A stretch of 64,000 nt of DNA from Planctomycetaceae bacterium. Its GTDB lineage: Bacteria; Planctomycetota; Planctomycetia; Planctomycetales; Planctomycetaceae. A program made the position numbers and the translations under genes. This document shows positions 1-64,000 of the stretch, piece by piece. The notes under the pieces are model-generated. The model did not search any database. It was not told the origin of the DNA and worked only from the letters and a program-made list of their open reading frames with translations. The first letter of the stretch is position 1. Every line of letters begins with the position of its first letter. The DNA lies in assembly GCA_016795145.1 (NCBI GenBank), contig JAEUII010000324.1, positions 1-64,000 of the forward strand, in the 5' to 3' direction.

Positions 1-573
1 GCCAGCTTCAAGGCTCTGAATCAACTGAAGCAGGCGGCGATGATTCATCGCCGACACAACTTTTCGTTTCTTTGTGACGATGTGAAGTATCAGCAAAGCG
101 AGTTCAATGTCGTCCGGGAGCTTCGCGACATTTGGCAGGACCGCATCCGGAATCTCCGTCGCTGGCGTTCTAATTTCATGCAGCGCTGTCGTGGAAATGA
201 CTCGTCGCGACAGTGTTTGATTCCATTCCAGCCAAAGGTCGACGCTCAGTTTCTCTGACGTATCAGTCGTCCACAGAATCAACTGAATCTTGCATCGATG
301 CCGAGATTCAATTTGAACGTGACAGCGACCTTTCAGAACATCCTCATAGGCCAGTCGCAGAAGTTCACTGGCCTGGTCTGGCGTCACGAGGAGATCAACA
401 TCCTGATTCAACGCTCGCAGGACCTCTCGGCTCGGCAATGCGCGAAGTAAGATCGCTGGACCAGAGCGGTTCTTTCCAATCCACTCGTTGAGCAATGACA
501 GCAAATCCGGAGCGGGGTGCTGTTCAGACTTTGTCGGGCACTGAGATTGTGTCTTGGTAGCGTGCATCGACAT
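1..573 (-). CDS. Nucleotidyltransferase-fold-like protein, 3' part off the left edge
   Basis: Reading the reverse strand from 573 to 1 gives one uninterrupted frame of 191 codons with no stop, so the gene continues past the left edge. Two in-frame ATGs (573 and 567) follow a TAG, so the N-terminus is probably complete. The protein contains an alternation of helices and strands with the segment DVDLLVTP about 55 residues in and a later strand LSVDLWLEW. The spacing of a D-x-D pair followed by a third strand aspartate is what the nucleotidyltransferase superfamily (minimal NTases) uses for metal binding. No complete GS motif was seen, so the family call is an inference. It is transcribed divergently from the YdcF gene to its right. 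Confidence 0.55.
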   Translation of the reverse strand, partial: MSMHATKTQSQCPTKSEQHPAPDLLSLLNEWIGKNRSGPAILLRALPSREVLRALNQDVDLLVTPDQASELLRLAYEDVLKGRCHVQIESRHRCKIQLILWTTDTSEKLSVDLWLEWNQTLSRRVISTTALHEIRTPATEIPDAVLPNVAKLPDDIELALLILHIVTKKRKVVSAMNHRRLLQLIQSLEAG

Positions 574-773
574 AGACGAGTGTTGTTCGAAGCGGCTAGC
601 ATGCTTCCGCAGCTACGGAATGGAACGGACAACAGAGACTGTGTTTTCCTCAGATCCTGACAGTTCACGCAGTGACTTCGTGACATCGTCGGGTCGTCTC
701 TGTCTGATCCACGCAGGGGTGAAGCGTATTCGAGGAAGGCAGTTTGCCTCAATGTGAGTCTGCGACGGAGAAG

Positions 774-1703
774 ATGCGGTTTTCTCGCGGTTTTGAACGA
801 AATTTGACGTCGGATTGGGACTGGGACATGTTGCAGCGGATTCCTCGAGCTTTCCTTGTCATCCCTTCGATCGCTGCCTTGATCATCGCAACACTCTGGG
901 CGACTCAGGGACGTGATGCAGCAGAGAAAGTAGGAACCGCATTGATAATGCCTGCGGGCCTGCTGTGGCTGCTGCTGATGTGCCTGGCCGCAACATACTG
1001 GCCGCTTCGACTTCGCCGCAGTAACGCGGCATCGGAATCTTCTTCGCCGCGATCGTGGATGCTGCTGCTGTGCTTCATTCTGTACTCGATCGCCGGAAGC
1101 GGCCTGATCTCCGATGCACTCGCAAGAAAACTGGAAGCTCCTTATCTGTCCATGAATCCTCTGACGATGCAGATTCCTGAAGTCGTTATTGTGCTGGGTG
1201 GAGGAGCTGGCGCTGGAGCGAACGATCGCATCCAGGGGAACATGTCCGGCGACAGGCTTATCCTGGCGGCACAGCTGTATCATCAGAACCAGTCGATCAA
1301 ATTCATCTGCACCGGCAAACGTATCCAGTCAATGGACACGACAGGAGTCGATCCTGGTCAGGCTTCACGCGACCTGCTGATGCGGCTCGGTGTTCCCGCA
1401 GATTCGATCGAACTGCTGGGTGGAAAGAACACATCAGAAGAAATGAAGTCGCTGGCCGCGCGTTTCGGCTCTGACCAAAAGGTCGGCCTTCTGACATCGG
1501 CCTGGCATCTGCCAAGAGCAACGCGACTCGCAGAGCGAAACGGGCTCAACGTTGTTCCCCTTCCCGCAGACTTCCGAACGCCAGCGGGCAAGGAAGGAAA
1601 GACGCCTGGTCAGTGGGTTGAAGCTCTGATCCCGAATGGTGGAGCGATGGGTGGAATCTGGTCGTTTGCCAAAGAATATGTCGGGATGACGATCGGACGT
1701 TGA
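774..1703 (+). CDS. YdcF/SanA/ElyC-like DUF218 membrane protein
   Basis: This protein has two or three N-terminal hydrophobic segments (one after MLQRIPRAF, one in the LLWLLLMCL stretch, one around MLLLCFILYSIAG) followed by a DUF218 domain. The domain begins at PEVVIVLGGG, includes the segment SGDRLILAAQLY and the strand-helix KVGLLTSAWHLPRATRLAE, and ends near the C-terminus. The DUF218 family (YdcF, SanA, ElyC) acts at or near the envelope, in vancomycin resistance and peptidoglycan or envelope precursor metabolism, but the enzymatic reaction is unsettled. The start is uncertain: an ATG at 774 lies just after a GGAG, a TTG at 744 follows AGGAAGG, and an ATG at 828 would start directly before the first membrane helix. 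It converges on the DapA-like gene with a 3-base gap. Confidence 0.85.
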   Translation: MRFSRGFERNLTSDWDWDMLQRIPRAFLVIPSIAALIIATLWATQGRDAAEKVGTALIMPAGLLWLLLMCLAATYWPLRLRRSNAASESSSPRSWMLLLCFILYSIAGSGLISDALARKLEAPYLSMNPLTMQIPEVVIVLGGGAGAGANDRIQGNMSGDRLILAAQLYHQNQSIKFICTGKRIQSMDTTGVDPGQASRDLLMRLGVPADSIELLGGKNTSEEMKSLAARFGSDQKVGLLTSAWHLPRATRLAERNGLNVVPLPADFRTPAGKEGKTPGQWVEALIPNGGAMGGIWSFAKEYVGMTIGR

Positions 1704-1706
1704 ACA

Positions 1707-2615
1707 CTACTTCAATGCCAGAAGCATTCTGTCGAACAGTCGATCGACTTCCCGTCGTGTTTCTTCGTCGAGGTCCCACGAGTTTGGTTGTCGGCGACGT
1801 TCTGAAGGAAAAATCCCGCGTCGCGCGAGCAAGTGCTTTTCGATCGCGAGGAACCCATCCAGTCCCGCCTGCAACTGGAGCGCGACCAGTCCACAGACAG
1901 GATACCAGATGGAATAGGCTCGATCGTCATCACCGGCCTTAAGTGCTTTCCACAGCGCGACGATTCCATCCAGAAGGTCCATCCCCGGCATGGTTCCGGT
2001 GATTCCTCGGCGGAAGCTGTCAATCAGCAGAATCCCGCCGGAACCTTCAAAGATCCGGGCTCTGCCTTCCGTTGCGTCGCGGAGTGCCGACAGGTTCGGA
2101 CCGATGGGTGATCCTTCCGGCTTGAACAGAATCTTGTGTTCATCGTAGGCCTTCAGCAGCGTCGAGCAGACGGAGATTGGGATGGACTGCCCAACATATC
2201 CCGAAGCGTCCTGGACGATCACCGGGATCGAAATGGAATCGGCAATGGATGAAAAGTACGCGACCATTCGATCCGGCGACAGCTTTGTCGTGAGCGGCGG
2301 CACGGCCATCACGGCATCACACCCGGCACGTTCTGCTGCGCGTGAATACTCGATCGCTTGAAGCGTGCTTTCGGCGCCGACCGCTGCAAAGACGCATCCT
2401 CGCTCCAGAGCAAATTCTGTCATCAGTTCTGCGAGACGGAGACGCTCCGAATAGGTCAGCCGAAGAATCTCGGCCACCATCCCGGAGCCAATGCCATCAG
2501 CCCCTGTTGCAAATGCCCAGTCGATTTCCCGGCGAAGTGTTGCTTCGCAAATGAGATCGTTGTGACTGAAGGGTGTCTGAATAATGGGCAGGACGCCCTG
2601 AAGTGGAATTGGCAC
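1707..2615 (-). CDS. Dihydrodipicolinate synthase / N-acetylneuraminate lyase family protein
   Basis: This is a class I aldolase-like (beta/alpha)8 barrel of 302 residues, the usual length for the DapA/NanA superfamily. The substrate-loop region reads GSGMVAEILRLTYSER (about residues 43-58), matching the family GTTGE...LT..E pattern with GSG in place of GTT. The Schiff-base lysine is most likely Lys165 in the strand ILFKPEG, and a tyrosine stands at residue 140. I chose the GTG at 2615 because GGAAGG lies 8 bases upstream and the protein then starts VPIPLQGVLPIIQTPF as in the family. An ATG at 2747 would overlap the upstream gene by about 90 bases. It starts 38 bases after the large membrane-protein gene ends, so the two are probably cotranscribed. 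The changed GTTGE box makes lysine biosynthesis unlikely; a sugar-acid aldolase or dehydratase role is more plausible. Confidence 0.85.
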   Translation of the reverse strand: MPIPLQGVLPIIQTPFSHNDLICEATLRREIDWAFATGADGIGSGMVAEILRLTYSERLRLAELMTEFALERGCVFAAVGAESTLQAIEYSRAAERAGCDAVMAVPPLTTKLSPDRMVAYFSSIADSISIPVIVQDASGYVGQSIPISVCSTLLKAYDEHKILFKPEGSPIGPNLSALRDATEGRARIFEGSGGILLIDSFRRGITGTMPGMDLLDGIVALWKALKAGDDDRAYSIWYPVCGLVALQLQAGLDGFLAIEKHLLARRGIFPSERRRQPNSWDLDEETRREVDRLFDRMLLALK

Positions 2616-2653
2616 CGAACAGGCCTTCCGGTTGAAGTCGTGAATTTCGCAGG

Positions 2654-5600
2654 CTAACGGATAGGATGCAGAACGTTTTGCGCAGGCAACTGGCGACAGG
2701 CAAGCGGCTGCGGATGCTCCGGCGTTTGCGACCACAGTTGCACCCAATCAGCCCATGCAGTCCCTGTTTCGAAGAACAAAACGGACTCGCGATCGACTGG
2801 CTGAATTCCTGCCGCAGCTGCTTCCGCGGCCGGCAGCGGCCGCAGGTTTCCTTTGCGATAAAGGTCAACGGTCAGTTCATGACTGAACATGCCATGGGGC
2901 CAGATCGCGAAGCCTTCCCAGTTGATGTCATACTGATGGCCATGCAGAAACTTCGCTTCCATCTGCTCACGCACCATGTCAATGCCGCATTTGCGATAGA
3001 AGCCTTCAAGAGCATTCTGAAACGAACGCAGTTGGTCGGCTGAAGCAAATCTCAGGCAGCCGGTTTCTGCAACACTGGCAACGACCCAGCCACTCTGTTC
3101 CTGAAACAGCAGGCGAATCGGCTGCTCACCCAGCGTTGGGCTTACCAGGTCCAGCACAAAACTGTTTGATGCCGTATGGATGCGGCCACATTCGATGCCG
3201 GTTGAGCCCCATGCTGGGCAGAGCTGGAGCAGCCGAATGAGTTCACGCTCTACAAAGTTCCGGATCGCCATCTCAACATGTTCCAGCTGCCCTCTGCCAG
3301 CGCGGCGAGCACTGAAACGCTTAAACGATGGTTCCTGGTGCTCCAGTCGTCGCAAGCGTCGGAACAGTTTTGGAAGCGTGCCGGAATGAAACCCCGGGCG
3401 AAGTAGCCGCGCCACGGTTTCCCCATGACTACCGACAGCTACCGGTGTCAACTGTGACTTGCGGTTGGCCATGTACAGTCGCCAGTTTTCTTTCAGCTCC
3501 CAAACCGCAAAACCAAAAATGCCCGGGATGAAGAAGATGTTGAACCAGGTGAAAGACCGAGCCAGCGCGGTGCCAAGGTACGCGCTGAGGTAACCCACCA
3601 TTGTGCCTTCAAGGTAGATGAGTCCAGGCAGAATCATCTTGTGGGCAACTGTCACAACCGGGAAGTGTTTCACCGGGTGAAAGGTGGGCTCAATCAGCAG
3701 ATTGACATAGATACGAATCAGGAACGAGACGAACGACCAGACAACACCCAGCACGGCCTTCACAACGATTGAGGCCCAGCTTTCATCACTGTGAAATCGC
3801 AGCCACTCGTCGACAGCGTAAAGAAATCGTTCGAGGAAATTCAGCAGCATTCGGAAGAAGTCGATCACCCAGTCGATGACCGCCATGACCACGCGGGCTC
3901 GAAGTTTGTACCACGCATTTCCGACCCATTCCGCGGTCAGTTCCTGCGCGTCTCGTCCAAGTCGTGAGTTCAGTGCGGCACTGCTCAGTACCGTGATGGT
4001 TGCCATCCACCACCATCCCAGAGCATTGCCGGAAATCAACCACGGAAGAAATCGAGTGGTCGCGAGACCGATCAGAGCGGGCGTCGCAAAGACTCGTCGA
4101 AACTTTACAAACCGACGATGGCGCCAGACCTTTTGAACCACTGGCAGATTCAAAACGGCCGACGGCAAATCAATGACGACTTTGCGAATGAACTTCAGCG
4201 ATTCGGACAGGAACCGAAAGAACAGCTTTCGAAATGACACAACATGGATCAGCGCCATCAACAGGAAGCCAATTCCGATGACCCACGAAACCGTTTCAAC
4301 CTGATTGCTGACAATCTGGTCGATCGCATCACGTGCGTCGTCAGGAGGCACAAGCGTCTTTTCCGAAAGATTCTTGTCCTGGGCTTTGGCCTCGTCCAGT
4401 GGCTTCGGTGACTCAGTCAACGTATCGGTCTTTTCATCCGCCGCCAGAATCAGCTTTGGTTCAATTGGAGCTGACACGGAGTCAGGTGCCGCAGCTTCGA
4501 GTGCACCGTCGCCGGACTCGTTTGCGATTTGGGCATTGGCGGGGGCTGGCGGGCCTGCGACCTCATCCTGAATCAGTTCGACCAGAATGGGTTCGGAGAC
4601 ATTGATCGACCGAAGATCCAGTGAAGTCCCGTCCTGCAAAGCTGAAGCGACGGCTTCCTCCGCTTCCAGCGACGCCTCCGGTGTTTTCACCTGAAGTCCG
4701 GTGCCTGATGCTGACGGTGCCTGTGTCTCCGATTCCGTGGTTTTGTTTGTCGTTCCGGACTTCTCAGCCGTTGCTGGTGCAGGCTTGCGGTGAAACATGT
4801 GCAGCACATGCCGAACGCCTTCCACAACAACGACCGCACCTCCGAAGGGAATGATCAGGAACAATGTCGTGAACCGTCCTGCCGGTGTCCCAAAGAACAG
4901 GGAACTCGTGATCTGCAGCCAGCGAAGATAAAACTCGCCGCGACGATAGACACCATCCAGTGCGACATCGAGCTGATCGTCGGCCCGCAACAAATGGTCG
5001 CCGCGCCAGAGGTCTCGCACGTCGCTCAGGTCGGGCAGTTTCAGATCATTCTTGCTGATCGCATCACGAAGGTATCCCATCGTGAGATAACCACGGTCCA
5101 CGATACAGTCGAGCGCGTCATCGACAAGTTTGTCCGAGGCAACCTGCTCCGGCACATTGTTTGGCTGGAGTCCGACATCGGCGAGTGTCTTCTGGACGAC
5201 TGGCCGCATCCGGTCTCGCAGCTGCATTTCCGAAAGATGAGCGGCGTTGTGCAGAAGCTGGCTGAGCCGTTCTCGTTCATCGCCACTGAGTCGTACGTAA
5301 ACAAGTCGATTGGCTGCACTCGCAAGGTGCTTTGCCATCCGAACTTCGCGCAGGCTGGTCAATGGTCGTCGCAGCGGCCGCTTGCCACGACTGACGATCC
5401 ACTTAACAAGGTCAACCTGATACGTGACTCGTTCATGGTCGAGGCAGACTTTTTGCAGGTCAAACAGCAGCTTCTTTTCGGAATTCCAAAAGCCCTGAAT
5501 CGCGTTGTTCGCAAGCTCCCACAACGATCCCTGCCACTCACTGGATTCGGTATCCGTGATATTCAATGCTCGCTGCAACCGATCCACGAGATAGCGAATG

Positions 5601-6505
5601 TCGGCCCGTGCCTTTTCCTGAGCCGCAAGTCGCTTCTCATCCGACGTCGCTCGCTGTGCCGCCCGCGTCGCACAGACGATCGCACCAACGGTATTGCCGC
5701 GCTCGTTCGCCTTGTCGCGCCATCGCAGCTGGCGAAGGTAGGCTCGGTCCGACGGAGTGATGCCCACGCCCAGTGACCAGTCGCGACGAGTGTTGACGAG
5801 CCGTGTTTCGTCACGGACAACATGCGGAGTCAGATCAGGACTTGTCGCTCCATACAGCCGAGTCTTTAGGAAAAGTTCCTCAGCGTTGACATCCTGCCCA
5901 AGAATGGACTCAACATTCGCTCGATCGGCAAGTGACGGAAACCATACCGGCAACAAGTCTGGTTCGAACCGCTTCAACTCAAGATACAGCGCTACGAATT
6001 CTCTCCACGCCTCGGTTCGTGACATTGGATCGATAAGGCGGAGTTCACTTCGAAGCACGAAATGTGCTTCATCAAATTCCACCTGACCAATCTTTGCGAT
6101 CCGTTCCTGAATGTCGGCTCTTCTCAGTTCGTGCTGAAGTTTCTGAGTCAACTGGCGATCGATCTGAGCATGGAACAGCCGTCGCCATACCTGCTGGAGC
6201 AATTCCTGAATGGGCCAGTGCTCGAGTTCACCCTCATCTGGCTGAGTAATCAAAATGCAGACGTCAGGAAGTGACTGCAGGGTTGCAAGACCCAGTTCAT
6301 CAGCATGGACAAGGTGCCGAAGATCACTTGCGTTAACGATCTGGCTTTCTGTGTGGGGGATCGACGCGGAGAGCTTCGCAAAGCCGTAGCGTTCCCGAAT
6401 CACTCGCCGAATCACTCGCGGCGCGACGAGATACGCAGCCGGTTCTGCCTGCGACAGAGCACGGCGCAGCTCTTCAATCCGATTCGATCCGTCCTCTTTG
6501 GTCAC
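2654..6505 (-). CDS. Large multi-pass membrane protein of unknown function (1283 aa)
   Basis: I do not recognise a named family. The N-terminal half (about 1-540) is soluble, mostly helical and charged, with a long Arg/Glu-rich helical stretch near 270-330. A first membrane segment lies near 555-580 (FTTLFLIIPFGGAVVVVEGV). It is followed by an acidic Ala/Pro/Thr-rich linker of about 150 residues and then further membrane segments (VSWVIGIGFLLMALIHVV; two near 770-820; VLGVVWSFVSFLIRIYV; MILPGLIYLEGTMVGYLSAYLG; FNIFFIPGIFGFAVW). The C-terminal 280 residues are again soluble. The start is GTG at 6505, with AGGA 9 bases upstream. The gene is divergent from the LEPR-XLL surface protein and lies just upstream of the DapA-like enzyme. 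Confidence 0.8.
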   Translation of the reverse strand: MTKEDGSNRIEELRRALSQAEPAAYLVAPRVIRRVIRERYGFAKLSASIPHTESQIVNASDLRHLVHADELGLATLQSLPDVCILITQPDEGELEHWPIQELLQQVWRRLFHAQIDRQLTQKLQHELRRADIQERIAKIGQVEFDEAHFVLRSELRLIDPMSRTEAWREFVALYLELKRFEPDLLPVWFPSLADRANVESILGQDVNAEELFLKTRLYGATSPDLTPHVVRDETRLVNTRRDWSLGVGITPSDRAYLRQLRWRDKANERGNTVGAIVCATRAAQRATSDEKRLAAQEKARADIRYLVDRLQRALNITDTESSEWQGSLWELANNAIQGFWNSEKKLLFDLQKVCLDHERVTYQVDLVKWIVSRGKRPLRRPLTSLREVRMAKHLASAANRLVYVRLSGDERERLSQLLHNAAHLSEMQLRDRMRPVVQKTLADVGLQPNNVPEQVASDKLVDDALDCIVDRGYLTMGYLRDAISKNDLKLPDLSDVRDLWRGDHLLRADDQLDVALDGVYRRGEFYLRWLQITSSLFFGTPAGRFTTLFLIIPFGGAVVVVEGVRHVLHMFHRKPAPATAEKSGTTNKTTESETQAPSASGTGLQVKTPEASLEAEEAVASALQDGTSLDLRSINVSEPILVELIQDEVAGPPAPANAQIANESGDGALEAAAPDSVSAPIEPKLILAADEKTDTLTESPKPLDEAKAQDKNLSEKTLVPPDDARDAIDQIVSNQVETVSWVIGIGFLLMALIHVVSFRKLFFRFLSESLKFIRKVVIDLPSAVLNLPVVQKVWRHRRFVKFRRVFATPALIGLATTRFLPWLISGNALGWWWMATITVLSSAALNSRLGRDAQELTAEWVGNAWYKLRARVVMAVIDWVIDFFRMLLNFLERFLYAVDEWLRFHSDESWASIVVKAVLGVVWSFVSFLIRIYVNLLIEPTFHPVKHFPVVTVAHKMILPGLIYLEGTMVGYLSAYLGTALARSFTWFNIFFIPGIFGFAVWELKENWRLYMANRKSQLTPVAVGSHGETVARLLRPGFHSGTLPKLFRRLRRLEHQEPSFKRFSARRAGRGQLEHVEMAIRNFVERELIRLLQLCPAWGSTGIECGRIHTASNSFVLDLVSPTLGEQPIRLLFQEQSGWVVASVAETGCLRFASADQLRSFQNALEGFYRKCGIDMVREQMEAKFLHGHQYDINWEGFAIWPHGMFSHELTVDLYRKGNLRPLPAAEAAAAGIQPVDRESVLFFETGTAWADWVQLWSQTPEHPQPLACRQLPAQNVLHPIR

Positions 6506-6777
6506 AACTGTCTATCCTGGGAACAAGTTCCGTGTTGCAGGTTCTGGACCGTCGTTTTCTGGCGGGGTCTTACGGTCGGCGGGAGTTTAACGAAGACGGA
6601 CCGGTCGAAATAGTGTCAGACACCTCGTGGAATCGAGGGCGTCCTGGCGAGCAGAGATCTTTGCCAACGAGGGCCGTCCAGATTTCTTCAAAAAACCTGG
6701 AGCGCTGCGACAGGTGTTACGCATTGATCTGCGTGGCGTTGAATCAATCTTCGGCAGAATTGAGCAAAGGAGACAAC

Positions 6778-9132
6778 ATGGTTCGCTCATGGTTAAGTGG
6801 CCTTCGACAAAAGACAAATCTGTGGATCTCTTCCGGACTTCGGCGACGCAAACGTCGGGCGAATGCTGTTGGTTCACTTGAAAATCTGGAGCAGCGACAA
6901 CTGCTGACGGCACGAGTGTGGGACGGTGGCGGCGGCGTGGCGAACAATACGTGGAGTAATCCACTGAACTGGTCCGGAGATGTCGCGCCTGTTGCGGGCG
7001 ACGATCTGGTATTCCCCGGTTCTGCCTCCGTGCATGTCACGGTGAATGACACGAACACTCTCTTCAAGTCGATTTCGCTCGAGAGTTCTTCGGCCGGGGC
7101 TGGCTATCAGGTATCCGGTACCCCAATCCGACTCATAGGCGGCGTGTCGGCAACGACGACGACATCGACGTTCCACGAAATCAAGAACGCGATCAGTCTC
7201 GAGGGGGCTGCGGCTCATTCCATCCTTGCGGGGCCTGGAGTAACCCTGCAACTGGACAGTACTGTTTCTGGTGCGACTGCGATCAGTAAGTCCGGTACTG
7301 GCCGGATGATCCTGGCCGGTGCTAACACATTTACCGGAGCATTTCAGGCCCTCGCCGGTGTAACTCAGCTTGCTCACAGCAATGCTCTGGGAACCACAGC
7401 CGGAGCGACTTCCGTCAGTCCCGGTGCCGCAATTGAACGTGTGGAGTTCGTCGGCATCGGTGAAGAGTTCCCGAGACTTCTGAACGTCGCTGAGAACGTG
7501 TCCCTGTCCGGACATGGCATTGGAGGCACAGGTGCACTGCGTAACGTCAGTGGTAACAACAAATGGACTGGAACCGTGACGCTTGGCGGCGGGCTTGAAA
7601 ACTCCATCGGTGTCGATGCACCGAATGCTGAATTCCAGACGGACCAGCTTCTTATCTCTGGCGTGGTGAAGGATGGAAGCGTCGCGGGATTTCATAAAGT
7701 TGGTGGAGGACGTCTCTTTCTTTCCGGCACAAATACGTACCGCAGTTCGACTCTGATTGATCAGGGCGTCATTCAGATTCAGAACTCGTCCGCTCTCGGG
7801 AGTGCCGTGGGTATCACTCGCGTACAGGTCGGTGCTGCGCTTGAGCTGGATGATGTGAATCTGGGAGGCGGCGAGACGCTATCGCTGACGGTTGCTGAAC
7901 CTCTGCAGTTGCTGGGGACTGGTACTGATGCGGCAGGGGCTCTCAGAAATATCGAGGGTAACAACATTTGGTCGGGCGCGGTCACTCTGCTTTCGCCCAC
8001 ATCGGTTGGTGTTGATCGAACGGATGATGTGCTCACCGTGACGTCGGTAATCTCCGGTGCCGCAGCGAGTTCACTGACGAAAGTTGGAACGGGAAAACTG
8101 CGAACGACGGGGGTCAACACATTTTCGGGACCGACAACCATTCAAACGGGGACTCTGGAAGTTAACGGCAACAGTGTTTCAAGTGCGATCACGGTTGTGA
8201 ACGGGACACTTGCCGGAACAGGAACAACGGGACCGGTTGCCGTCCAGAAGAACGGCACGATCAGCCCGGGCGGAAATGCCGTCGGGACTCTGAACGTCAA
8301 AGGACTGTCGTCACTCGGTACAATCGTCGTGACAGCTGGAACGAGCATCCATGATGTCATCAATGTCACAGGGCGAGTTGACATCGGTAATTCGGCGATT
8401 GTGGTCAATGGCTCAACTGGTCTGAACAAGCTGAATGTGATTGCTAATGATTCCACGGACGTGATCGTTGGGACAACGAATGCAACAAAGGTCACATCCT
8501 CAGCAGGACAGGTCTTTGGGGTGTCGTACACTGGCGGAACAGGAAACGACCTGACTCTCGTCCGGCAGAATGTTGCCCCAATGCTCACAAACAGAGCGAT
8601 CTCTTCAATACTGACTGAAGGTGATCAGGCACTTCTGACAGCCACCATCGTGGATCCGGACATCCTTGATAAGTTCTTCATGTCCGTGGACTGGGGTGAC
8701 GGAAGCCTGACTCGTCACACATTCAATCCAGGTACTCCCAGAGACATCGCTTTGTCCCATCGTTACCAGGACGACGGTGTGTATACCGTCCGAATGGTCT
8801 GGACAGACAATTCCGGTACTGGCAACTCGGGGACGATGACAACGACTGTGCAGAACGCTGCTCCCGTGTTTGAGGCTGGCAGTAACGCAAGTGCTCGGGT
8901 GAACTCCATCTTTGAACGACGCATTCAGTTCGTCGATGCGCCAAAGGACATCGCATTTGTGTCGATCGACTTTGGAGACGGGTCACTTCCTCAGCTGCTC
9001 GCGCCAGGAACGGCTCGGAGCTTCCGCCTGTCACATCGCTTCGGAGTGAAAGGAACCTTCAAGGTGACCGTCACCATCACGGACAACGGCGGTGCGGCAA
9101 CATCTGACGCCTTCTTTGTGACGGTGAGTTAG
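6778..9132 (+). CDS. LEPR-XLL surface protein with autotransporter-type strand repeats and two PKD-like domains
   Basis: The start ATG at 6778 follows AAAGGAG and gives a 784-residue protein. Residues 34-45 read LENLEQRQLLTA after a basic stretch; this is the LEPR-XLL-type motif that marks the N-termini of large planctomycete surface or secreted proteins. The middle consists of autotransporter-associated strand repeats: SGTGRMILAGANTFTG, GGGRLFLSGTNTY and GTGKLRTTGVNTFSG each begin a unit of the form GTG-L-L-G-N-T-F/Y-G. Two PKD-like modules near the C-terminus carry VDWGDGS and IDFGDGS. The repeats suggest a right-handed beta helix displayed outside the cell, perhaps adhesive. No catalytic residues are evident. 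A strong terminator follows at 9162. Confidence 0.85.
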   Translation: MVRSWLSGLRQKTNLWISSGLRRRKRRANAVGSLENLEQRQLLTARVWDGGGGVANNTWSNPLNWSGDVAPVAGDDLVFPGSASVHVTVNDTNTLFKSISLESSSAGAGYQVSGTPIRLIGGVSATTTTSTFHEIKNAISLEGAAAHSILAGPGVTLQLDSTVSGATAISKSGTGRMILAGANTFTGAFQALAGVTQLAHSNALGTTAGATSVSPGAAIERVEFVGIGEEFPRLLNVAENVSLSGHGIGGTGALRNVSGNNKWTGTVTLGGGLENSIGVDAPNAEFQTDQLLISGVVKDGSVAGFHKVGGGRLFLSGTNTYRSSTLIDQGVIQIQNSSALGSAVGITRVQVGAALELDDVNLGGGETLSLTVAEPLQLLGTGTDAAGALRNIEGNNIWSGAVTLLSPTSVGVDRTDDVLTVTSVISGAAASSLTKVGTGKLRTTGVNTFSGPTTIQTGTLEVNGNSVSSAITVVNGTLAGTGTTGPVAVQKNGTISPGGNAVGTLNVKGLSSLGTIVVTAGTSIHDVINVTGRVDIGNSAIVVNGSTGLNKLNVIANDSTDVIVGTTNATKVTSSAGQVFGVSYTGGTGNDLTLVRQNVAPMLTNRAISSILTEGDQALLTATIVDPDILDKFFMSVDWGDGSLTRHTFNPGTPRDIALSHRYQDDGVYTVRMVWTDNSGTGNSGTMTTTVQNAAPVFEAGSNASARVNSIFERRIQFVDAPKDIAFVSIDFGDGSLPQLLAPGTARSFRLSHRFGVKGTFKVTVTITDNGGAATSDAFFVTVS

Positions 9133-9161
9133 TTGCGTCGAAAGTCAGTCCGGTAAATGCA

Positions 9162-9197
9162 AAAGACCGAGCTGTGTCTCACAGTTCGGTCTTTGTT
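9162..9197 (+). terminator. Rho-independent terminator
   Basis: AAAGACCGA (9162-9170) and TCGGTCTTT (9186-9194) are perfect complements, with a smaller inner stem GCTGTG/CACAGT. T-rich sequence follows on the plus strand and A-rich sequence precedes it, so it may work in both directions. It separates the end of the LEPR-XLL gene from the convergent WD40-cytochrome gene. Confidence 0.85.
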
Positions 9198-9249
9198 CTT
9201 ATTCAGATTCTGAAATGAAACCCTGAGCAGTTCGATGGAACTGCATCGA

Positions 9250-11946
9250 CTAATTCTGAGTCACCTGAACCTGCGGTCGAAGCTGCTGCCGACGGTTTTC
9301 TACAACAGCTGCGGCAGCCTGAACGGCTTGCTCCGCGGTGCTCAGTTCTGTGTTGGCAGCAGTAACTTGAGCTTCAATCGGTGGAATCTCAGCAGTCAGT
9401 GCCTTCATCGTCGCGTCAGCAGTCTGCATCGTCTGTTTCGCATCAGCAACAGTCTTTGCTGCTGTGTCAATTTCTGCTTTCGTCGCTGCCATCTGTTTGT
9501 CCATTGCTGCAATTTGTTCGGTCATCACTGGCAGTGATTTTTCCTGACGATCAACAACGGCGGCTAGTCCGTCGGCCGAGGCCTTGATGTCTGCGTTGTC
9601 CGGAAGGAGTGCCAGAGCCGCCTTGGCCTGTTCGAGGGCGGCCTTCAGGACGGGCACTGAGTTTTGAGTCTTTGTCATCGTGTCCTGCTGAGCAATCTTC
9701 TGCTGTTCAACGGCAGCCATTGCGGTGGTCAGGTCTTTCATCTTCTGTTCGGTTGCCGCGGCCAAAGCCTGAGCATCCTGCAGAGACTTTGCAGCCGCTG
9801 CCATCATGTCCTGCTTTTCTTTCAGTGTGGCCTGAGCCTGCAGTGACGTCAGCTGGACTTCATCACGTTTCTTCTTTGCTGCTTCCAGAGAAGCCAGCTC
9901 GTCTCGCAATGCGATGTAGTGTTGCCAGCGGCCGACGAGTGAGTTGGCTCGATTCAGTTCCTGCTGGACAGCGGCCAGAGCCTGTTCTTTTGCAGCGGTC
10001 GCCTGCTGCAGCGGAGTCAGTGCGGCAGTCTCGGCATCGACAGCACCTTTTGCCGCGACGTTTGCCTGTTCGTCAACTGTCAGCTGCTTCTTCTGTGCTT
10101 CAAGATTTGCAGCGATGCTGGTGACGTTAGTCTTCGCCGTTGCAAGCTCGCCCTCTTTTGTTTTCATCTCGGCTTCACGGGCAGTGACCTGGGCCTTGAG
10201 CTGCTCCACGACTTTCTTCAGGTCCGCATCACCCTGCATCATCTCTGATGCCATGGCCGACTTTTCAGCAGCAGCCTTCAGTTCCGGAATAGCCTTTTGA
10301 AGGGCCGCAAGAGCATCGGTCAGTTGCTTTTCCTTCGTCTGTTCTGCGGTGAGCTTTTCTGTCTCGCCATTCACAACGGCCTGCTGATCCGTCACCTTCT
10401 TCTGAGTTGCAGCGTAGTTGACGTTGGCAGCGTCCAGCTTCTGCTGCTGCGCTGTCTGGGCAGCGACTGCTGCATCTTTTTCGGCTGTCGCAACTTTGAC
10501 CTTTTCTGTCGCCGGAGGAACAAGCCCCTGAGCCTGGGCCAGTCGCTCTTCCAGCGTTGGAGGATTCGTGCTTAGCTGGCCGATGCGAGTGCCATCGGCC
10601 GCGTTCCAAACGCGAACGTCGCCTGTCCAGTCTCCCGCGATAACGCGATCCGTTTCATCGCAGTGGGTGACCTGGAGTGCCAGATCGTTGAATGCTTCGA
10701 AACCGCGAATCGCGCCTCCGTTGGCATCCCACAATTTGGCGACTTTGTCTCGACCTGAGGAGACAATTCGACCATCACGACAGTATTCGATGGAGAAGAC
10801 ACCGCCGCCATGAGCACCCCATGACTTGATCTGATTTCCGTTTTCCATCTCCCAGAGTCGGATGGTTGTGTCTTCGCTTCCGGAAGCCAGAACGTTGCCG
10901 TCGATACGCCACGACACAGAGTAGACAGGGCCTGTGTGCCCGGCCAGCGTCAGGTAGTCGCGGCCAGTGTGGGCTTCCCACACCAGCAGGCCGCCGCTCC
11001 TGTCAGACGATGCCAGGAGAACGCCGTCCGGGCTGAATTCCACAGAGTAGATCCAGTCGGTGTGCTTGCGGCATTCATACATCAATTCGCCGGTTGCAGT
11101 GCTGTAGACGCGGACGATCTTCTGTGGTCCACCAAGAGCAATCATCGTCTGGTCGGCACTGATATCCGCGCCGAGAACTTCGTCCAGTTCATCACCCACA
11201 GTTGCGATGCGTTCGCCAGTGCGGATGTCCCATACCACGCACAGTCCCTTCGCAGCGCCGTGACCACCTCCTGCAAGCAGCAGGCTTCCGTTGCGGCTGA
11301 ATTTCAGGACGCGAGGGACACCTTCCGGGAACGGAAGAACGCCAAGCGGCTCCAGGGACTCTGAGTGATACAGGACAACCTGCTTTTGTCCGGCCACGGC
11401 GACAAGTTTGGACCATGGGTTGGTTGCGATCGCGGAGACGGCGGTCGTCGATGTGGTCTTGACCACAGGCTGAAGATTCAAAACGTCCGGCATCGGAGCA
11501 GGCCCTTCGGGTCGGGCTCCCGCCGACACATTGACGCTCATCGCCGCATTCTTTTTCTTCGGCAACACAACCTTGCTGGAGGCTGTTTCCGGTGCTCCGC
11601 CATCAATCCACTTCTTGAACACATCAAGTACCGGATCCGGTAGCTTGTCCGCGTTCGGCGGCATGTAAGGTTCGCTCTGGTGAGAGACCAGGCTGTAGAG
11701 ATAGCTGGCTCCTGAATCACCAACTTCAACAGACGCTCCGGACGCACCGCCCTGCATCAGCGATGAGTAGGATGACAGGTCCAGGTCAGCACTCTTCTTG
11801 TTCGTGTTGTGGCACGACAAACACTTGTCCCGGAGGATCGGCTTGATGTGATCTTCGAAGTTGATCTTGTCTTCCGCAATCGCGCTGGAAGCATTTTGAA
11901 CCGCAAGAACTGCGACGATTGCTGCAAGTGATGGCAGACGTTTCAT
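9250..11946 (-). CDS. PSCyt1 cytochrome-like domain + WD40 propeller + C-terminal coiled coil
   Basis: The 898-residue product starts at ATG 11946 with TTGGAG 5 bases upstream and has a cleavable signal peptide (about 1-24, ending SAIAED). A PSCyt1 domain follows: FEDHIKPILRDKCLSCHNTNKKSADLDL with the heme-binding CxxCH at about 43-47 and the MPP motif of these domains further on. From about 160 to 465 there are seven or so WD40 blades (for example HTDWIYSVEFSPDG, HTGPVYSVSWRIDG). The last 430 residues are a long Ala/Gln/Lys-rich coiled coil rich in heptads. The family is typical of planctomycetes and is predicted to be periplasmic. The coiled-coil tail could span or organise a complex. It belongs to the minus-strand cluster with the DUF1549/DUF1553, PPC and DUF1501 genes, but a terminator separates it from the gene upstream. 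Confidence 0.88.
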   Translation of the reverse strand: MKRLPSLAAIVAVLAVQNASSAIAEDKINFEDHIKPILRDKCLSCHNTNKKSADLDLSSYSSLMQGGASGASVEVGDSGASYLYSLVSHQSEPYMPPNADKLPDPVLDVFKKWIDGGAPETASSKVVLPKKKNAAMSVNVSAGARPEGPAPMPDVLNLQPVVKTTSTTAVSAIATNPWSKLVAVAGQKQVVLYHSESLEPLGVLPFPEGVPRVLKFSRNGSLLLAGGGHGAAKGLCVVWDIRTGERIATVGDELDEVLGADISADQTMIALGGPQKIVRVYSTATGELMYECRKHTDWIYSVEFSPDGVLLASSDRSGGLLVWEAHTGRDYLTLAGHTGPVYSVSWRIDGNVLASGSEDTTIRLWEMENGNQIKSWGAHGGGVFSIEYCRDGRIVSSGRDKVAKLWDANGGAIRGFEAFNDLALQVTHCDETDRVIAGDWTGDVRVWNAADGTRIGQLSTNPPTLEERLAQAQGLVPPATEKVKVATAEKDAAVAAQTAQQQKLDAANVNYAATQKKVTDQQAVVNGETEKLTAEQTKEKQLTDALAALQKAIPELKAAAEKSAMASEMMQGDADLKKVVEQLKAQVTAREAEMKTKEGELATAKTNVTSIAANLEAQKKQLTVDEQANVAAKGAVDAETAALTPLQQATAAKEQALAAVQQELNRANSLVGRWQHYIALRDELASLEAAKKKRDEVQLTSLQAQATLKEKQDMMAAAAKSLQDAQALAAATEQKMKDLTTAMAAVEQQKIAQQDTMTKTQNSVPVLKAALEQAKAALALLPDNADIKASADGLAAVVDRQEKSLPVMTEQIAAMDKQMAATKAEIDTAAKTVADAKQTMQTADATMKALTAEIPPIEAQVTAANTELSTAEQAVQAAAAVVENRRQQLRPQVQVTQN

Positions 11947-12161
11947 GACAACTCCAACCCCTCAAATCAATTTCTGAGCCGTTGCATCAGCGACATTCAA
12001 CTGTACGCAGCGACCCAGAATTGCTCACTTATCTTCGGCAAACTTTGCCGGCTTTCGAAAGGCCGCACAGAGTCTGCACACGAAAAAGGTCTCCCAGCCT
12101 TCCCAGCCAGGTCCCCATAATCCTTCAAATCGTTGTAACCGGACCTCACCGCGACACAAAC

Positions 12162-12187
12162 AGCCCGGCATCTTTCGAAACCGGGCT
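12162..12187 (-). terminator. Terminator hairpin after the BIG2-DUF1549 gene
   Basis: AGCCCGG and CCGGGCT pair around a 12-base loop. On the minus strand the stem is followed by GTTTGTG, only weakly T-rich. It lies 25 bases after the stop of the DUF1549/DUF1553 gene, so the WD40-cytochrome gene downstream probably has its own promoter in 11947-12160. Confidence 0.6.
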
Positions 12188-12211
12188 CTTGTGATTGTCA
12201 GTTCAAACGGA

Positions 12212-14638
12212 CTAATGATTAAACAGGAACTCGCGAGAGTTCAGCAGTGACCAGAAGATATCTTCCAGGGCCTCTGCCGGGTTCTGCTGTTCTGCAACCA
12301 ATGCAACAAGTGATGCGAGCTCAGCTTCCGTTGGACGGCGACTGAAACATCTCAGATACATCTCGTTGATGATCTCCGCCGGAGTCTTGCCTTCCTTCAG
12401 TCGGGTCGGGATCAGTCCGCCCTGCTGGATTTTGGCATTCGAAGTATCACCGTTGATCAGATGGAGAGCCTGCGACAGGTTTGGTTCCATCTTCACTTCA
12501 CACGAGCAAACGCTTTCTCGCTTGGCACGACCAAATGTCGTCAGGAAGTACGTTGCTGTGTTACCGTCAGCGATCTGAACCGCACGCGCACCGACTGGAA
12601 GGCCAGGGAACTTATCCTGTGTCGACGTGACCGAGCTAATGCAGTCCAGCAGGATCTCGGCACGAATTCGACGAAGTTCTGCGTGAGCGAAGTTGCGATG
12701 ATCAGACTCATTCGTTGGGTTTGTCTTTGTGGACAACTGGTAAGTCCGTGATGTGCAGATGTCGCGAACCAGTTTGCGGAAGTCGTAGTTGTATTCGGTG
12801 AACTTGCGACCAAGTTCATCCAGCAGTTCCGGATTCACTGGAGGATTGCTGACTCGAACGTCGTCGACTTCATGAATGATGCCACGCCCAAAGAAGTGAG
12901 CCCACACGATGTTCGCAAGGTTCTTCGCGAAGTATGGATTTTCTGAAGAGGCAAGCCACTGGGCCATCACTTCACGCCGGTCGCGTCCGGCCAGATCAGG
13001 CTCGACGCCGCCCAGGAACTTTGGCTTCATGACACGGCCACCAACCAGGTGAGTTACTTCGCCGCCACCGGAATTGAAGATGATCGTCTCACGAGGGTCT
13101 TCACCCTGCTTTCGACCAATCTGCGAAAAGAAGGCAGCAAAGCCATAGTAGTCATCCATCGTCCAGCGGTCGAACGGATGATTGTGGCACTGAGCACACT
13201 GGATTCGCATGCCCATGAACACCTGAGCGACGTTCTCTGAAACCTTCAGAGTTTCCGTTTCAGTCTGGTAGTAGTTCGTGGCAGGGCTGGAAAACGAACC
13301 ACCTCGGGAACCCAGAAGTTCCTGAACCATCTTGTCGGTCGGCGTGTTGCTGGCAATCTTCTCCTTCAGCCAGTTGTAATAGGCCAGCATCGGTTTCTTT
13401 TCGACACGATTTGCGATCGTTCGCACCTGAAGCAGTTCTGCCCACTTCATCACCCAGATGTCAACGAACTCCTTGCGGCCAAGCAGGTCATCAACCAGTT
13501 TGTCTCGCTTTGCCGGGTCAGTGTCAGCCAGGAACTTTGCGTGTTCATCAACGGTCGGCATTGTTCCGGTGATGTCGACGAACACACGTCGCAGAAACTC
13601 TTCGTCAGAACACAGTTCTGATGGAACAATTCTGAGCTTTCGAAGCTTCGCATTGACCAGTGTGTCGACGTAGTTGTTTTCGGGAGTCTTTGGATCTTCG
13701 TACTGCAGACCCTTTGGAAGAACAATGAACTGCGAACCAACCGTATGAGTTTCAAAACGAGCCATGATGAAGGCTTCACCGCGAGCGTGAGCCGTTACCA
13801 TGCCGGTCTGAGCAATCTCAGCACTGTTTTCGTTGTTTGAGCTGAAGAATGCGAGATTCGTCACATCGCGGTCGGTGCCGTCCGCATACTTTGCCCGGAC
13901 AGTAAGTCTCTGGGTCGTACCTTCGCCATCCATTACGGCGTTCTTTGGATACAGCTCTACTGACACCACGGCAGGAACCGGTCCCGGGTCATTCGGAGCA
14001 CCGGCTTCCAGCCATCGAAGAACAGTGTTGTAGTGTTCGCTGCCTGGTTCAAATCGCTTTCCACCAGTGTGAGGCACCTGGCCAGCACCCTTTTCAAGCA
14101 AGAGGCTTTCTTTCGGCAACGCCAGATTGATTCGGCGGCCTGGGATTTCGCGAGTCAGGCGATAGTGGTCCCCTTCAGGGTCGAAGCCGAACAATGAAAT
14201 TCGGAAACCGTCTTTGCCTCGAGCAGCACCATGACAGCTGCCGTTGTTGCAACTGGTCTTCATGAACACCGGCATCACGTCCTGACGGAAACTGATCGGT
14301 GGGTCGACCTGACAGTTTTGCACTGTCACGGGCACTTCAACAGTGTGAGCGCCAAAGGAGACCTTCAGTTTGGTAGTACCGTCTGCGACAGGATAGAAAG
14401 TCGATCCATCGCGTCGAACAAGACCTTCATTCTCCAGCGCCCAGGTGACCTGGTCGGTCACATCCGCTGTGAGTCCGTTAGGCATGACCGCCTGGACAAT
14501 AATCTGCTGACGATCGCGGGCCGCAGACAGATGAATGTCAGACGGGGCAACTGAAATTGATGCCGGAGTGTCCTGTGCAGAAGCCCCGGCGGGCAGCACA
14601 AAGGCAAAGGCAACCAGTGAAAGAAGCAAACGTTTCAT
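12212..14638 (-). CDS. BIG2-like + DUF1549 (PSCyt2) + DUF1553 (PSD1) protein
   Basis: This is an 808-residue exported protein with a signal peptide (about 1-22, ending ASAQD). It begins with a bacterial Ig-like (BIG2-type) domain (28-108). Next comes a cytochrome-like segment with CNNGSCHGAARGKDGF near residue 130, where the two cysteines are four residues apart instead of two. A second Ig-like stretch lies near 225-310. A DUF1549 domain (about 325-530) contains CAQCHNHPFDRW, and a DUF1553 domain (about 560-800) ends with the usual SLLNSREFLFNH. The family is almost restricted to planctomycetes and relatives and is thought to be redox- or carbohydrate-related, without a proven reaction. GGAG lies 9 bases before the ATG. 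It is 53 bases downstream of the PPC gene, so the two are probably cotranscribed. Confidence 0.9.
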   Translation of the reverse strand: MKRLLLSLVAFAFVLPAGASAQDTPASISVAPSDIHLSAARDRQQIIVQAVMPNGLTADVTDQVTWALENEGLVRRDGSTFYPVADGTTKLKVSFGAHTVEVPVTVQNCQVDPPISFRQDVMPVFMKTSCNNGSCHGAARGKDGFRISLFGFDPEGDHYRLTREIPGRRINLALPKESLLLEKGAGQVPHTGGKRFEPGSEHYNTVLRWLEAGAPNDPGPVPAVVSVELYPKNAVMDGEGTTQRLTVRAKYADGTDRDVTNLAFFSSNNENSAEIAQTGMVTAHARGEAFIMARFETHTVGSQFIVLPKGLQYEDPKTPENNYVDTLVNAKLRKLRIVPSELCSDEEFLRRVFVDITGTMPTVDEHAKFLADTDPAKRDKLVDDLLGRKEFVDIWVMKWAELLQVRTIANRVEKKPMLAYYNWLKEKIASNTPTDKMVQELLGSRGGSFSSPATNYYQTETETLKVSENVAQVFMGMRIQCAQCHNHPFDRWTMDDYYGFAAFFSQIGRKQGEDPRETIIFNSGGGEVTHLVGGRVMKPKFLGGVEPDLAGRDRREVMAQWLASSENPYFAKNLANIVWAHFFGRGIIHEVDDVRVSNPPVNPELLDELGRKFTEYNYDFRKLVRDICTSRTYQLSTKTNPTNESDHRNFAHAELRRIRAEILLDCISSVTSTQDKFPGLPVGARAVQIADGNTATYFLTTFGRAKRESVCSCEVKMEPNLSQALHLINGDTSNAKIQQGGLIPTRLKEGKTPAEIINEMYLRCFSRRPTEAELASLVALVAEQQNPAEALEDIFWSLLNSREFLFNH

Positions 14639-14691
14639 TAATCAACACTCCAGGGTCGGAGAAATCTGCTGGGGAAAAAACTCGCGAATGA

Positions 14692-17145
14692 CTACGGCTT
14701 TGCTTCGCCGCCACCCTTCTTCTGCGCTTCAAGTCGCAGTTTCTCGAGTCGGGTCAATCGCTTTTCCGCTGGTGGTGCAGGAGCGGGCATTGGTGCAGCC
14801 GCCTGTGCCGCCGGCATTGGCGCCGGAGCAGGTGCGGCTGTTGGCATTGGTAATGGCTTGTCAATTCGAAGTTCGGAGTTCCCAAGTCGAGCATGAACGA
14901 TTTGCTCACCGTTTTCTACCACGGTCACCTGGCAGAACACGTTCTTGTGTGTTCCTTCAGGGCTGTCAGCAGCCGTTGTGATCTTGAAGACCAGTTCCTT
15001 CGTTTCAGCTGTGATCTGAAGAGGTTCAGCAGTGACTTTGTGAGGAAGACCAACCAGCGTCACTTGAGCGGGCTGCTTGATTTCCTTCAGGATCGAAACT
15101 GCCACAGGCATTTCCGTCTCTTTCCCCTGCTCAACCGAGGCACGCTGAATTTCCAGACCGACGTACGGTTCGGCGACTTCCAGCGATGCCATCTGAGTCG
15201 AAGCCCAGGCAGCACCGTTAATGTTGGCCCAGCCGAGTGCGTAGATTGGCCATTTGCCGAGCGCTGCGTTTCCGTCAGCATTCAATTGATAGAGACCTTC
15301 GTTCTGTCCCTTGGGGATAACGATCTCACTGTTCGCTCCAATCCCTGGCGGACGGAATGGGAACTGGACGTGAATCTCTTCGTCCCATCCCTCTTTCTTC
15401 TTCGCGACCACCTTCAGTTGCATCATGCCTGCTCGAACCAGAGGAACATTTGGCTGCACAATCTCAAGGTGGAACGGTAGTTCCTCGACAACAGCAACAG
15501 GCAGTCGATCCACATCCTTCCAGACATAAAGCGACTGGCCAGGACCTGCAATCACGAAGTCTGCACGGTTCGTAAAGTGGCCAACGACTGATGCCAGGTT
15601 TGGATCGGTCGGCTTCATTTTGAAGTCCACCAGGGCACCAGCCAATGGTGCGTCTGCAGCAGCTTCGAAAACGATCGGCATGACGTTCAGGTTCGGATTC
15701 ATCGGTGGAGCGACAACAGTGATCCCCGGCGGCAACTCCAGCCCATCGATGGTCAATTCTCCGCCAAAGTTGATTCGCTCAGCGGAAATGATTGTGGCGT
15801 ATCGATTGCCGCGAGGGACATACACCTGCTGCCGTGACTGTGAATAGCGAGCCACTCTCGGAATGCCGAGGTTGAGAGAAGGCTTTACTTCCTGGAACTC
15901 GATGCGGTACGTGAACTCGGGGCCTCCCCGATTCAGGTGGTCAGCAACACGAATGGCGTAGTCACCATCTGCCGGTACTTGCCAGCGGAAATAGCTGTCA
16001 GGGCCGCGGGAGTCATCGTTGCCTGTGATGCCTTCGCCATTCGCTTTGTAGAGATTCATCACGGGGTCGATTGGTGAGCGAATGCGACGTCCGAAGCACT
16101 CGACTTCAAAGACCTGTCCCGCCTTTGCTGTGAACTTGAAAATATCAACATCCCCTGGTTCCTGCAGGATGCCGTTAAACGCTGACGGAAACGTGGCAAC
16201 AGGTGTTGCTGTGTCGAAGCCCTGATTAGGCTCTGCTTCCATCGAATTCGGATGTGGCGACACTCGGACGATGTGTGGTGACGGTGTGATTCCTTCGGCG
16301 TCGTCGATGTAAACCGGAAGTTCGGTCACACCTGCAGCAGGGAATGCAATTGACTTTGTGATTGGACCATTGGCATCACCAATGAACGTGATGTCCAGTG
16401 ACTGACCTGCCTGACCACCAGCCGGATACGTGATTGTTGGTCGAGGAAAGGTCCCGATGTGCAGTCGATACCGACAGTTGCCGTCGCCACCGTAGCTGCT
16501 GTCTCGCATTTCGACGATGTAACGTCCGTCTTCCGGAACAACGATCGACGCGGCTGCATCCTGCTTCAACAGAGGGGAATCGTCTACGGCTGCGAGTTCA
16601 AATCGTTTTTCGTTCAGAATCGCAATGTAAGGGTCAAACAGTGTCTGACCGAATCGCATGCCTTCCACTTCAACACTCAGACGCTGACCCTTCTTTGCTT
16701 CCACAACAAAGTAATCCACGTCTTCATTATCAACGGTGCCGGACACCGTCACGTTTAGCGAAATTGCCTGTGGGGCGGCGAAGTCGGTGTTTGGTTCCTT
16801 CTCCTCCACGACTGGAAGTGCTCCGACAAAGAACGTGCGGTAGTCAGAAATCCCGCTCTTTGTCCGGACCTGTGCGGTGTGTTCACCGAGCGCACAATCT
16901 GGAGCGATTCGGACTTTGACGTCGATGTTGTTTGCGTCGGCGGCTTTGATTTCCAGAACTTCAAAGCCAGGTTCGTAGAACAGGATCTGTTCCGCGTCGT
17001 TAAGGCGAGCACCTGCAAAGCGGAAAACCTGTTCGGTTCCTCGCTGAGCACCGCGAGGAACAATAATAGAAAGTTGCGGATCCGCGGCATTCAACGATGT
17101 TGCCACAGCGGCGAGGCAAAGCCAGGCAGCAAGTACAGAACGCAT
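14692..17145 (-). CDS. Exported protein with two bacterial pre-peptidase C-terminal (PPC) domains
   Basis: The ATG at 17145 has GGAAG 9-10 bases upstream and begins a signal peptide (MRSVLAAWLCLAAVATSLNAAD); an ATG 18 bases earlier lacks a site. Two PPC-like beta-sandwich domains can be seen: one after VEEKEPNTDFAAPQAI (about 112-235, with DVDYFVVEAKKGQ) and one after MEAEPNQGFDTATPVA (about 305-420, with DVDIFKFTAKAGQ). More beta-rich sequence follows, and the C-terminus is an Ala/Pro-rich tail followed by a basic Lys-rich end. PPC domains are usually non-catalytic binding or secretion modules. Here no peptidase domain is attached. The gene sits between DUF1501 upstream and DUF1549/DUF1553 downstream, a repeated planctomycete gene order, which suggests that the products act together in the periplasm. 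Confidence 0.85.
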   Translation of the reverse strand: MRSVLAAWLCLAAVATSLNAADPQLSIIVPRGAQRGTEQVFRFAGARLNDAEQILFYEPGFEVLEIKAADANNIDVKVRIAPDCALGEHTAQVRTKSGISDYRTFFVGALPVVEEKEPNTDFAAPQAISLNVTVSGTVDNEDVDYFVVEAKKGQRLSVEVEGMRFGQTLFDPYIAILNEKRFELAAVDDSPLLKQDAAASIVVPEDGRYIVEMRDSSYGGDGNCRYRLHIGTFPRPTITYPAGGQAGQSLDITFIGDANGPITKSIAFPAAGVTELPVYIDDAEGITPSPHIVRVSPHPNSMEAEPNQGFDTATPVATFPSAFNGILQEPGDVDIFKFTAKAGQVFEVECFGRRIRSPIDPVMNLYKANGEGITGNDDSRGPDSYFRWQVPADGDYAIRVADHLNRGGPEFTYRIEFQEVKPSLNLGIPRVARYSQSRQQVYVPRGNRYATIISAERINFGGELTIDGLELPPGITVVAPPMNPNLNVMPIVFEAAADAPLAGALVDFKMKPTDPNLASVVGHFTNRADFVIAGPGQSLYVWKDVDRLPVAVVEELPFHLEIVQPNVPLVRAGMMQLKVVAKKKEGWDEEIHVQFPFRPPGIGANSEIVIPKGQNEGLYQLNADGNAALGKWPIYALGWANINGAAWASTQMASLEVAEPYVGLEIQRASVEQGKETEMPVAVSILKEIKQPAQVTLVGLPHKVTAEPLQITAETKELVFKITTAADSPEGTHKNVFCQVTVVENGEQIVHARLGNSELRIDKPLPMPTAAPAPAPMPAAQAAAPMPAPAPPAEKRLTRLEKLRLEAQKKGGGEAKP

Positions 17146-17395
17146 AGCGACAGTCTCTTCCATTGAATGAGACGCAAGGACTCCTTCCTTCGTGAGGCTT
17201 CATCGTCCCTGATGAAGCGAATCACAGACTACCCGAAGCGTCTACGCGGTCATCGGGTCGTATTGAGCAGCCTTCGTCAAGTCCCCGTGAGCCATGTTGA
17301 CTCATGCGCGGATATGGCACATTCGGCTGCCCTATTGCACAACAACGCCACGGACGATTACTCGAACCGCAGCGTTGTGTATGTCGTCTTCACAG

Positions 17396-18694
17396 TTACG
17401 CAAGCAGGTCGCTGCGAATCTTTCCGCCGTCCACGATTTCAATTGGACGATCACCTGGAGCCATCAGTTCCTTGTCAGCAACGATGCCCAGACAGCTGTA
17501 GATCGTTGTTGCCCAGTCTTCCACATTGAGCGGGTTATCTTCTGGTTCGCTCGCGGTTGAATTGGAAGTCCCGTAAACGAATCCACCCTTGACGCCGCCA
17601 CCAGCCAGAACAACGCTGAACACCTTCGGCCAGTGGTCTCGACCGGCAGTGCCGTTGATCTTTGGAGTTCGACCGAACTCGCTTGCGATGCAAACCATCG
17701 TGTCCTTCAGGCGACCGCGTTCATCAAGGTCGCGAATCAGCCGAGAAAACGCCTGATCAAGCGGTGGAACCTGGCCATTGATGCCAGCTGCAATGTTGTC
17801 ATGCATGTCCCAGCCGCCGTAAGTCAGCGTCACGAACCGAGCGCCGGCTTCGACCAGTCGTCGAGCCATCAGCATTCGCGCACCAGCTTCGTTGCGGCCG
17901 TATTCATCGCGAAGCTTGTCTGGCTCTTTGCTCAGATCGAATGCTTCACGTGCCTGCGGTGAGCTGATCAGCCCGTAAGCTCGCTGATAGAACGTATCCA
18001 CGGCATCCAGTGAATCCGCCTTTTCCTTCTTCACGAAGTGATCGTTGACTGCGTCCAGAGCACGGCGCCGGCGAGTGAAACGTTCGTCCGTTACGCCGCC
18101 TGGCAACTGAAGGTCACGAACTGTGAAGCTGCCGGAAGCTGGATCAGCACCCAGGCTGAACGGTGCAAATGACGAGCTGAGGTAGCCCGTTCCCGCGAAC
18201 TCATTCGGCTGCCCTGGGATACAGATATACTGTGGAATGTTATTTCGTGGGCCAAACTCATGGCTAACAACGCTGCCCATGCTCGGGTAAGCCAGAGCCG
18301 GACTTGGGCGGTAGCCGGTAAACATGTTGTGAGTACCACGCTCGTGGGCGGCTTCACCGTGAGTCATGCTTCGACAGATGGTGATCTTGTCCATGACCTT
18401 TGACGTCTGGACCCAGCGCTCATTGATGAATACGCCAGGAACATTGGTCTCGATCGAGCCCATTGGTCCGCGGTATTCGATCGGGGCATAAGGCTTTGGG
18501 TCAAAGCTTTCCTGGTGGGCCATACCACCTGGAAGGAAGATGAAAATGACAGACTTCGCTGTCCCTTCCTTGCTCTCGTAATTCTTGATGTCTGCCTGTG
18601 CGGACTTGAGCTTGAAGTACTGAGCCAGCGTCAGGCCAATTCCACCACAAAATCCGACGTGAAGGAAACTTCTGCGACTACGACCAGGATTCAT
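17396..18694 (-). CDS. DUF1501 protein with Tat-like signal
   Basis: DUF1501 proteins are alkaline-phosphatase/sulfatase-fold relatives of unknown reaction. The ATG at 18694 follows GGAGAGAG, and the protein starts MNPGRSRRSFLHVGFCGG, a twin-arginine-type signal. Recognisable DUF1501 blocks are SVIFIFLPGGMAHQESFDPKP, the segment TICRSMTHGEAAHERG, the block RFVTLTYGGWDMHDN, and SEFGRTPKINGTAGRDHWP near residues 335-355. The conserved His and Asp residues in those blocks suggest that a metal site is kept. DUF1501 genes are nearly always beside DUF1549/DUF1553 genes in planctomycetes, as here. The next gene downstream (PPC protein) starts 250 bases after the stop. Confidence 0.92.
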   Translation of the reverse strand: MNPGRSRRSFLHVGFCGGIGLTLAQYFKLKSAQADIKNYESKEGTAKSVIFIFLPGGMAHQESFDPKPYAPIEYRGPMGSIETNVPGVFINERWVQTSKVMDKITICRSMTHGEAAHERGTHNMFTGYRPSPALAYPSMGSVVSHEFGPRNNIPQYICIPGQPNEFAGTGYLSSSFAPFSLGADPASGSFTVRDLQLPGGVTDERFTRRRRALDAVNDHFVKKEKADSLDAVDTFYQRAYGLISSPQAREAFDLSKEPDKLRDEYGRNEAGARMLMARRLVEAGARFVTLTYGGWDMHDNIAAGINGQVPPLDQAFSRLIRDLDERGRLKDTMVCIASEFGRTPKINGTAGRDHWPKVFSVVLAGGGVKGGFVYGTSNSTASEPEDNPLNVEDWATTIYSCLGIVADKELMAPGDRPIEIVDGGKIRSDLLA

Positions 18695-19027
18695 CCATCT
18701 CTCTCCAGGGAAATTGCGCCAACTGAACCTCACTGCGGCCAGCAGACGAAAATAGTTTGACTAAGTATCGGCAGAAACGGCAGAAAAGATTGCCAGAGGC
18801 GGGATCTGGGGCGGGACTTTGCGGCGGGAAACCCACCTCAAGTCCAACAAGTCTTAAGTGGGCGGTTTTGATTGTCAAGAATCAATGACCATATTTGGGA
18901 GGTCATCCGATTCTCGGAAACCGCCAATTGCCAAGGGCTTTCGGCTGAATTCCACCAGTCCTCACGCGCCAACGGCGTTTCGTGTTCTTCTGAAAATCCA
19001 GCACTCTGCCGTATTCGCAAACAAAAA
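18695..19027. other. Intergenic stretch upstream of the DUF1501 gene
   Basis: About 330 bases lie between the DUF1501 start and the terminator of the small lipoprotein gene. Open frames here are short and lack a start with a ribosome binding site. The promoter of the DUF1501 cluster is presumably in the first 150 bases, but I see no clear -35/-10 pair. Confidence 0.4.
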
Positions 19028-19058
19028 GACCCTGACTGAATTTTTGTTCAGCAGGGTC
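19028..19058 (-). terminator. Rho-independent terminator of the small lipoprotein gene
   Basis: GACCCTG and CAGGGTC pair, and the stem is extended by CTGAA/TTCAG. On the minus strand the stem is followed by TTTTTG. It lies 25 bases after the stop of the gene at 19083-19340. Confidence 0.88.
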
Positions 19059-19082
19059 GATTTGCTAAAGCAATTGACTCAA

Positions 19083-19340
19083 TTACTTAGGAGCGTCAGC
19101 TGCTGGTGCTGCTGCTGGAGCGTCAGCTGGTGCTGCTGGAGCGGCATCGGCTGGAGCCGCTGGTGTTGCAGCTGGAGCAGCATCATGGGTTGGAGCGCCT
19201 GATGGTGCTGGTGTGCCAGAACCAGTTGCTTCGTGAGCAGCTGGAGCTGCTGGTGGTGTCGCTGGAGTTTCAGCTGCTGGCTCACAGCCAATTGAAACTG
19301 CTGAAATCGCAAGTGTAAGGCCAAGTGCAAACTTCTTCAT
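19083..19340 (-). CDS. Small Ala/Pro-rich lipoprotein
   Basis: The start ATG at 19340 follows GGAG by about 7 bases, and the 85-residue product begins MKKFALGLTLAISAVSIGC, a lipoprotein signal with lipobox VSIGC. After the cysteine the protein is almost only Ala, Pro, Asp, Glu, Thr and Gly, with repeated short PA/DA blocks and no fold-forming core. This looks like a disordered, envelope-attached linker or filler protein. The coding DNA is a run of similar GCT-rich triplets, which creates open frames in other frames that are not genes. It has its own terminator, so it is probably a single-gene unit. Confidence 0.8.
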   Translation of the reverse strand: MKKFALGLTLAISAVSIGCEPAAETPATPPAAPAAHEATGSGTPAPSGAPTHDAAPAATPAAPADAAPAAPADAPAAAPAADAPK

Positions 19341-19758
19341 GAGTGTTCTCCGTGTCCCCGTTTTGAGTGACTTTTGGTTCAATCTGTTCCTGACGAGCCC
19401 CGCCCATCACGAAATCACTCTAACATTGTGTTAAGAAAAAACACGCCCTGGGGGGAATCCACAACGCCTTTTCCTGGCGACCGGAAGTCAACCAGCGTCC
19501 AATACTTGCAATGAGTCCAGCCTACTCAGCTTGCGCGATCATCCTGTTCAGGGCAATCTCAGGGTTCGGCAAACTTCACGTAATGCCATTGTTCTTCCCG
19601 CTTTTGCAAGCCGCTAAAAGCCGAGTGCTTCCTTCCCCGAAGTTGTTTGCTCTCCGAGATTCAGGCAACTTTGCGGCGCACTGGTTGTAGGGTGTTCTCG
19701 ACGGGTGTAGGCGAAATGTCGTGCGACTCCCAGAAGTGCTCCGGGCAAAGGACTTTAT
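19341..19758. other. Divergent intergenic region
   Basis: About 420 bases between two divergent small-protein genes. I see no convincing coding frame or repeat. Promoters for both genes should lie here, and an AT-richer stretch (ACATTGTGTTAAGAAAAAAC) near 19423-19442 is a possible promoter part for the leftward gene. Confidence 0.35.
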
Positions 19759-20256
19759 ATGAAGAGATCGATGGTGTTTTCCGGATTCGCGAGCATCCTG
19801 ATGACGGCGTTCGCGATTCCTGCGTATTGCTGTGACTGTCAGACAGCGCATGCTGTTATGGGTGGCCTTCCCACCTTTGGCGGCTTTTCTGTCGTCCATC
19901 CGGCGATGTCTCCGTATGCCCATCCTGTGGCGGAGTATCCGTTGAGTCCAACGCCAACGGGAACGATTGGTCAGACCTACAGTCGACCATCACACCCGGT
20001 CCCGGATGACGAACATCCTCGAACGGGGATGCTGGCAATTCGTGATGGCGGCACTGTGCCATGGATGAGTGTCCAGAATATGGGCGGAATCAAGATGAAG
20101 AGCGGTGTGTGGCTGTTCGAATCCAATCGTCCGCTTGATCCGGGGGCGAGTCAGATCGTCCGCGTTGAAGCTCGCCACAATGAAAAGGACATCGAACCCT
20201 ACCAGACGAAATTCGTGAGGCTGATTCCGGGACGAATCGTGTATCTGGATTTTTAG
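19759..20256 (+). CDS. Secreted protein of unknown function
   Basis: The 165-residue product begins with a signal peptide (MKRSMVFSGFASILMTAFAIPAYC), followed by a CDCQ pair of cysteines near the mature N-terminus. A Pro-rich segment leads to a compact C-terminal half (about 90-165) that alternates polar and hydrophobic residues as in a beta-sandwich, ending LIPGRIVYLDF. I do not recognise a family. It is a single gene followed by a strong terminator. Confidence 0.7.
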   Translation: MKRSMVFSGFASILMTAFAIPAYCCDCQTAHAVMGGLPTFGGFSVVHPAMSPYAHPVAEYPLSPTPTGTIGQTYSRPSHPVPDDEHPRTGMLAIRDGGTVPWMSVQNMGGIKMKSGVWLFESNRPLDPGASQIVRVEARHNEKDIEPYQTKFVRLIPGRIVYLDF

Positions 20257-20314
20257 ACGTATTTACTGTCTCGTCCCGAGTGACGAAGCAGTCGCGTTTC
20301 TGAAACTGTTCGCA

Positions 20315-20345
20315 GGGGTTGCCGAGGAATCGGCAACCCTTGTTG
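20315..20345 (+). terminator. Terminator hairpin
   Basis: GGGTTGCCG (20316-20324) and CGGCAACCC (20331-20339) form a nine-pair stem with a six-base loop, followed by TTGTTGCGTTT. It lies 60 bases after the secreted-protein gene. Confidence 0.8.
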
Positions 20346-20490
20346 CGTTTGATGCGTTCAACACCTTCTTCAGGAAATGCGCCGAGTTGTTTCCAGGATT
20401 ACGAGGCGCCGTTCGAATAACCGCCTCGTTTTTGGTGAATAGCGGCGCTTGTTGATCGCCATGCCACTCGCCTGGAAGACGGAGACTGCG

Positions 20491-21009
20491 ATGATCTCGG
20501 ATGAAATCGAACGCCTCAGACAGTTGCGTGATTCAGGTGCACTGAGTGAACAGGAGTTTCAGCAGGCCAAGCAGCGTGTTCTCAACGGCAGTCCTCAGGC
20601 TGCGTTTGGCGGTTCACCTCCGCCTCTTCCGCATGCGGCGCCCGTTGCTGCGGAAGTCACTGTTTGCGGTCTTCGCCCCAATGTCTACGCGGCGTTGATG
20701 CACGCATCGCAGTTGCTGACCTGGACAGTGCTGGGTACGGTCGCCCCGATCGTTATGTGGATTGTTGGCAAAGACGAATCGGTTGAAGTGAAACGGCAGG
20801 GACGGATCATTATTAACTGGATGCTCAGCAGCCTGATTTACGCGATCATCTCTGGTTTGGCGTGTCTGATTGTGATCGGCATCCCGATGCTCATCGTACT
20901 GGGCGCATTATGGATCCTGTTCCCAATCATTGGCGCCATGCAGGCTGCTGATGGCAAGTACTGGAAGTATCCGCTGTCGATCGAGTTCTTCCCGATTGAT
21001 GCGGAATAG
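20491..21009 (+). CDS. SHOCT + DUF4870 membrane protein
   Basis: The ATG at 20491 follows GGAG by about 7 bases; the ATGs further upstream lack a site. Residues 1-35 (EIERLRQLRDSGALSEQEFQQAKQRVL) form a SHOCT motif, a short helical pair often attached to membrane or regulatory proteins. A Pro/Ala linker leads to a DUF4870 domain with four hydrophobic segments (from LMHASQLLTW to PIIGAMQAADGKYWKYP). The family has no proven function; it is found as small inner-membrane proteins. The stop codon overlaps the left edge of a dispersed repeat. Confidence 0.85.
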   Translation: MISDEIERLRQLRDSGALSEQEFQQAKQRVLNGSPQAAFGGSPPPLPHAAPVAAEVTVCGLRPNVYAALMHASQLLTWTVLGTVAPIVMWIVGKDESVEVKRQGRIIINWMLSSLIYAIISGLACLIVIGIPMLIVLGALWILFPIIGAMQAADGKYWKYPLSIEFFPIDAE

Positions 21010-21098
21010 CACTTCGTCAGAACAACGAAGAGTGGTTCGTCATTCCCGCCTGCGCGGGAATGACGGCTAAACCCAAGTTGTTGATGTGACAGACCACC
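21008..21098 (+). repeat. Dispersed REP-like repeat, copy 1
   Basis: A central hairpin (GTCATTCCCGC / GCGGGAATGAC, loop CTGC) is flanked on the left by TTCGTCAGAACAACGAAGAG and on the right by CTAAACCCAAGTTGTTGATG. The same flanks occur in the same order, on the opposite strand, in the copy at 35942-36091. The left end overlaps the stop codon of the DUF4870 gene. Confidence 0.85.
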
Positions 21099-21191
21099 AG
21101 CACTTCTTCAAGCCTGGCGGTTTGGGCATTGGCCCTGGGAAAGGTGCTGCAACTCAGGGATCAGTAGCAAGATCCACTACCCACCGAATCG

Positions 21192-21782
21192 TCACGGAAC
21201 GAAATCACGAGGCATCACGATCGCATCGGCAGTCAGTCCTGCATGCAGGAGATCCGCCTTGATCTGGTTCTCGGCAGAGGCCCTTGCTGATTCACGCCGC
21301 AGTATGCGTACTCGAATGCCGTTGGTATCACCCTTTGCCCGCTTTGCCAGCTCGACGAGTCTTGCGAGTTCAGCGCGACGGTACACAGCGTCTGTCGTTC
21401 CCGGGATTTGCATCAAATAGTCATGCTCATCGATGAGCACTGTCAGCACATTGCCAGCAATGGCTTTTTCCTCATCGAACGTCAGCCCGCTTGTGCTCGG
21501 TCGCGAGCTGGTCTTTCCGTCAGACGTTTCCTCGGCTTCGCTCGTTGATGGTGCCGAATCAGCAGCCAGAATCTCGGCTTCTTTTTCTGTTTCAGCATCC
21601 GCGTTTCCACCCGAACCCGATTTACCGGATCCGTCTCCGGGTCCAAGTCCAAATCCCCGGAACAGCATGAAGAGGGCAAGGCCAATCAGGACAGCGCCGG
21701 CCCCAACGCCGGCTCGTGAAGAGCCTCGGACGAGCCGTGGAATCAGCCGCCTGTCTGAACGATCATTCGTCTTGTCGATCAT
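21192..21782 (-). CDS. Single-pass membrane protein with ExbD/TolR-like periplasmic domain
   Basis: The 196-residue product has a basic N-terminus, one membrane helix (about 25-44, VGAGAVLIGLALFMLFRGFG), a Gly/Ser/Glu/Asp-rich linker and a C-terminal domain (about 108-196). That domain contains VLIDEHDYLMQIPG and a strand-helix pattern (RRAELARLVELAKRAKGDTNGIRVRILRR) like the periplasmic domain of ExbD/TolR. The helix lacks the aspartate needed for proton translocation, so it would be an accessory subunit. It is the third gene of the ExbB-ExbD operon, 29 bases after the second. Confidence 0.7.
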   Translation of the reverse strand: MIDKTNDRSDRRLIPRLVRGSSRAGVGAGAVLIGLALFMLFRGFGLGPGDGSGKSGSGGNADAETEKEAEILAADSAPSTSEAEETSDGKTSSRPSTSGLTFDEEKAIAGNVLTVLIDEHDYLMQIPGTTDAVYRRAELARLVELAKRAKGDTNGIRVRILRRESARASAENQIKADLLHAGLTADAIVMPRDFVP

Positions 21783-21811
21783 GAGTTTCTCGTCGAAAGC
21801 AAAAAGTGCGT

Positions 21812-22582
21812 TCAGGGGTGAGTGAATACCGGGCCGGCTGGGCGGTATCCGACGATGGAAAAATCGTACCAGTGGGTTCCGGCGGCATGACTTCGCAGCC
21901 GTTCGATCAGGACAGGAATTCCGTCGGTTGCCTTTTGGCGAGGCCCTCCCTGAGCATCTCCCCAGGTGAGAAGAGTGATCACGAGAGTGTTTGGGTCATC
22001 AAACGACTTCGTCGCCTCAAAGATCCTTGACGCAAATTCATCAACTGTGGTGAATTCAACAGTCGCCGATCGATGCCCGTCAGACACCGAAGCTTTGCCG
22101 TTGTCCTGAATATGAACCTCCCACATCGAGACGTGCTTTTGCATCTCGTCAACTCGAAGTGCAAATCGAAACAGGTCGGAATCGCTTTGCTCAAGCGCCT
22201 TCTGGAGCGTTGCCGCCGCTGCCTCCAGCCGAGCTGCGTCGTCTGTCTGTCCGGCAGTTCGGAGTTTCAGCACTTCCGTCATTGCTGCCGCGGGAAGGTT
22301 CAGCGACTGTGCCAGCAGCGTTCCCGCCTGCTGGTGCTGCGTCAGAATGCTCTGGAATCTCTCGTCATAAGTCTGACGTAATGCCGTTAGCTCCTGCTTC
22401 TGTCGCTGGATGTCTCCCAGCAGCGTAGTTCGCTCCTCTTCGATCGCACGGCGCCCTTCGACTCGCTCGGTTTCAACAGCCTGCATTCGATTTCGGTTCT
22501 CGATGTATTGCGAGAACATCACGATCAGAAGCAGGTCAAGCAGTGGAGTCAGCTGCAATGACAGTCGTCGACGATTGATCAT
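21812..22582 (-). CDS. ExbD/TolR-like protein with coiled coil
   Basis: The N-terminal helix reads LTPLLDLLLIVMFSQYI, with Asp16 at the place of the proton-carrying aspartate of ExbD/TolR. A coiled coil (about 35-75, rich in E/R/Q) and a helical region follow before the C-terminal domain, making the protein longer (256 residues) than ordinary ExbD (about 140). Its start overlaps the end of the ExbB-like gene in an ATGA arrangement, so translation is probably coupled. A role in a proton-driven energy-transducing complex of the inner membrane follows from the family; its partner in the outer envelope is unknown. Confidence 0.8.
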   Translation of the reverse strand: MINRRRLSLQLTPLLDLLLIVMFSQYIENRNRMQAVETERVEGRRAIEEERTTLLGDIQRQKQELTALRQTYDERFQSILTQHQQAGTLLAQSLNLPAAAMTEVLKLRTAGQTDDAARLEAAAATLQKALEQSDSDLFRFALRVDEMQKHVSMWEVHIQDNGKASVSDGHRSATVEFTTVDEFASRIFEATKSFDDPNTLVITLLTWGDAQGGPRQKATDGIPVLIERLRSHAAGTHWYDFSIVGYRPAGPVFTHP

Positions 22583-23271
22583 TCAGACGCCCCCGACTTC
22601 GACTGACCGGCGATGGCCAGCTCTCTCTTGGCCCGAGCGACCATGTCTCGAACGTGTGCGCGAGCATCAGTCAGTCGCTGGAAGCGAACCTCCATCAGAC
22701 TGTTGAGAAACATCAGGACGATGGCGGCGAACAGACCCGTGAATGTGGACCAGATCGAATCACCGAATCGTTCCATCACCAGATTGACAGAGGCAGCGGA
22801 CTTCTGAGTCGCATCGGCCTGCAGCGCGGAGCCAATTGCGAGGACCGTTCCGAGGACACCGCTGAGTGGATAGGCTTCGATCATTGTCCTTGCTGAATGG
22901 ACAAGAGTCTCGAAGGTCAGAGATTCAAAGTAGCGACGCTTCTCATCCAGGATCTGCAACCGCTGCAAACACACAGCGCGGTCATTCGTTCGAGTTGGAT
23001 CGGAGAGAACTTCATTCACGTCCTGAACGAACGCGTCGATCTGAGTCGTCAGCGGCATGGATCGGTCAAGAACACTGCGGTGCCGAAGTCCGCGTGTGAA
23101 GTCATCAAGCACCGATGCGATGGCTCTTGTATCGCGAGCACACCAAAGTCGCAGGAAGAAAAAGAACAGAACATGGGCCACGGCGAGCAAAGCAATCACA
23201 GGTGTGGACAGGCTGGACAGGAATTGCAGCCACTCACCAACATTATTCGATTGAGGAAACTGCAGTTGCAT
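22579..23271 (-). CDS. MotA/TolQ/ExbB proton channel family protein
   Basis: The 230-residue product has one N-terminal membrane helix (about 23-42, VIALLAVAHVLFFFFLRLW), a cytoplasmic loop of about 90 residues, and two C-terminal helices: one at AYPLSGVLGTVLAIGSAL and one at IWSTFTGLFAAIVLMFLNSL. The P-L-x-G-x-L-G-T-V sequence is the family's hallmark in the second helix, and the Thr/Phe/Gly pattern of the last helix also fits. It overlaps the ExbD-like gene and begins the three-gene operon. No TonB-like gene was found nearby. No strong ribosome binding site precedes the ATG. Confidence 0.85.
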   Translation of the reverse strand: MQLQFPQSNNVGEWLQFLSSLSTPVIALLAVAHVLFFFFLRLWCARDTRAIASVLDDFTRGLRHRSVLDRSMPLTTQIDAFVQDVNEVLSDPTRTNDRAVCLQRLQILDEKRRYFESLTFETLVHSARTMIEAYPLSGVLGTVLAIGSALQADATQKSAASVNLVMERFGDSIWSTFTGLFAAIVLMFLNSLMEVRFQRLTDARAHVRDMVARAKRELAIAGQSKSGASE

Positions 23272-23681
23272 CGTGTCGTTTCTGTGGCCCGTGAAGGCTT
23301 GTTAGGTGACGGCGAATTCCGGAGCTGCCGCAGCAGTGACGCAGGGTATTCCCGAAGCGTACTTTTCGTCCAGATACGATGACCTGAACCACTTCTGGCG
23401 GGGCTGAAACGCGACCACTGCGCCGCGGATCATTGAAGCCGGCGGATCGAGCTGAGAACGGAATGAAGTGAATCGTTCTGAATGGCTCGTAGCAGTACTG
23501 CCAGTCGTGTGAATCTTTTGGTGATGGTGCCGGAATGCAACAACCACACACCACGTGCAGAGTTTTGGCCTGTTGGGAGTGGCAATTGGAAAACTCCTCG
23601 TGACCCGCGAACGGTGGCTCAAGGCTGTGCGACCGACTAAACTCATGCTCATTCTGCATCAAACCGCGTGGAGATTTCACA
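23272..23681. other. Divergent intergenic region
   Basis: About 410 bases between the ExbB-like operon and the coiled-coil gene. A long minus-strand open frame crosses it but also covers the opposite strand of the coiled-coil gene, and its sequence (rich in Ser, Arg, His) does not look like a protein. I see no repeats or hairpins. Confidence 0.4.
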
Positions 23682-24278
23682 ATGGGCAATTCCAGTGATG
23701 ATCTGAACGATCGACTGTCTCGAGAGTTTTCACGCCGGGACAGGAAGAATGAGCCCACGACTGCGGAACTTGTGCATGTCCAGGCTGAGCCTGAGACCGC
23801 ACCGGCCGTCCCGGTCGCCCCAAAATCGGGCAGCCCGGCTCCATCGGCCAATGATGTCGAGCGAGATCAAATGGGGATGATTAATCGTCTCCGACTCCGG
23901 AATGCGGAGTCCGCACACCAGCTGGAACGTGCTCGGCTGGCGTATCGGACGGAAATGCAGTTGTTCACACACCAGTCGGAGGCGGCAATTCGGGAGAGCC
24001 GGGCATTTTGGGATGCGAAGTCTGTCGAAGTCGCGGAGACGATCAAAACGTACGTTCAGGCGACCATTCGCGCGCTCGAGATCAATCGACTGGATTCGCG
24101 GAATGCCGACCTTCAGCGAGCCTACGAAGTGGCGGCTGTGGCTCTGGAAAAGGCGCGGTCAGCGAAACTCCCGGAAGTGATGAAAGACCGGTTAATTCGC
24201 GACATCCTCGACAATTTCGAGAGGACTCTTTCGAGGATTCAGAACGACACCATCGTCTCAAAATACGATTTGGACTAA
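23682..24278 (+). CDS. Cytoplasmic helical protein of unknown function
   Basis: The ATG at 23682 follows GGAG by 8 bases. The 198-residue product has a charged N-terminus, a Pro/Ala-rich linker (about 35-55) and a long helical region from about 62 to the end, with heptad-like spacing (RLRLRNAESAHQLERARLAYR; QRAYEVAAVALEKARSAKL). No signal peptide or membrane helix. Divergent from the ExbB operon, it might be a partner of that complex, but that is only a guess from position. Confidence 0.65.
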   Translation: MGNSSDDLNDRLSREFSRRDRKNEPTTAELVHVQAEPETAPAVPVAPKSGSPAPSANDVERDQMGMINRLRLRNAESAHQLERARLAYRTEMQLFTHQSEAAIRESRAFWDAKSVEVAETIKTYVQATIRALEINRLDSRNADLQRAYEVAAVALEKARSAKLPEVMKDRLIRDILDNFERTLSRIQNDTIVSKYDLD

Positions 24279-24483
24279 CGTTGCCAGAAGACGACGAGGT
24301 CAAATCTCAGTTTCAGACCTCATTTGGCGGTTGAAAGAATCTCAACAATTGCGGAATTCGGCCGGAATGGCGTTGAGGTTTTGTCCCCCGCCAGGGTAGC
24401 AGAGGTAGCCCGAAGAAGGAGTTTCGGACCAATGGCATTTCAGAACCGCCCCTCCTACCAATGCTTTCCAGCGGGAGCATAAT

Positions 24484-26514
24484 TTGCGGCTCCAGTCGTT
24501 TTTTCAGCGTCTTCGATTGGTTCGGGAGTCTGTCTCTCGATGCCTTTCGTTTGCTGCGCTGGAATCCTGGTTGCTGCTCAGCCCGCAGTCTGCTCGTCGG
24601 AAGGGCGGACGACTTTCGACGGTGACAGAACTATCAGAAAGCCGCCTGGTGCTTTCTGCGACGCCACTGACTCAGCTTTCAGAATTGCCATCAGACATCG
24701 GGTTTGATGATGCTTTGCCGGAACCGGAGACTCAGGGTTCCCCTTCAGTAACCGTTGGCGTCGATGGGGAAATTGTTTGGGACGGCATGCTGGCTGACCT
24801 CGATCTCCGAGACTTCTTCGGCGGAATCGACATTTTGTATCCTCTGTTGCCAGAATCGCCATTGCCGGGCGACGGGGGCGATGTTGAGGAGTCTCCGAGT
24901 GTTCCAGGGGATTCTGTAGATCCGAGCGGTCTGAGCGACCCGGATCCTTTGACGCTTGATCTGGGAAGTGAGCTGTCTGACGGTGATCTCGGGCAAATTG
25001 ATGGCGAAGAGGCGCTGAACGACACCATTGATACTGGCACTCCGGCATTTGAATCGCCGGAGATCGACGGTGGCATCAAGATTTCTGGCACGCTCGAAGA
25101 ACTCCTTTACTACCTGATGCAGGATTTTGATTTCGCTGATGCACTTCTGGAGCGAGCTGCAGGTGGTGAATTCGACCAGATCTTCCCAGTGTTCTCTGAG
25201 AGGATGGGCGTCGTCACACTGGACACGTTTCCCAACCAGTCTGCTCCGCTTGAAGTCATGATATCGGTGTCGCCAGCTACCCCGATTGACGACACAATTT
25301 CAAATGCTGAGACCGTCATAGGTGTGTCGCTGGATGAACTCGGAGACTGGACGCCGGGGGCACCGTTTGAGCAGGCGAATCGGGTTCAGCTTGCGGCCGT
25401 GAGTGCAATCACAGCCATCATGCCCGATGTGCCGTTTGTGCTGTCGACAAACATCGCTGGCGCAGGTTTGCTGCGCTACGTTGTTATGGACGGTTACGGC
25501 TATCCAATGCAGCCGATGGCTCGCGAAGGCGGACCGATTCTGACAGGGGAAGGCGGCACTCCCCAGGACGATCCAGGACCTTCGCCGGATGGAATTCCGA
25601 TCCTGAGTGAAGATCCTCCAATTCCGACTGTAGAAATCGGGGGGATTCCAGGAACGGTCAAAGAAAGGCCTCCAGCGGAACCAGCCCAGGAAGCAACTTC
25701 TTCGCCGTCGCTGACCGTTTTGATGACTGCTGAGAACCATTCGATGGTTCTGGGTATTCCCTCAAACGACGCTTCGGGGCTGATCACCGTTGAGTCTGCG
25801 GGCGTGACCTGGCGCAATGATGTTGAGGATAATGGCACCTCTTTGATCATCGATGTGCCGGACTCCGTCTTCACAGGTTCAGAGCTGCACGCTTCACTGG
25901 TACAGGCGACCCTGATGTCGCCGGATTTCTGGGGGACTCGAACAGGCTGGTTGGTTCGGGAATCGACGCGCGGGCGGCTTGATTCCGTGCAGGCACAGCG
26001 ACTTTTGTTTGACCAAACCGACATGGCTGTCTGGTCTGCAAATGAAGAGTCGGATGGGCGGCATGAGTCTGGATCGAACGAGTTTGCTTCATCCCGACGA
26101 CTCGTTCGATCACCAATTGTGAGTGACTCGGTTTCGACGGTTTTGACCGTTCGGCTGCAGCCGATTCCCTATTCCAGTCAGGTACAGCTCCGACGATATC
26201 GAGCAGGACACCGCCAGGCGGCCGCTGCCGAATATGTTGAAATTCCCCTCCGCGAAATGACAGCGGTGGGACAGGAACGACTTGAAGATAGCGCACCATC
26301 CCAGCTTCGCTACGTGCTGAATCCCCGCGCTCCGCCTCGGGGTCCACCCAGCTCCGAGTGCCTGATTGAAACCTTTGCAGAAAATGATCTGCTCGAACGA
26401 TTGAGATACAGCATTGCTCCGAGAGGACCTTCTCTGGCTGACAGCGCATCACTGTCACCCGGGTCAGTTTTCTTCTCGGGGCCGAGAGTCAGCCCTGTTT
26501 TTCTGGCCGTCTGA
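24484..26514 (+). CDS. LEPR-XLL-type surface protein, Asp/Pro-rich
   Basis: The start is TTG at 24484; GGGAG lies 6 bases upstream and no ATG alternative fits. After a basic start, residues 49-60 read ELSESRLVLSAT, a variant of the LEPR-XLL motif found at the N-termini of planctomycete surface proteins. The remainder is acidic and Pro/Gly/Ser-rich (for example runs of Asp and Pro near 110-160), with a few beta-rich segments and no recognisable catalytic domain. The low-complexity acidic parts may bind divalent cations. A sigma-factor/anti-sigma pair follows about 90 bases downstream. Confidence 0.7.
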   Translation: MRLQSFFQRLRLVRESVSRCLSFAALESWLLLSPQSARRKGGRLSTVTELSESRLVLSATPLTQLSELPSDIGFDDALPEPETQGSPSVTVGVDGEIVWDGMLADLDLRDFFGGIDILYPLLPESPLPGDGGDVEESPSVPGDSVDPSGLSDPDPLTLDLGSELSDGDLGQIDGEEALNDTIDTGTPAFESPEIDGGIKISGTLEELLYYLMQDFDFADALLERAAGGEFDQIFPVFSERMGVVTLDTFPNQSAPLEVMISVSPATPIDDTISNAETVIGVSLDELGDWTPGAPFEQANRVQLAAVSAITAIMPDVPFVLSTNIAGAGLLRYVVMDGYGYPMQPMAREGGPILTGEGGTPQDDPGPSPDGIPILSEDPPIPTVEIGGIPGTVKERPPAEPAQEATSSPSLTVLMTAENHSMVLGIPSNDASGLITVESAGVTWRNDVEDNGTSLIIDVPDSVFTGSELHASLVQATLMSPDFWGTRTGWLVRESTRGRLDSVQAQRLLFDQTDMAVWSANEESDGRHESGSNEFASSRRLVRSPIVSDSVSTVLTVRLQPIPYSSQVQLRRYRAGHRQAAAAEYVEIPLREMTAVGQERLEDSAPSQLRYVLNPRAPPRGPPSSECLIETFAENDLLERLRYSIAPRGPSLADSASLSPGSVFFSGPRVSPVFLAV

Positions 26515-26606
26515 TTTGAAGCATCAAGTTCTTTTTGAGTTTTCGAATTCTGAACTGCCAGACAAGCAATGGCTCCACTCGGCTCCTTTTTCTTTGGAGC
26601 CGACAA

Positions 26607-27104
26607 ATGTCTCAAATGTCCGACGACGCAAGGATGCGGAGTCTTATCAGGTACCACTATCAGCGGAACAGACATCTGACCGTTGTTCACGATACAGATG
26701 ATTTGTTTCAGGACGCATGGATTGATCTGAACCAGTCGCAGAGTGAACCTGCTCAGCCCGAGTTGGTTCCAGTGTCTCACGAAATTCTGCTCCGTCAGGC
26801 TGTTGGAAGAGCCGCGGAACGGGCCTTCGGACGACTGCGAAAAAGAAGCCAGCGAGGGTCCGCTGCCGAAGTGCAGCTGGAATTCGAGCCGGCGGACTGT
26901 GTTCCGGATTATGCTCTTGTGATGGATCTTCAGCAGCAGATTGAATCGCTTCCTTCCGATGAAAGGCTGGTGATTGAAATGCTGCGGTCAGGATATGACG
27001 GAACCGAAATCGCAGCCCACCTGAAGGTTTCTCCTCAGGCGGTTACGCGAAGAAAACAAAGAGCACTGGAACGCCTGCGACAAACTCTGGGCGAAATGAT
27101 ATGA
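26607..27104 (+). CDS. Sigma-70-family (ECF-like) sigma factor
   Basis: The ATG at 26607 has TTGGAG 7 bases upstream and gives 165 residues. A short region 2 is seen in VHDTDDLFQDAWIDLNQ, with the D-x-D-L-x-Q-D core used for binding core polymerase and the -10 region. Region 4 is LPSDERLVIEMLRSGYDGTEIAAHLKVSPQAVTRRKQRALERLRQ, a clear helix-turn-helix. The N-terminal part of region 2 is shorter than in most ECF factors. The stop overlaps the start of the next gene (ATGA), a small cysteine-containing protein that fits an anti-sigma role. Confidence 0.85.
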   Translation: MSQMSDDARMRSLIRYHYQRNRHLTVVHDTDDLFQDAWIDLNQSQSEPAQPELVPVSHEILLRQAVGRAAERAFGRLRKRSQRGSAAEVQLEFEPADCVPDYALVMDLQQQIESLPSDERLVIEMLRSGYDGTEIAAHLKVSPQAVTRRKQRALERLRQTLGEMI

Positions 27105-27334
27105 GCACACCCCCAGACATTCAGACGAATCTGACAGCACCTGTCTCCTGTGAGCAGGTGCTCGATGTGCTCGTTTTGCGCTGGCCGGAAGAGCCGGTAG
27201 ACACGATGTCACCGGCTCTTCTGGACCATCTTTGCCATTGCCGCGAATGCCTTCGCAAATGGATCGCCCTGGAAGCCGCGACTGAGCTTTCCAGACTGCC
27301 AACGGCTCCACCGATCGCGTCGACTTCCAGATAG
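27101..27334 (+). CDS. Small soluble ZAS-type anti-sigma-like protein
   Basis: The 77-residue product has His43, Cys47 and Cys50 in the segment HLCHCREC, which satisfies the H-x3-C-x2-C pattern of zinc-containing anti-sigma (ZAS) domains, with an extra Cys45. The rest is helical, and no membrane segment is present, unlike many anti-sigma proteins. The start overlaps the sigma-factor stop by four bases, which implies translational coupling and a matched dose. That the protein binds this sigma factor is an inference from the motif and the overlap. Confidence 0.65.
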   Translation: MSTPPDIQTNLTAPVSCEQVLDVLVLRWPEEPVDTMSPALLDHLCHCRECLRKWIALEAATELSRLPTAPPIASTSR

Positions 27335-27561
27335 CGCTTCTCTCTCTGACGTCTGGCGTTTACGTTAGCCGGACCAGGAGCCTCCTGGGCTTGCATGCAG
27401 CAAGCGATCTTCCATCCCGCCTATTGGCTCCTGCCACCGGTGCAATTGTCGTGTTGTGGGCGACTACCTGGAGTCTGTGCGGCTTTGTCGCTACGATCAT
27501 TTTCCCTGCGTGCTTGATTCTCTCCTGCGTTCTTCCCGCCATCCTCTGTGCGGAGCCGATC

Positions 27562-30500
27562 ATGAGGCTCTTGGTTTGCATCTTTCTCCTGGTTTGCGCA
27601 TCACCGTTGCGGGCTGAAGACCGGACTGAGGTCCTTGTCTTGCTTCATGAGGCTGGGCGTGTTGAGAGGTATGACTGTTCGACGGGCAGCCATCTTGGAA
27701 CACTGATCAGCGGGCTTCCCCCTGCAAACCAAATCCTTGTCGATCCTCAAAATCGTCTTTTGATCTCCACCGGAAAGCCAGGTGAGAAAGGGCGAGTCCT
27801 TCGTTATGACTCAACGAACGGTGGTTCGATCAAAACGCTGATTGACGTTCCCGAAGGCTATGGTGGCCAGCTGGCTCGCGCAACTGGAATGACATTTCGA
27901 AACGGAGCACTCCTTGTTGGCAGTCAGGGAGACGGCCGAGTCAAACAGTATTCTTATCCGGATGGGCAATGGGAACAGGATGTGGCCTTCACCACTCCAG
28001 GCTCGCTGACTCAGATTGCGATTCATGAAGACCGTTTGTACCTCACGGACTACTCCGGTCAGGCACTGCGGCGCGCTCCGTTTGTGGCAGGCGCGTCGGT
28101 TGCTCCCATCTGGGTGACTCAGCCCGGTCAGTCTCCGTGGGGTCTGGCGTTTGATGATGCCGGAGCTGCCTATTGGAGCACATCAGGCAACAGGATCTTC
28201 CGGTCCACGGCTGACGGTACTGTGGAATGGGCAGGGCTGTCTGGAGAACTGTCCACACCGATCGGCCTTTGTTCTGGTTCGGAGAACACTGTGTATTGTG
28301 CAAGCCTTACGGGCAAAGTCACTGTCTGGAGTCTGTCCGACCCACAGAAGGGCAAGCTCCTTCGGACGATCGGTGGTGATGAAATGACTGGACCGATCTC
28401 TGTCATCATTGCTCCAAATTTCTCACAGGCTGAGTTCGCGTATCGTCCGATTGATCTGACTGAAGTCACTCCGGAGAAGGTTGATTTCTTCGAAGCAAAG
28501 GTTCGCCCGCTTTTGTTGACTCACTGCGTGGATTGCCATGGACCGGAGCAGCAGGAAGGTGGCCTTCGCCTTGATTCACGCGCGGCATGGCAGAGGGGCG
28601 GAAAGACCGGTGCAGTGATTGTTCCCGGTAGGCCCGATGAGAGTCTGCTGATTCGAGCGGTGCAGTACCTCGACAAAGATCTGCACATGCCTCCGGATCA
28701 TCCCATGCATGCAGCCGACATCGCGGCGCTTGAGCAGTGGATTGCGACAGGAGCCATTGACCCTCGCGAGCCAACTACCCCTCTTCCACCGGAAACAGCT
28801 CGAACACTTGTCGATCCGTGGGAGGAAGATTTTCAGGCCCGCCTCGACTGGTGGAGTCTTAAGCCCCTGGCTCGCGCTGAGCCTCCATTGGCAGCTGATG
28901 CGGAGTGGAACAAGAACCCCGTGGATCGCTTCCTTTGGCGGTCACTTCACAACGCCGGACTGGAACCGTCTGCACCGGCCGATGCCGAAACACTTCTGCG
29001 TCGGATGAGCTTCGTGTTGACGGGCCTTCCACCATCCGTCGAACTGCACGATGAGATGATTGCCAGATGGAAGCAGGATCCTGATGCCGCGACCGAGTGG
29101 CTTGCGGACACGTTGCTGGCATCGCCTCATTTCGGAGAGCACTTCGCTCGACACTGGATGGACGCGGTTCGTTACACAGACACTTACGGCTACGAATGGG
29201 ACAATCCCGCGAAAGGATCATGGGAATATCGCGACTACCTGATTCGCGCGTTCAACAATGATATTGGCTACGACACTCTTGTTCGCGAACAGCTCGCTGG
29301 CGATCTGCTTCCGACACAGCGTATCAATGATGTCGAACAGCTGAACGAGAGTCGTATTGGCCCCATGTTCTATCATTTGGGTGAGCATCGACACGGCAGC
29401 AGCCTTGCGTTCAATGGCATTCATCAGGAAATGGTGAACAACAAGATCGACGCGTTCTCTCGAGTCTTCCTGGCGACAAGCGTGGCGTGTGCCCGATGTC
29501 ATAATCACAAGCTCGAAGCAATTTCTCAGAAGGACTATTACTCGCTGGGAGCAGTCTTCATGACACCTCGCTGGAGCAGCCGTCCGATCGATTCGGAAGC
29601 ACGGTATTCAGGAGGTCTGAGGCAGCTGTCAGACGGACGAGTGAAGATTCGTGAGCATCTTGCAGCAAGATGGAAGTCGATTCAGATTTCGCCGTCGCAG
29701 TGGTTGCCACTTGTGGACTCATTGCCGCAGCCGCCAGCGATTGAAGATCCTCGCTGGCCACTTTGGATGGTCGCACAGAAGCAGGCAGTAGCCCCGGATC
29801 GCTGGAAGCAAATGCTCGCACAGGTTCGGGCGGAAGTCGCTTCCCGCGTTGAGGCGAATCGATCCTTTACGACGCTCACCGACTTTTCATCAGATCGTCT
29901 GCCGACGGGCTGGGTGATGGAAGGTATCGGATTCGAATCGGGACGTGTGACTGATGGCACACCGTTGATCAGTCTTGACGGAGAGAAGGCCGTTGCCAAA
30001 TTCCTGACACAGGGACTTCATTCCGGTGCCCTCTCTTCGAAGTTACCCGGCGTGCTTCGAATGCCTCCGCAGCAGGATGTGCCAGGAAAGTTTGTCAGCG
30101 TGTTGCTGGCGGGCGACGAGTACAGCGGCACGCTCGTGCTGGACGAGAACACGTTCCAAAACGAGACGGTAGCCTTTCTGAAACAGCCGGAGCCTGCGTG
30201 GAGATCGTACGCCGACGCTAGTCTGATCAACGGCGTCACGCGAGTCACAATCGACTTTGCAACATCGCTGCTGAATCCCAACTTCCCACCACGCACGGGG
30301 CTCGCAGCCGGATTGCCAAACAATGATCTCGGCTATGACAAACGAAGCTGGTTGAGCATCCTTCGGATCGTGTCTCACGATGGCGGCGGAAGTCCAAAGA
30401 GTGAACTGCCACACTTGAAGTCGCTGCTGGCGATGGAGCCCGAAGTTCCCTCGACCGACGATGAAATCTACCATCGTCTCAGCCAGTGGCTGACGGACAC

Positions 30501-31674
30501 CGTCGTTCGCTGGTGTCGCAACGAATGCCAGCCAGGAGATCCGGAGATTCTGAACTGGTTGATGGCGAACGGCTTGCTGAACTGCCAGCTTGCGGACGAC
30601 CCGGAACTGAAGGCACTCGTCGACGACTATCGCGAAGTCGAAGCAGCCCTACCGTTTCCTCGTGCCGTAAACAGCATGGATGAACGCGAGATGGCTCGGG
30701 CCAGCCTGTACTTCAACATTCGAGGCAATGTGGATGCGACAGGAGACTTGATGACGCCGGCATTCCTTCGCATGTTTGAAGGCCACAACCAGGTCGCAGC
30801 CAGTTCTGGAAGCGGTCGGCTCGAACTTGCGGAGTCATTGCTTTCGCCTGACCATCCGCTCACCTCGCGTGTGTATGCAAATCGACTTTTGCAGTGGGTC
30901 TTTGGAGCTGGCATCGTGCAGACTCCGGACGACTTCGGTCATTTGGGAGATCGCCCGTCTCATCCCGAACTGCTGGACTGGCTGTCGCGGGATCTCATGC
31001 AAAAAGGCTGGTCGACCAAATCGGTCGTTCGCCAGTTGGTGACGAGCCGAGCTTTTCGCCAGGGAGGGACTCCGCAGCAGATTGCACTCCAGCGGGACCC
31101 TGCAAACCGACTGCTTCATCATTTTGCAACACGTCGTTTGGAAGCGGAATCGATCCGCGATGCTCTGTTGAGTGTCTCTGGTCGCCTGGATGATCAGCTC
31201 TACGGACGCCCCATCAATCCGCCTCGCCTGGTTGAGGATGGTTCGAAGCGACTCTACTCCGGACCTGTCGATGGGAATGGACGGCGATCGCTCTACCTGA
31301 CAATGTCCATCATGGATCCGCCGAAGTTTCTGACAACGTTTGACCTTCCTGACCTGAAGCTTCCCAGCGGTCGACGTAATGTGACGAACGTCCCTGCCCA
31401 GGCTCTGCTGATGATGAATGATCCGTTTGTGCATCAGATGGCTGATGTCTGGTCGGCTCGGCTTGTGCTGGAGCCAGACACTGATGTCGCATCACGAGTT
31501 GCTCGAATGTTTCTTCGTGCGTTTGGGAGAAACGCGACGAACGAAGAGCTGCAGCAATGGACCGATTTTGCGGGTCAGTTGCAGACCGGGAACCCCATCC
31601 TGATCGACGCACAGGTCTGGAAGGGAGTTGCTCATACGATGTTCAACTCACCGGAATTCATCTACATCCGCTGA
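27562..31674 (+). CDS. Beta-propeller + PSCyt1 + DUF1549 + DUF1553 protein (1370 aa)
   Basis: An in-frame open stretch begins earlier, but ATG 27562 has GGAG in front and starts a good signal peptide (MRLLVCIFLLVCASPLRAED). Residues about 25-295 form an NHL/SMP-30-like propeller. PSCyt1 follows, with HCVDCHGPEQQEGG (CxxCH near 320) and MPP at the end of the domain. DUF1549 runs from about 454 and contains HWMDAVRYTDTYGYEWD and CARCHNH near 642. DUF1553 (about 1095-1365) begins at HPLTSRVYANRLLQWVFGAG and ends MFNSPEFIYIR. Between the two lies an extra beta-rich region (about 770-945) not present in short family members. Predicted to be exported; the reaction is unknown. Confidence 0.9.
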   Translation: MRLLVCIFLLVCASPLRAEDRTEVLVLLHEAGRVERYDCSTGSHLGTLISGLPPANQILVDPQNRLLISTGKPGEKGRVLRYDSTNGGSIKTLIDVPEGYGGQLARATGMTFRNGALLVGSQGDGRVKQYSYPDGQWEQDVAFTTPGSLTQIAIHEDRLYLTDYSGQALRRAPFVAGASVAPIWVTQPGQSPWGLAFDDAGAAYWSTSGNRIFRSTADGTVEWAGLSGELSTPIGLCSGSENTVYCASLTGKVTVWSLSDPQKGKLLRTIGGDEMTGPISVIIAPNFSQAEFAYRPIDLTEVTPEKVDFFEAKVRPLLLTHCVDCHGPEQQEGGLRLDSRAAWQRGGKTGAVIVPGRPDESLLIRAVQYLDKDLHMPPDHPMHAADIAALEQWIATGAIDPREPTTPLPPETARTLVDPWEEDFQARLDWWSLKPLARAEPPLAADAEWNKNPVDRFLWRSLHNAGLEPSAPADAETLLRRMSFVLTGLPPSVELHDEMIARWKQDPDAATEWLADTLLASPHFGEHFARHWMDAVRYTDTYGYEWDNPAKGSWEYRDYLIRAFNNDIGYDTLVREQLAGDLLPTQRINDVEQLNESRIGPMFYHLGEHRHGSSLAFNGIHQEMVNNKIDAFSRVFLATSVACARCHNHKLEAISQKDYYSLGAVFMTPRWSSRPIDSEARYSGGLRQLSDGRVKIREHLAARWKSIQISPSQWLPLVDSLPQPPAIEDPRWPLWMVAQKQAVAPDRWKQMLAQVRAEVASRVEANRSFTTLTDFSSDRLPTGWVMEGIGFESGRVTDGTPLISLDGEKAVAKFLTQGLHSGALSSKLPGVLRMPPQQDVPGKFVSVLLAGDEYSGTLVLDENTFQNETVAFLKQPEPAWRSYADASLINGVTRVTIDFATSLLNPNFPPRTGLAAGLPNNDLGYDKRSWLSILRIVSHDGGGSPKSELPHLKSLLAMEPEVPSTDDEIYHRLSQWLTDTVVRWCRNECQPGDPEILNWLMANGLLNCQLADDPELKALVDDYREVEAALPFPRAVNSMDEREMARASLYFNIRGNVDATGDLMTPAFLRMFEGHNQVAASSGSGRLELAESLLSPDHPLTSRVYANRLLQWVFGAGIVQTPDDFGHLGDRPSHPELLDWLSRDLMQKGWSTKSVVRQLVTSRAFRQGGTPQQIALQRDPANRLLHHFATRRLEAESIRDALLSVSGRLDDQLYGRPINPPRLVEDGSKRLYSGPVDGNGRRSLYLTMSIMDPPKFLTTFDLPDLKLPSGRRNVTNVPAQALLMMNDPFVHQMADVWSARLVLEPDTDVASRVARMFLRAFGRNATNEELQQWTDFAGQLQTGNPILIDAQVWKGVAHTMFNSPEFIYIR

Positions 31675-31844
31675 GCAAGCCGGATCCGCTGAGCCGTCCG
31701 GTTCGTCGCGATAGAGGGAACCAACCCGGCTGTCAGATTTGAAAGCGTAGGGGAGACTCCGGGGAGAACTGTCGCAACCGGACCATGAAGCCGTTAGCAT
31801 ACGCCGCTTCGTGGAATTATGAGCTGAAAGGCAGTCCGACAGTC

Positions 31845-32744
31845 ATGTCCTCCATTGATGACATTCTGGAACTTTGTGAAGCCCGAATTGGTTACCAGTT
31901 TCGGGACCGTACCCTGCTGCGCCGATGCCTGACGCACAGTTCGGCCGCTGAGACTCGACTGGATTCCAACGAACGCCTGGAGTTCCTTGGCGATGCTGTT
32001 CTGGGCATCATCATCTGCGAGTATCTGTATCAGCTGTTTCCTGAACAGCGAGAAGGCCAGCTGACTCAGATGAAGTCCTGGCTGGTGAGCCGCCAAACGT
32101 GTGCTCGGGCTGCCAAACTTCTCGATCTGCAACCACTGATCCTGGTCGGGCGGGGATTGCAGGTCATACCGGAATCGATTCTCTCGGCCGCCGTCGAATC
32201 GCTCATTGCCGGAGTTTACTTTGACGGCGGGCTCGATGCGGCCCGCAGCTTTATTCTTCATGCGTTCCGTGAGGAGCTGAGTCTTTGCCGCCCTGTTGAC
32301 TCGGAGAATTACAAGAGCCAGCTGCAGGAGTATACTCAGCGAGAGCTCGGCAAGACACCCGAATACCTTGTTGTGGGCGAATCCGGACCGGATCACGCCC
32401 GGGAGTTTCTGATTTCCGCAAAGGTCGGGGAAGTGATGTACGAGTCCGGCCGAGGACGAAGCAAAAAAGAGGCGGAACAACAGGCAGCTCGAAACGCTGT
32501 GCTGTCCCTGCTGCAGGATGACGAAACGGTATCTTCCAGTGCAACGCCGGATGATGAGGCGACAGAGGCTCCTTCGAATGGTGTGATGGAGCTGGAGAGT
32601 GCTGAAGAGATTCAGTTGCTGGTCGTCTCAGAAACTGTCATTGCCTCAAATTGTGCAGATGCTGAATTTGGTTGTGGCTGCAACATGGAGTCGGCAGACG
32701 ATCCGAATGGTTCGGATCCGTGCCGCAGTAAAGAGCAATTGTGA
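31845..32744 (+). CDS. rnc: Ribonuclease III
   Basis: Double-stranded RNA endonuclease for rRNA and other structured RNAs. The signature NERLEFLGDAVLG (about 40-52) holds the catalytic Glu and Asp, and a later ESLIAGVYFDGG supplies the remaining acidic metal ligand. A double-stranded RNA-binding domain follows at about 155-225, with the typical SGRGRSKKEAEQQAARNAVL end. An acidic tail of about 75 residues, not found in E. coli RNase III, completes the protein. I chose ATG 31845 because it gives a standard N-terminus; an ATG at 31785 would add 20 residues and neither has a strong binding site. The stop overlaps the next start (GTGA). Confidence 0.93.
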   Translation: MSSIDDILELCEARIGYQFRDRTLLRRCLTHSSAAETRLDSNERLEFLGDAVLGIIICEYLYQLFPEQREGQLTQMKSWLVSRQTCARAAKLLDLQPLILVGRGLQVIPESILSAAVESLIAGVYFDGGLDAARSFILHAFREELSLCRPVDSENYKSQLQEYTQRELGKTPEYLVVGESGPDHAREFLISAKVGEVMYESGRGRSKKEAEQQAARNAVLSLLQDDETVSSSATPDDEATEAPSNGVMELESAEEIQLLVVSETVIASNCADAEFGCGCNMESADDPNGSDPCRSKEQL

Positions 32745-33739
32745 ATTGGATGGACTGCATGAAGGTCGTTGAAGCGGAACTCCTGTTTCGTCCTGATACT
32801 GAAGCCCTGCGTTTCCTCCCGGAAGGCCCCTATTCGCTGGGCAACGGTCGAGTCAGCTGGGTGGGGATTCAGCATGGCGCTGATTCAACGGTCGGGTCGG
32901 TGAATATTCTTGACCTGAAGTCTCGAACCAATTCCTCGTACGTGTTGCCGGGGCGGCCTGGTTTTGCTTTTCCAACCGCTGAAGCAGGCGTTTTTGTTTG
33001 CGGCGTTGAACGCTCTGTCGGGATGTTCGATATCGCGACCGGAAAGTGGTGCACGTTCATTCATAATGTCGACAACGCGGTTGGCAACACCATTATCAAT
33101 GATGCTGTTGTGTGGGAAGACAACCTGATCTTCGGATGCAAAGAGCTGGAATTCAAAACGAAGAAAGCAGGCCTGTATCTCTGGCGTTGCAAAGACGGGG
33201 CGACAATCCCGCTGCGCACGGATCAGATTTGTTCGAATGGCAAAGCCGTCATTCGCAATGCCGATTCGTCACTGACGCTGTTCGACATCGATTCGTGCAC
33301 GAAGCAGATTGTCAGGCAGAAGCTGGACATCGCTTCCGGCAAGGTCAGCGACGAAACAGTGGTCGTTGATCTGACTGCAGAGAATGTCTTTCCGGATGGA
33401 ATGATCCTGACGCCGGATCACAAGAGCCTGATCGTTGCCTTGTATGACCCCGGTGATCCGGCCTTTGGATCCGCTCGACAGTATCGGATTGCTGACGGTC
33501 ACCTTGAAGCGGTCTGGCAGTGCCCGGGATCTCCGCGAGTCACCTGTCCACAGCTTGTGCAGTATGACGGCAAAGTGAAGCTGCTTCTGACAACAGCTGT
33601 TGAGCACATGCCGGCAGACCAGCAGGCTCGGCATCCGAATGCCGGCTGTCTGTTTCTTGGTGATACCGAATTCACTTCGATCGGAGATCAGCCGATCTTT
33701 CCGCTGAGCCGAGCCGATGTCGAATCTCCGACCCGCTGA
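32741..33739 (+). CDS. SMP-30/gluconolactonase-like propeller protein
   Basis: The 332-residue product resembles the SMP-30/gluconolactonase/LRE family: PEGPYSLGNGRVSWVGI near the start corresponds to the EGP-W-D metal-ligand block, IINDAVVWEDNLIFG to the ND block, and FPDGMILTPDHKSLIVALYD to the NG-spDgk block. Asn is replaced by Asp in the last block, so metal binding may differ. No signal peptide is seen. The GTG start at 32741 overlaps the rnc stop; ATG at 32750 is an alternative. The end overlaps larB by 23 bases. Confidence 0.75.
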   Translation: MNWMDCMKVVEAELLFRPDTEALRFLPEGPYSLGNGRVSWVGIQHGADSTVGSVNILDLKSRTNSSYVLPGRPGFAFPTAEAGVFVCGVERSVGMFDIATGKWCTFIHNVDNAVGNTIINDAVVWEDNLIFGCKELEFKTKKAGLYLWRCKDGATIPLRTDQICSNGKAVIRNADSSLTLFDIDSCTKQIVRQKLDIASGKVSDETVVVDLTAENVFPDGMILTPDHKSLIVALYDPGDPAFGSARQYRIADGHLEAVWQCPGSPRVTCPQLVQYDGKVKLLLTTAVEHMPADQQARHPNAGCLFLGDTEFTSIGDQPIFPLSRADVESPTR

Positions 33740-34514
33740 ACAGGATCTGCTGGGAACTCTGCAGAACCTTTATCAGAACCCGGCAGATCTCAATCGGGCC
33801 GTTTCCGCGCTGAAGAGCCTTGGACTGTGCGGGCCGGATTCGGTTCCAGCAAATCCGGAAGCGGATCTCGATCTCCTGCGTCCTCAGCGTTGTGGGTTTC
33901 CGGAGGTCATCTATGGCGAACGGAAATCGACGGAACTGATCCTGCAGTTAATCAGCGCCCAGCAGGCCGCGGGGCAATGCAGCCTGGTGACTCGCATCCG
34001 ACCTGAATCGGCCGGCGCTGTGGCACAGCATTTCCCGGCAGCAATCGTCAACTCCATCGCGAATACCGTTCGAGTTCCCGTCGGCGAGCAGAAGGTGGTT
34101 GGCGGTCCTGTTTATGTTGTCACAGCGGGCAGTAGTGATCGAGCGGTTGCTGAGGAAGCGATCGAAACGCTTCGCTGGATGAATGTGGAGTGTGAATTGA
34201 TTCAGGATGTCGGTGTGGCGGGACCACATCGATTGCTGCAGCATCTTGAACGGCTTCGGTTAGCCGCCGTTGTTGTGTGTGTCGCCGGGATGGAGGCAGC
34301 TCTGCCGTCGGTTCTGGGCGGCTATGTTCCTTGTCCTGTGATTGGTGTGCCGACGTCTGTGGGATATGGAGCGTCACTCGGCGGACTGACGGCAATGCTC
34401 TCGATGCTGACCTGTTGTGCTTCGAACGTCGTCTGCGTGAATATCGATGCAGGCTTCAAGGGCGGCTATGTGGCCGGGCTGATTGCAACTCGCACGGGCC
34501 TGCAGCAGAACTGA
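33717..34514 (+). CDS. larB: Nickel-pincer cofactor biosynthesis protein LarB
   Basis: LarB carboxylates and hydrolyses nicotinic acid adenine dinucleotide, the first step towards the nickel-pincer nucleotide of lactate racemase. The 265-residue product has the family's CGFPEVIYGERKSTE block (about 57-71) and a C-terminal half related to AIR carboxylase (PurE), with VVTAGSSDRAVAEEA, the block VCVAGMEAALPSVLGGYV and PVIGVPTSVGYGASLGGL. Length and blocks match LarB well. larC and larE are not in the window, so the pathway is split or elsewhere. The gene overlaps the SMP-30-like gene. Confidence 0.9.
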   Translation: MSNLRPAEQDLLGTLQNLYQNPADLNRAVSALKSLGLCGPDSVPANPEADLDLLRPQRCGFPEVIYGERKSTELILQLISAQQAAGQCSLVTRIRPESAGAVAQHFPAAIVNSIANTVRVPVGEQKVVGGPVYVVTAGSSDRAVAEEAIETLRWMNVECELIQDVGVAGPHRLLQHLERLRLAAVVVCVAGMEAALPSVLGGYVPCPVIGVPTSVGYGASLGGLTAMLSMLTCCASNVVCVNIDAGFKGGYVAGLIATRTGLQQN

Positions 34515-34523
34515 AAATCATCA

Positions 34524-35687
34524 TCAGTTCATGATGGCAGGAGTAACTTCTTTCCTGCGAGGCTTGACGATCATTTCGACATGACCGTCTTTCTGAATGT
34601 CCTCACGGACCTTCTCTCGAGCCTTCTGCTTCATGTCGGTCAGGATTTGTTCTTCGATTTCCTTCTGGACCTCAGCGAACGGAATCGTACGCGGATCGTT
34701 GCGATCTGTGACTTTGTAGATTTCAAGACGGTCTTTGAGTCTCTGCACATTTGAGACGCTGCCGACAGGAGTCTGGTTCAGAATCGCTGCCATTTCTTCC
34801 GTGAGTGAAGCCTGACGTACCCAGCCCATGTCGCCCTTCATGTCCGCGTTTGAATCCGACATGGTTCTGGCAACCTCACCGAAATCAACTCCCTGATCGA
34901 GTTGAGCGACGACCTGCCCCATCGTCTGCTGAGCACCAGATTCACCACCGTGGTCACTGAAGCGAATGACGATCTTCGAAAATCGAACCTGCTTCTCCGG
35001 CGTGTAGTCTGACAGATGATCTTCGTAGTAGCGGAGGAGATCTTCGCGATCGACTTTCTCCGGAGCTTTGGCAACACTTGTGATATATCCTTCAACCATT
35101 TGCATTCGCAGAAAGCTTTGTCGAAGCTGATCGACCGACGTTCCCTGCCCCATCAGGAAGTCATCCAGTTCGGCAATCGTTGTCTTGCCTTCCTTCTCGC
35201 GGATGCCATCAAGAATCTCCTGAAAGCGTGGCTCAAGCGATTCTTCAATGGTCTTTCGGCGATCCGCCGGGATCTTCTTCTCGACCGCCTGAACAACCAG
35301 TTCATCGTCCGTGTATTTCTCGATGCGTTTCGAGAGTTCCGAAAGAAGTACCTGTTGCTTCGCTTCGGCAGGAATTCGAGGATCTGCTTCGATAATCTGC
35401 CTGACACCGCCAAGTACATCATCCAGGAAAACTGGCCGGCCGTTGACGAGGGCAACGACACTGGTCCCCGTCAGCTCACCAGTCGCAATTTCAAATCCTG
35501 CTGGACGATTGCCGTTGTTGGCAGGCTGTTGCAGCTGCGCGATCCGTCGTTCTTCCTCATCCGCTTCCTGGTTGACCAAAGAACGTCGAGGAGGTGCGGC
35601 AGTGAAGACTGGATTGTCTTCCTTGATTGAACGCCCATTGCATCCTGTCGAAGTCAGGACGGGCACAAGAATCGAAAGCCAAGTCAT
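34524..35687 (-). CDS. Parvulin-type peptidyl-prolyl isomerase lipoprotein (PrsA/SurA-like)
   Basis: Starting at ATG 35687 gives a 387-residue product with lipoprotein signal MTWLSILVPVLTSTGC; the longer open frame from 35819 would put 44 unlikely residues in front. A helical SurA_N-like chaperone part (about 60-235) precedes a parvulin domain (about 240-345), with KQVRFSKIVIRF, the segment DFGEVARTMSDSNADMKGDMGW and a C-terminal DRLEIYKVTDR. This family folds exported proteins at the membrane face. The gene converges with larB with a 9-base gap and is preceded by a dispersed repeat. Confidence 0.85.
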   Translation of the reverse strand: MTWLSILVPVLTSTGCNGRSIKEDNPVFTAAPPRRSLVNQEADEEERRIAQLQQPANNGNRPAGFEIATGELTGTSVVALVNGRPVFLDDVLGGVRQIIEADPRIPAEAKQQVLLSELSKRIEKYTDDELVVQAVEKKIPADRRKTIEESLEPRFQEILDGIREKEGKTTIAELDDFLMGQGTSVDQLRQSFLRMQMVEGYITSVAKAPEKVDREDLLRYYEDHLSDYTPEKQVRFSKIVIRFSDHGGESGAQQTMGQVVAQLDQGVDFGEVARTMSDSNADMKGDMGWVRQASLTEEMAAILNQTPVGSVSNVQRLKDRLEIYKVTDRNDPRTIPFAEVQKEIEEQILTDMKQKAREKVREDIQKDGHVEMIVKPRRKEVTPAIMN

Positions 35688-35941
35688 CACAACGCGCAGT
35701 CGCGCGAGGCGACATGTCAGCGGGTTTCGATGAGGATGGCGTGATTGCACGTTGGTTCTCGATAAGTTTGAGAGAACAATCGGAGCGGAACTATACGCCC
35801 GATCGGAAGTTTGGATCAAGACCGTCTCGATCGACGCATCTCCCTGTCAGGCTTCGACTTGCAGCGGCAGAATTTGCCGGTTCCGGCGGCGACTCCGCTT
35901 TTGAATGCTGTGGCTCGCGGTACTCATCGCAGCTTCGTCTC

Positions 35942-36091
35942 GTGGTTTGTCACATCAACAATTTGGGTTTAGGCGTCATTCCCGCGCAGGCGGGAACCCA
36001 GAACGTTGAAAGCTAGGTTCCCGCCGTTCCCGCCTGCGCGGGAATGACGAACCTCTCTTCGTTGACATATTTGTTGTTCTGACGGAGCACT
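35942..36091 (-). repeat. Dispersed REP-like repeat, copy 2 (inverted, longer)
   Basis: On the minus strand this copy reads in the order of copy 1 (21008-21098): CGTCAGAACAAC, then AACGAAGAG, GGTTCGTCATTCCCGC, GCGGGAATGACG, CTAAACCCAAATTGTTGATG and GACAAACCAC. It differs by about 12 extra bases in the left flank and by an insertion of about 40 bases in the hairpin, which adds a second inverted pair (GGCGGGAACC / GGTTCCCGCC). It lies in the intergenic space upstream of both the isomerase and the GT39-like gene. Confidence 0.85.
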
Positions 36092-36210
36092 AAGCGGGAG
36101 GATGTCCGATTGTTGTTCTCGAAATCTCCTGAAATGCCTACATTCGGCGAAACACCGGTCGTGAATCTAATTTCACTGACGTAGTCCTGAACTGTCTTCC
36201 TGAGGTTCCA

Positions 36211-37542
36211 TTGTTTCGTCACGGCAAGCATGGCATGTCAGTTCCAGTCTCAGTTGAACATCCCGTTGATCGACGATCAACTCGCGAAGTGTTCCTCTGG
36301 TGCACTGTTGTGGCGGCGGCTTCGGCAGCGAGAGTTGCTGTCGCGTTCCGTAACCCTGGAGAGTTGGGTCTGGACGCTGATGGTTATTTGGCCCATGCTG
36401 CAGAGTTGCTAAAGACAGGGAGCTACAGCGGTCCGTATTCGGATCTCCCCACAGCGTTCCGTCCCCCCGGATATCCAGTTCTGTTGGCTGCATTTCAATT
36501 TGTCGGCTGCACTGAATGGGCATCGGTATTGCTCATCAGTCTTCTGGCCACGCTGGCAATTGCATACTGCCTGTGGAAGACTCCCGGTTGCGACTTGAGG
36601 CGATTCGGTCTCATCGCTACGGGGATTGCGATGTTCGATCCGCTGCTGTTTCGATACTCGCTGTTGCCAATGACCGAAGTTCCCTGCGCTGCGGCTCTGA
36701 TGCTGGCCGTGTTTGTTTACTGTCGGTGTTGCGCTGCACCAGATGGCAGGAGCAGCACGTTACGCTGCATTGTTGCCGGCTTGTTCTTTTCTGCAGCAAC
36801 ATTGATCAGGCCTACGGTTGCGGTTTGTGTCTTTCTGATCCTGCTGGCTGAGCTATTCGCTGTCCTTGTGAAGCGAACGAACGACCGTCGAACGGATCTG
36901 CGACGAGTTCTGACGGTCGGCGTGATGTTTGTCGTGGGGCTGTGTCCGTGGATCGTTCGGAACTACCTGCAGTTTCAGAGAATTATCCCGGCGACAACTC
37001 ACGGTGGTTACACACTGGCTCTTGGTAACAACCCGGACTTCTACCGTGATGTCATTAACGGAAAAGACGAATTCCCCTGGGAAGGTGCGAGTCTGGAACG
37101 ATGGCAGCGACGAACGCTTGAAGAAGCAAAACAGTCCGGCACTGATATTCTGAAGGAGACGGAACTGGATGCCTGGTATTCCGCCTACGCAAAGGCGGCG
37201 ATGAAGGAAAATCCATCGGCTGCCTTCAAGGCGACTCGACTAAGGCTGCGACGCTTCTGGGCTCTTTCGACAGCAGAATCGAAGAACTCATTTCTGACAA
37301 CATGTTTGTCGGCATGGTATGGAACTCTGTGGCTTGGCCTGATCATGTGGGTCGTCTTTTCGTTCCGAATCAAACTCTTTGTTCCCGAAGCGACGTGTGC
37401 GCTTTGTGTGCTGGCCTTTGTTCTGATGCACACGGTTTACTGGACCGACACACGCATGCGGACGCCCGTGATGCCGCTTCTGATACTGCTGTCGGTGATG
37501 GGATGGAGCAGAGCTGGCTCGATGATCCGTTCGAGGCGTTGA
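36211..37542 (+). CDS. GT39/ArnT-like polyprenyl-phosphate glycosyltransferase
   Basis: A 443-residue polytopic protein with about ten hydrophobic segments. The first loop has GELGLDADGYLAHAAELL and the segment TAFRPPGYPVLLA, matching the D-x-x-x-Y and R-P-P-G-Y-P features of GT39-like transferases that move sugars from polyprenyl-phosphate carriers onto acceptors at the outer face of the membrane. A soluble segment lies at about 265-345. The start could be TTG 36211, with GAGG 5 bases upstream, or ATG 36235. It is monocistronic with a strong hairpin downstream. Confidence 0.8.
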   Translation: MFRHGKHGMSVPVSVEHPVDRRSTREVFLWCTVVAAASAARVAVAFRNPGELGLDADGYLAHAAELLKTGSYSGPYSDLPTAFRPPGYPVLLAAFQFVGCTEWASVLLISLLATLAIAYCLWKTPGCDLRRFGLIATGIAMFDPLLFRYSLLPMTEVPCAAALMLAVFVYCRCCAAPDGRSSTLRCIVAGLFFSAATLIRPTVAVCVFLILLAELFAVLVKRTNDRRTDLRRVLTVGVMFVVGLCPWIVRNYLQFQRIIPATTHGGYTLALGNNPDFYRDVINGKDEFPWEGASLERWQRRTLEEAKQSGTDILKETELDAWYSAYAKAAMKENPSAAFKATRLRLRRFWALSTAESKNSFLTTCLSAWYGTLWLGLIMWVVFSFRIKLFVPEATCALCVLAFVLMHTVYWTDTRMRTPVMPLLILLSVMGWSRAGSMIRSRR

Positions 37543-37558
37543 TGATTCTGCCAATGAA

Positions 37559-37588
37559 AATGGCCGCTTCCCGAAGGAAGCGGCCATT
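37559..37588. terminator. Bidirectional terminator-like hairpin
   Basis: AATGGCCGCTTCC and GGAAGCGGCCATT form a 13-pair stem with a CGAA loop. It lies between two convergent genes and has short A/T tracts on both sides. Confidence 0.8.
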
Positions 37589-37657
37589 ATGAACGGTGCT
37601 GAGACTCAGTGCTCAGGGATCTTTATCAAGATTCACTACCTCCGTCCGGAAAACGAC

Positions 37658-40168
37658 TTAGAAATCGCCGACTGTTTCTCCACCGTGCATGGTTGCGAGC
37701 GCTTCCAGGACCTCATCGTCAATGTTTTCTGAGATGAACCTGACGGATCCGTCAGCGAATGCAGCCTGAACACCACCGGTGTGAGGTGAGCCGATGCCAT
37801 CCGGACCATTGATGTAAGGCTTCTTGCTGAAGCCTCGAATCGTCGCTTCTCCACCTGCCATGTAGGTTGAGTTTGGCTTCGCAGCATCGATGATCATCAG
37901 TGTGTTCGAGGTTCCATCGGTGATGTCACGAATACTTGTTTCGCGGTCGTAACCAAAGATCCCTGCCTTCTCGTCATCCTTGTCCAGCATAGCAGCGTCA
38001 GGTCCGATCCCAGCCACGCCAACGTAGTCGCTGGATGATGGGTTCTCTCTGTTGTTCGGCTGACTTGGGTTTTGGAAGGACGGGATCGCTGTCTGCACGG
38101 CCTGAGCATTCGCGTCAGCTGCCCAGCCCGCTTTCTGGTCGATAGCTTCGTAAAGTGCGGCCTGCTCAATGAAAGGCAGGATTGAAACATACCAGCTCAG
38201 TCGTTCTTCCGGTTTCAGATCGTCATTCTCAATCGTACCCCGAGGAAAATGGCTGTAGACATCGTGATAGTTGTGAAGTGCGAGCGCCTGCTGCTTGAGG
38301 TTGTTCTTTGACTGAGTGCGTCGAGCAGCTTCGCGGGCCTGTTGTACCGCTGGCAGCAACAGAGCGACCATGATCGGCAAAGCAGCGGTGGTTGAAACGT
38401 TTCCCGCCGGATTCGTTGGAACAGACTGTCGGGACAAAGAAGCGATCCCGTTCTCAGTATTGAATCCAACTTTCACGTTGGGAAACATCGGATCAGTGAT
38501 GGATTCCAGAGCTGGCAGGTCTTCGACTCCAAATGGAAGTTCCATTTCGCCGCGGCCCATCGCCGGCAACTGTTGCTGCAGCAGAGTCAATGCCATGGGT
38601 GCATAGGTCATCAACTGCTGATAACCCGGTGCAGGGTCTGCCACCGTCAGAGAAGTGAATTCCTTCGGAAGTTCAGCGAGTGCTGCAGACACTTTCTCGT
38701 CAGGCTTCCATGAAGCACCTTTGCCGGATTCACGCTGCACAAACGACTGAATTGCCCCCGGTGTGATGCTGGCAACAATCCATTTGTCCGTCACCAGGAT
38801 CGTCGGAACGATTGGAACATCGCGAATCTGAATCGAAAACGTATCACGTCCATCTTTGGTCGTGTGACGCACTGTGAATTCGTCTGCTCTGTCCTGCTGT
38901 TCTGCAAGGTTCGTGATTTGCTCAATGGCCTTCAGGACAAGGCTCTTGTCTTTCACGCTGCCTGCAATCGCCGGGGAGAATCCAATCGGAATCGGCAACG
39001 CTGCCGGATCGGCCCAGGCACACCACACGTCACCGAAGCCGCTCAGAAAATCGTCCCGAATATCGCCGCCAAGGGTTTGTCCAATCGCTCCAAGAGCCAT
39101 ATCCAGGTTGGCTTCATTATTTGGTTCAATCTTCTGAATCATGCTGCGGGCGACATCAATGACCGTATCCCACGCCTTCACTGTGTCGAATGTGAATGCC
39201 ATGAACCCGGTTGTGTTCTTTGGAAGTGGCGGCAGCTCGCTCAGTGCCATGGAACGCTGTTGCATCAATGCCGCGAGACCTTCGAGTGGTCCGGAAGCGT
39301 CCACATGCATTTCGCTCCAGGTCACTTCACCCTTGTAGCCGCCCTGAATCGTCAGCTGACGAATGTTGTGCACGCCAAATTGTTTCGCCAGATCAAACAC
39401 TGTCATCTCTTCGCCCGAAGGAGTAGGCGGCAGAGGTTGAGAACCAAATTGATCCATCAATACCCCCGAGTTGATCCACATAAATGAATCAACAGTCCAC
39501 TTTGAAGAATTGCGAAGCGACTTCCAGAGTTCTGAAGTTGTCACGTTGGGCGTTTTGCCAGTGGCTGTTGCCAACACTTGTTCGCTGGCCTTCATTCCAG
39601 TGGCAATAACAAGGTGTCCGGATTCATCCCACCAGCTGACTTCCACGCCCGGAATTTCAGTGGTGACCGTGGAAATCTCACGGCCACTGAGGCTGGTCTT
39701 TGCTACCGGATGTCCTTCTCGCTCAGCGGCCTTAACAACCTCTGACTGCAGAACTTCCATAAACTGTGCGGCATTGTGGAGCACCAGGACGCCATACGGC
39801 GACATCTCCTGGCCATTGCCTGAAACAGCTACGCCGAGCGAAATGCCGTTTGACCGCACATGCTCAATGGCGGATCTGGCGATCTTACCCGCTTCGTCAC
39901 CAGCCATAGAGACGAAGAACTGGCCGAGGTCGAGGATGCGAGGAACCAAACCGGATTCTTCCAGTGACTTCCAGGCGGCCGTCTCTTTCAATCCTTCAAG
40001 ATGTGCGTCTGATCCATCAAAGCGAGCCAGAACGACACTGCTGGCTGGCAAGAGTGTCTCCGGAGCAACGCTGGACTTTGTTTTGGCAGCGGATTCATCC
40101 GCCCCGCTTAGCCAGTTGAGTGAGAACGCCGCTGCAAGAAGGCAGAGGCACGGCATGACATACTTCAT
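37658..40168 (-). CDS. Exported DUF1559 fusion protein without prepilin signal
   Basis: The 836-residue product starts at ATG 40168 with AAGGAG 6 bases upstream and a signal peptide (about 1-22). Residues about 30-590 are a repetitive alpha/beta region resembling DUF3352-type proteins (SSVVLARFDGSDAHLEGL; KDTLT-like blocks), unusual in this context. From about 600 a DUF1559 (SBP_bac_10) module follows: MVALLLPAVQQAREAARRTQSKNNLKQQALALHNYHD, then FPRG, with the typical DGTSNTLMIIDAA and GGVQAAFADGSVRFISENID near the end. In ordinary DUF1559 proteins this module is the N-terminus with a type IV pilin-like prepilin signal; here the signal is replaced by the upstream domain. Confidence 0.85.
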   Translation of the reverse strand: MKYVMPCLCLLAAAFSLNWLSGADESAAKTKSSVAPETLLPASSVVLARFDGSDAHLEGLKETAAWKSLEESGLVPRILDLGQFFVSMAGDEAGKIARSAIEHVRSNGISLGVAVSGNGQEMSPYGVLVLHNAAQFMEVLQSEVVKAAEREGHPVAKTSLSGREISTVTTEIPGVEVSWWDESGHLVIATGMKASEQVLATATGKTPNVTTSELWKSLRNSSKWTVDSFMWINSGVLMDQFGSQPLPPTPSGEEMTVFDLAKQFGVHNIRQLTIQGGYKGEVTWSEMHVDASGPLEGLAALMQQRSMALSELPPLPKNTTGFMAFTFDTVKAWDTVIDVARSMIQKIEPNNEANLDMALGAIGQTLGGDIRDDFLSGFGDVWCAWADPAALPIPIGFSPAIAGSVKDKSLVLKAIEQITNLAEQQDRADEFTVRHTTKDGRDTFSIQIRDVPIVPTILVTDKWIVASITPGAIQSFVQRESGKGASWKPDEKVSAALAELPKEFTSLTVADPAPGYQQLMTYAPMALTLLQQQLPAMGRGEMELPFGVEDLPALESITDPMFPNVKVGFNTENGIASLSRQSVPTNPAGNVSTTAALPIMVALLLPAVQQAREAARRTQSKNNLKQQALALHNYHDVYSHFPRGTIENDDLKPEERLSWYVSILPFIEQAALYEAIDQKAGWAADANAQAVQTAIPSFQNPSQPNNRENPSSSDYVGVAGIGPDAAMLDKDDEKAGIFGYDRETSIRDITDGTSNTLMIIDAAKPNSTYMAGGEATIRGFSKKPYINGPDGIGSPHTGGVQAAFADGSVRFISENIDDEVLEALATMHGGETVGDF

Positions 40169-40655
40169 TTGATACTCCTTTTCCGAGATCCCACGCGGCG
40201 AGGCTTTCAGCGGATGGACACCACCAGACTGATCAGACTCCCTCTGCCGGGGGTGGCAATAACGGACCCTACATCAGCACTACAGGATTGAGAAGCGTCC
40301 GCCCGACAAATGTCGGCTTGAGCGTATGGCATTCGGCGTCCACGATAGAAACCCCGAATGAACGGAACGGCTCAAGTGGTGTGTTGTCGCAAACCAGATG
40401 CAACATCAGCGAATCGCAGTGATAACCGACGACAGAAAATATGTCTGACAAAAATTCAACGCATCGAATACCGTCGCAAATTGAGCTTTTCCCTGTGAGT
40501 TGCCACCGCCCTCCGTGTGATTCCTGGTGATCCTGGGGCGATGAGTTTTCGATCGTCGTGTCTCGGCGTAAAATGCTGTCGGAGTGCGATTCTGGCATTC
40601 CACAACACGCTGATTCCTCCGCACCCTGCGATTTTGTGAACCTGGATATTTCGTC
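40169..40655. other. Intergenic stretch upstream of dnaE
   Basis: About 490 bases between two divergent genes. A minus-strand open frame covers most of it but extends into dnaE and has no clear start. A small hairpin (CCGACA / TGTCGG, 40303-40316) is present. I see nothing else. dnaE and the DUF1559 gene must have promoters here. Confidence 0.4.
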
Positions 40656-43600
40656 ATGGCTGACCCTGCTCCTGTTGCTGCGCATGATCCTGCTACCTGC
40701 ACGCGGCCGTTTTGTCACCTGCACTGCCATACTCATTACAGTCTTCTGGACGGCGTGAATCGCATTCCGGATCTGGTGCAGCACGTGAAGGCGAATGGAA
40801 TGAACTCCATTGCTATCACAGACCACGGCAATCTCTACGGCGCGATTGAGTTCTACAATGCGTGCAAGTACGGCGGGGTCAAGCCGATCCTTGGCTACGA
40901 GGCCTACGTGGCTCCCGGTCTTCGAACGGACCGCAGTGCCAGCCGACAGAAGGAAGCGGCGTCTCACCTGACACTTCTGGCCATGAACCGCAAGGGGTTT
41001 GACAATCTCATTCGCATGTCGTCTTCCGCGTATCTGGATGGCTTTTACTACAAGCCGCGAATCGACCGAGGACTGCTGGAAGAGTGCAATGAGGGAATCA
41101 TCTGTCTCTCCGGATGTGCGTCGTCCGATCTGTCACGCCTTCTTCTGGCGGACAATCAGGACGAGGCAAAGAAGCTGGTCGAGTGGTTCGTGCGAGTCTT
41201 CGGTGATCGCTTCTACATGGAGATTCAAAACTCCGGGTTCGAAATTCAGCGACAGTGCCTTGAGCTGACCGTTGATCTGGCGAATCGAATGGGACTGCCG
41301 CTGGTCGCGACGAACGATGCTCACTACCTGACTCAGGCCGATGCCAAGGTGCAGGATGTGATGCTCTGCGTGAATACTCGTACGACCATCGACGACGAAA
41401 AACGCATGAAGATGGAGCACGACGGGCTCCATGTGTGTACGCCGGATGAGATGTACACGCGCTTCCCTGGACTCGATCACGCTGTGGCTCGGTCGCAGGA
41501 AATCGCGGACCGTGTTGACATCCAGCTTGGTGATCGAAAACTCTACCCGGTCTTTCGTCCGCCGGATCAGAAGACCGACATCCAGTACCTGAAGGATCTT
41601 TGCCAGGAACGCATGCACGAGCGTTATGGCGATGAACTGACTCCTCAGCACTGGAAGCGACTTGAGTATGAACTGAGCGTCATTGAATCGAAAGGGTACG
41701 CGAGCTACTTCCTGATCGTCTGGGACTTCGTCGAGTTTGCTCGCCGCAATGGAATTCCGTGTGGTGCGAGAGGTTCTGCGTGCGGAGCCATCGTGGCGTA
41801 TCTGCTTCGACTGGGCGATGTCTGCCCGCTGAAGTACGACCTGCTGTTCGAACGATTCCTTGACCCAAGCCGAAACGAGCCGCCCGATATCGACATCGAC
41901 TTCTGCCGTGATCGTCGGCAGATGGTGATTGACTATACAAAACAGAAGTACGGCGAACGCAACGTCGCACAGATTGGAACGTATGGAACTCTGAAGGCCA
42001 AGAACGCCATCCGCGACGTTGGCCGAGCACTCAATGTGCCTCTCGCGCGAGTCAACGAGCTGGCGAAGATGGTTCCGGATACGCTCAACATCAAGCTGAA
42101 AGATGCGATCGATGAGAGTGCGGATCTGAAGGCGGCGTATGACACGGATCCGACGGCGAAGAAGCTGCTGGACTTCGCGATTGCCGTTGAAGGTCTGGCG
42201 CGTTCGGCGGGAACTCACGCGGCAGGCGTCGTGATCGCGGATGTTCCGCTGGATACCGTTCTGCCTCTGCAGACGATCACCGGCAAGGAAGACATCATTA
42301 CTCAGTGGGACGGACCGACTGTCGAAAAGGTCGGCCTGCTGAAAATGGACTTCCTCGGTCTTCGAAACCTGACGATTCTTGACAAGTCAGTTCAGAACGT
42401 AAAACGCAGCCATCCGGACTTCGACCTGGAGCATGTGAAGAACAACCTCACCGATGCTCGCACCTTCGCGCTGCTGCAGCGAGGTGAAACGAAGGGTGTG
42501 TTCCAGCTGGAATCCGGCGGGATGCGAGACCTTCTGACCAAGATGAAGCCGGACTGCTTCGCGGACATCATCGCGACGTCGGCGCTGTATCGACCAGGTC
42601 CGCTGGAAGGCGGGATGGTCATGGAATACGTCGACGTGAAGCACGGACGTAAGCCGCCTCGCAAAGTGCATCCTCTGGTGGACCAGGTTCTGGAAGAGAC
42701 CTACGGCGTGATGGTCTACCAGGAACAGGTGATGCGCATTTTGAATCGCGTGGGCAACATCGAACTGTCCAAAGCGTATAAGTGCATTAAGGCGATCAGC
42801 AAGAAGCAGGAGAAAGTGATTCAGGGCTTCCATGCGGACTACATCGCGGGAGCGGTTTCGAACGGAATTGCGGAGCAGGTCGCACAGGAACTCTGGAACC
42901 TGATCGTTGCGTTTGCCGGGTACGGCTTCAACAAATCACACTCGACGGCATACGGACTGATTGCCTACGAAACGGCCTATCTGAAGGCTCATTATCCGGT
43001 CGAATTCATGGCGGCTCTGCTGAGCTGCGAAATGGAAAGCACCGAGCGAATCAGCGAACACATCGATGATGCTCGCCGAATGAAGATTGAGATTCTGGCG
43101 CCGAACATCAATCAGTCGGAAGTGGATTTCGGCATCCTCGACGGCAAAATCACATTCGGCCTGGCAGCGTTGAAGGGCGTCGGCGAAAACGCGGTGAGGG
43201 CCATCGTCGAAGAACGCATAGCGAATGGTCCGTATCGCGACATCTTCAATCTGACGGAACGAGTCGATCCGAAGATTCTGACCAAGTCCATGCTGGAAAC
43301 ACTGATCAAGGCCGGTGTGCTCGATGGTCTGCCGGGAACACGAGCCCAGCAGACGGCTGTCGTCGAACGGGCGGTTCAATCTGCCTTGTCGAAGCAGAAG
43401 GATAAGGCGCGAGGCCAGAAGAGCCTGTTCGGTGGAGATGATGAGGAAGAGACGGACGATACGGGTGCACCAGTTTCGACTGGCTTGCCCGATGTTCCAG
43501 ACTGGACTCATTCGCAGAAGCTGGCGTTCGAAAAAGAAACAATCGGTTTCTATCTGACATCTCATCCGCTGACTCAGCATTCACGCCGAGTCGAACGGTA

Positions 43601-44285
43601 TGCTCAAAATCGCAATGCCGAGCTGGCGGAAATGGAAGACGGGACTCAGGTTGTCGTTGGCGGCATGATTTCGTCGATCAAGCTGGCCACGGCCAAGAAG
43701 TCCAGCCGCAACGGACATACTCGGTATGCCAACTTCGACCTGGAAGATCCATCGGGGATCATTCGATGCATTGCCTGGCCTGAAGACTATGCTCGCTATG
43801 AAGAGCAGATCAAAGCCGAGAACGTGATCATCGTAGCGGGCAAAGTGGATCGCCGCAGCCGCGAACCGAACCTTGTTGTGAACCGAATCTACACACTGGA
43901 TCAGGCCGACAAGGAGTTTACTTCTCAGGTCGCCATCAAGTTTGAAACGGGCATGCACTCGCCGGAAGATGTGGATCGAGTTCGCGTACTGCTCAGCAAG
44001 TATCCGGGTTCGACGGACGTCATTCTGGTTGTCGACTCGTGGGCAGACGCTGTCAAAAAGAACGGCAACGGCCACCACGGAAATGGAACTGGAAGCAGCA
44101 GCGCGGCGGAAGGCGAAGACAAAGGGGCTCAACGGCTTCGCTACATTCTGACGACCGGCAGTGACTGCAAAGTCAACATCGGTCCGGAATTCCTGCAGGC
44201 GCTGGGTGAGACGGTTGGTGAGGCGAACTTTGACCTCAAGACCGCGAAGACTCGACGACCGTCAGGGCAGAGCATTGGACGATAG
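40656..44285 (+). CDS. dnaE: DNA polymerase III alpha subunit (replicative polymerase)
   Basis: The 1209-residue product opens with a PHP domain (CHLHCHTHYSLLDGVNR, then AITDHGNLYGAIEFY). The polymerase core carries GARGSACGAIVAYLLRLGDVCP, the catalytic pair in PPDIDIDFCRDRRQMVIDY and the third aspartate in LLKMDFLGLRNL. A helix-hairpin-helix region (FGLAALKGVGENAVRAIVEERI) and an OB-fold (VVVGGMISSIKLATAKKSSR onward) follow. A Gly/His/Asn/Ser-rich linker separates a short C-terminal domain. This is the DnaE1 arrangement, and it is monocistronic. Confidence 0.97.
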   Translation: MADPAPVAAHDPATCTRPFCHLHCHTHYSLLDGVNRIPDLVQHVKANGMNSIAITDHGNLYGAIEFYNACKYGGVKPILGYEAYVAPGLRTDRSASRQKEAASHLTLLAMNRKGFDNLIRMSSSAYLDGFYYKPRIDRGLLEECNEGIICLSGCASSDLSRLLLADNQDEAKKLVEWFVRVFGDRFYMEIQNSGFEIQRQCLELTVDLANRMGLPLVATNDAHYLTQADAKVQDVMLCVNTRTTIDDEKRMKMEHDGLHVCTPDEMYTRFPGLDHAVARSQEIADRVDIQLGDRKLYPVFRPPDQKTDIQYLKDLCQERMHERYGDELTPQHWKRLEYELSVIESKGYASYFLIVWDFVEFARRNGIPCGARGSACGAIVAYLLRLGDVCPLKYDLLFERFLDPSRNEPPDIDIDFCRDRRQMVIDYTKQKYGERNVAQIGTYGTLKAKNAIRDVGRALNVPLARVNELAKMVPDTLNIKLKDAIDESADLKAAYDTDPTAKKLLDFAIAVEGLARSAGTHAAGVVIADVPLDTVLPLQTITGKEDIITQWDGPTVEKVGLLKMDFLGLRNLTILDKSVQNVKRSHPDFDLEHVKNNLTDARTFALLQRGETKGVFQLESGGMRDLLTKMKPDCFADIIATSALYRPGPLEGGMVMEYVDVKHGRKPPRKVHPLVDQVLEETYGVMVYQEQVMRILNRVGNIELSKAYKCIKAISKKQEKVIQGFHADYIAGAVSNGIAEQVAQELWNLIVAFAGYGFNKSHSTAYGLIAYETAYLKAHYPVEFMAALLSCEMESTERISEHIDDARRMKIEILAPNINQSEVDFGILDGKITFGLAALKGVGENAVRAIVEERIANGPYRDIFNLTERVDPKILTKSMLETLIKAGVLDGLPGTRAQQTAVVERAVQSALSKQKDKARGQKSLFGGDDEEETDDTGAPVSTGLPDVPDWTHSQKLAFEKETIGFYLTSHPLTQHSRRVERYAQNRNAELAEMEDGTQVVVGGMISSIKLATAKKSSRNGHTRYANFDLEDPSGIIRCIAWPEDYARYEEQIKAENVIIVAGKVDRRSREPNLVVNRIYTLDQADKEFTSQVAIKFETGMHSPEDVDRVRVLLSKYPGSTDVILVVDSWADAVKKNGNGHHGNGTGSSSAAEGEDKGAQRLRYILTTGSDCKVNIGPEFLQALGETVGEANFDLKTAKTRRPSGQSIGR

Positions 44286-44316
44286 GCTGTTTGCGATCGC
44301 CCGCGGAGTCACGGAG

Positions 44317-44823
44317 TTAGAACAGATCAACCGTCTTCAAAGTCACCCAGGGCTGGCCACCGGTCTGTTGGATCAGTGCCAGCTGGCGGAACTTGATCGT
44401 CAGTCCATTTGCGAGTGGTCGTAGATTCTGCGGTGAGTTTCCTGCTGCTTTCGGATTGCGTGGATGCGCGAGAGTGATGTGAGCCTTCATCGACTTCGAC
44501 TGCAGCTCAGGGAACAGTCGACAGCGCAACGCCTGAAATTCTGCTAGTTCCGATGCGCAGTGCATCAGGATTCCATGATCGACTGACGGAGACGGACCGG
44601 CAAAGGTCAATTCCAGCGGTGATCGCTGATCGATCGGAAGGTCCAGGCGTGCGGTGAATGTCTCTGGGGAGATCTGAGGCAGTTCATCGTCGCGAACGAG
44701 AGTGACATGCGCGCGGATGAGACTTGCCTGAACCGGATCCACAACAGCGCGAACCGACTCGACAAGCTGTGAGGCAGCTTCAGGCAGGAACAGGGTGATC
44801 TGATGACGGACCTTCTGCATCAT
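44317..44823 (-). CDS. 2'-5' RNA ligase / 2H phosphoesterase family protein
   Basis: The 168-residue product has the two H-x-T-L motifs of the 2H phosphoesterase superfamily, AHVTLV near residue 40 and AHITLAHPRNP near 115-125, in the right order and spacing. In this family the two histidines cleave or form 2',5'- or cyclic phosphodiester bonds of RNA. The actual substrate here is unknown. The ATG at 44823 is followed by a second ATG; neither has a strong binding site. It lies downstream of a terminator and converges with dnaE. Confidence 0.88.
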   Translation of the reverse strand: MMQKVRHQITLFLPEAASQLVESVRAVVDPVQASLIRAHVTLVRDDELPQISPETFTARLDLPIDQRSPLELTFAGPSPSVDHGILMHCASELAEFQALRCRLFPELQSKSMKAHITLAHPRNPKAAGNSPQNLRPLANGLTIKFRQLALIQQTGGQPWVTLKTVDLF

Positions 44824-44840
44824 GGATTTCTGCCAACAAA

Positions 44841-44873
44841 AAAAGCCGTGCAGGAATACTGCACGGCCTTTTT
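44841..44873 (-). terminator. Rho-independent terminator of the response-regulator gene
   Basis: GCCGTGCAG and CTGCACGGC form a nine-pair stem with loop GAATA. On the minus strand, the direction of the regulator gene, it is followed by seven T; on the plus strand it is followed by CTTTTTG. Confidence 0.9.
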
Positions 44874-44895
44874 GAATTTGTGATCGTGACCGAAA

Positions 44896-45600
44896 TCACT
44901 CAGTGCCATGTTCTTCATTGTAGGCGAAGCACATGCGAATCAGATGAGAGACATTGTCGGCTCGCATCTTGTCGTTGATTCGTGCACGATGAGCTTCGAC
45001 CGTCTTGGTGCTGACACCAAGTTCTGCCGCGATCTCACGGCTGGAAAGACCTTCGACCACATGATCAAGAACCTGACGTTCGCGACCTGTCAGCCGGTTG
45101 ATGCTTTCTTCGGTGTCTTCCAGTTCGTCTTCCAGAACTTCTGCGTCAACGTCGTAGTAGAACGCATAGGCACGACCGACAGCCTGGATCAGGTCTTCGA
45201 CCTTCACTGGCTTGCACAGGAAGTCGAACGCGCCGTTCTTCATTGCACGGACCGCCATTGGAACGTCGGCATGACCTGAGATCATCACGATCGGCAGTTC
45301 AAAACCTTCTTCGTTCAGCTTGTCCTGCAGTTCCATGCCCGACATTCCAGGCAGACGCAGGTCCAGAATCAGCACGCCCGGGACCGGGTCGCGGTAGTCG
45401 CGGTAGAATTCCATTGCTGTCATGTAGTCACGGACAGCAATCTTCTGCTCGTTCAAAGCTTCAACAAGAGATGCTCGGACGGCCTGATCGTCTTCAACAA
45501 GAAAGACGGTAAATGGACGTCGCTTCTTTGACTGTTCGAACTCTGTCTGTGGCGGAGCCTTTTTCTCGGATCGCCTCAGTCCTCGTCGTTTGCGCTGCAT
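44896..45600 (-). CDS. FixJ/NarL-type response regulator (REC + LuxR HTH)
   Basis: The ATG at 45600 follows GGAGG by 8 bases and gives 234 residues. After a basic N-terminal extension of about 30 residues come a receiver domain (TVFLVEDDQAVRASL, phospho-acceptor Asp in GVLILDLRLPGMSG, switch Thr/Ser in VMISGHADVPMAVRAMKNGAFDFLCKP) and a LuxR helix-turn-helix (LTGRERQVLDHVVEGLSSREIAAELGVSTKTVEAHR). All receiver residues are intact. No histidine kinase is in the window, so it is an orphan regulator; targets are unknown. Confidence 0.92.
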   Translation of the reverse strand: MQRKRRGLRRSEKKAPPQTEFEQSKKRRPFTVFLVEDDQAVRASLVEALNEQKIAVRDYMTAMEFYRDYRDPVPGVLILDLRLPGMSGMELQDKLNEEGFELPIVMISGHADVPMAVRAMKNGAFDFLCKPVKVEDLIQAVGRAYAFYYDVDAEVLEDELEDTEESINRLTGRERQVLDHVVEGLSSREIAAELGVSTKTVEAHRARINDKMRADNVSHLIRMCFAYNEEHGTE

Positions 45601-46008
45601 GAATACTTCCTCCGAAAGATAACCTCCCTGCGAAAATGAACGAGGGAATCCTTTCCTATTGTAACTCCAAACCACCCGGCTCAAGGTAGGAGTTCTAGTG
45701 TGGGCGGGAAATACCTCCCATACTGACTGTCCGTCGGCAGGTGATCCGATCGATCCTCCGCAACTTCCGGGAACACGTTCGTCCTGAACGTTCTCAGATG
45801 AGACGAGAAAGGAGACCAGATCTCACCCGATAAGGCGAACGTTGTATAAGAGAAGTTCCAAACCGTTCCACCGTCCGTCAGTGTTATTTGAAAATTCCAA
45901 GAAACAACTGAAGTTGATGGGAACAACCCCACCCGACCCTGAAGGTTGTATGAAGGTCCGGGAGATTTTCCATCATGATCCACGCAAAAGTGTTCTACTT
46001 TGGCGACA
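45601..46008. other. Intergenic region upstream of the response regulator
   Basis: About 410 bases. It holds the regulator's ribosome binding site and some weak inverted repeats. No coding frame with a usable start and no strong terminator was seen at the end of the PHP-protein gene. Confidence 0.35.
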
Positions 46009-48585
46009 CTATGGCGCTTTGAACTTCACGGGGAGCGGTGCGCCAAGCGTGTCTTTGTTGGCAACAAAACCATTCCCGTCGACATCCACAAAGATGGGAT
46101 TTGAAACGGCGGCTGGATGTTGTTTTCCCCAGTCGGGACCAACGACGTCACCAAGTGTCTGAGTTCTGTGTCCTGTGACCACGACAAGATGTGCATCTGT
46201 GCTCATCTGTACCGTGGCGTCATGGCGAAATTTGGTCGTCTCTTTTCTGAACAGGTCCGGATGCGATTCCCGAGTCCAGGTAAGTTCCGGCGTTGTTTTG
46301 CCATTCACAAGTATGCTGACGACATCGATGTCACACCAGTTGGGGGTTTGTACCGAGACCGAAAGTACCGCCTGCCCATCCGTCACCTGAAGGTCATCTC
46401 CCGGATCAGCGGTTGCCTGATCATTTTTCGTTTTCGCAGAGACCTCCAGAAACGGACCGTTCGACATGATCAGGCGACCATTGCGTGACTGATCACGCAT
46501 CTCGTCGCTTTGAATCTGCGCCGGGTTGTCTGAAGACGAGCGAATCCACAGTCGGAGACCGCCAGATCCATGGTAGTTGTAGTGTGAGTCCGTGTTGACG
46601 ACGCCATAGACTCGGTATCCCTGATTCAGCAACTGAAGCCAGTTGAAAGCCGTTTGATTACCGACCGGCTTACCATCGACCATTCGAAATGGTGTTGGTG
46701 AAAGCAGCGGGTCGATGGGATGGATCTCCATGACGTTCATGATGCCAAACGTACGAGAATACCCTTCGTCTGGTTTCTGATCGCCGTCCTTGTCAAAGAA
46801 GAGCCAGCCCACATCCGGATGATTCTGTTGAATCAGCTTCTCGCTGTGATTATCCCACGCGGCGATCCGCTCCATCTGAGTTTCGGGGCTTGTGTCCGTT
46901 TGCGGCCCGCCACCATCCTGAGTTCGTGGAGTCATTTTCATCGGGAACACGTTTTGATGGTTCAGCGGCAGCGGAGAACCGGTCAGTTCCATTCCTGTAA
47001 CGGTTGCCATTCGATCCTTTGCCCCGAATCGCATGAGGTGAGCATCATACGTGGAGACGCGGTTGTGTTCCGTGCATGGTGCAAACTCGACGTGTTCACA
47101 AAGCAGATTCAGAACCCGCCCGGCCTGGCTGGATGTATTGTCTCCGGACGGTGTACTGTGACTGTGGAAGTCCGCACTGATCCAGCCGTTCGTGTTGACA
47201 ACTCGCGGCAGTGTCACGGCTCTTTCTGTCACTCTGCCCGCGACCACTTCAACCTGAGTGAACTCGGCGTTGTATTCGGGGCCGTGACTGATGATCAGGT
47301 CATACGTTCCCTTCTGCAGACGGACGGTTGCTTCGCCGTCTGGCGTGTAGATGAGATTCTTCACCAGAGATTCGGCAGACTCCGGCCCCCAGTTTGGAGT
47401 CGGTGCGTCTCCCGTGCCACGAACCTCGATCTTCGCAGGGATCACATTGCCTTTGTCGTCCTTCACAGCAAAATGCACGGAACCAGGATTGTATCCCGCT
47501 ATCGCGATCGTGGCTTTTGGCTGATCCAGCGTGAGAGGTTGCTTCGCGTAGGACTTGCCCGCAACCTCAGGTTCGACCTGCCATTCACCGGCCGGCAGCC
47601 GAACTGATGCCTGACCTTTTCCATCAGTGACAACTGTCCCGTAAGCCGTACCTTTGTTGATCAGGTGCAGGCGAGCCTCAGGGACTGGCTGACCGTTTGC
47701 TTCAGTCGAGATGGTCAGTTCATGAAGCGTCGCCGGGGCTGGTTTTGATGCCATCAGGTTTGCGAGGGCAGCCGGCAGGTCTCGATGAACATAGATCTTT
47801 CGTTCCAGCTTGTATCGTTCCCCAGGCTTCAGGGTGATCGCCGTGCGACTGTTCGGGATGTATGTAAGAACAGACTCGCGAGCATTGCTTTTGCTGTCAA
47901 TCTGGAAGCCCGGAGCTTCCACCACGTACGCCTGCTTCCAGTACACGTCATGGAAGGAGAATTGATCGTGGCTGCCGTCCTCAGACTTCTTCATCTGTTC
48001 CTTGCCAGCGTCAGCTCGGAGATCGTCTGAGAGTGTCAGTTCCACGTCCTTCTTTGTTGTGTTGACCCATGTGGTTTGAAGAGTCAGCCAGGTTTCACCG
48101 GCACCGAGACTCCAGGTGACGTGCATCTCCGGCAGTTCCTCCGTTCCCGCGGAACGGAGTTTCAACTGCACGGACCGTTTTGTGCCACCAACGGCGGTCG
48201 CTTCCGCGTCGCGAGTCAGCTCGACGGTTTCCTGGAAGACGCGGTTCCTGCGAGCCGGATAGAAAGCACTGAGCTGATCGCTTTCGGCTTCTCGCCATGC
48301 CAGATCAATCAGACTGCCTCCGACTGTTTTGACGGTCATGTTCGCGTTGCGAGACGCCAGCGGGCGCGCGATGATGGCGGTGATCAGATCGTTATGCAGA
48401 GCGTAGTCGCCGTAGATGGCGTCGACTTCTTTCCCCGCCGGAACGAGCTGTTCCCAGTTGTCTGCCGTGAGTTCTTCAATGCGTAGTGGACCTGGCGTTT
48501 GAGCCGTCGCAAGGGGTTCTGTCGTCACAAGGAAAGCACAAGTGACAAGGAAGGTCAGGATCGCAGGAATGCGTTGCCGATGCAT
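46009..48585 (-). CDS. Exported CehA/McbA-type PHP-domain protein
   Basis: The ATG at 48585 follows GGAG by about 7 bases and starts a signal peptide (MHRQRIPAILTFLVTCAFLVTTEPLATA), giving 858 residues; upstream ATGs in the same frame would add 57 improbable residues. The N-terminal part is beta-rich with carboxypeptidase-regulatory-like segments. A PHP metallohydrolase core is found in the second half: SADFHSHSTPSGDN, the segment FAPCTEHNRVS, then NTDSHYNYHG. The His/Asp residues of the PHP core are kept, so a di- or trinuclear metal site and a phosphoesterase or amidohydrolase activity are likely. The natural substrate is unknown. Confidence 0.8.
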   Translation of the reverse strand: MHRQRIPAILTFLVTCAFLVTTEPLATAQTPGPLRIEELTADNWEQLVPAGKEVDAIYGDYALHNDLITAIIARPLASRNANMTVKTVGGSLIDLAWREAESDQLSAFYPARRNRVFQETVELTRDAEATAVGGTKRSVQLKLRSAGTEELPEMHVTWSLGAGETWLTLQTTWVNTTKKDVELTLSDDLRADAGKEQMKKSEDGSHDQFSFHDVYWKQAYVVEAPGFQIDSKSNARESVLTYIPNSRTAITLKPGERYKLERKIYVHRDLPAALANLMASKPAPATLHELTISTEANGQPVPEARLHLINKGTAYGTVVTDGKGQASVRLPAGEWQVEPEVAGKSYAKQPLTLDQPKATIAIAGYNPGSVHFAVKDDKGNVIPAKIEVRGTGDAPTPNWGPESAESLVKNLIYTPDGEATVRLQKGTYDLIISHGPEYNAEFTQVEVVAGRVTERAVTLPRVVNTNGWISADFHSHSTPSGDNTSSQAGRVLNLLCEHVEFAPCTEHNRVSTYDAHLMRFGAKDRMATVTGMELTGSPLPLNHQNVFPMKMTPRTQDGGGPQTDTSPETQMERIAAWDNHSEKLIQQNHPDVGWLFFDKDGDQKPDEGYSRTFGIMNVMEIHPIDPLLSPTPFRMVDGKPVGNQTAFNWLQLLNQGYRVYGVVNTDSHYNYHGSGGLRLWIRSSSDNPAQIQSDEMRDQSRNGRLIMSNGPFLEVSAKTKNDQATADPGDDLQVTDGQAVLSVSVQTPNWCDIDVVSILVNGKTTPELTWTRESHPDLFRKETTKFRHDATVQMSTDAHLVVVTGHRTQTLGDVVGPDWGKQHPAAVSNPIFVDVDGNGFVANKDTLGAPLPVKFKAP

Positions 48586-48761
48586 AGTGGGCTCCGGGGT
48601 GGGAAGGCGGGATGGCCGTTGAAGTGACTGGAGTCGCGTTGGTGGAGCTGGAATCATTTCGGCTGATTCCCACTTTGGCAAGCATTTGGGCAGACGGAGC
48701 CTGTGCCATTGCGAAACGAGGACTGCTGATTCACAAAGACATTGATTCACTATCACATCGT

Positions 48762-48815
48762 AACCCGAAACGTCAGTGAGGGACCTACATCACAACCCGA
48801 AACGTCAGTGAGGGA
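48762..48815 (+). repeat. Two direct copies of a short planctomycete-type repeat
   Basis: AACCCGAAACGTCAGTGAGG occurs at 48762 and again at 48794, a 32-base period, each followed by GA. Similar short motifs of the form AACCCGA-CG-GAGGGA are dispersed in planctomycete genomes. They sit between two divergent genes. The stretch 48586-48938 holds nothing else I could identify. Confidence 0.75.
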
Positions 48816-48938
48816 TGATCAGCGGCAACGTGATCCACAAGAATTCGTCGCACCCGAAGCGGTTGTCGAGCATGTTGTTTCAGCAGGGCTGGCATGGAGT
48901 GAAAGGGACGGAGCGGTTAGGATTCCGCTGAGTGTCTG

Positions 48939-50642
48939 ATGGTGCCAAAGTTTCTGGAGTTTGAGTTGATGAACAATCCAGGTTCGCCCGCGGTAAGCAA
49001 GAGCATTGGTTCGAAAGTCCGATGGAAAACTGGATTGATCCTGCTGGCACTATGCGCGGGGGGAACGGTTGCGGCGAATCGACTGTCGGAGAATGCTACG
49101 AATGCGATGATCGCTACTTTCACCGGCATCGGTGTGTCGATTCTGGTCCTGAATCTCTGGTGGCTTGGGTTCTCGGGGGTTCCCTGGAAGGCACGACTCG
49201 GCATTTGGCTACTGGGGCCGATCTCGCTGGGGATCTTCGGCGCGTGTGTTCGCAACGTATGGTTCGAAGGCGATATGCGGCCTCATTTCGAATTTCGCTG
49301 GGACGGTCCTTCGGCCAGACAGAAAGCTCAGGAATGGCTGGCTCAGCAGAAGTCCGAATCGAAGCCGAAGCTCACGATTACTGAACCGATGGAAATCACG
49401 GATGCTGACTGGGCTGACTACTGCGGCCCGGGACGAAATCGCACGATCAACGAACCACTACTGCCGCTCGACTGGAAAGCACAACCGCCTCGCGAGCTGT
49501 GGCGACATCCCGTCGGGGATGCCTGGTCGTCCTTCACCATCGCGGGACCGCTGCTGTTTACCCAGGAACAACGCGGGGAGTTGGAATGTACGGTGTGTTA
49601 TGCGGTGGAGACTGGCGAAGAACTCTGGCGACGCGAAGACAAAGCTCGTTACGAAAGTGCCCAGGGCGCGATCGGTCCACGTGCGACGCCGGTTGTGACG
49701 CCCGATGCCATCTACGCTCTTGGCGCAACCGGAATTCTTACAGCACTGAAACCATCAGACGGATCCGTCATCTGGCAACGCAATATCCTCGACGATGCCG
49801 GTGCTCAGATGATCGAATGGGGAATGAGTGGTACTCCATTGATCGATGGAGACCATCTGTATGTTGACGCGGGAGGCGACAAGGACAAAGCGGTCATCGC
49901 TTACAACAGGACCACCGGCGACATTGTCTGGGCGAAAGAAAATCATACGGCCAGTTACACGGCTCCTCGCATTGAAGAGTTCAATGGTGTTCGGCATCTT
50001 CTGATCTTCCACGGCGAAGGGCTTCTGGCACTGAATCCGGAGACGGGCGATCGGCTCTGGGAATACCCGTGGACGAATCAGTACAAGATCAACGTAGCTC
50101 AACCAATCCGCTTCAATGAGTCTCTGTTCATCAGCAGCGGATACAACGCAGGCTGCGTGATGCTGAATCCTGGTTCCGTCACCGATGGTCGACCTGCCGA
50201 AGTCTGGGCTCCGGCGAAATCCATGAAGCTCAAGTTCAATGAAGCGGTTCGCGTGGGCGACTACTTGTATGGGATCGACGATGGCATTCTGAGCTGCATT
50301 GACCTCAGAGATGGTAAGCGAAAGTGGAAGGGCGGTCGTTACGGTTTCGGACATGTTCTGCTGTGGTCCGACAAATTGATCGTTCAGGCTGAAGATGGTT
50401 ACGTCGCGGTGGTGGATGCGATCCCGGAGAAGTTCACCGAGGTGACTCGGTTTAACGCTTTGACGGACAGGACGTGGAATGTTCCCGTTGTGAACAAAGG
50501 ACGTCTGATTGTTCGCAATGCGTCGGAAGCCGCCTGCTTCGACCTGCGACCATCTGTAGAGCCAGCCGCAGCCGCTGCAGAACCCACTGCCACGGAAGCT
50601 GCGGCTTCAGAAACTGCGACGCCAGAACCTTCCTCAAAGTAG
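48939..50642 (+). CDS. Membrane-anchored PQQ-like beta-propeller protein
   Basis: Three hydrophobic segments occupy about 30-110 (TGLILLALCAGGTVAAN; FTGIGVSILVLNLWWLGF; LGIWLLGPISLGIFGACV). A BamB/PQQ-enzyme-like eight-blade propeller (about 185-535) follows, with repeated VYAVETGEELWRRE- and ALNPETGDRLWEY-type blades, then an Ala/Thr/Glu-rich tail. PQQ-enzyme catalytic and metal residues are not evident, so a binding or scaffold role on the outer face of the inner membrane is likely. The start is ATG 48939 or ATG 48969. Followed after 7 bases by pxpB. Confidence 0.85.
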   Translation: MVPKFLEFELMNNPGSPAVSKSIGSKVRWKTGLILLALCAGGTVAANRLSENATNAMIATFTGIGVSILVLNLWWLGFSGVPWKARLGIWLLGPISLGIFGACVRNVWFEGDMRPHFEFRWDGPSARQKAQEWLAQQKSESKPKLTITEPMEITDADWADYCGPGRNRTINEPLLPLDWKAQPPRELWRHPVGDAWSSFTIAGPLLFTQEQRGELECTVCYAVETGEELWRREDKARYESAQGAIGPRATPVVTPDAIYALGATGILTALKPSDGSVIWQRNILDDAGAQMIEWGMSGTPLIDGDHLYVDAGGDKDKAVIAYNRTTGDIVWAKENHTASYTAPRIEEFNGVRHLLIFHGEGLLALNPETGDRLWEYPWTNQYKINVAQPIRFNESLFISSGYNAGCVMLNPGSVTDGRPAEVWAPAKSMKLKFNEAVRVGDYLYGIDDGILSCIDLRDGKRKWKGGRYGFGHVLLWSDKLIVQAEDGYVAVVDAIPEKFTEVTRFNALTDRTWNVPVVNKGRLIVRNASEAACFDLRPSVEPAAAAAEPTATEAAASETATPEPSSK

Positions 50643-50649
50643 CGCCACC

Positions 50650-51333
50650 ATGACGCCTTCCGTCAGCGTACTTGGTGATTCCGCACTCCGCATTGTCTGG
50701 CCCGGACTTTCAGACGACGAAGTGTTCTCGCAGATTCGTCGCGCAGTGAGACTCCTGCAGGCCGCGGGATTTCAACAGGACCAGCTTGTTCCTGGATTCG
50801 CCTCGTTGACGGTGATGCTGGACAGGCTGGTTGACGACTGGCACCAGGAAGTTGTTTGCATCGAAGCCGCGTTGTCACAGGTCATCGCGGCTTCAGAAGA
50901 TGCTCCGTCAAAGACCGTCCGAATTCCCGTGTGCTTTGATCCCGAGTTTGCTCCTGATCTACCGCAGCTCGTGGAACAATCACAGCTGACTCAGTCCGAC
51001 TGGATTGATCAGTTTGTTGCCATCACGTTCCAGGTCCGCCTCATTGGATTTGCACCAGGCTTTCCGTATCTGGCGGGGCTTCCTCAGAAGTTTGCGATGC
51101 CCCGACGATCGACGCCTCGCGTGAAGGTCCCTGCTGGTTCTGTGGCCATCGGCGGACAGCAGACCGGAATCTATCCGCAGGCCTCGCCGGGCGGATGGAA
51201 TCTCATCGGTCGAACGCCCGTCATCCTGTTTGACGCGTCTCGAGAATCTCCGTGCCTGCTGAGTCCAGGTGATGAAGTGCAGTTTTTCGCCATCACACGC
51301 GAGGCCTTCGAGGCTCAGCGGTTTGACGCCTGA
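50650..51333 (+). CDS. pxpB: 5-oxoprolinase subunit PxpB / KipI-like
   Basis: PxpB, with PxpA and PxpC, hydrolyses 5-oxoproline; relatives include KipI and allophanate hydrolase subunit 1. The 227-residue product has VRLIGFAPGFPYLAGLP and RRSTPRVKVPAGSVAIGGQQTGIYP, both diagnostic, and ends with GDEVQFFAIT. It starts 7 bases after the PQQ-like protein. No pxpA or pxpC is adjacent, so it is an orphan here; it may pair with proteins encoded elsewhere or have another role. Confidence 0.88.
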   Translation: MTPSVSVLGDSALRIVWPGLSDDEVFSQIRRAVRLLQAAGFQQDQLVPGFASLTVMLDRLVDDWHQEVVCIEAALSQVIAASEDAPSKTVRIPVCFDPEFAPDLPQLVEQSQLTQSDWIDQFVAITFQVRLIGFAPGFPYLAGLPQKFAMPRRSTPRVKVPAGSVAIGGQQTGIYPQASPGGWNLIGRTPVILFDASRESPCLLSPGDEVQFFAITREAFEAQRFDA

Positions 51334-51479
51334 ATTGCGGCCGGATACCCTGCCAGGCGTGCACAAAGCGTGTCGGAAGCTCGCATGCTGTCCAGAGTTG
51401 TATTGTGTGATTCTGTGACATCCCATCAGCGTCCGAGCTTCATTTCGGATCGTGCTTTGTTCGAAAGAAAGGGCCACCA

Positions 51480-52385
51480 ATGAATCAGGGACCTGGGTTT
51501 TCTCGACGAGCGGCAATGGCAGGCGGACTCCTGGCCGCTGGATCCATGATGTCAGGGGCGACGGCGGCTCCGGTTCCAGCAGATTCCGAAGTGGAAAAGC
51601 CTGGCGCGACGAAGAATACTCGGTTCGCTGTCAACGTTGAGATGTGGTACGGCGGTAAGTCGTTCCTGGAGAAGATCGAGCTGGCCGCAAAGTATGGTTA
51701 TCCGGCGATCGAATTCTGGCCTTACGAAAACAAGGATATTCCGGCTGCGGCGAAGTTGCTGAAAGAGAAGAACGTCGCTGTTTCGCAGTTCACGGCGTGG
51801 CCCTTTGGCAAGATTCTGAACAACCCTGCATCGACTCACGATGATTTCGTCAGGAAGATCGAAGAAAGCTGTGACATTGCCGATCAGCTGGACTGTTCTC
51901 TGTTCACGGTGGTCATTGGTGATGACATTGCGGGTGTCAGCAAGGCGGAGATGCATGCTGCTGCGATCAAAGGCCTGAAACGAGCCGCACCGATCTGCGA
52001 GAAGCGAAAGAAGACGATCATCATTGAGCCCATGAATCCTCGCAATCACCCCAACCACTGTCTCTACGGAGGCGATGATGCGATTGCCATTTGCAAAGCC
52101 GTGGGTTCTCAGTCCGTGAAGATCAACTGGGACCTGTATCATATGCAGATCGTCGACGGCGACCTGTGCATGAGGATGCGGGAAGGCTGGGACTACATCG
52201 GATATCTGCAACTGGCGGACAATCCAGGTCGTCATGAACCGGGCACCGGTGAGTTGAACTACACGCGAGTCTTTCAGGAAATCAAGGCACTCAAGTACAC
52301 CGGCTATGTGGGGCTTGAGTGCCATCCGAAGGAAGGTGACTGGAAGGCTGCTCAGCGGATTTACAAAGCCGATGACTGGACCTGA
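51480..52385 (+). CDS. Tat-exported hydroxypyruvate isomerase-like TIM-barrel protein
   Basis: A twin-arginine-like signal (FSRRAAMAGGLLAAG) is followed by a TIM barrel of the xylose isomerase-like/AP endonuclease 2 superfamily. The best match is the hydroxypyruvate isomerase subfamily: IIIEPMNPRNHPNHCLYGGDDAI carries a metal-binding Glu, KINWDLYHMQIVDGD supplies a metal-binding Asp and His, and QLADNPGRHEPGTGELNY and GLECHPKEG supply the remaining ligands. Export suggests a sugar or carbohydrate substrate outside the cytoplasm. An oxidoreductase gene of the same kind of pathway follows. Confidence 0.85.
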   Translation: MNQGPGFSRRAAMAGGLLAAGSMMSGATAAPVPADSEVEKPGATKNTRFAVNVEMWYGGKSFLEKIELAAKYGYPAIEFWPYENKDIPAAAKLLKEKNVAVSQFTAWPFGKILNNPASTHDDFVRKIEESCDIADQLDCSLFTVVIGDDIAGVSKAEMHAAAIKGLKRAAPICEKRKKTIIIEPMNPRNHPNHCLYGGDDAIAICKAVGSQSVKINWDLYHMQIVDGDLCMRMREGWDYIGYLQLADNPGRHEPGTGELNYTRVFQEIKALKYTGYVGLECHPKEGDWKAAQRIYKADDWT

Positions 52386-52432
52386 CGCTTGAACGAACGA
52401 TCAAAATTCAGTCCCATGTGTCCTCAGGCGAG

Positions 52433-52452
52433 CGGCCGGTGTAAACCGGCCG
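52433..52452. other. GC-rich hairpin
   Basis: CGGCCGGT and ACCGGCCG pair across a GTAA loop. There is no T tract, so it may be an attenuating or stabilising structure between the isomerase and oxidoreductase genes. Confidence 0.5.
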
Positions 52453-52530
52453 GTACCCTCAATTCAACAAATTGCTTCTGACCTCCCTCCCTCAAAGATC
52501 CCCACTTCAGAACCACAGGAGATTCTTTCC

Positions 52531-54042
52531 ATGCGAAAAATTCAGCGTCGCGGATTCCTTGCGACCAGTGCTGGTGCCGCTTCACTGGCTTTTGCGGCTC
52601 CCGCAATCGGCCGTGCAGGAATGTCACCGAACGACAAGATGGGTGTTGCCATCGTTGGTGTTAACGGTCGCGGCGGCGAACACATCAGTGAGTTTCTGAA
52701 AGATGACCGCACCGAAATCCGAGTCATCGTGGACGTCGATGAAGCCGTTGCCAACCGACGCTGTGACGATATCGAAAAGAAACAGGGCACACGTCCGACT
52801 CCGGTCACAGACATGCGAAAGGCGTTTGAGAACCCGGCAATCGATCTGGTCAGCACAGCGACTCCTAACCACTGGCATGCATTGACTGGCATCTGGGCCA
52901 TGCAGGCCGGCAAAGACGCGTATGTCGAAAAACCGGTCTGCCACAATGTTCATGAAGGCACATCGCTGATCGCAACGGCTCGCAAGTACGGCCGCATGTG
53001 CCAGGTCGGGACACAGTGCCGGTCCAGTAAAGCCATCATTGATGCGGTCGCCTTCATGCGTTCCGGGGGAATCGGCGAAGTGAAGTTCGCACGAGGACTC
53101 TGTTACAAACGTCGAAAGAGCATTGGTGCTCTGGGAGACTACAAGATCCCAGCGACGGTGAACTTTGATCTCTGGAGCGGTCCGGCAAGTCTCACATCGC
53201 CGCAACTGACTCGACCGAACTTCCACTATGACTGGCACTGGCAGCGTCACTACGGAAACGGTGACCTTGGAAACCAGGGGCCGCATCAGACCGACATCGC
53301 TCGCTGGGGCCTGGGCATTGATACACATCCAAACCGCATTCTTTGCTACGGCGGACGTCTTGGATATCAGGCCGAACGCAACAACCCGGATTACGTCGAT
53401 GCTGGCGACACGGGCAACACGGAAATCTCACTGTACGACTACGGTGACAAATGCATCGTCTTCGAAACACGAGGACTCTCGGTTGACGACAGCGACGATG
53501 AAGAACTGAACGTGCTGTTCCAGAGCAAGTCTGGTAACAAAGTCGGCGTTGTGTTCTACGGCACCGAAGGCTACGTCGTTCAGGATTCCTATAGCCACTG
53601 CTTCGTCTACGACAAGGACAAGAAGCTGGTGAAGGAATTCAAGGGCGGTGGTGAGCACTTCCAGAACTTCGTCTCTGCCTGCCAGTCTCGCAAGGTTGAG
53701 GATCTGAACGCGGATGTACGGGAAGGTCACCTGTCAGCGGCCATCAGCCATCTCGGAAACATCTCCTACTACATCGGGGAGAAGAATCGGCTGTCGGTTT
53801 CTGACATCTCGGCGGAGCTGAAGTCGTTTAAGACTTTGGATGACAATGAAGCGACGCTGCAGCGAACCGTCAAACACCTGCAAAAGAATGGCGTGCAAAC
53901 GGACAAGGACTTCATGTCACTGGGTGCGGTCCTGGAGTTCGATCCGGAGCGCGAAGTCATCACTAACAATGCCGAAGCGAATGCACTACTGACGCGTGAG
54001 TATCGCGAACCTTACGTGGTTCCGAAGGCCGACAAGGTCTGA
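52531..54042 (+). CDS. Tat-exported Gfo/Idh/MocA family oxidoreductase
   Basis: The ATG at 52531 follows AGGAG by 9 bases. A twin-arginine signal (IQRRGFLATSAGAASLAFA) is followed by a Rossmann fold (GVAIVGVNGRGGEHISEFL). Family marks are the segment STATPNHWHALTGIWAMQAG and the EKP motif in DAYVEKPVCHN. The C-terminal half (from about 150) is the mixed alpha/beta domain; GNGDLGNQGPHQTDIARWGLG carries the conserved His/Asp of the family. NAD(P)-dependent oxidation of sugars is typical. With the preceding isomerase-like protein it suggests an exported sugar-processing pair. Confidence 0.9.
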   Translation: MRKIQRRGFLATSAGAASLAFAAPAIGRAGMSPNDKMGVAIVGVNGRGGEHISEFLKDDRTEIRVIVDVDEAVANRRCDDIEKKQGTRPTPVTDMRKAFENPAIDLVSTATPNHWHALTGIWAMQAGKDAYVEKPVCHNVHEGTSLIATARKYGRMCQVGTQCRSSKAIIDAVAFMRSGGIGEVKFARGLCYKRRKSIGALGDYKIPATVNFDLWSGPASLTSPQLTRPNFHYDWHWQRHYGNGDLGNQGPHQTDIARWGLGIDTHPNRILCYGGRLGYQAERNNPDYVDAGDTGNTEISLYDYGDKCIVFETRGLSVDDSDDEELNVLFQSKSGNKVGVVFYGTEGYVVQDSYSHCFVYDKDKKLVKEFKGGGEHFQNFVSACQSRKVEDLNADVREGHLSAAISHLGNISYYIGEKNRLSVSDISAELKSFKTLDDNEATLQRTVKHLQKNGVQTDKDFMSLGAVLEFDPEREVITNNAEANALLTREYREPYVVPKADKV

Positions 54043-54069
54043 TGGATTCTGTCAGCTAAGAAAACGAAA

Positions 54070-54112
54070 ACGAGCGGCCCGTTCGAATGAACGCGTCGCT
54101 CGTGTTATTTTT
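54070..54112 (+). terminator. Rho-independent terminator
   Basis: ACGAGCG and CGCTCGT pair (54070-54076 and 54097-54103) with an inner GTTC/GAAC stem, followed by GTTATTTTT. It serves the oxidoreductase gene, with the small lipoprotein gene converging. Confidence 0.85.
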
Positions 54113-54152
54113 GGCGATGGACAAATGGTGCCGGCGGACTGACCGCCGGACA

Positions 54153-54401
54153 TCAGAATCCCTGCTGAACCTTCTTCTTCTCGGCCGCCTGCTTCTTTGC
54201 AGCTTCGACCTGATTGTGCAGCTTGAACTCAGGACCGGCAGGGAAATACTGCACGTCGTCCGTCAGATAGTCAGGCGATGGGAGAGTCTGGCCACCGATG
54301 GTGGTTTGACAGCCCGTGAGCGCACTGCAGCAGACAAGAGCCGCGAGCGACAACATGATTCCGGAGCGTGAGGAAAGTTTGTTCACGGGTTTTACCTTCA
54401 T
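54153..54401 (-). CDS. Small lipoprotein of planctomycete type
   Basis: The 82-residue product has a lipoprotein signal ending SALTGC. The mature part reads TLPSPDYLTDDVQYFPAGPEF, followed by a short Lys/Gln/Ala-rich helix. I believe the DDVQYFPAGPEF block recurs in small planctomycete lipoproteins, but that is from memory. Function unknown. Confidence 0.75.
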   Translation of the reverse strand: MKVKPVNKLSSRSGIMLSLAALVCCSALTGCQTTIGGQTLPSPDYLTDDVQYFPAGPEFKLHNQVEAAKKQAAEKKKVQQGF

Positions 54402-54655
54402 TCAACTGTGTCTGTTCCAGCATCGCGTCGTCTGGACATCCATGCCTGGTGTCGGCGCTGCCGGTTCTTCTTTGCTTCTATCGTCCTGAAAAGGCGATAG
54501 ACTTGGCAGAATCGATCTGATCGATACAGCTTTTCATTTCGCCGTCGAACTCCGGACTGCACTTCGGCAAAAACAGCCGAACGCTTCGGACGGATGACCG
54601 TGACCACGGTTCCTCAGGCGAACTTCATAACCGTCGACTCTCAAGAGAAACCCCA

Positions 54656-55513
54656 ATGCGTATTGCCGGTATTCAAACCGATGTCGTGTTCAAAGACATC
54701 AACGCCAACCTCAGTCGTCTGGAAGCGACGGTGCGCGATGAGGTCCGACAGGGGACGGAGTTGACGATTTTCCCCGAATGTTTTTCCACCGGCTATTGCT
54801 TTGATTCACTCGACGAAGCAAAACAGTTTGGCGAGAGCATTCCTGGGCCGTCGACGGATCGAGTCACCCGACTTTGCCGCGAGCTGAAGACCTATGTCAT
54901 CTTCGGGATGCTCGAACTTGCGGGCAAAGACCTGTTCAACGCAGCGGTCCTGGTCGGGCCGGACGGAGTGATTGGCAGCTACCGGAAGGTTCATCTTCCT
55001 TATTTGGGAGTCGACCGCTTCACAACGCCAGGCGACCGCCCGTTTGAAGTGTTCGAAGCCGGCGGCGTTCGCATTGGTATGCTGATTTGCTACGACGGGG
55101 GATTTCCCGAAGCGGCTCGAGTGCTGGCGATTCGCGGTGCCGACTTGATCGCTCTGCCGACGAACTGGCCGCCCGGTGGTGCGTACATGGCCGAGTATTC
55201 GATCAATTCACGGGCCATGGAGAATGGGATCTACTTCGCCGCGGTGAATCGAGTTGGCACCGAGAACGGCTTCAGTTTCATCGGAAAAAGCCGCATTTGT
55301 AATCCGACCGGAGCCACGATGACGTCGATCGATGACGCTCGGGCGGACGTTATGCGAGCCGACATTGATCCGGTCCAGGCACGGACAAAGAAGATCGTTC
55401 GAGTGCCCGGGAAGCATCTGATTGATCGGATGGCCGATCGTCGTCCGGAAATGTACGGGGCAATCGTCGAGCCGCATTCGCTGAAACGCCCAGGACGGGA
55501 TGAACCCGCATAG
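54656..55513 (+). CDS. Carbon-nitrogen hydrolase (nitrilase superfamily)
   Basis: The catalytic triad is visible as Glu41 (TIFPECFSTG), Lys111 (GSYRKVHLPY) and Cys145 (IGMLICYDGGFPE). The 285-residue length and the ICYDGGFPEAAR block fit the aliphatic amidase/N-carbamoylase-type branches of the superfamily. No signal peptide. Typical substrates are linear amides or N-carbamoyl compounds; no specific one can be fixed. AAGAG lies 8 bases before the ATG. Confidence 0.9.
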   Translation: MRIAGIQTDVVFKDINANLSRLEATVRDEVRQGTELTIFPECFSTGYCFDSLDEAKQFGESIPGPSTDRVTRLCRELKTYVIFGMLELAGKDLFNAAVLVGPDGVIGSYRKVHLPYLGVDRFTTPGDRPFEVFEAGGVRIGMLICYDGGFPEAARVLAIRGADLIALPTNWPPGGAYMAEYSINSRAMENGIYFAAVNRVGTENGFSFIGKSRICNPTGATMTSIDDARADVMRADIDPVQARTKKIVRVPGKHLIDRMADRRPEMYGAIVEPHSLKRPGRDEPA

Positions 55514-55819
55514 CTGTTTTGTTCAGTTCCGGAAGATGATGGCAACGGATGTCCACGTTCCGTTGATCCTTCTCTGCCACTCGTATCGAATGACGTCGCA
55601 AACCCCATAAATCGTCTGACTTCTCAGGGTGGACACTGGTTGCGATGAACTCAACACGCGTTAGACTCTGCCGGTGCAGAAGGTGGGGAAAGTGGTTGCG
55701 AAGGTCCTGATACAGCCAGTTGGCTGAACGTGGGCAATTGGAACCAGACTTGCTTTGACACATTCATCATGTGTGAACATTAGCAAGGCTGCCGTTCATT
55801 CGCGTTCCAGGATTTTTCC
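55514..55819. other. Intergenic region before the kinase gene
   Basis: About 300 bases with no credible coding frame, repeat or hairpin. The AGGA that precedes the kinase start is at the right end. Confidence 0.4.
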
Positions 55820-57334
55820 ATGTCTCAATCTGCAACAGCTGCAGGCGCAAGATTCATCAACCCTCATTCAGCTAGCCAACGGTCCATGCCGCCGATCAAG
55901 TCAAAAGACGGACTGAAGTCCTTCCTGCTGACCTCGCGGCTGCTTTCCGCCGTGGACTGGGCGAAGCACGAGCAGGAAATTGCTGGGCTTGCTGACGTCT
56001 CTTCCATACTTCAGGTTCTGGAACGGCGCCAGCTGCTGACTCCTTTGCAGACCGGCCGCATTCTGAAGGGAGAAACCGAAGGGCTGGTGCTTGGTCGTTA
56101 CAAGCTGCTGTACCGAAACGCGTCGGGCAGCTTCGCGCGAGTCTTCCGGGCGGTGACGATTGACGACGGCCAGATGGTGGCGTTGAAGCTTCTGCGAGAA
56201 CGCTGGGCCGATGATCCCAGGACAGTGGCGAGCTTTGAACGTGAGGCCCGCATCTGCCAGAAGTTTCGGCATCCGAACATTGTTCCGATTCTGGACATTG
56301 GCAACGAAGGGCGATTCCATTATTTCACGATGGAGTTTGTGGAAGGCGGCAACCTGCGCGACTTCCTGAAGATTCGGAAGTTTCTGAATCCGGTAGAAGC
56401 GACTCGCTGCATGCTCCATATCTGTCAGGGGCTCGAATACGCATTGACGCTCGGGGCGACTCATCGCGACCTGAAGCTGACGAACGTTTTGATGAGCAGC
56501 ACCGGTGTTGCGAAGCTGGTGGACTTCGGACTCGCGGGAGCAGAATCACCAAGCCAGTCTGGTACCAGTGATGAAGTTCAGCGAGCCCTGGAGTATGCCT
56601 CACTGGAACGCGGCACGAATGCTCCTCGTCTCGACCCTCGCAGCGACATCTTCTTTGCCGGTGCGATCTACTACGAGCTGCTTAGCGGAGAAGGCCCATG
56701 GCAAAGAACTCGCGATCGTGAAGAACGATTGCTGTTGAGTCGCTATACGAACAGTCGCCCTCTGGAATCACTGAAGCCGGATCTTCCATCGCAGATTTTT
56801 CCGGTCGTTCGTCGCATGATGTCGGTCAGCCCGTCGGATCGTTATCAGACCGCGGGCGATGCGGTGAAAGATCTGCGTGCCGTGCTGACATCGCTGGGTG
56901 AGCATGTCGATCCGCCAGCCGTTCAGCAGCCGCTGACGATTCAGGTGAAGCCTGATTTTCGACTGCTGGTGGTGGATACTCAGAAGAAGCGATGCTCGGT
57001 TCTGAAGGAGTATTTCGAGAAGCATGGTTTCGAGGTGACGTTTATCCAGTCGCCCGAACTGGCACTGGACAAACTGAAATCCAATAAGCCACCCGATGGA
57101 ATTCTATTCCTCGCGGACTCAATCCGTGACGAAGTGCTGACCGTGTTTCCTCAGGTGCAGGCCTACGGTCGTTCGCAAAAGGTCCCGTGTCTCGCAGTCT
57201 TCGCCGCGGAAGATGCGGAAGCCGTGAAGAAAAAAGTCGTGTCGACTCGCTTCGGAACAACGATGTACCAGCCCGCAACCCTGCGCGACATCCGCAACCA
57301 CTTCGAAGACATCGGCGCCGTCACGCGGCACTAA
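55820..57334 (+). CDS. Ser/Thr protein kinase with C-terminal degenerate receiver domain
   Basis: A helical N-terminal segment (about 28-90) leads to a Hanks-type kinase domain (about 93-355) with ASGSFARVF as glycine loop, the invariant Lys in VALKLLRERW, HRDLKLTNVLM as catalytic loop and VDFGLAGAE as the DFG segment. A receiver-like domain follows (about 377-504): FRLLVVDTQKKRCSVLKEYFEKHGFEV opens it. It has one Asp where receivers have an acidic pair, its expected phospho-acceptor position is Leu in PPDGILFLADS, and the conserved Lys is Gln in MYQPATLRD. The receiver is therefore probably not phosphorylated by the usual route and may bind a partner. No membrane helix. Confidence 0.88.
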   Translation: MSQSATAAGARFINPHSASQRSMPPIKSKDGLKSFLLTSRLLSAVDWAKHEQEIAGLADVSSILQVLERRQLLTPLQTGRILKGETEGLVLGRYKLLYRNASGSFARVFRAVTIDDGQMVALKLLRERWADDPRTVASFEREARICQKFRHPNIVPILDIGNEGRFHYFTMEFVEGGNLRDFLKIRKFLNPVEATRCMLHICQGLEYALTLGATHRDLKLTNVLMSSTGVAKLVDFGLAGAESPSQSGTSDEVQRALEYASLERGTNAPRLDPRSDIFFAGAIYYELLSGEGPWQRTRDREERLLLSRYTNSRPLESLKPDLPSQIFPVVRRMMSVSPSDRYQTAGDAVKDLRAVLTSLGEHVDPPAVQQPLTIQVKPDFRLLVVDTQKKRCSVLKEYFEKHGFEVTFIQSPELALDKLKSNKPPDGILFLADSIRDEVLTVFPQVQAYGRSQKVPCLAVFAAEDAEAVKKKVVSTRFGTTMYQPATLRDIRNHFEDIGAVTRH

Positions 57335-57361
57335 CGGCTAAGAAACACCAGGCCATCCTAC

Positions 57362-57386
57362 GCGTGGTTCGGCGGAGCGAACCGCG
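57362..57386. other. Hairpin between convergent genes
   Basis: GGTTCG and CGAACC pair around GCGGAG, with outer CGCG/GCG bases able to extend the stem. No T tract; it could help end both the kinase and the convergent DUF1549 transcript. Confidence 0.45.
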
Positions 57387-57393
57387 ACTCTGG

Positions 57394-60300
57394 CTACTCA
57401 ACGTACAGGAACTCGTTGGAACTCATCAGAGTCTGGCAGACATCGGTGACGATCTGCCGCACAACATCGGGGGCGCGACCTTTTCCGGTGGTTGTTAGGT
57501 ATTCAAACTGGTTTCGAACGAAGTCGCTGACGGCCTGTCGTTCCGCGTCGACCGGGGCACGACCGTAGCAGAACTGCCACGCTGACTCGACGGCGACGGG
57601 CAATCGTTCGGGACTTGTTGCTGGCGGGTACAGCGACTGCTCACTGTTCCATGAACCCAGGTTTTGTCCTTCCGGCCCCGTCAGACTGGCGACGACTGTC
57701 CAGGCAAAGGAATCGGATTCCACGGTTTCCACGCAATCGACCACCAGGTCAATCACTTCGCCGGGCACGACGTTGCGGATCTCCAGAGGAGTCTCAACGC
57801 TTCCCGTGGGAGCTTTCCATTCCCCCAGAAGTCCCTTTGCACTGGAGAAGATTCGGGCTCGCACGCCGTCGCCATTCGGAGCCGGACGACTGAGCGCTCC
57901 TGTGATTTTCAATGTACCTTCGGCTGGAACCGTCATCCGACGAATCGACGCATGAGCTGCATCGCCCGTGTGCCCGCCCTGAGCATTCACCATGACCCAG
58001 CCATGGACCGGGTCGGGCAATTGCGGTCCGGCCTGATAGCGTGATCCATCCCAGAAACTCAATGGATGAAAATCCACACGACCGTCGACCACAGCACCAT
58101 AACCAAACTCCCAGACGCTCATGCGAGGCAGTTTGAGAGCTTCAAGCCCTGGGAGAGCGGGAACCTGAGCCGCATTCGTAGTCGCCAGGCAGCGATCCGC
58201 CATACGTTCGGCGGCCGTCAGAGCAAACTGGCTGTTCATCATCATCAGAGACTGCGGCGCGGAGTTTGAAACGCTGCGAGCCGGACAGTTTGTTTCCATC
58301 ACCGGAGCATCAAAGGCGGACAGCATGCCGTTCGGCTGACTTCGACGCACCTGAAGATACAAACTTCTTCGGCCCGTGCTTTCTGCTTCAACAATCTGGC
58401 CCGTGTCATCGGCTTTCATCGGGACCGGTGGGCCACCCGACTGTTCTTTGAACTGCCCGCTGACAACCAGCATCGCATCACGAATGGACTCCGCGTCCAT
58501 TCGGATCACCGGCTTACGCCAGTAGAGCTGGTTGATCGGATCGATGGCTTCTTTCGCAGCATCGGGGGCGGAACTTTGGCGATACACGGTGGAGAGCATG
58601 ATTTGGCGATGCATGCGTTTCCACGTCCATCCACCCTTCATAAAGTCGGATGCCAGCCAGTCCAGAAGCTTCGGGTGCACTGGTTGTTCTCCGAGCTTCC
58701 CGAATTCGCCCGCTGTTCCAACGAATGTCCTTCCGAAGTGATTCAGCCAAAGCCGGTTCATTAAGACTCTGGACACCAGTGGATGCTGTCCCGATGTCAG
58801 CCATCGTGCAAAGGCGAGACGTCGGCCGGTCGTTGGCAGTGCCGGATCATCCACGGGAATACTCGGTGCATTCGTAAAAAGGGAAGCCACTTGAAGGTCG
58901 CCCGGAGTCACCTCTTCCTTCGGCTGTCCAAATTCGCCACGATGGAAACGAAACGACTTGGGAAGATGCCCCGGAGGTTCCGTGAACGCCCGCAGAAAAT
59001 TCTCAACCGGCTTCTCCGTACGAATCGCGGCGATGCGTTCATCGTACTTCTTCAGTTCATCCGCAGCGGCCTGGTTGTACTGATACAAGACACCTGGAGA
59101 AATATTCACGGCTGGATACTTCTTCAGAAGGTCCTGCTGCTCGGCCGTACGTTTCGACACTTCTGTTTCGTAGGCGGCCTTCAACTGGTCACGGAGCGGT
59201 TGTTCGTATTTTCCCAGCTCGGTTTCAAGAGCGGCCGCGAGGAATTCGGTTTGCTTCGCATTGCGTTCATTGGAAACCTCCACCGCTCGCTGTTCCACTT
59301 CGGCCGCTTTGGCTCGATCCGCATCTGTGTAGAGCGACACTTGCCACGACGCAGGAGTCCTCCAGTTCTGCCAGTCCATTGCAGGATCGAAGATCGCCCG
59401 CAGACGGTAATAGTCCACATGAGAAATCGGATCGTATCGGTGATCATGGCACTGAGCACATCCGACGGATAAGCCCATCAGCGACGTGGTGACAATCTTC
59501 AATGTGTCAGCGACGCACTGGTTGCGAGCCTGAGGAGAATCGTCACCGCTTCCCGTCCCATTCGCGGCCATCGTCAGGAATCCCGTCGCGGTCAGCAATT
59601 CAATCTGCTCGGGGGTGAGTTCAGAGCCGCGAGGTCCGGCCATCTCGTCCCCTGCAAGCTGCTCCTGAATGAAGAGACTCGCCGGTTTATCCGCGTTGAA
59701 CGATCGGACCACATAGTCTCGATAACGCCAGGCATTCGGGCGTTCCGCATCGGCATTGGTTGCTCCTTCGGAATCGGCGTAGCCAGCCACATCCAGCCAG
59801 TGACGTCCCCACCGTTCTCCGTAGCGAGGCGAATCCAGCAGGCGGTCAACGAGTTTCTCCCAGGCATCGGGCGACTGATCCTCTTCGAACGCACGCACCT
59901 CTTCCGGCGTTGGAACGACACCATGCAGATCGACCATCGCACGGCGAATGAGTGTCCGTCGATCGGCATCGGGGGAAAATGTGAGTCCCTTTGCTGTTAG
60001 CTCCGACATCAGCAACGCGTCGATCGGAGTTCGCACGACAGGATCGGAGAACAACGGCAACTCGGGTTCTGTGATGGGCTGAAAGAACCAGTAAGAACGT
60101 TCCTCTTCGGTGATTCCAATGCCTGGGGGAATCTCCGCCGGCTCGGCTCGAAGCGTAGGAGCGCCCGCCTGAATCCACCGCTCCAGAATGGCCACATCGG
60201 CCGCCGGAACTTTCTTCTCCCCCGGCGGCATTTCACCCGCACGAATCTTCTGCATGATCAGACTGTGTTCGGAATCGCCCGGAGAAATCGCGGCACCGGA

Positions 60301-60606
60301 ATCCCCGCCTTTGATCGCGAAACGACGCAATCGCAGATCGAGACCACCGTTGGTATGTTCACCGCCATGGCAATCCAGACAATAGGCCTTCAGTACCGGC
60401 CTCGCCTGACGCTCAAAAGAGACCTCCGCCTGCGGTTCAACACGTTCCTCCGTCAACGCCTGAGCCCTGACCTGAACCGTCGCAAGTACAGCACTAAGCA
60501 TGACGAACAAGCGTAGCAACAGACCGCGACGATGACGATGCTCGTGCCGAAAGAAACTCTGCGCGCAGGAGTGGATCATGGGAAACTCAAACGGAAGGGA
60601 AGGCAT
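57394..60606 (-). CDS. PSCyt1 + DUF1549 + DUF1553 protein with extra beta domain
   Basis: The 1070-residue product has an N-terminal membrane or signal segment (LLLRLFVMLSAVLATVQVRAQA). PSCyt1 holds the heme site YCLDCHGGEHTNGG (Cys76-His80) and ends near EMPPGEKKVP. DUF1549 (about 190-410) contains HWLDVAGYADSEG and CAQCHDHRYDPISHVDYY. A coiled coil (about 430-545) follows. DUF1553 (about 590-1070) starts HPLVSRVLMNRLWLNHFG and ends QTLMSSNEFLYVE, but is interrupted at about 800-965 by a beta-rich domain. ATG 60606 or 60579 could be the start. Confidence 0.88.
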   Translation of the reverse strand: MPSLPFEFPMIHSCAQSFFRHEHRHRRGLLLRLFVMLSAVLATVQVRAQALTEERVEPQAEVSFERQARPVLKAYCLDCHGGEHTNGGLDLRLRRFAIKGGDSGAAISPGDSEHSLIMQKIRAGEMPPGEKKVPAADVAILERWIQAGAPTLRAEPAEIPPGIGITEEERSYWFFQPITEPELPLFSDPVVRTPIDALLMSELTAKGLTFSPDADRRTLIRRAMVDLHGVVPTPEEVRAFEEDQSPDAWEKLVDRLLDSPRYGERWGRHWLDVAGYADSEGATNADAERPNAWRYRDYVVRSFNADKPASLFIQEQLAGDEMAGPRGSELTPEQIELLTATGFLTMAANGTGSGDDSPQARNQCVADTLKIVTTSLMGLSVGCAQCHDHRYDPISHVDYYRLRAIFDPAMDWQNWRTPASWQVSLYTDADRAKAAEVEQRAVEVSNERNAKQTEFLAAALETELGKYEQPLRDQLKAAYETEVSKRTAEQQDLLKKYPAVNISPGVLYQYNQAAADELKKYDERIAAIRTEKPVENFLRAFTEPPGHLPKSFRFHRGEFGQPKEEVTPGDLQVASLFTNAPSIPVDDPALPTTGRRLAFARWLTSGQHPLVSRVLMNRLWLNHFGRTFVGTAGEFGKLGEQPVHPKLLDWLASDFMKGGWTWKRMHRQIMLSTVYRQSSAPDAAKEAIDPINQLYWRKPVIRMDAESIRDAMLVVSGQFKEQSGGPPVPMKADDTGQIVEAESTGRRSLYLQVRRSQPNGMLSAFDAPVMETNCPARSVSNSAPQSLMMMNSQFALTAAERMADRCLATTNAAQVPALPGLEALKLPRMSVWEFGYGAVVDGRVDFHPLSFWDGSRYQAGPQLPDPVHGWVMVNAQGGHTGDAAHASIRRMTVPAEGTLKITGALSRPAPNGDGVRARIFSSAKGLLGEWKAPTGSVETPLEIRNVVPGEVIDLVVDCVETVESDSFAWTVVASLTGPEGQNLGSWNSEQSLYPPATSPERLPVAVESAWQFCYGRAPVDAERQAVSDFVRNQFEYLTTTGKGRAPDVVRQIVTDVCQTLMSSNEFLYVE

Positions 60607-60843
60607 TCAGGCGGGACAACACAGGAGGGTAAGACAGCAGAATGAGAGGCTCAATCTGCAACCCCATTTTGGCAGCGAAACACCTGATCAACAAGCAGAA
60701 TCACAACCACCCCACGGAATGCCGCGAATCCGGAATCTCACCTTCAAATGCCCAACGCGCCCGTCCTCAAGATGTGTCTCCCTGAGTGAGCCGCAAGGCG
60801 CTAGCCGCGGGTTCCATTAAGAACAAAGAATCAGGCTCTTGAT
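60607..60843. other. Intergenic region with array-flanking element
   Basis: About 240 bases upstream of the DUF1549 gene. Around 60785-60813 lies GAGCCGCAAGGCGCTAGCCG, which contains CTAG and resembles another short planctomycete repeat. Just before the array, ATCAGGCTC matches the sequence between units D and E of the right-hand array (62705-62713), so the left end of the array looks like a recombination joint. Confidence 0.5.
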
Positions 60844-61571
60844 CTAGCCTGCGAACCGGACGCTCCAGTCGGACAAGCCGACATGGTGGCGAAACAAACC
60901 GCCCCCGATGGGCTCGCCCCATCGGAGCGGCCGGTTCACAGCTAGAATCGACTCACAACGAGAAACGTACCGTTTCTGCAACAGACCCGGTCTGGGAGCG
61001 GTGGATTCGCGTTGTCGCAATCTAGCCTGCGAACCGTTCGCTCCAGTCGGCCAAGCCGACTTGGTGGCGAAACAAACCGCCCCCGATGGGCTCGCCCCAT
61101 CGGAGCGGCCGGTTCACAGCTAGAAACGACTCACAACAAGAAACGTACCGTTTCTGCAACAGACCCCGACGGGCTTGTCCCGTCGGTGAATGAGGTTGAG
61201 AAGCTAGCCTTGGAACCTCTGCTTCAGACGGGACGAGCCCGTCTGGGAGCCTTGGATTCGCGTCGTCGCGATCTAGCTTGCGAACCGTTCGCTCCAGTCG
61301 GACAAGCCGACTGGGGGCGAGCAAATCCGCCCCCGATGGGCTTGCCCCATCGGAGCAGCCGGCTCACAGCTAGAACCGATTCACAAAAAGAAACGTACCG
61401 TTTCTGCAACAGACCCCGACGGGCTTGTCCCGTCGGTGAATGAGGTTGAGAAGCTAGCCTTGGAGCCTTTGCTTCAGACGGGACAAGCCCGTCTGGGAGC
61501 CTTGGATTCGCGTCGTCGCGATCTAGCTTGCGAACCGTTCGCTCCAGTCGGCCAAGCCGACTGGGGGCGAT
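60844..61571 (+). repeat. Left REP array (hairpin units A, B, C, D, E; 250-bp period)
   Basis: Hairpin centres repeat at A 60868-60882, 61046-61060, 61297-61311 and 61547-61561; B 60905-60925, 61083-61103 and 61333-61353; D 61166-61186 and 61416-61436; E 61225-61245 and 61475-61495. The first unit lacks D and E, leaving CAGACCCGGTCTG. A, B, D and E are the same element: A and E on the plus strand, B and D inverted. Each has CTAG 27-28 bases from the loop centre. C is a different palindrome, AGAAACGTACCGTTTCT (60961, 61139 and 61389), placed between the CTAGs of B and D. Confidence 0.93.
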
Positions 61572-61665
61572 GTCAGCAAACGAAGCACCAATACCTACTC
61601 ACAACGGACTAAGTACGATATAGTTTATTACTCCTAATCAATTTCGCCAGAAAAGGAGTTGCCCG

Positions 61666-62457
61666 TTGTCGTCCCTCAATTGCTATCGCGCTGACACAAC
61701 GACTGCCGCGTACTCGTTACGCTGGTCCTGGACCGGTTGGCCTTCGCTCGGCTCAATGCCAAGCTTGAGCGAGGACGACTGGCGTACGTTGGAAGCTGCC
61801 TGGGAGCAAGACGGTATCCGGCTGTTGGAACGAAGGTGCCAATCCGACTATTGGCAGGCGACGGTCAGTACGAAACCTTCCTCTGATCCAAGTCTCATCG
61901 TCGCTCGGCTCAAAGGTCGCATCGATCATCGATTCCGTTCCCAAAAGATACCATTCAAGTTTTCTCGCAAAGTTTCGCTCCGCGCGATTGGCAGGAATAC
62001 CACGGCTGATGTTCAAGACTACATTCATTGCCAGGTGGACTCCTCGCAATTCTGTAGCTCGGAATTTGCACAAGAGCTAAAGCAGTTCACTCGCGTTTGG
62101 CACGATCAGCAGCTTCACGCGCCGATCGAAGTTGGCAGTGGCCGATACTGGTACTTGCTGCATCTGGTGTTGGTCGTCGATGGAAGGCATAGGATCGGCA
62201 ACCTCGATTTTTTGGGGCACCTGTTTGAGGCTTGCCAGGCTATCGCAATGGATCGCGGCTATCTGCTGGGAGGACTTTCTGTCATGCCCGACCATCTTCA
62301 CGTATGCCTGCGTGGCGCAGTGGCTGACTCGCCGGAGACGATTGCGATTGGTTACATGAATGAGTCGTGTCGGAAACTTGGAATCATGGGGCTGTGGAGA
62401 CCGAGTTACTATGTCGGGACGACCGGAGCCTACAACATGAACGCTGTGCGAGGATAG
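61666..62457 (+). CDS. REP-associated Y1 (HUH) transposase, probably truncated at the catalytic tyrosine
   Basis: TTG at 61666 is a good start: AAAGGAG lies 7 bases upstream. The 263-residue product has an N-terminal half with LIVARLKGRIDHRFR and a C-terminal Y1 domain with the HUH motif in SVMPDHLHVCL (His210, His212). The end reads WRPSYYVGTTGAYNMNAVRG and stops. In IS200/IS605-type enzymes the matching segment continues with the catalytic Tyr (pattern IR-x-Y-I-x-x-Q) directly after the residue that ends this protein. The TAG stop (62455-62457) also coincides with the CTAG position of the first REP downstream. REP hairpins flank the gene on both sides, as for RAYT genes in other bacteria. 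Activity is doubtful. Confidence 0.85.
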   Translation: MSSLNCYRADTTTAAYSLRWSWTGWPSLGSMPSLSEDDWRTLEAAWEQDGIRLLERRCQSDYWQATVSTKPSSDPSLIVARLKGRIDHRFRSQKIPFKFSRKVSLRAIGRNTTADVQDYIHCQVDSSQFCSSEFAQELKQFTRVWHDQQLHAPIEVGSGRYWYLLHLVLVVDGRHRIGNLDFLGHLFEACQAIAMDRGYLLGGLSVMPDHLHVCLRGAVADSPETIAIGYMNESCRKLGIMGLWRPSYYVGTTGAYNMNAVRG

Positions 62458-62845
62458 CCGTTAAGCCTCTGCTTCAGACGGGGCAAGCCCGTCTGGGAGC
62501 CTTGGTTTCGCGAGGTTGCTGTCTCGCCTGCCAACCGTTCGCTCCCGTCGGGCGAGCCGACTGGGGGCGAGCCGACTGGGGGCGAGCAACTCCGCCCCCG
62601 ATGGGCTTGCCCCATCGGAGCGGCCGGTTCACAGCTAGAACCGACTCACAACGAGAAACGTACAGTTTCTGCAACAGACCCCGACGGGCTTGCCCCGTCG
62701 GTGAATCAGGCTCCTGAGCTAGCCTTGGAACCTCTGCTTCAGACGGGACAAGCCCGTCTGGGAGCGTTGGTTTTGTGTGTTCGCGATCTAGCTTGCGAAC
62801 CGGACGCTCCAGTCGGACAAGCCGACCGGGGGCGAAACGAGCCGA
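62454..62845 (+). repeat. Right REP array
   Basis: The units follow the same order as in the left array: E 62475-62495, A 62547-62561, B 62598-62618, C 62654-62670 (one mismatch), D 62681-62701, E 62740-62760 and A 62812-62826. The first A is followed by a tandem duplication of a 15-base piece (GCCGACTGGGGGCGA). The first E has ATAG in place of CTAG, and the first A has CTCG, so the units next to the transposase are degraded. E to E distance is 265 bases, which equals 250 plus the duplication. Confidence 0.93.
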
Positions 62846-62861
62846 CTCACGGGCGAGAAAA

Positions 62862-64000
62862 TCAGTCTCGAATCAGCAGGGAGCGAAGATGTTCTGACTG
62901 GAGTACGTCTTCGAATTCGATGGGCCTCCCGTCAATGGTCACGGTGGAATGCACAAGGCGAACTCCGTGGCTGTAATCGACGTAGGTGGCGAAGTGCCTG
63001 GTGTACAACGGCTGGATGGGTTGGCCGTGTGGTAAGTGCCAGCCGTAGATGGCGACGTGCTGCAGATCTTTCAGCTGGGATGTTTGTACGACGTCCTTTT
63101 TGTGACCGGCGATCAGGGTTGAATGATCAAGTTGTTTCAGAGCTTCTTCGATCAACTCATGATGTGTCAGGAATGTCGAAGGAAGTTCACGATCCTGCGT
63201 CATCGGAGCCGGTGTCAGCCTGGCGTTGGCGGCGTCGAAGACGATGTCGGACAGAAGAGTCGTCATGAGTGTGCAATGAGTTTCGCCCGCAATCCTGGCT
63301 GCGGTTTGCGGTTGCATGGGGATACGAAATGAGTCGCTGTCGGATCCCAGACTCAGAACATCTCGCCCGACACGAACTTACACATCATGATCTGTGCCAG
63401 CTGTGTCAGTCGCTCGATAGCGAATCAGTGCGAGTTCCCTGGAAGCTTGTGGCATGTTGCCGGACAGAAGTTCGCTGGCGATGCAGTCTTCACGATCCCT
63501 GCCGACCAGTCGTTCCAGCTCCCCGGCAAGTTCTCGTCCGCCACGCATGGATTCAAGACGCGGCGGAAGTGAAAGCTCCAGTTTCGGTGCATCGACAACG
63601 AGTTCCGCGTTCCACCGAGACGGAGCACGCAACGGAGCACCTGGAATGTACGGCTGATACACTGGCCCATCACCGAGTTTTCCCCACGAATTTTCCTGTG
63701 GGGTTCCGAATGTCATTCCGGCGATGAGTCCGTTCATGTCTCCCACGAGTGCCGTGTGCAGTATCTTGTTGTCCGGATTGGGATGTCGAAGCAGAACGAT
63801 TTGACGTCCTTCATCCTGTGTTCTCAGGAAAGGCCCCGTGACGTCATCCTTCAACATTCGTGTTTGAGCAAACCCGTTCCGCATTCGCTCCGTCGCACGC
63901 CATGTTCCACCATCAGGTCCGACCACCTTTCGTCCATTCAGCGTGATTTCACGATCGTCATAGGCAATGCTGACAAGTCGAAGTTCAGAATCCTGTCGGA
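62862..64000 (-). pseudogene. Conserved protein gene with in-frame TAA, 5' end off the right edge
   Basis: The minus-strand frame runs from the right edge to a TAA at 63378-63380, then continues in the same frame to a TGA at 62862. The C-terminal part (PMQPQTAARIAG, TFLTHHELIEEALKQL, LIAGHKKDVV, VAIYGWHLPHGQPIQPLY, YVDYSHGVRLV) and the upstream part (SGNMPQASRELALIRY before the stop; VLSLGSDSDSFRIPM after it) match, in order, one conserved family I know from other bacteria. The TAA falls inside a continuous block (DHDV-stop-VRVGRD). Most likely it is a nonsense mutation, for which AAA to TAA would suffice, or a sequencing error. A restart at ATG 63317 would give a 151-residue protein. Function unknown. 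Confidence 0.75.

Follow-up and report, generated by a model that had tools for sequence, protein, structure and literature searches.

A locus within a 64,000-nucleotide stretch of DNA from a Planctomycetaceae bacterium (hereafter, the window) most probably represents, with a probability that we put at roughly 0.7, an element of REP type whose transposase is a fused Y1 (HUH) protein, a single chain with one composite trans active site. The observations behind this reading are a regular hairpin array, a protein composed of two Y1 halves with reciprocal motif loss, hairpin arms of conserved spacing and units derived from the element by deletion; from these we infer the trans geometry, the binding of hairpins by both domains, the single-site chemistry and the mobility of the element.

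The hairpin array of the window

Hairpin alignment revealed 17 hairpins (six A, four B, three D and four E) between positions 60842 and 62837, for which the initial annotation had proposed at least 16. With > and < marking the plus and minus orientation, they follow the order A>B<(C) / A>B<CD<E> / A>B<CD<E> / A> gene E> / A>B<CD<E> / A> (Table 1). The regularity of this arrangement was confirmed by 271-nt direct repeats starting at 61050, 61300 and 62565 (91, 100 and 90% identity, respectively), by further direct-repeat families of 126 nt (five copies) and 154 nt (four copies) with 250-bp spacing, and by the TRF tool, which reported a period of 250 over 60990–61570 with 93% matches. The first period is only 178 bp long (TRF, 60842–61166), as D and most of E are deleted, and it looks like the product of a repeat-mediated deletion. 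When folded as single-strand DNA, two 250-bp units gave z-scores of −7.5 and −6.3 against dinucleotide shuffles, with none of 200 shuffles folding equally well. Hairpins A and B are clear homologs of the form TCTAGC..GAACCG..CGCTCC-hairpin-GGGGGCG, and the tags preceding the hairpins of the window are CTAG/ATAG variants.

The A hairpin before the gene and the E hairpin after it are in register with the 250-bp array, so the gene with its leader (61571–62457) occupies the place of B, C and D, which agrees with the earlier view that both sides of the array keep the same phase and that a transposase is set inside one period of a regular compound unit. The module itself, previously placed at 61572–62453, had to be redrawn, as the actual open reading frame spans 61666–62457 and begins with TTG behind AAAAGGAG. 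Palindrome C (AGAAACGTACCGTTTCT), which had been counted among the components of the unit, was rejected as a general component: it is replaced by a non-palindromic spacer in the copies on contig C292, and its profile scores are low elsewhere (about 11 bits on C104 and C121, 16 bits on C15). Judging from these sequences, C is a local spacer.

Table 1. Features of the array and of the transposase gene, in window coordinates.
Feature	Position	Strand	Basis or remark
Hairpin A1, tag TCTAGC	60842–60895	+	Repeats, hairpin alignment, profile map
Hairpin B1	60896–60950	-	A1>B1< inverted pair, near-palindromic ends TCTAGC..GCTAGA
Spacer C1 and deletion scar	60951–61019	.	D 5' arm joined to E 3' arm
Hairpin A2	61020–61072	+	Hairpin alignment, profile map
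Hairpin B2	61074–61128	-	Hairpin alignment, profile map
Palindromic spacer C2	61139–61155	.	AGAAACGTACCGTTTCT; local to the window array
Hairpin D2	61155–61200	-	Hairpin alignment, profile map
Hairpin E2, tag GCTAGC	61203–61256	+	Hairpin alignment, profile map
Hairpin A3	61270–61319	+	Hairpin alignment, profile map
Hairpin B3	61326–61375	-	Hairpin alignment, profile map
Hairpin D3	61405–61450	-	Hairpin alignment, profile map
Hairpin E3	61453–61506	+	Hairpin alignment, profile map
Hairpin A4	61520–61570	+	Directly 5' of gene leader; hairpin alignment, profile map
Gene leader	61571–61665	+	Expected B< D< arm missing
ACCTACTCACAACG in gene leader	61593–61606		Looks like a relic of the B–D linker
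AAAAGGAG	61651–61658		Likely ribosome binding site
Fused double-Y1 transposase gene	61666–62457	+	263 aa, TTG start, TAG stop
N-terminal Y1 domain (aa about 1–133)	61666–62064	+	HUH lost (SDYWQAT)
Tyr119 codon; Gln123 codon	62020–62022; 62032–62034	+	N-terminal domain
C-terminal Y1 domain (aa about 148–263)	62107–62454	+	
His210 codon; His212 codon	62293–62295; 62299–62301	+	C-terminal domain
Hairpin E5	62455–62508	+	Tag GATAGCC supplies the transposase stop codon
Hairpin A5	62522–62587	+	15-bp triplication (GGGCGAGCCGACTGG, 62550–62587)
Hairpin B4	62589–62643	-	Hairpin alignment, profile map
Spacer C4	62654–62670	.	
Hairpin D4	62670–62715	-	Hairpin alignment, profile map
Hairpin E6	62718–62771	+	Hairpin alignment, profile map
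Hairpin A6	62787–62837	+	Right end of the array; hairpin alignment, profile map

To the left of the array (60783–60814) there is a different dispersed palindromic repeat, GAGTGAGCCGCAAGGCGCTAGCCGCGGGTTC, found near-identical at several sites in relatives of the same genus. The region adjoining the array on the other side (62862–63926) carries two minus-strand open reading frames, which may be one frameshifted gene.

A protein of two Y1 domains with divided catalytic motifs

In the 263-aa protein of the window, Pfam and NCBIfam each detect two Y1 stretches (Pfam Y1_Tnp, 1.9e-14). The N-terminal domain has a catalytic-type YIxxQ helix (Tyr119, Gln123) without HUH, while the C-terminal domain carries HUH as PDHLH (His210/His212) and the chain ends about where its own tyrosine would be expected. 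HUH and tyrosine are thus not combined within one domain: the former occurs only in the C-terminal half, the tyrosine and glutamine only in the N-terminal one. Affiliation with the TnpA Y1/HUH superfamily is indicated by Pfam, by the N-terminal domain alone and by Foldseek. Scanned alone, the N-terminal domains of 39 of 41 family members match Pfam Y1_Tnp, and that of the window protein does so at 7.9e-6, with the match reaching the end of the profile. The N-terminal profile aligns with the ISDra2 TnpA over nearly its full length (E-value 5.7e-7), its Y-x-x-x-Q helix coinciding with the C-terminal helix of ISDra2 that ends in YIESQ. The whole-family profile matches IS200 TnpA (E-value 1e-13), the best stretch lying in the C-terminal domain, which stops before the tyrosine helix. 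A direct comparison of the N- and C-terminal profiles is weak (hhalign probability 8%, not significant); the case for a duplication comes from the separate matches of the two halves to Y1 proteins. The AlphaFold model (mean pLDDT 94.2, pTM 0.91) found ISDra2/IS608 TnpA as its top Foldseek matches (ISDra2, E-value 1e-6).

The family alignment comprised 70 rows, 69 of them distinct (the window protein appears twice, as the window and as locus L114), and a 50-row alignment was also used. The 70-row alignment was built from 60 loci of a contig scan and from matches in 49 of the 398 genomes of the class; the contig scan used a C-terminal motif, which biases the 60-locus set towards the motif around Tyr256. 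Tyr119, Gln123, His210 and His212 are each present in 69 of the 70 rows, every exception being a gap or an odd letter, and the divided layout of the motifs recurs in all 69 comparable homologs, mostly planctomycete and as little as 24–30% identical. Residue 64 of the N-terminal domain is glutamine in 60 of 70 rows, and the N-terminal HUH is gone. Most chains end 5–15 residues past residue 256, and some are longer without having a Y-x-x-x-Q helix. A truncation of the window gene at the catalytic tyrosine was considered as well and rejected, as the chains of relatives likewise stop at or shortly past this point and it is the N-terminal domain that contains the tyrosine.

In IS608, the active site is built in trans, with the tyrosine of one monomer and the HUH of the other (PMC5934647). 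As the catalytic motifs are divided between the two halves here, the protein resembles a pseudodimer made of a single chain, with just one active site, and its simplest reading from sequence would be a fused dimer in which one of the two sites was kept. The initial annotation had called the gene a RAYT, and this identification had to be replaced by that of a fused double-Y1 protein. The window protein is not matched by the NCBIfam model REP_Tyr_transpos (NF047646) at E-values up to 1, and a scan of the whole genome with that model listed 15 places, all of them below the cut-off and none of them the fused gene.

The protein could nevertheless be imagined as a conventional RAYT that has gained an N-terminal domain, in which catalysis would proceed in cis in the C-terminal domain through Tyr256 and the N-terminal domain would only bind DNA. 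The E. coli TnpAREP is indeed active as a monomer that contains both HUH and tyrosine (PMC6006769), and Tyr256, within YYVGTxGxY, is nearly invariant (68 of 70 rows). However, it is phenylalanine in the two remaining members, and a large array of hairpins is present in at least one of these (L117); Tyr256 lies about 8 residues before the usual tyrosine position, and TnpAREP (4er8) is a poor match to the family profile (E-value 0.3). Tyr119 and Gln123, on the other hand, are without exception among the rows that can be judged and align to the Y-x-x-x-Q helix of ISDra2, which makes catalysis through Tyr256 quite improbable.

Units and arms at other loci

A search of the 8.1-Mb genome, proposed in the initial annotation, gave 38 matches to a 773-bp query, and about 20 other contigs carry related units; an A–B query gave 57 matches, many of them weak. 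B<D<E>A> occurs twice around a Uma2-like gene on C292 and three times in tandem on C54. B is the first hairpin of these units and A the last (one C292 copy is preceded by a partial A), which sets the outer ends at the 3' ends of hairpins B and A. On C104 and C121, B<D<A> forms 180-bp tandem arrays at the contig ends (loci L033 and L034), possibly one array broken by assembly. At L030 (3200–4650), two BDEA units about 1.2 kb apart flank a small gene, whose product we take to resemble Uma2-family proteins.

The commonest dispersed form is the single direct pair E>A>. The genome also harbours a second multicopy Y1 transposon of about 390 aa, with SNHFH and YVDLNPIRA (loci L042, L155, L040, L039, L041 and L043), and copies or deletion remnants of it carry E>A> at their conserved right end, in the 3' region (C76, C197, C115, C122, C185 and C144). 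Since many E>A> pairs sit in this transposon, their spread is no independent evidence of REP mobility, and the candidacy of such pairs as independent mobile units is weakened. It is unlikely, though worth considering, that the repeat was dispersed in this genome by this transposon and not by the fused protein, as its copies on C403 and C253 lack E>A>, the units on C292, C54, C180, C199 and C103 show no such neighbour homology beyond the repeat, and arms directly flank the fused gene in relatives. Such dispersal would concern the spread only and is compatible with an element run by the fused transposase.

Relatives show the arrangement B<D<-gene-E>A>, in which D precedes and E follows the gene (L020/L062, L064, L066 and L050). 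Judging from these and from the other loci, the natural unit is B<D<E>A>; the A-B-C-D-E unit of the initial annotation was thus largely right as a compound architecture and wrong in its boundaries. At the window gene, the left B–D arm is missing or rearranged, with only a short linker relic left. In L062 and L064, the array unit beside the gene comprises the upstream arm and the initial 19 bases of the aligned gene region and then continues directly with the stop codon and downstream arm; in two units of Rhodopirellula solitaria (L073) the missing part reaches from 28 bases before the gene to 8 bases after it. By sequence comparison, these units are internal-deletion derivatives of the element. 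In R. solitaria nearly all units lie at the locus of the gene itself, and in the L050 genome they occur at the gene locus and one other; the copy numbers in these two genomes are modest, and no excision or insertion event was seen. Comparison of 8 kb of DNA with 17 relatives of the genus, aimed at an empty site, yielded no usable orthologous junction, only patchy pieces of 65–75% identity.

The hairpins of relatives had been expected to be related in sequence, and this holds for L050 (78% identical), which has the same E-hairpin core; in distant relatives, whose proteins are about 42% identical, the sequences differ and the position, pairing and spacing of the hairpins are kept. A strong hairpin lies within 220 nt downstream of the gene at 49 of 67 family loci (13% of control windows), and two such hairpins at 25 of 67 (1.1% of controls). 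The spacing of neighbouring hairpins peaks at 65–79 nt on both sides of the family genes, which bear arms of co-oriented hairpins about 70 nt apart; a clean downstream pair at 60–82 nt was detected by the hairpin finder at only 30 of 69 loci, and some loci lack any. An nTAG, mostly GTAG, precedes the hairpin centre by 20–40 nt in 67 of 143 downstream hairpins (47%, against 7% of random windows), and among these 143 hairpins 59 TAGs lie exactly 28–30 nt before the centre. The enrichment of hairpins and the offset of tags show that the gene is flanked by GTAG-tagged REPs in the manner of the RAYT class. In the window and several relatives, the first tag downstream provides, with its TAG, the stop codon. 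This monomer of about 70 nt forms longer runs at L086, L088, L092, L093, L095 and L117. At L118, L119, L127 and L050, arm copies including the last transposase codons lie upstream of the gene, showing that an amplified piece can hold coding sequence.

The fused gene is present in one copy in the genome, without the multiple copies with defined ends that characterize IS200/IS605 elements, and most genomes of the class search list one or few matches, some of them fragments. This low copy number, the rearranged left arm of the window copy, the resemblance of the 178-bp period to a repeat-mediated deletion, and the few, mostly local arrays of the two other genomes would also suit a decayed or domesticated transposase which does not cleave and binds hairpins structurally or as a regulator, with the arrays growing by replication slippage and recombination between hairpins. 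We regard this as having little likelihood: that precisely the residues of catalysis, distributed over the two domains, are fully conserved down to 24–30% identity would be unexpected without catalysis, and the arms retain their spacing and tags while the hairpin sequences diverge.

Proposed mechanism and relation to known systems

In the proposed mechanism, the N-terminal domain would provide the nucleophilic Tyr119 and the metal-binding Gln123 on its last helix and the C-terminal domain the HUH histidines His210 and His212, together forming one composite site like the trans site of an IS608-type dimer, whereas both halves would have lost their part of the second site. In this reading the element ends on either side in an arm, in which two co-oriented hairpins follow each other at a distance of about 70 nt and a GTAG-like tag precedes each of them. 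The two domains may bind both hairpins of an arm while the DNA is single-stranded, on the lagging strand at a fork, and the single site would cut and rejoin one tag at a time. Such cutting could copy or delete whole hairpin units, giving the 70-bp and 180/250-bp tandem arrays, and the BDEA units, the element minus its gene, would be products of the same cutting. A single-chain enzyme reading two hairpins with one tag per cut would thus account for the fixed spacing, the tandem growth and the deletion units.

Like ISDra2/IS608 TnpA, the fused protein has the Y1/HUH fold, matched by both halves, a Y-x-x-x-Q helix and hairpin ends. The known TnpA proteins are homodimers of about 150 aa with two sites, whereas here one site is predicted in a single chain with reciprocal motif loss, and the ends of IS200/IS605 elements have one hairpin each, in contrast to the inverted two-hairpin arms found here. 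With RAYTs and REPtrons the family shares, usually, one or few gene copies, as well as GTAG-tagged flanking hairpins and dispersed cognate hairpins, and the A>B< pair consists, like REPINs and BIMEs, of two inverted REPs. RAYTs, however, are single-domain monomers, and their class signatures include Y-x-x-x-NP of class 2 (PMC6006769), unlike the invariant Y-x-x-x-Q of the fused family. TIRtrons, with TIRYTs and double inverted repeats (P. putida 607 / P. fluorescens 4255), resemble the present element in having a Y1 gene between inverted compound ends and related repeats in dimers or clusters (PMC3733652). Their ends differ, consisting of degenerate REPs and unrelated stem-loops, or GGGGWSAS; according to the same paper, every TIRYT has retained HUH as well as the catalytic tyrosine, and a fused double domain is not named there (PMC3733652). 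The gene-less units of L062, L064 and L073 recall MITE-like deletion derivatives, but lie mainly in tandem beside the parent gene, with few dispersed copies in R. solitaria. A search of the open literature found no fused or tandem Y1 transposase, and within this scope novelty is provisional.

Taken more broadly, the evidence leads us to favour, with some reserve, a widespread planctomycete HUH family that would have arisen from an IS200 dimer by gene fusion and complementary loss, with one obligate trans site reading the two hairpins of a fixed 70-nt arm, separate from the RAYTs. If so, it would be an independent route from a transposase to a REP-processing enzyme and would suggest that the association with REP hairpins arose more than once, with a simple domain duplication linked to a doubled DNA substrate. 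Models of IS200-type action, in which active sites are shared between two monomers, hinge on the question of which of the subunits contributes the tyrosine; a naturally occurring version with one chain and one site would be a ready-made experiment on the capacity of one site, which may cut and rejoin but perhaps not perform full transposition. The system is testable, since named isolates carry the fused gene (Rhodopirellula solitaria CA85, R. sallentina SM41 and Rubripirellula obstinata). Homologs were also found on contigs labelled Armatimonadetes, Lentisphaerae, Myxococcales, Kiritimatiellae, Deltaproteobacteria and Nitrospinia (L059, L060, L061, L068, L071 and L089), reflecting either horizontal transfer or misbinned MAGs.
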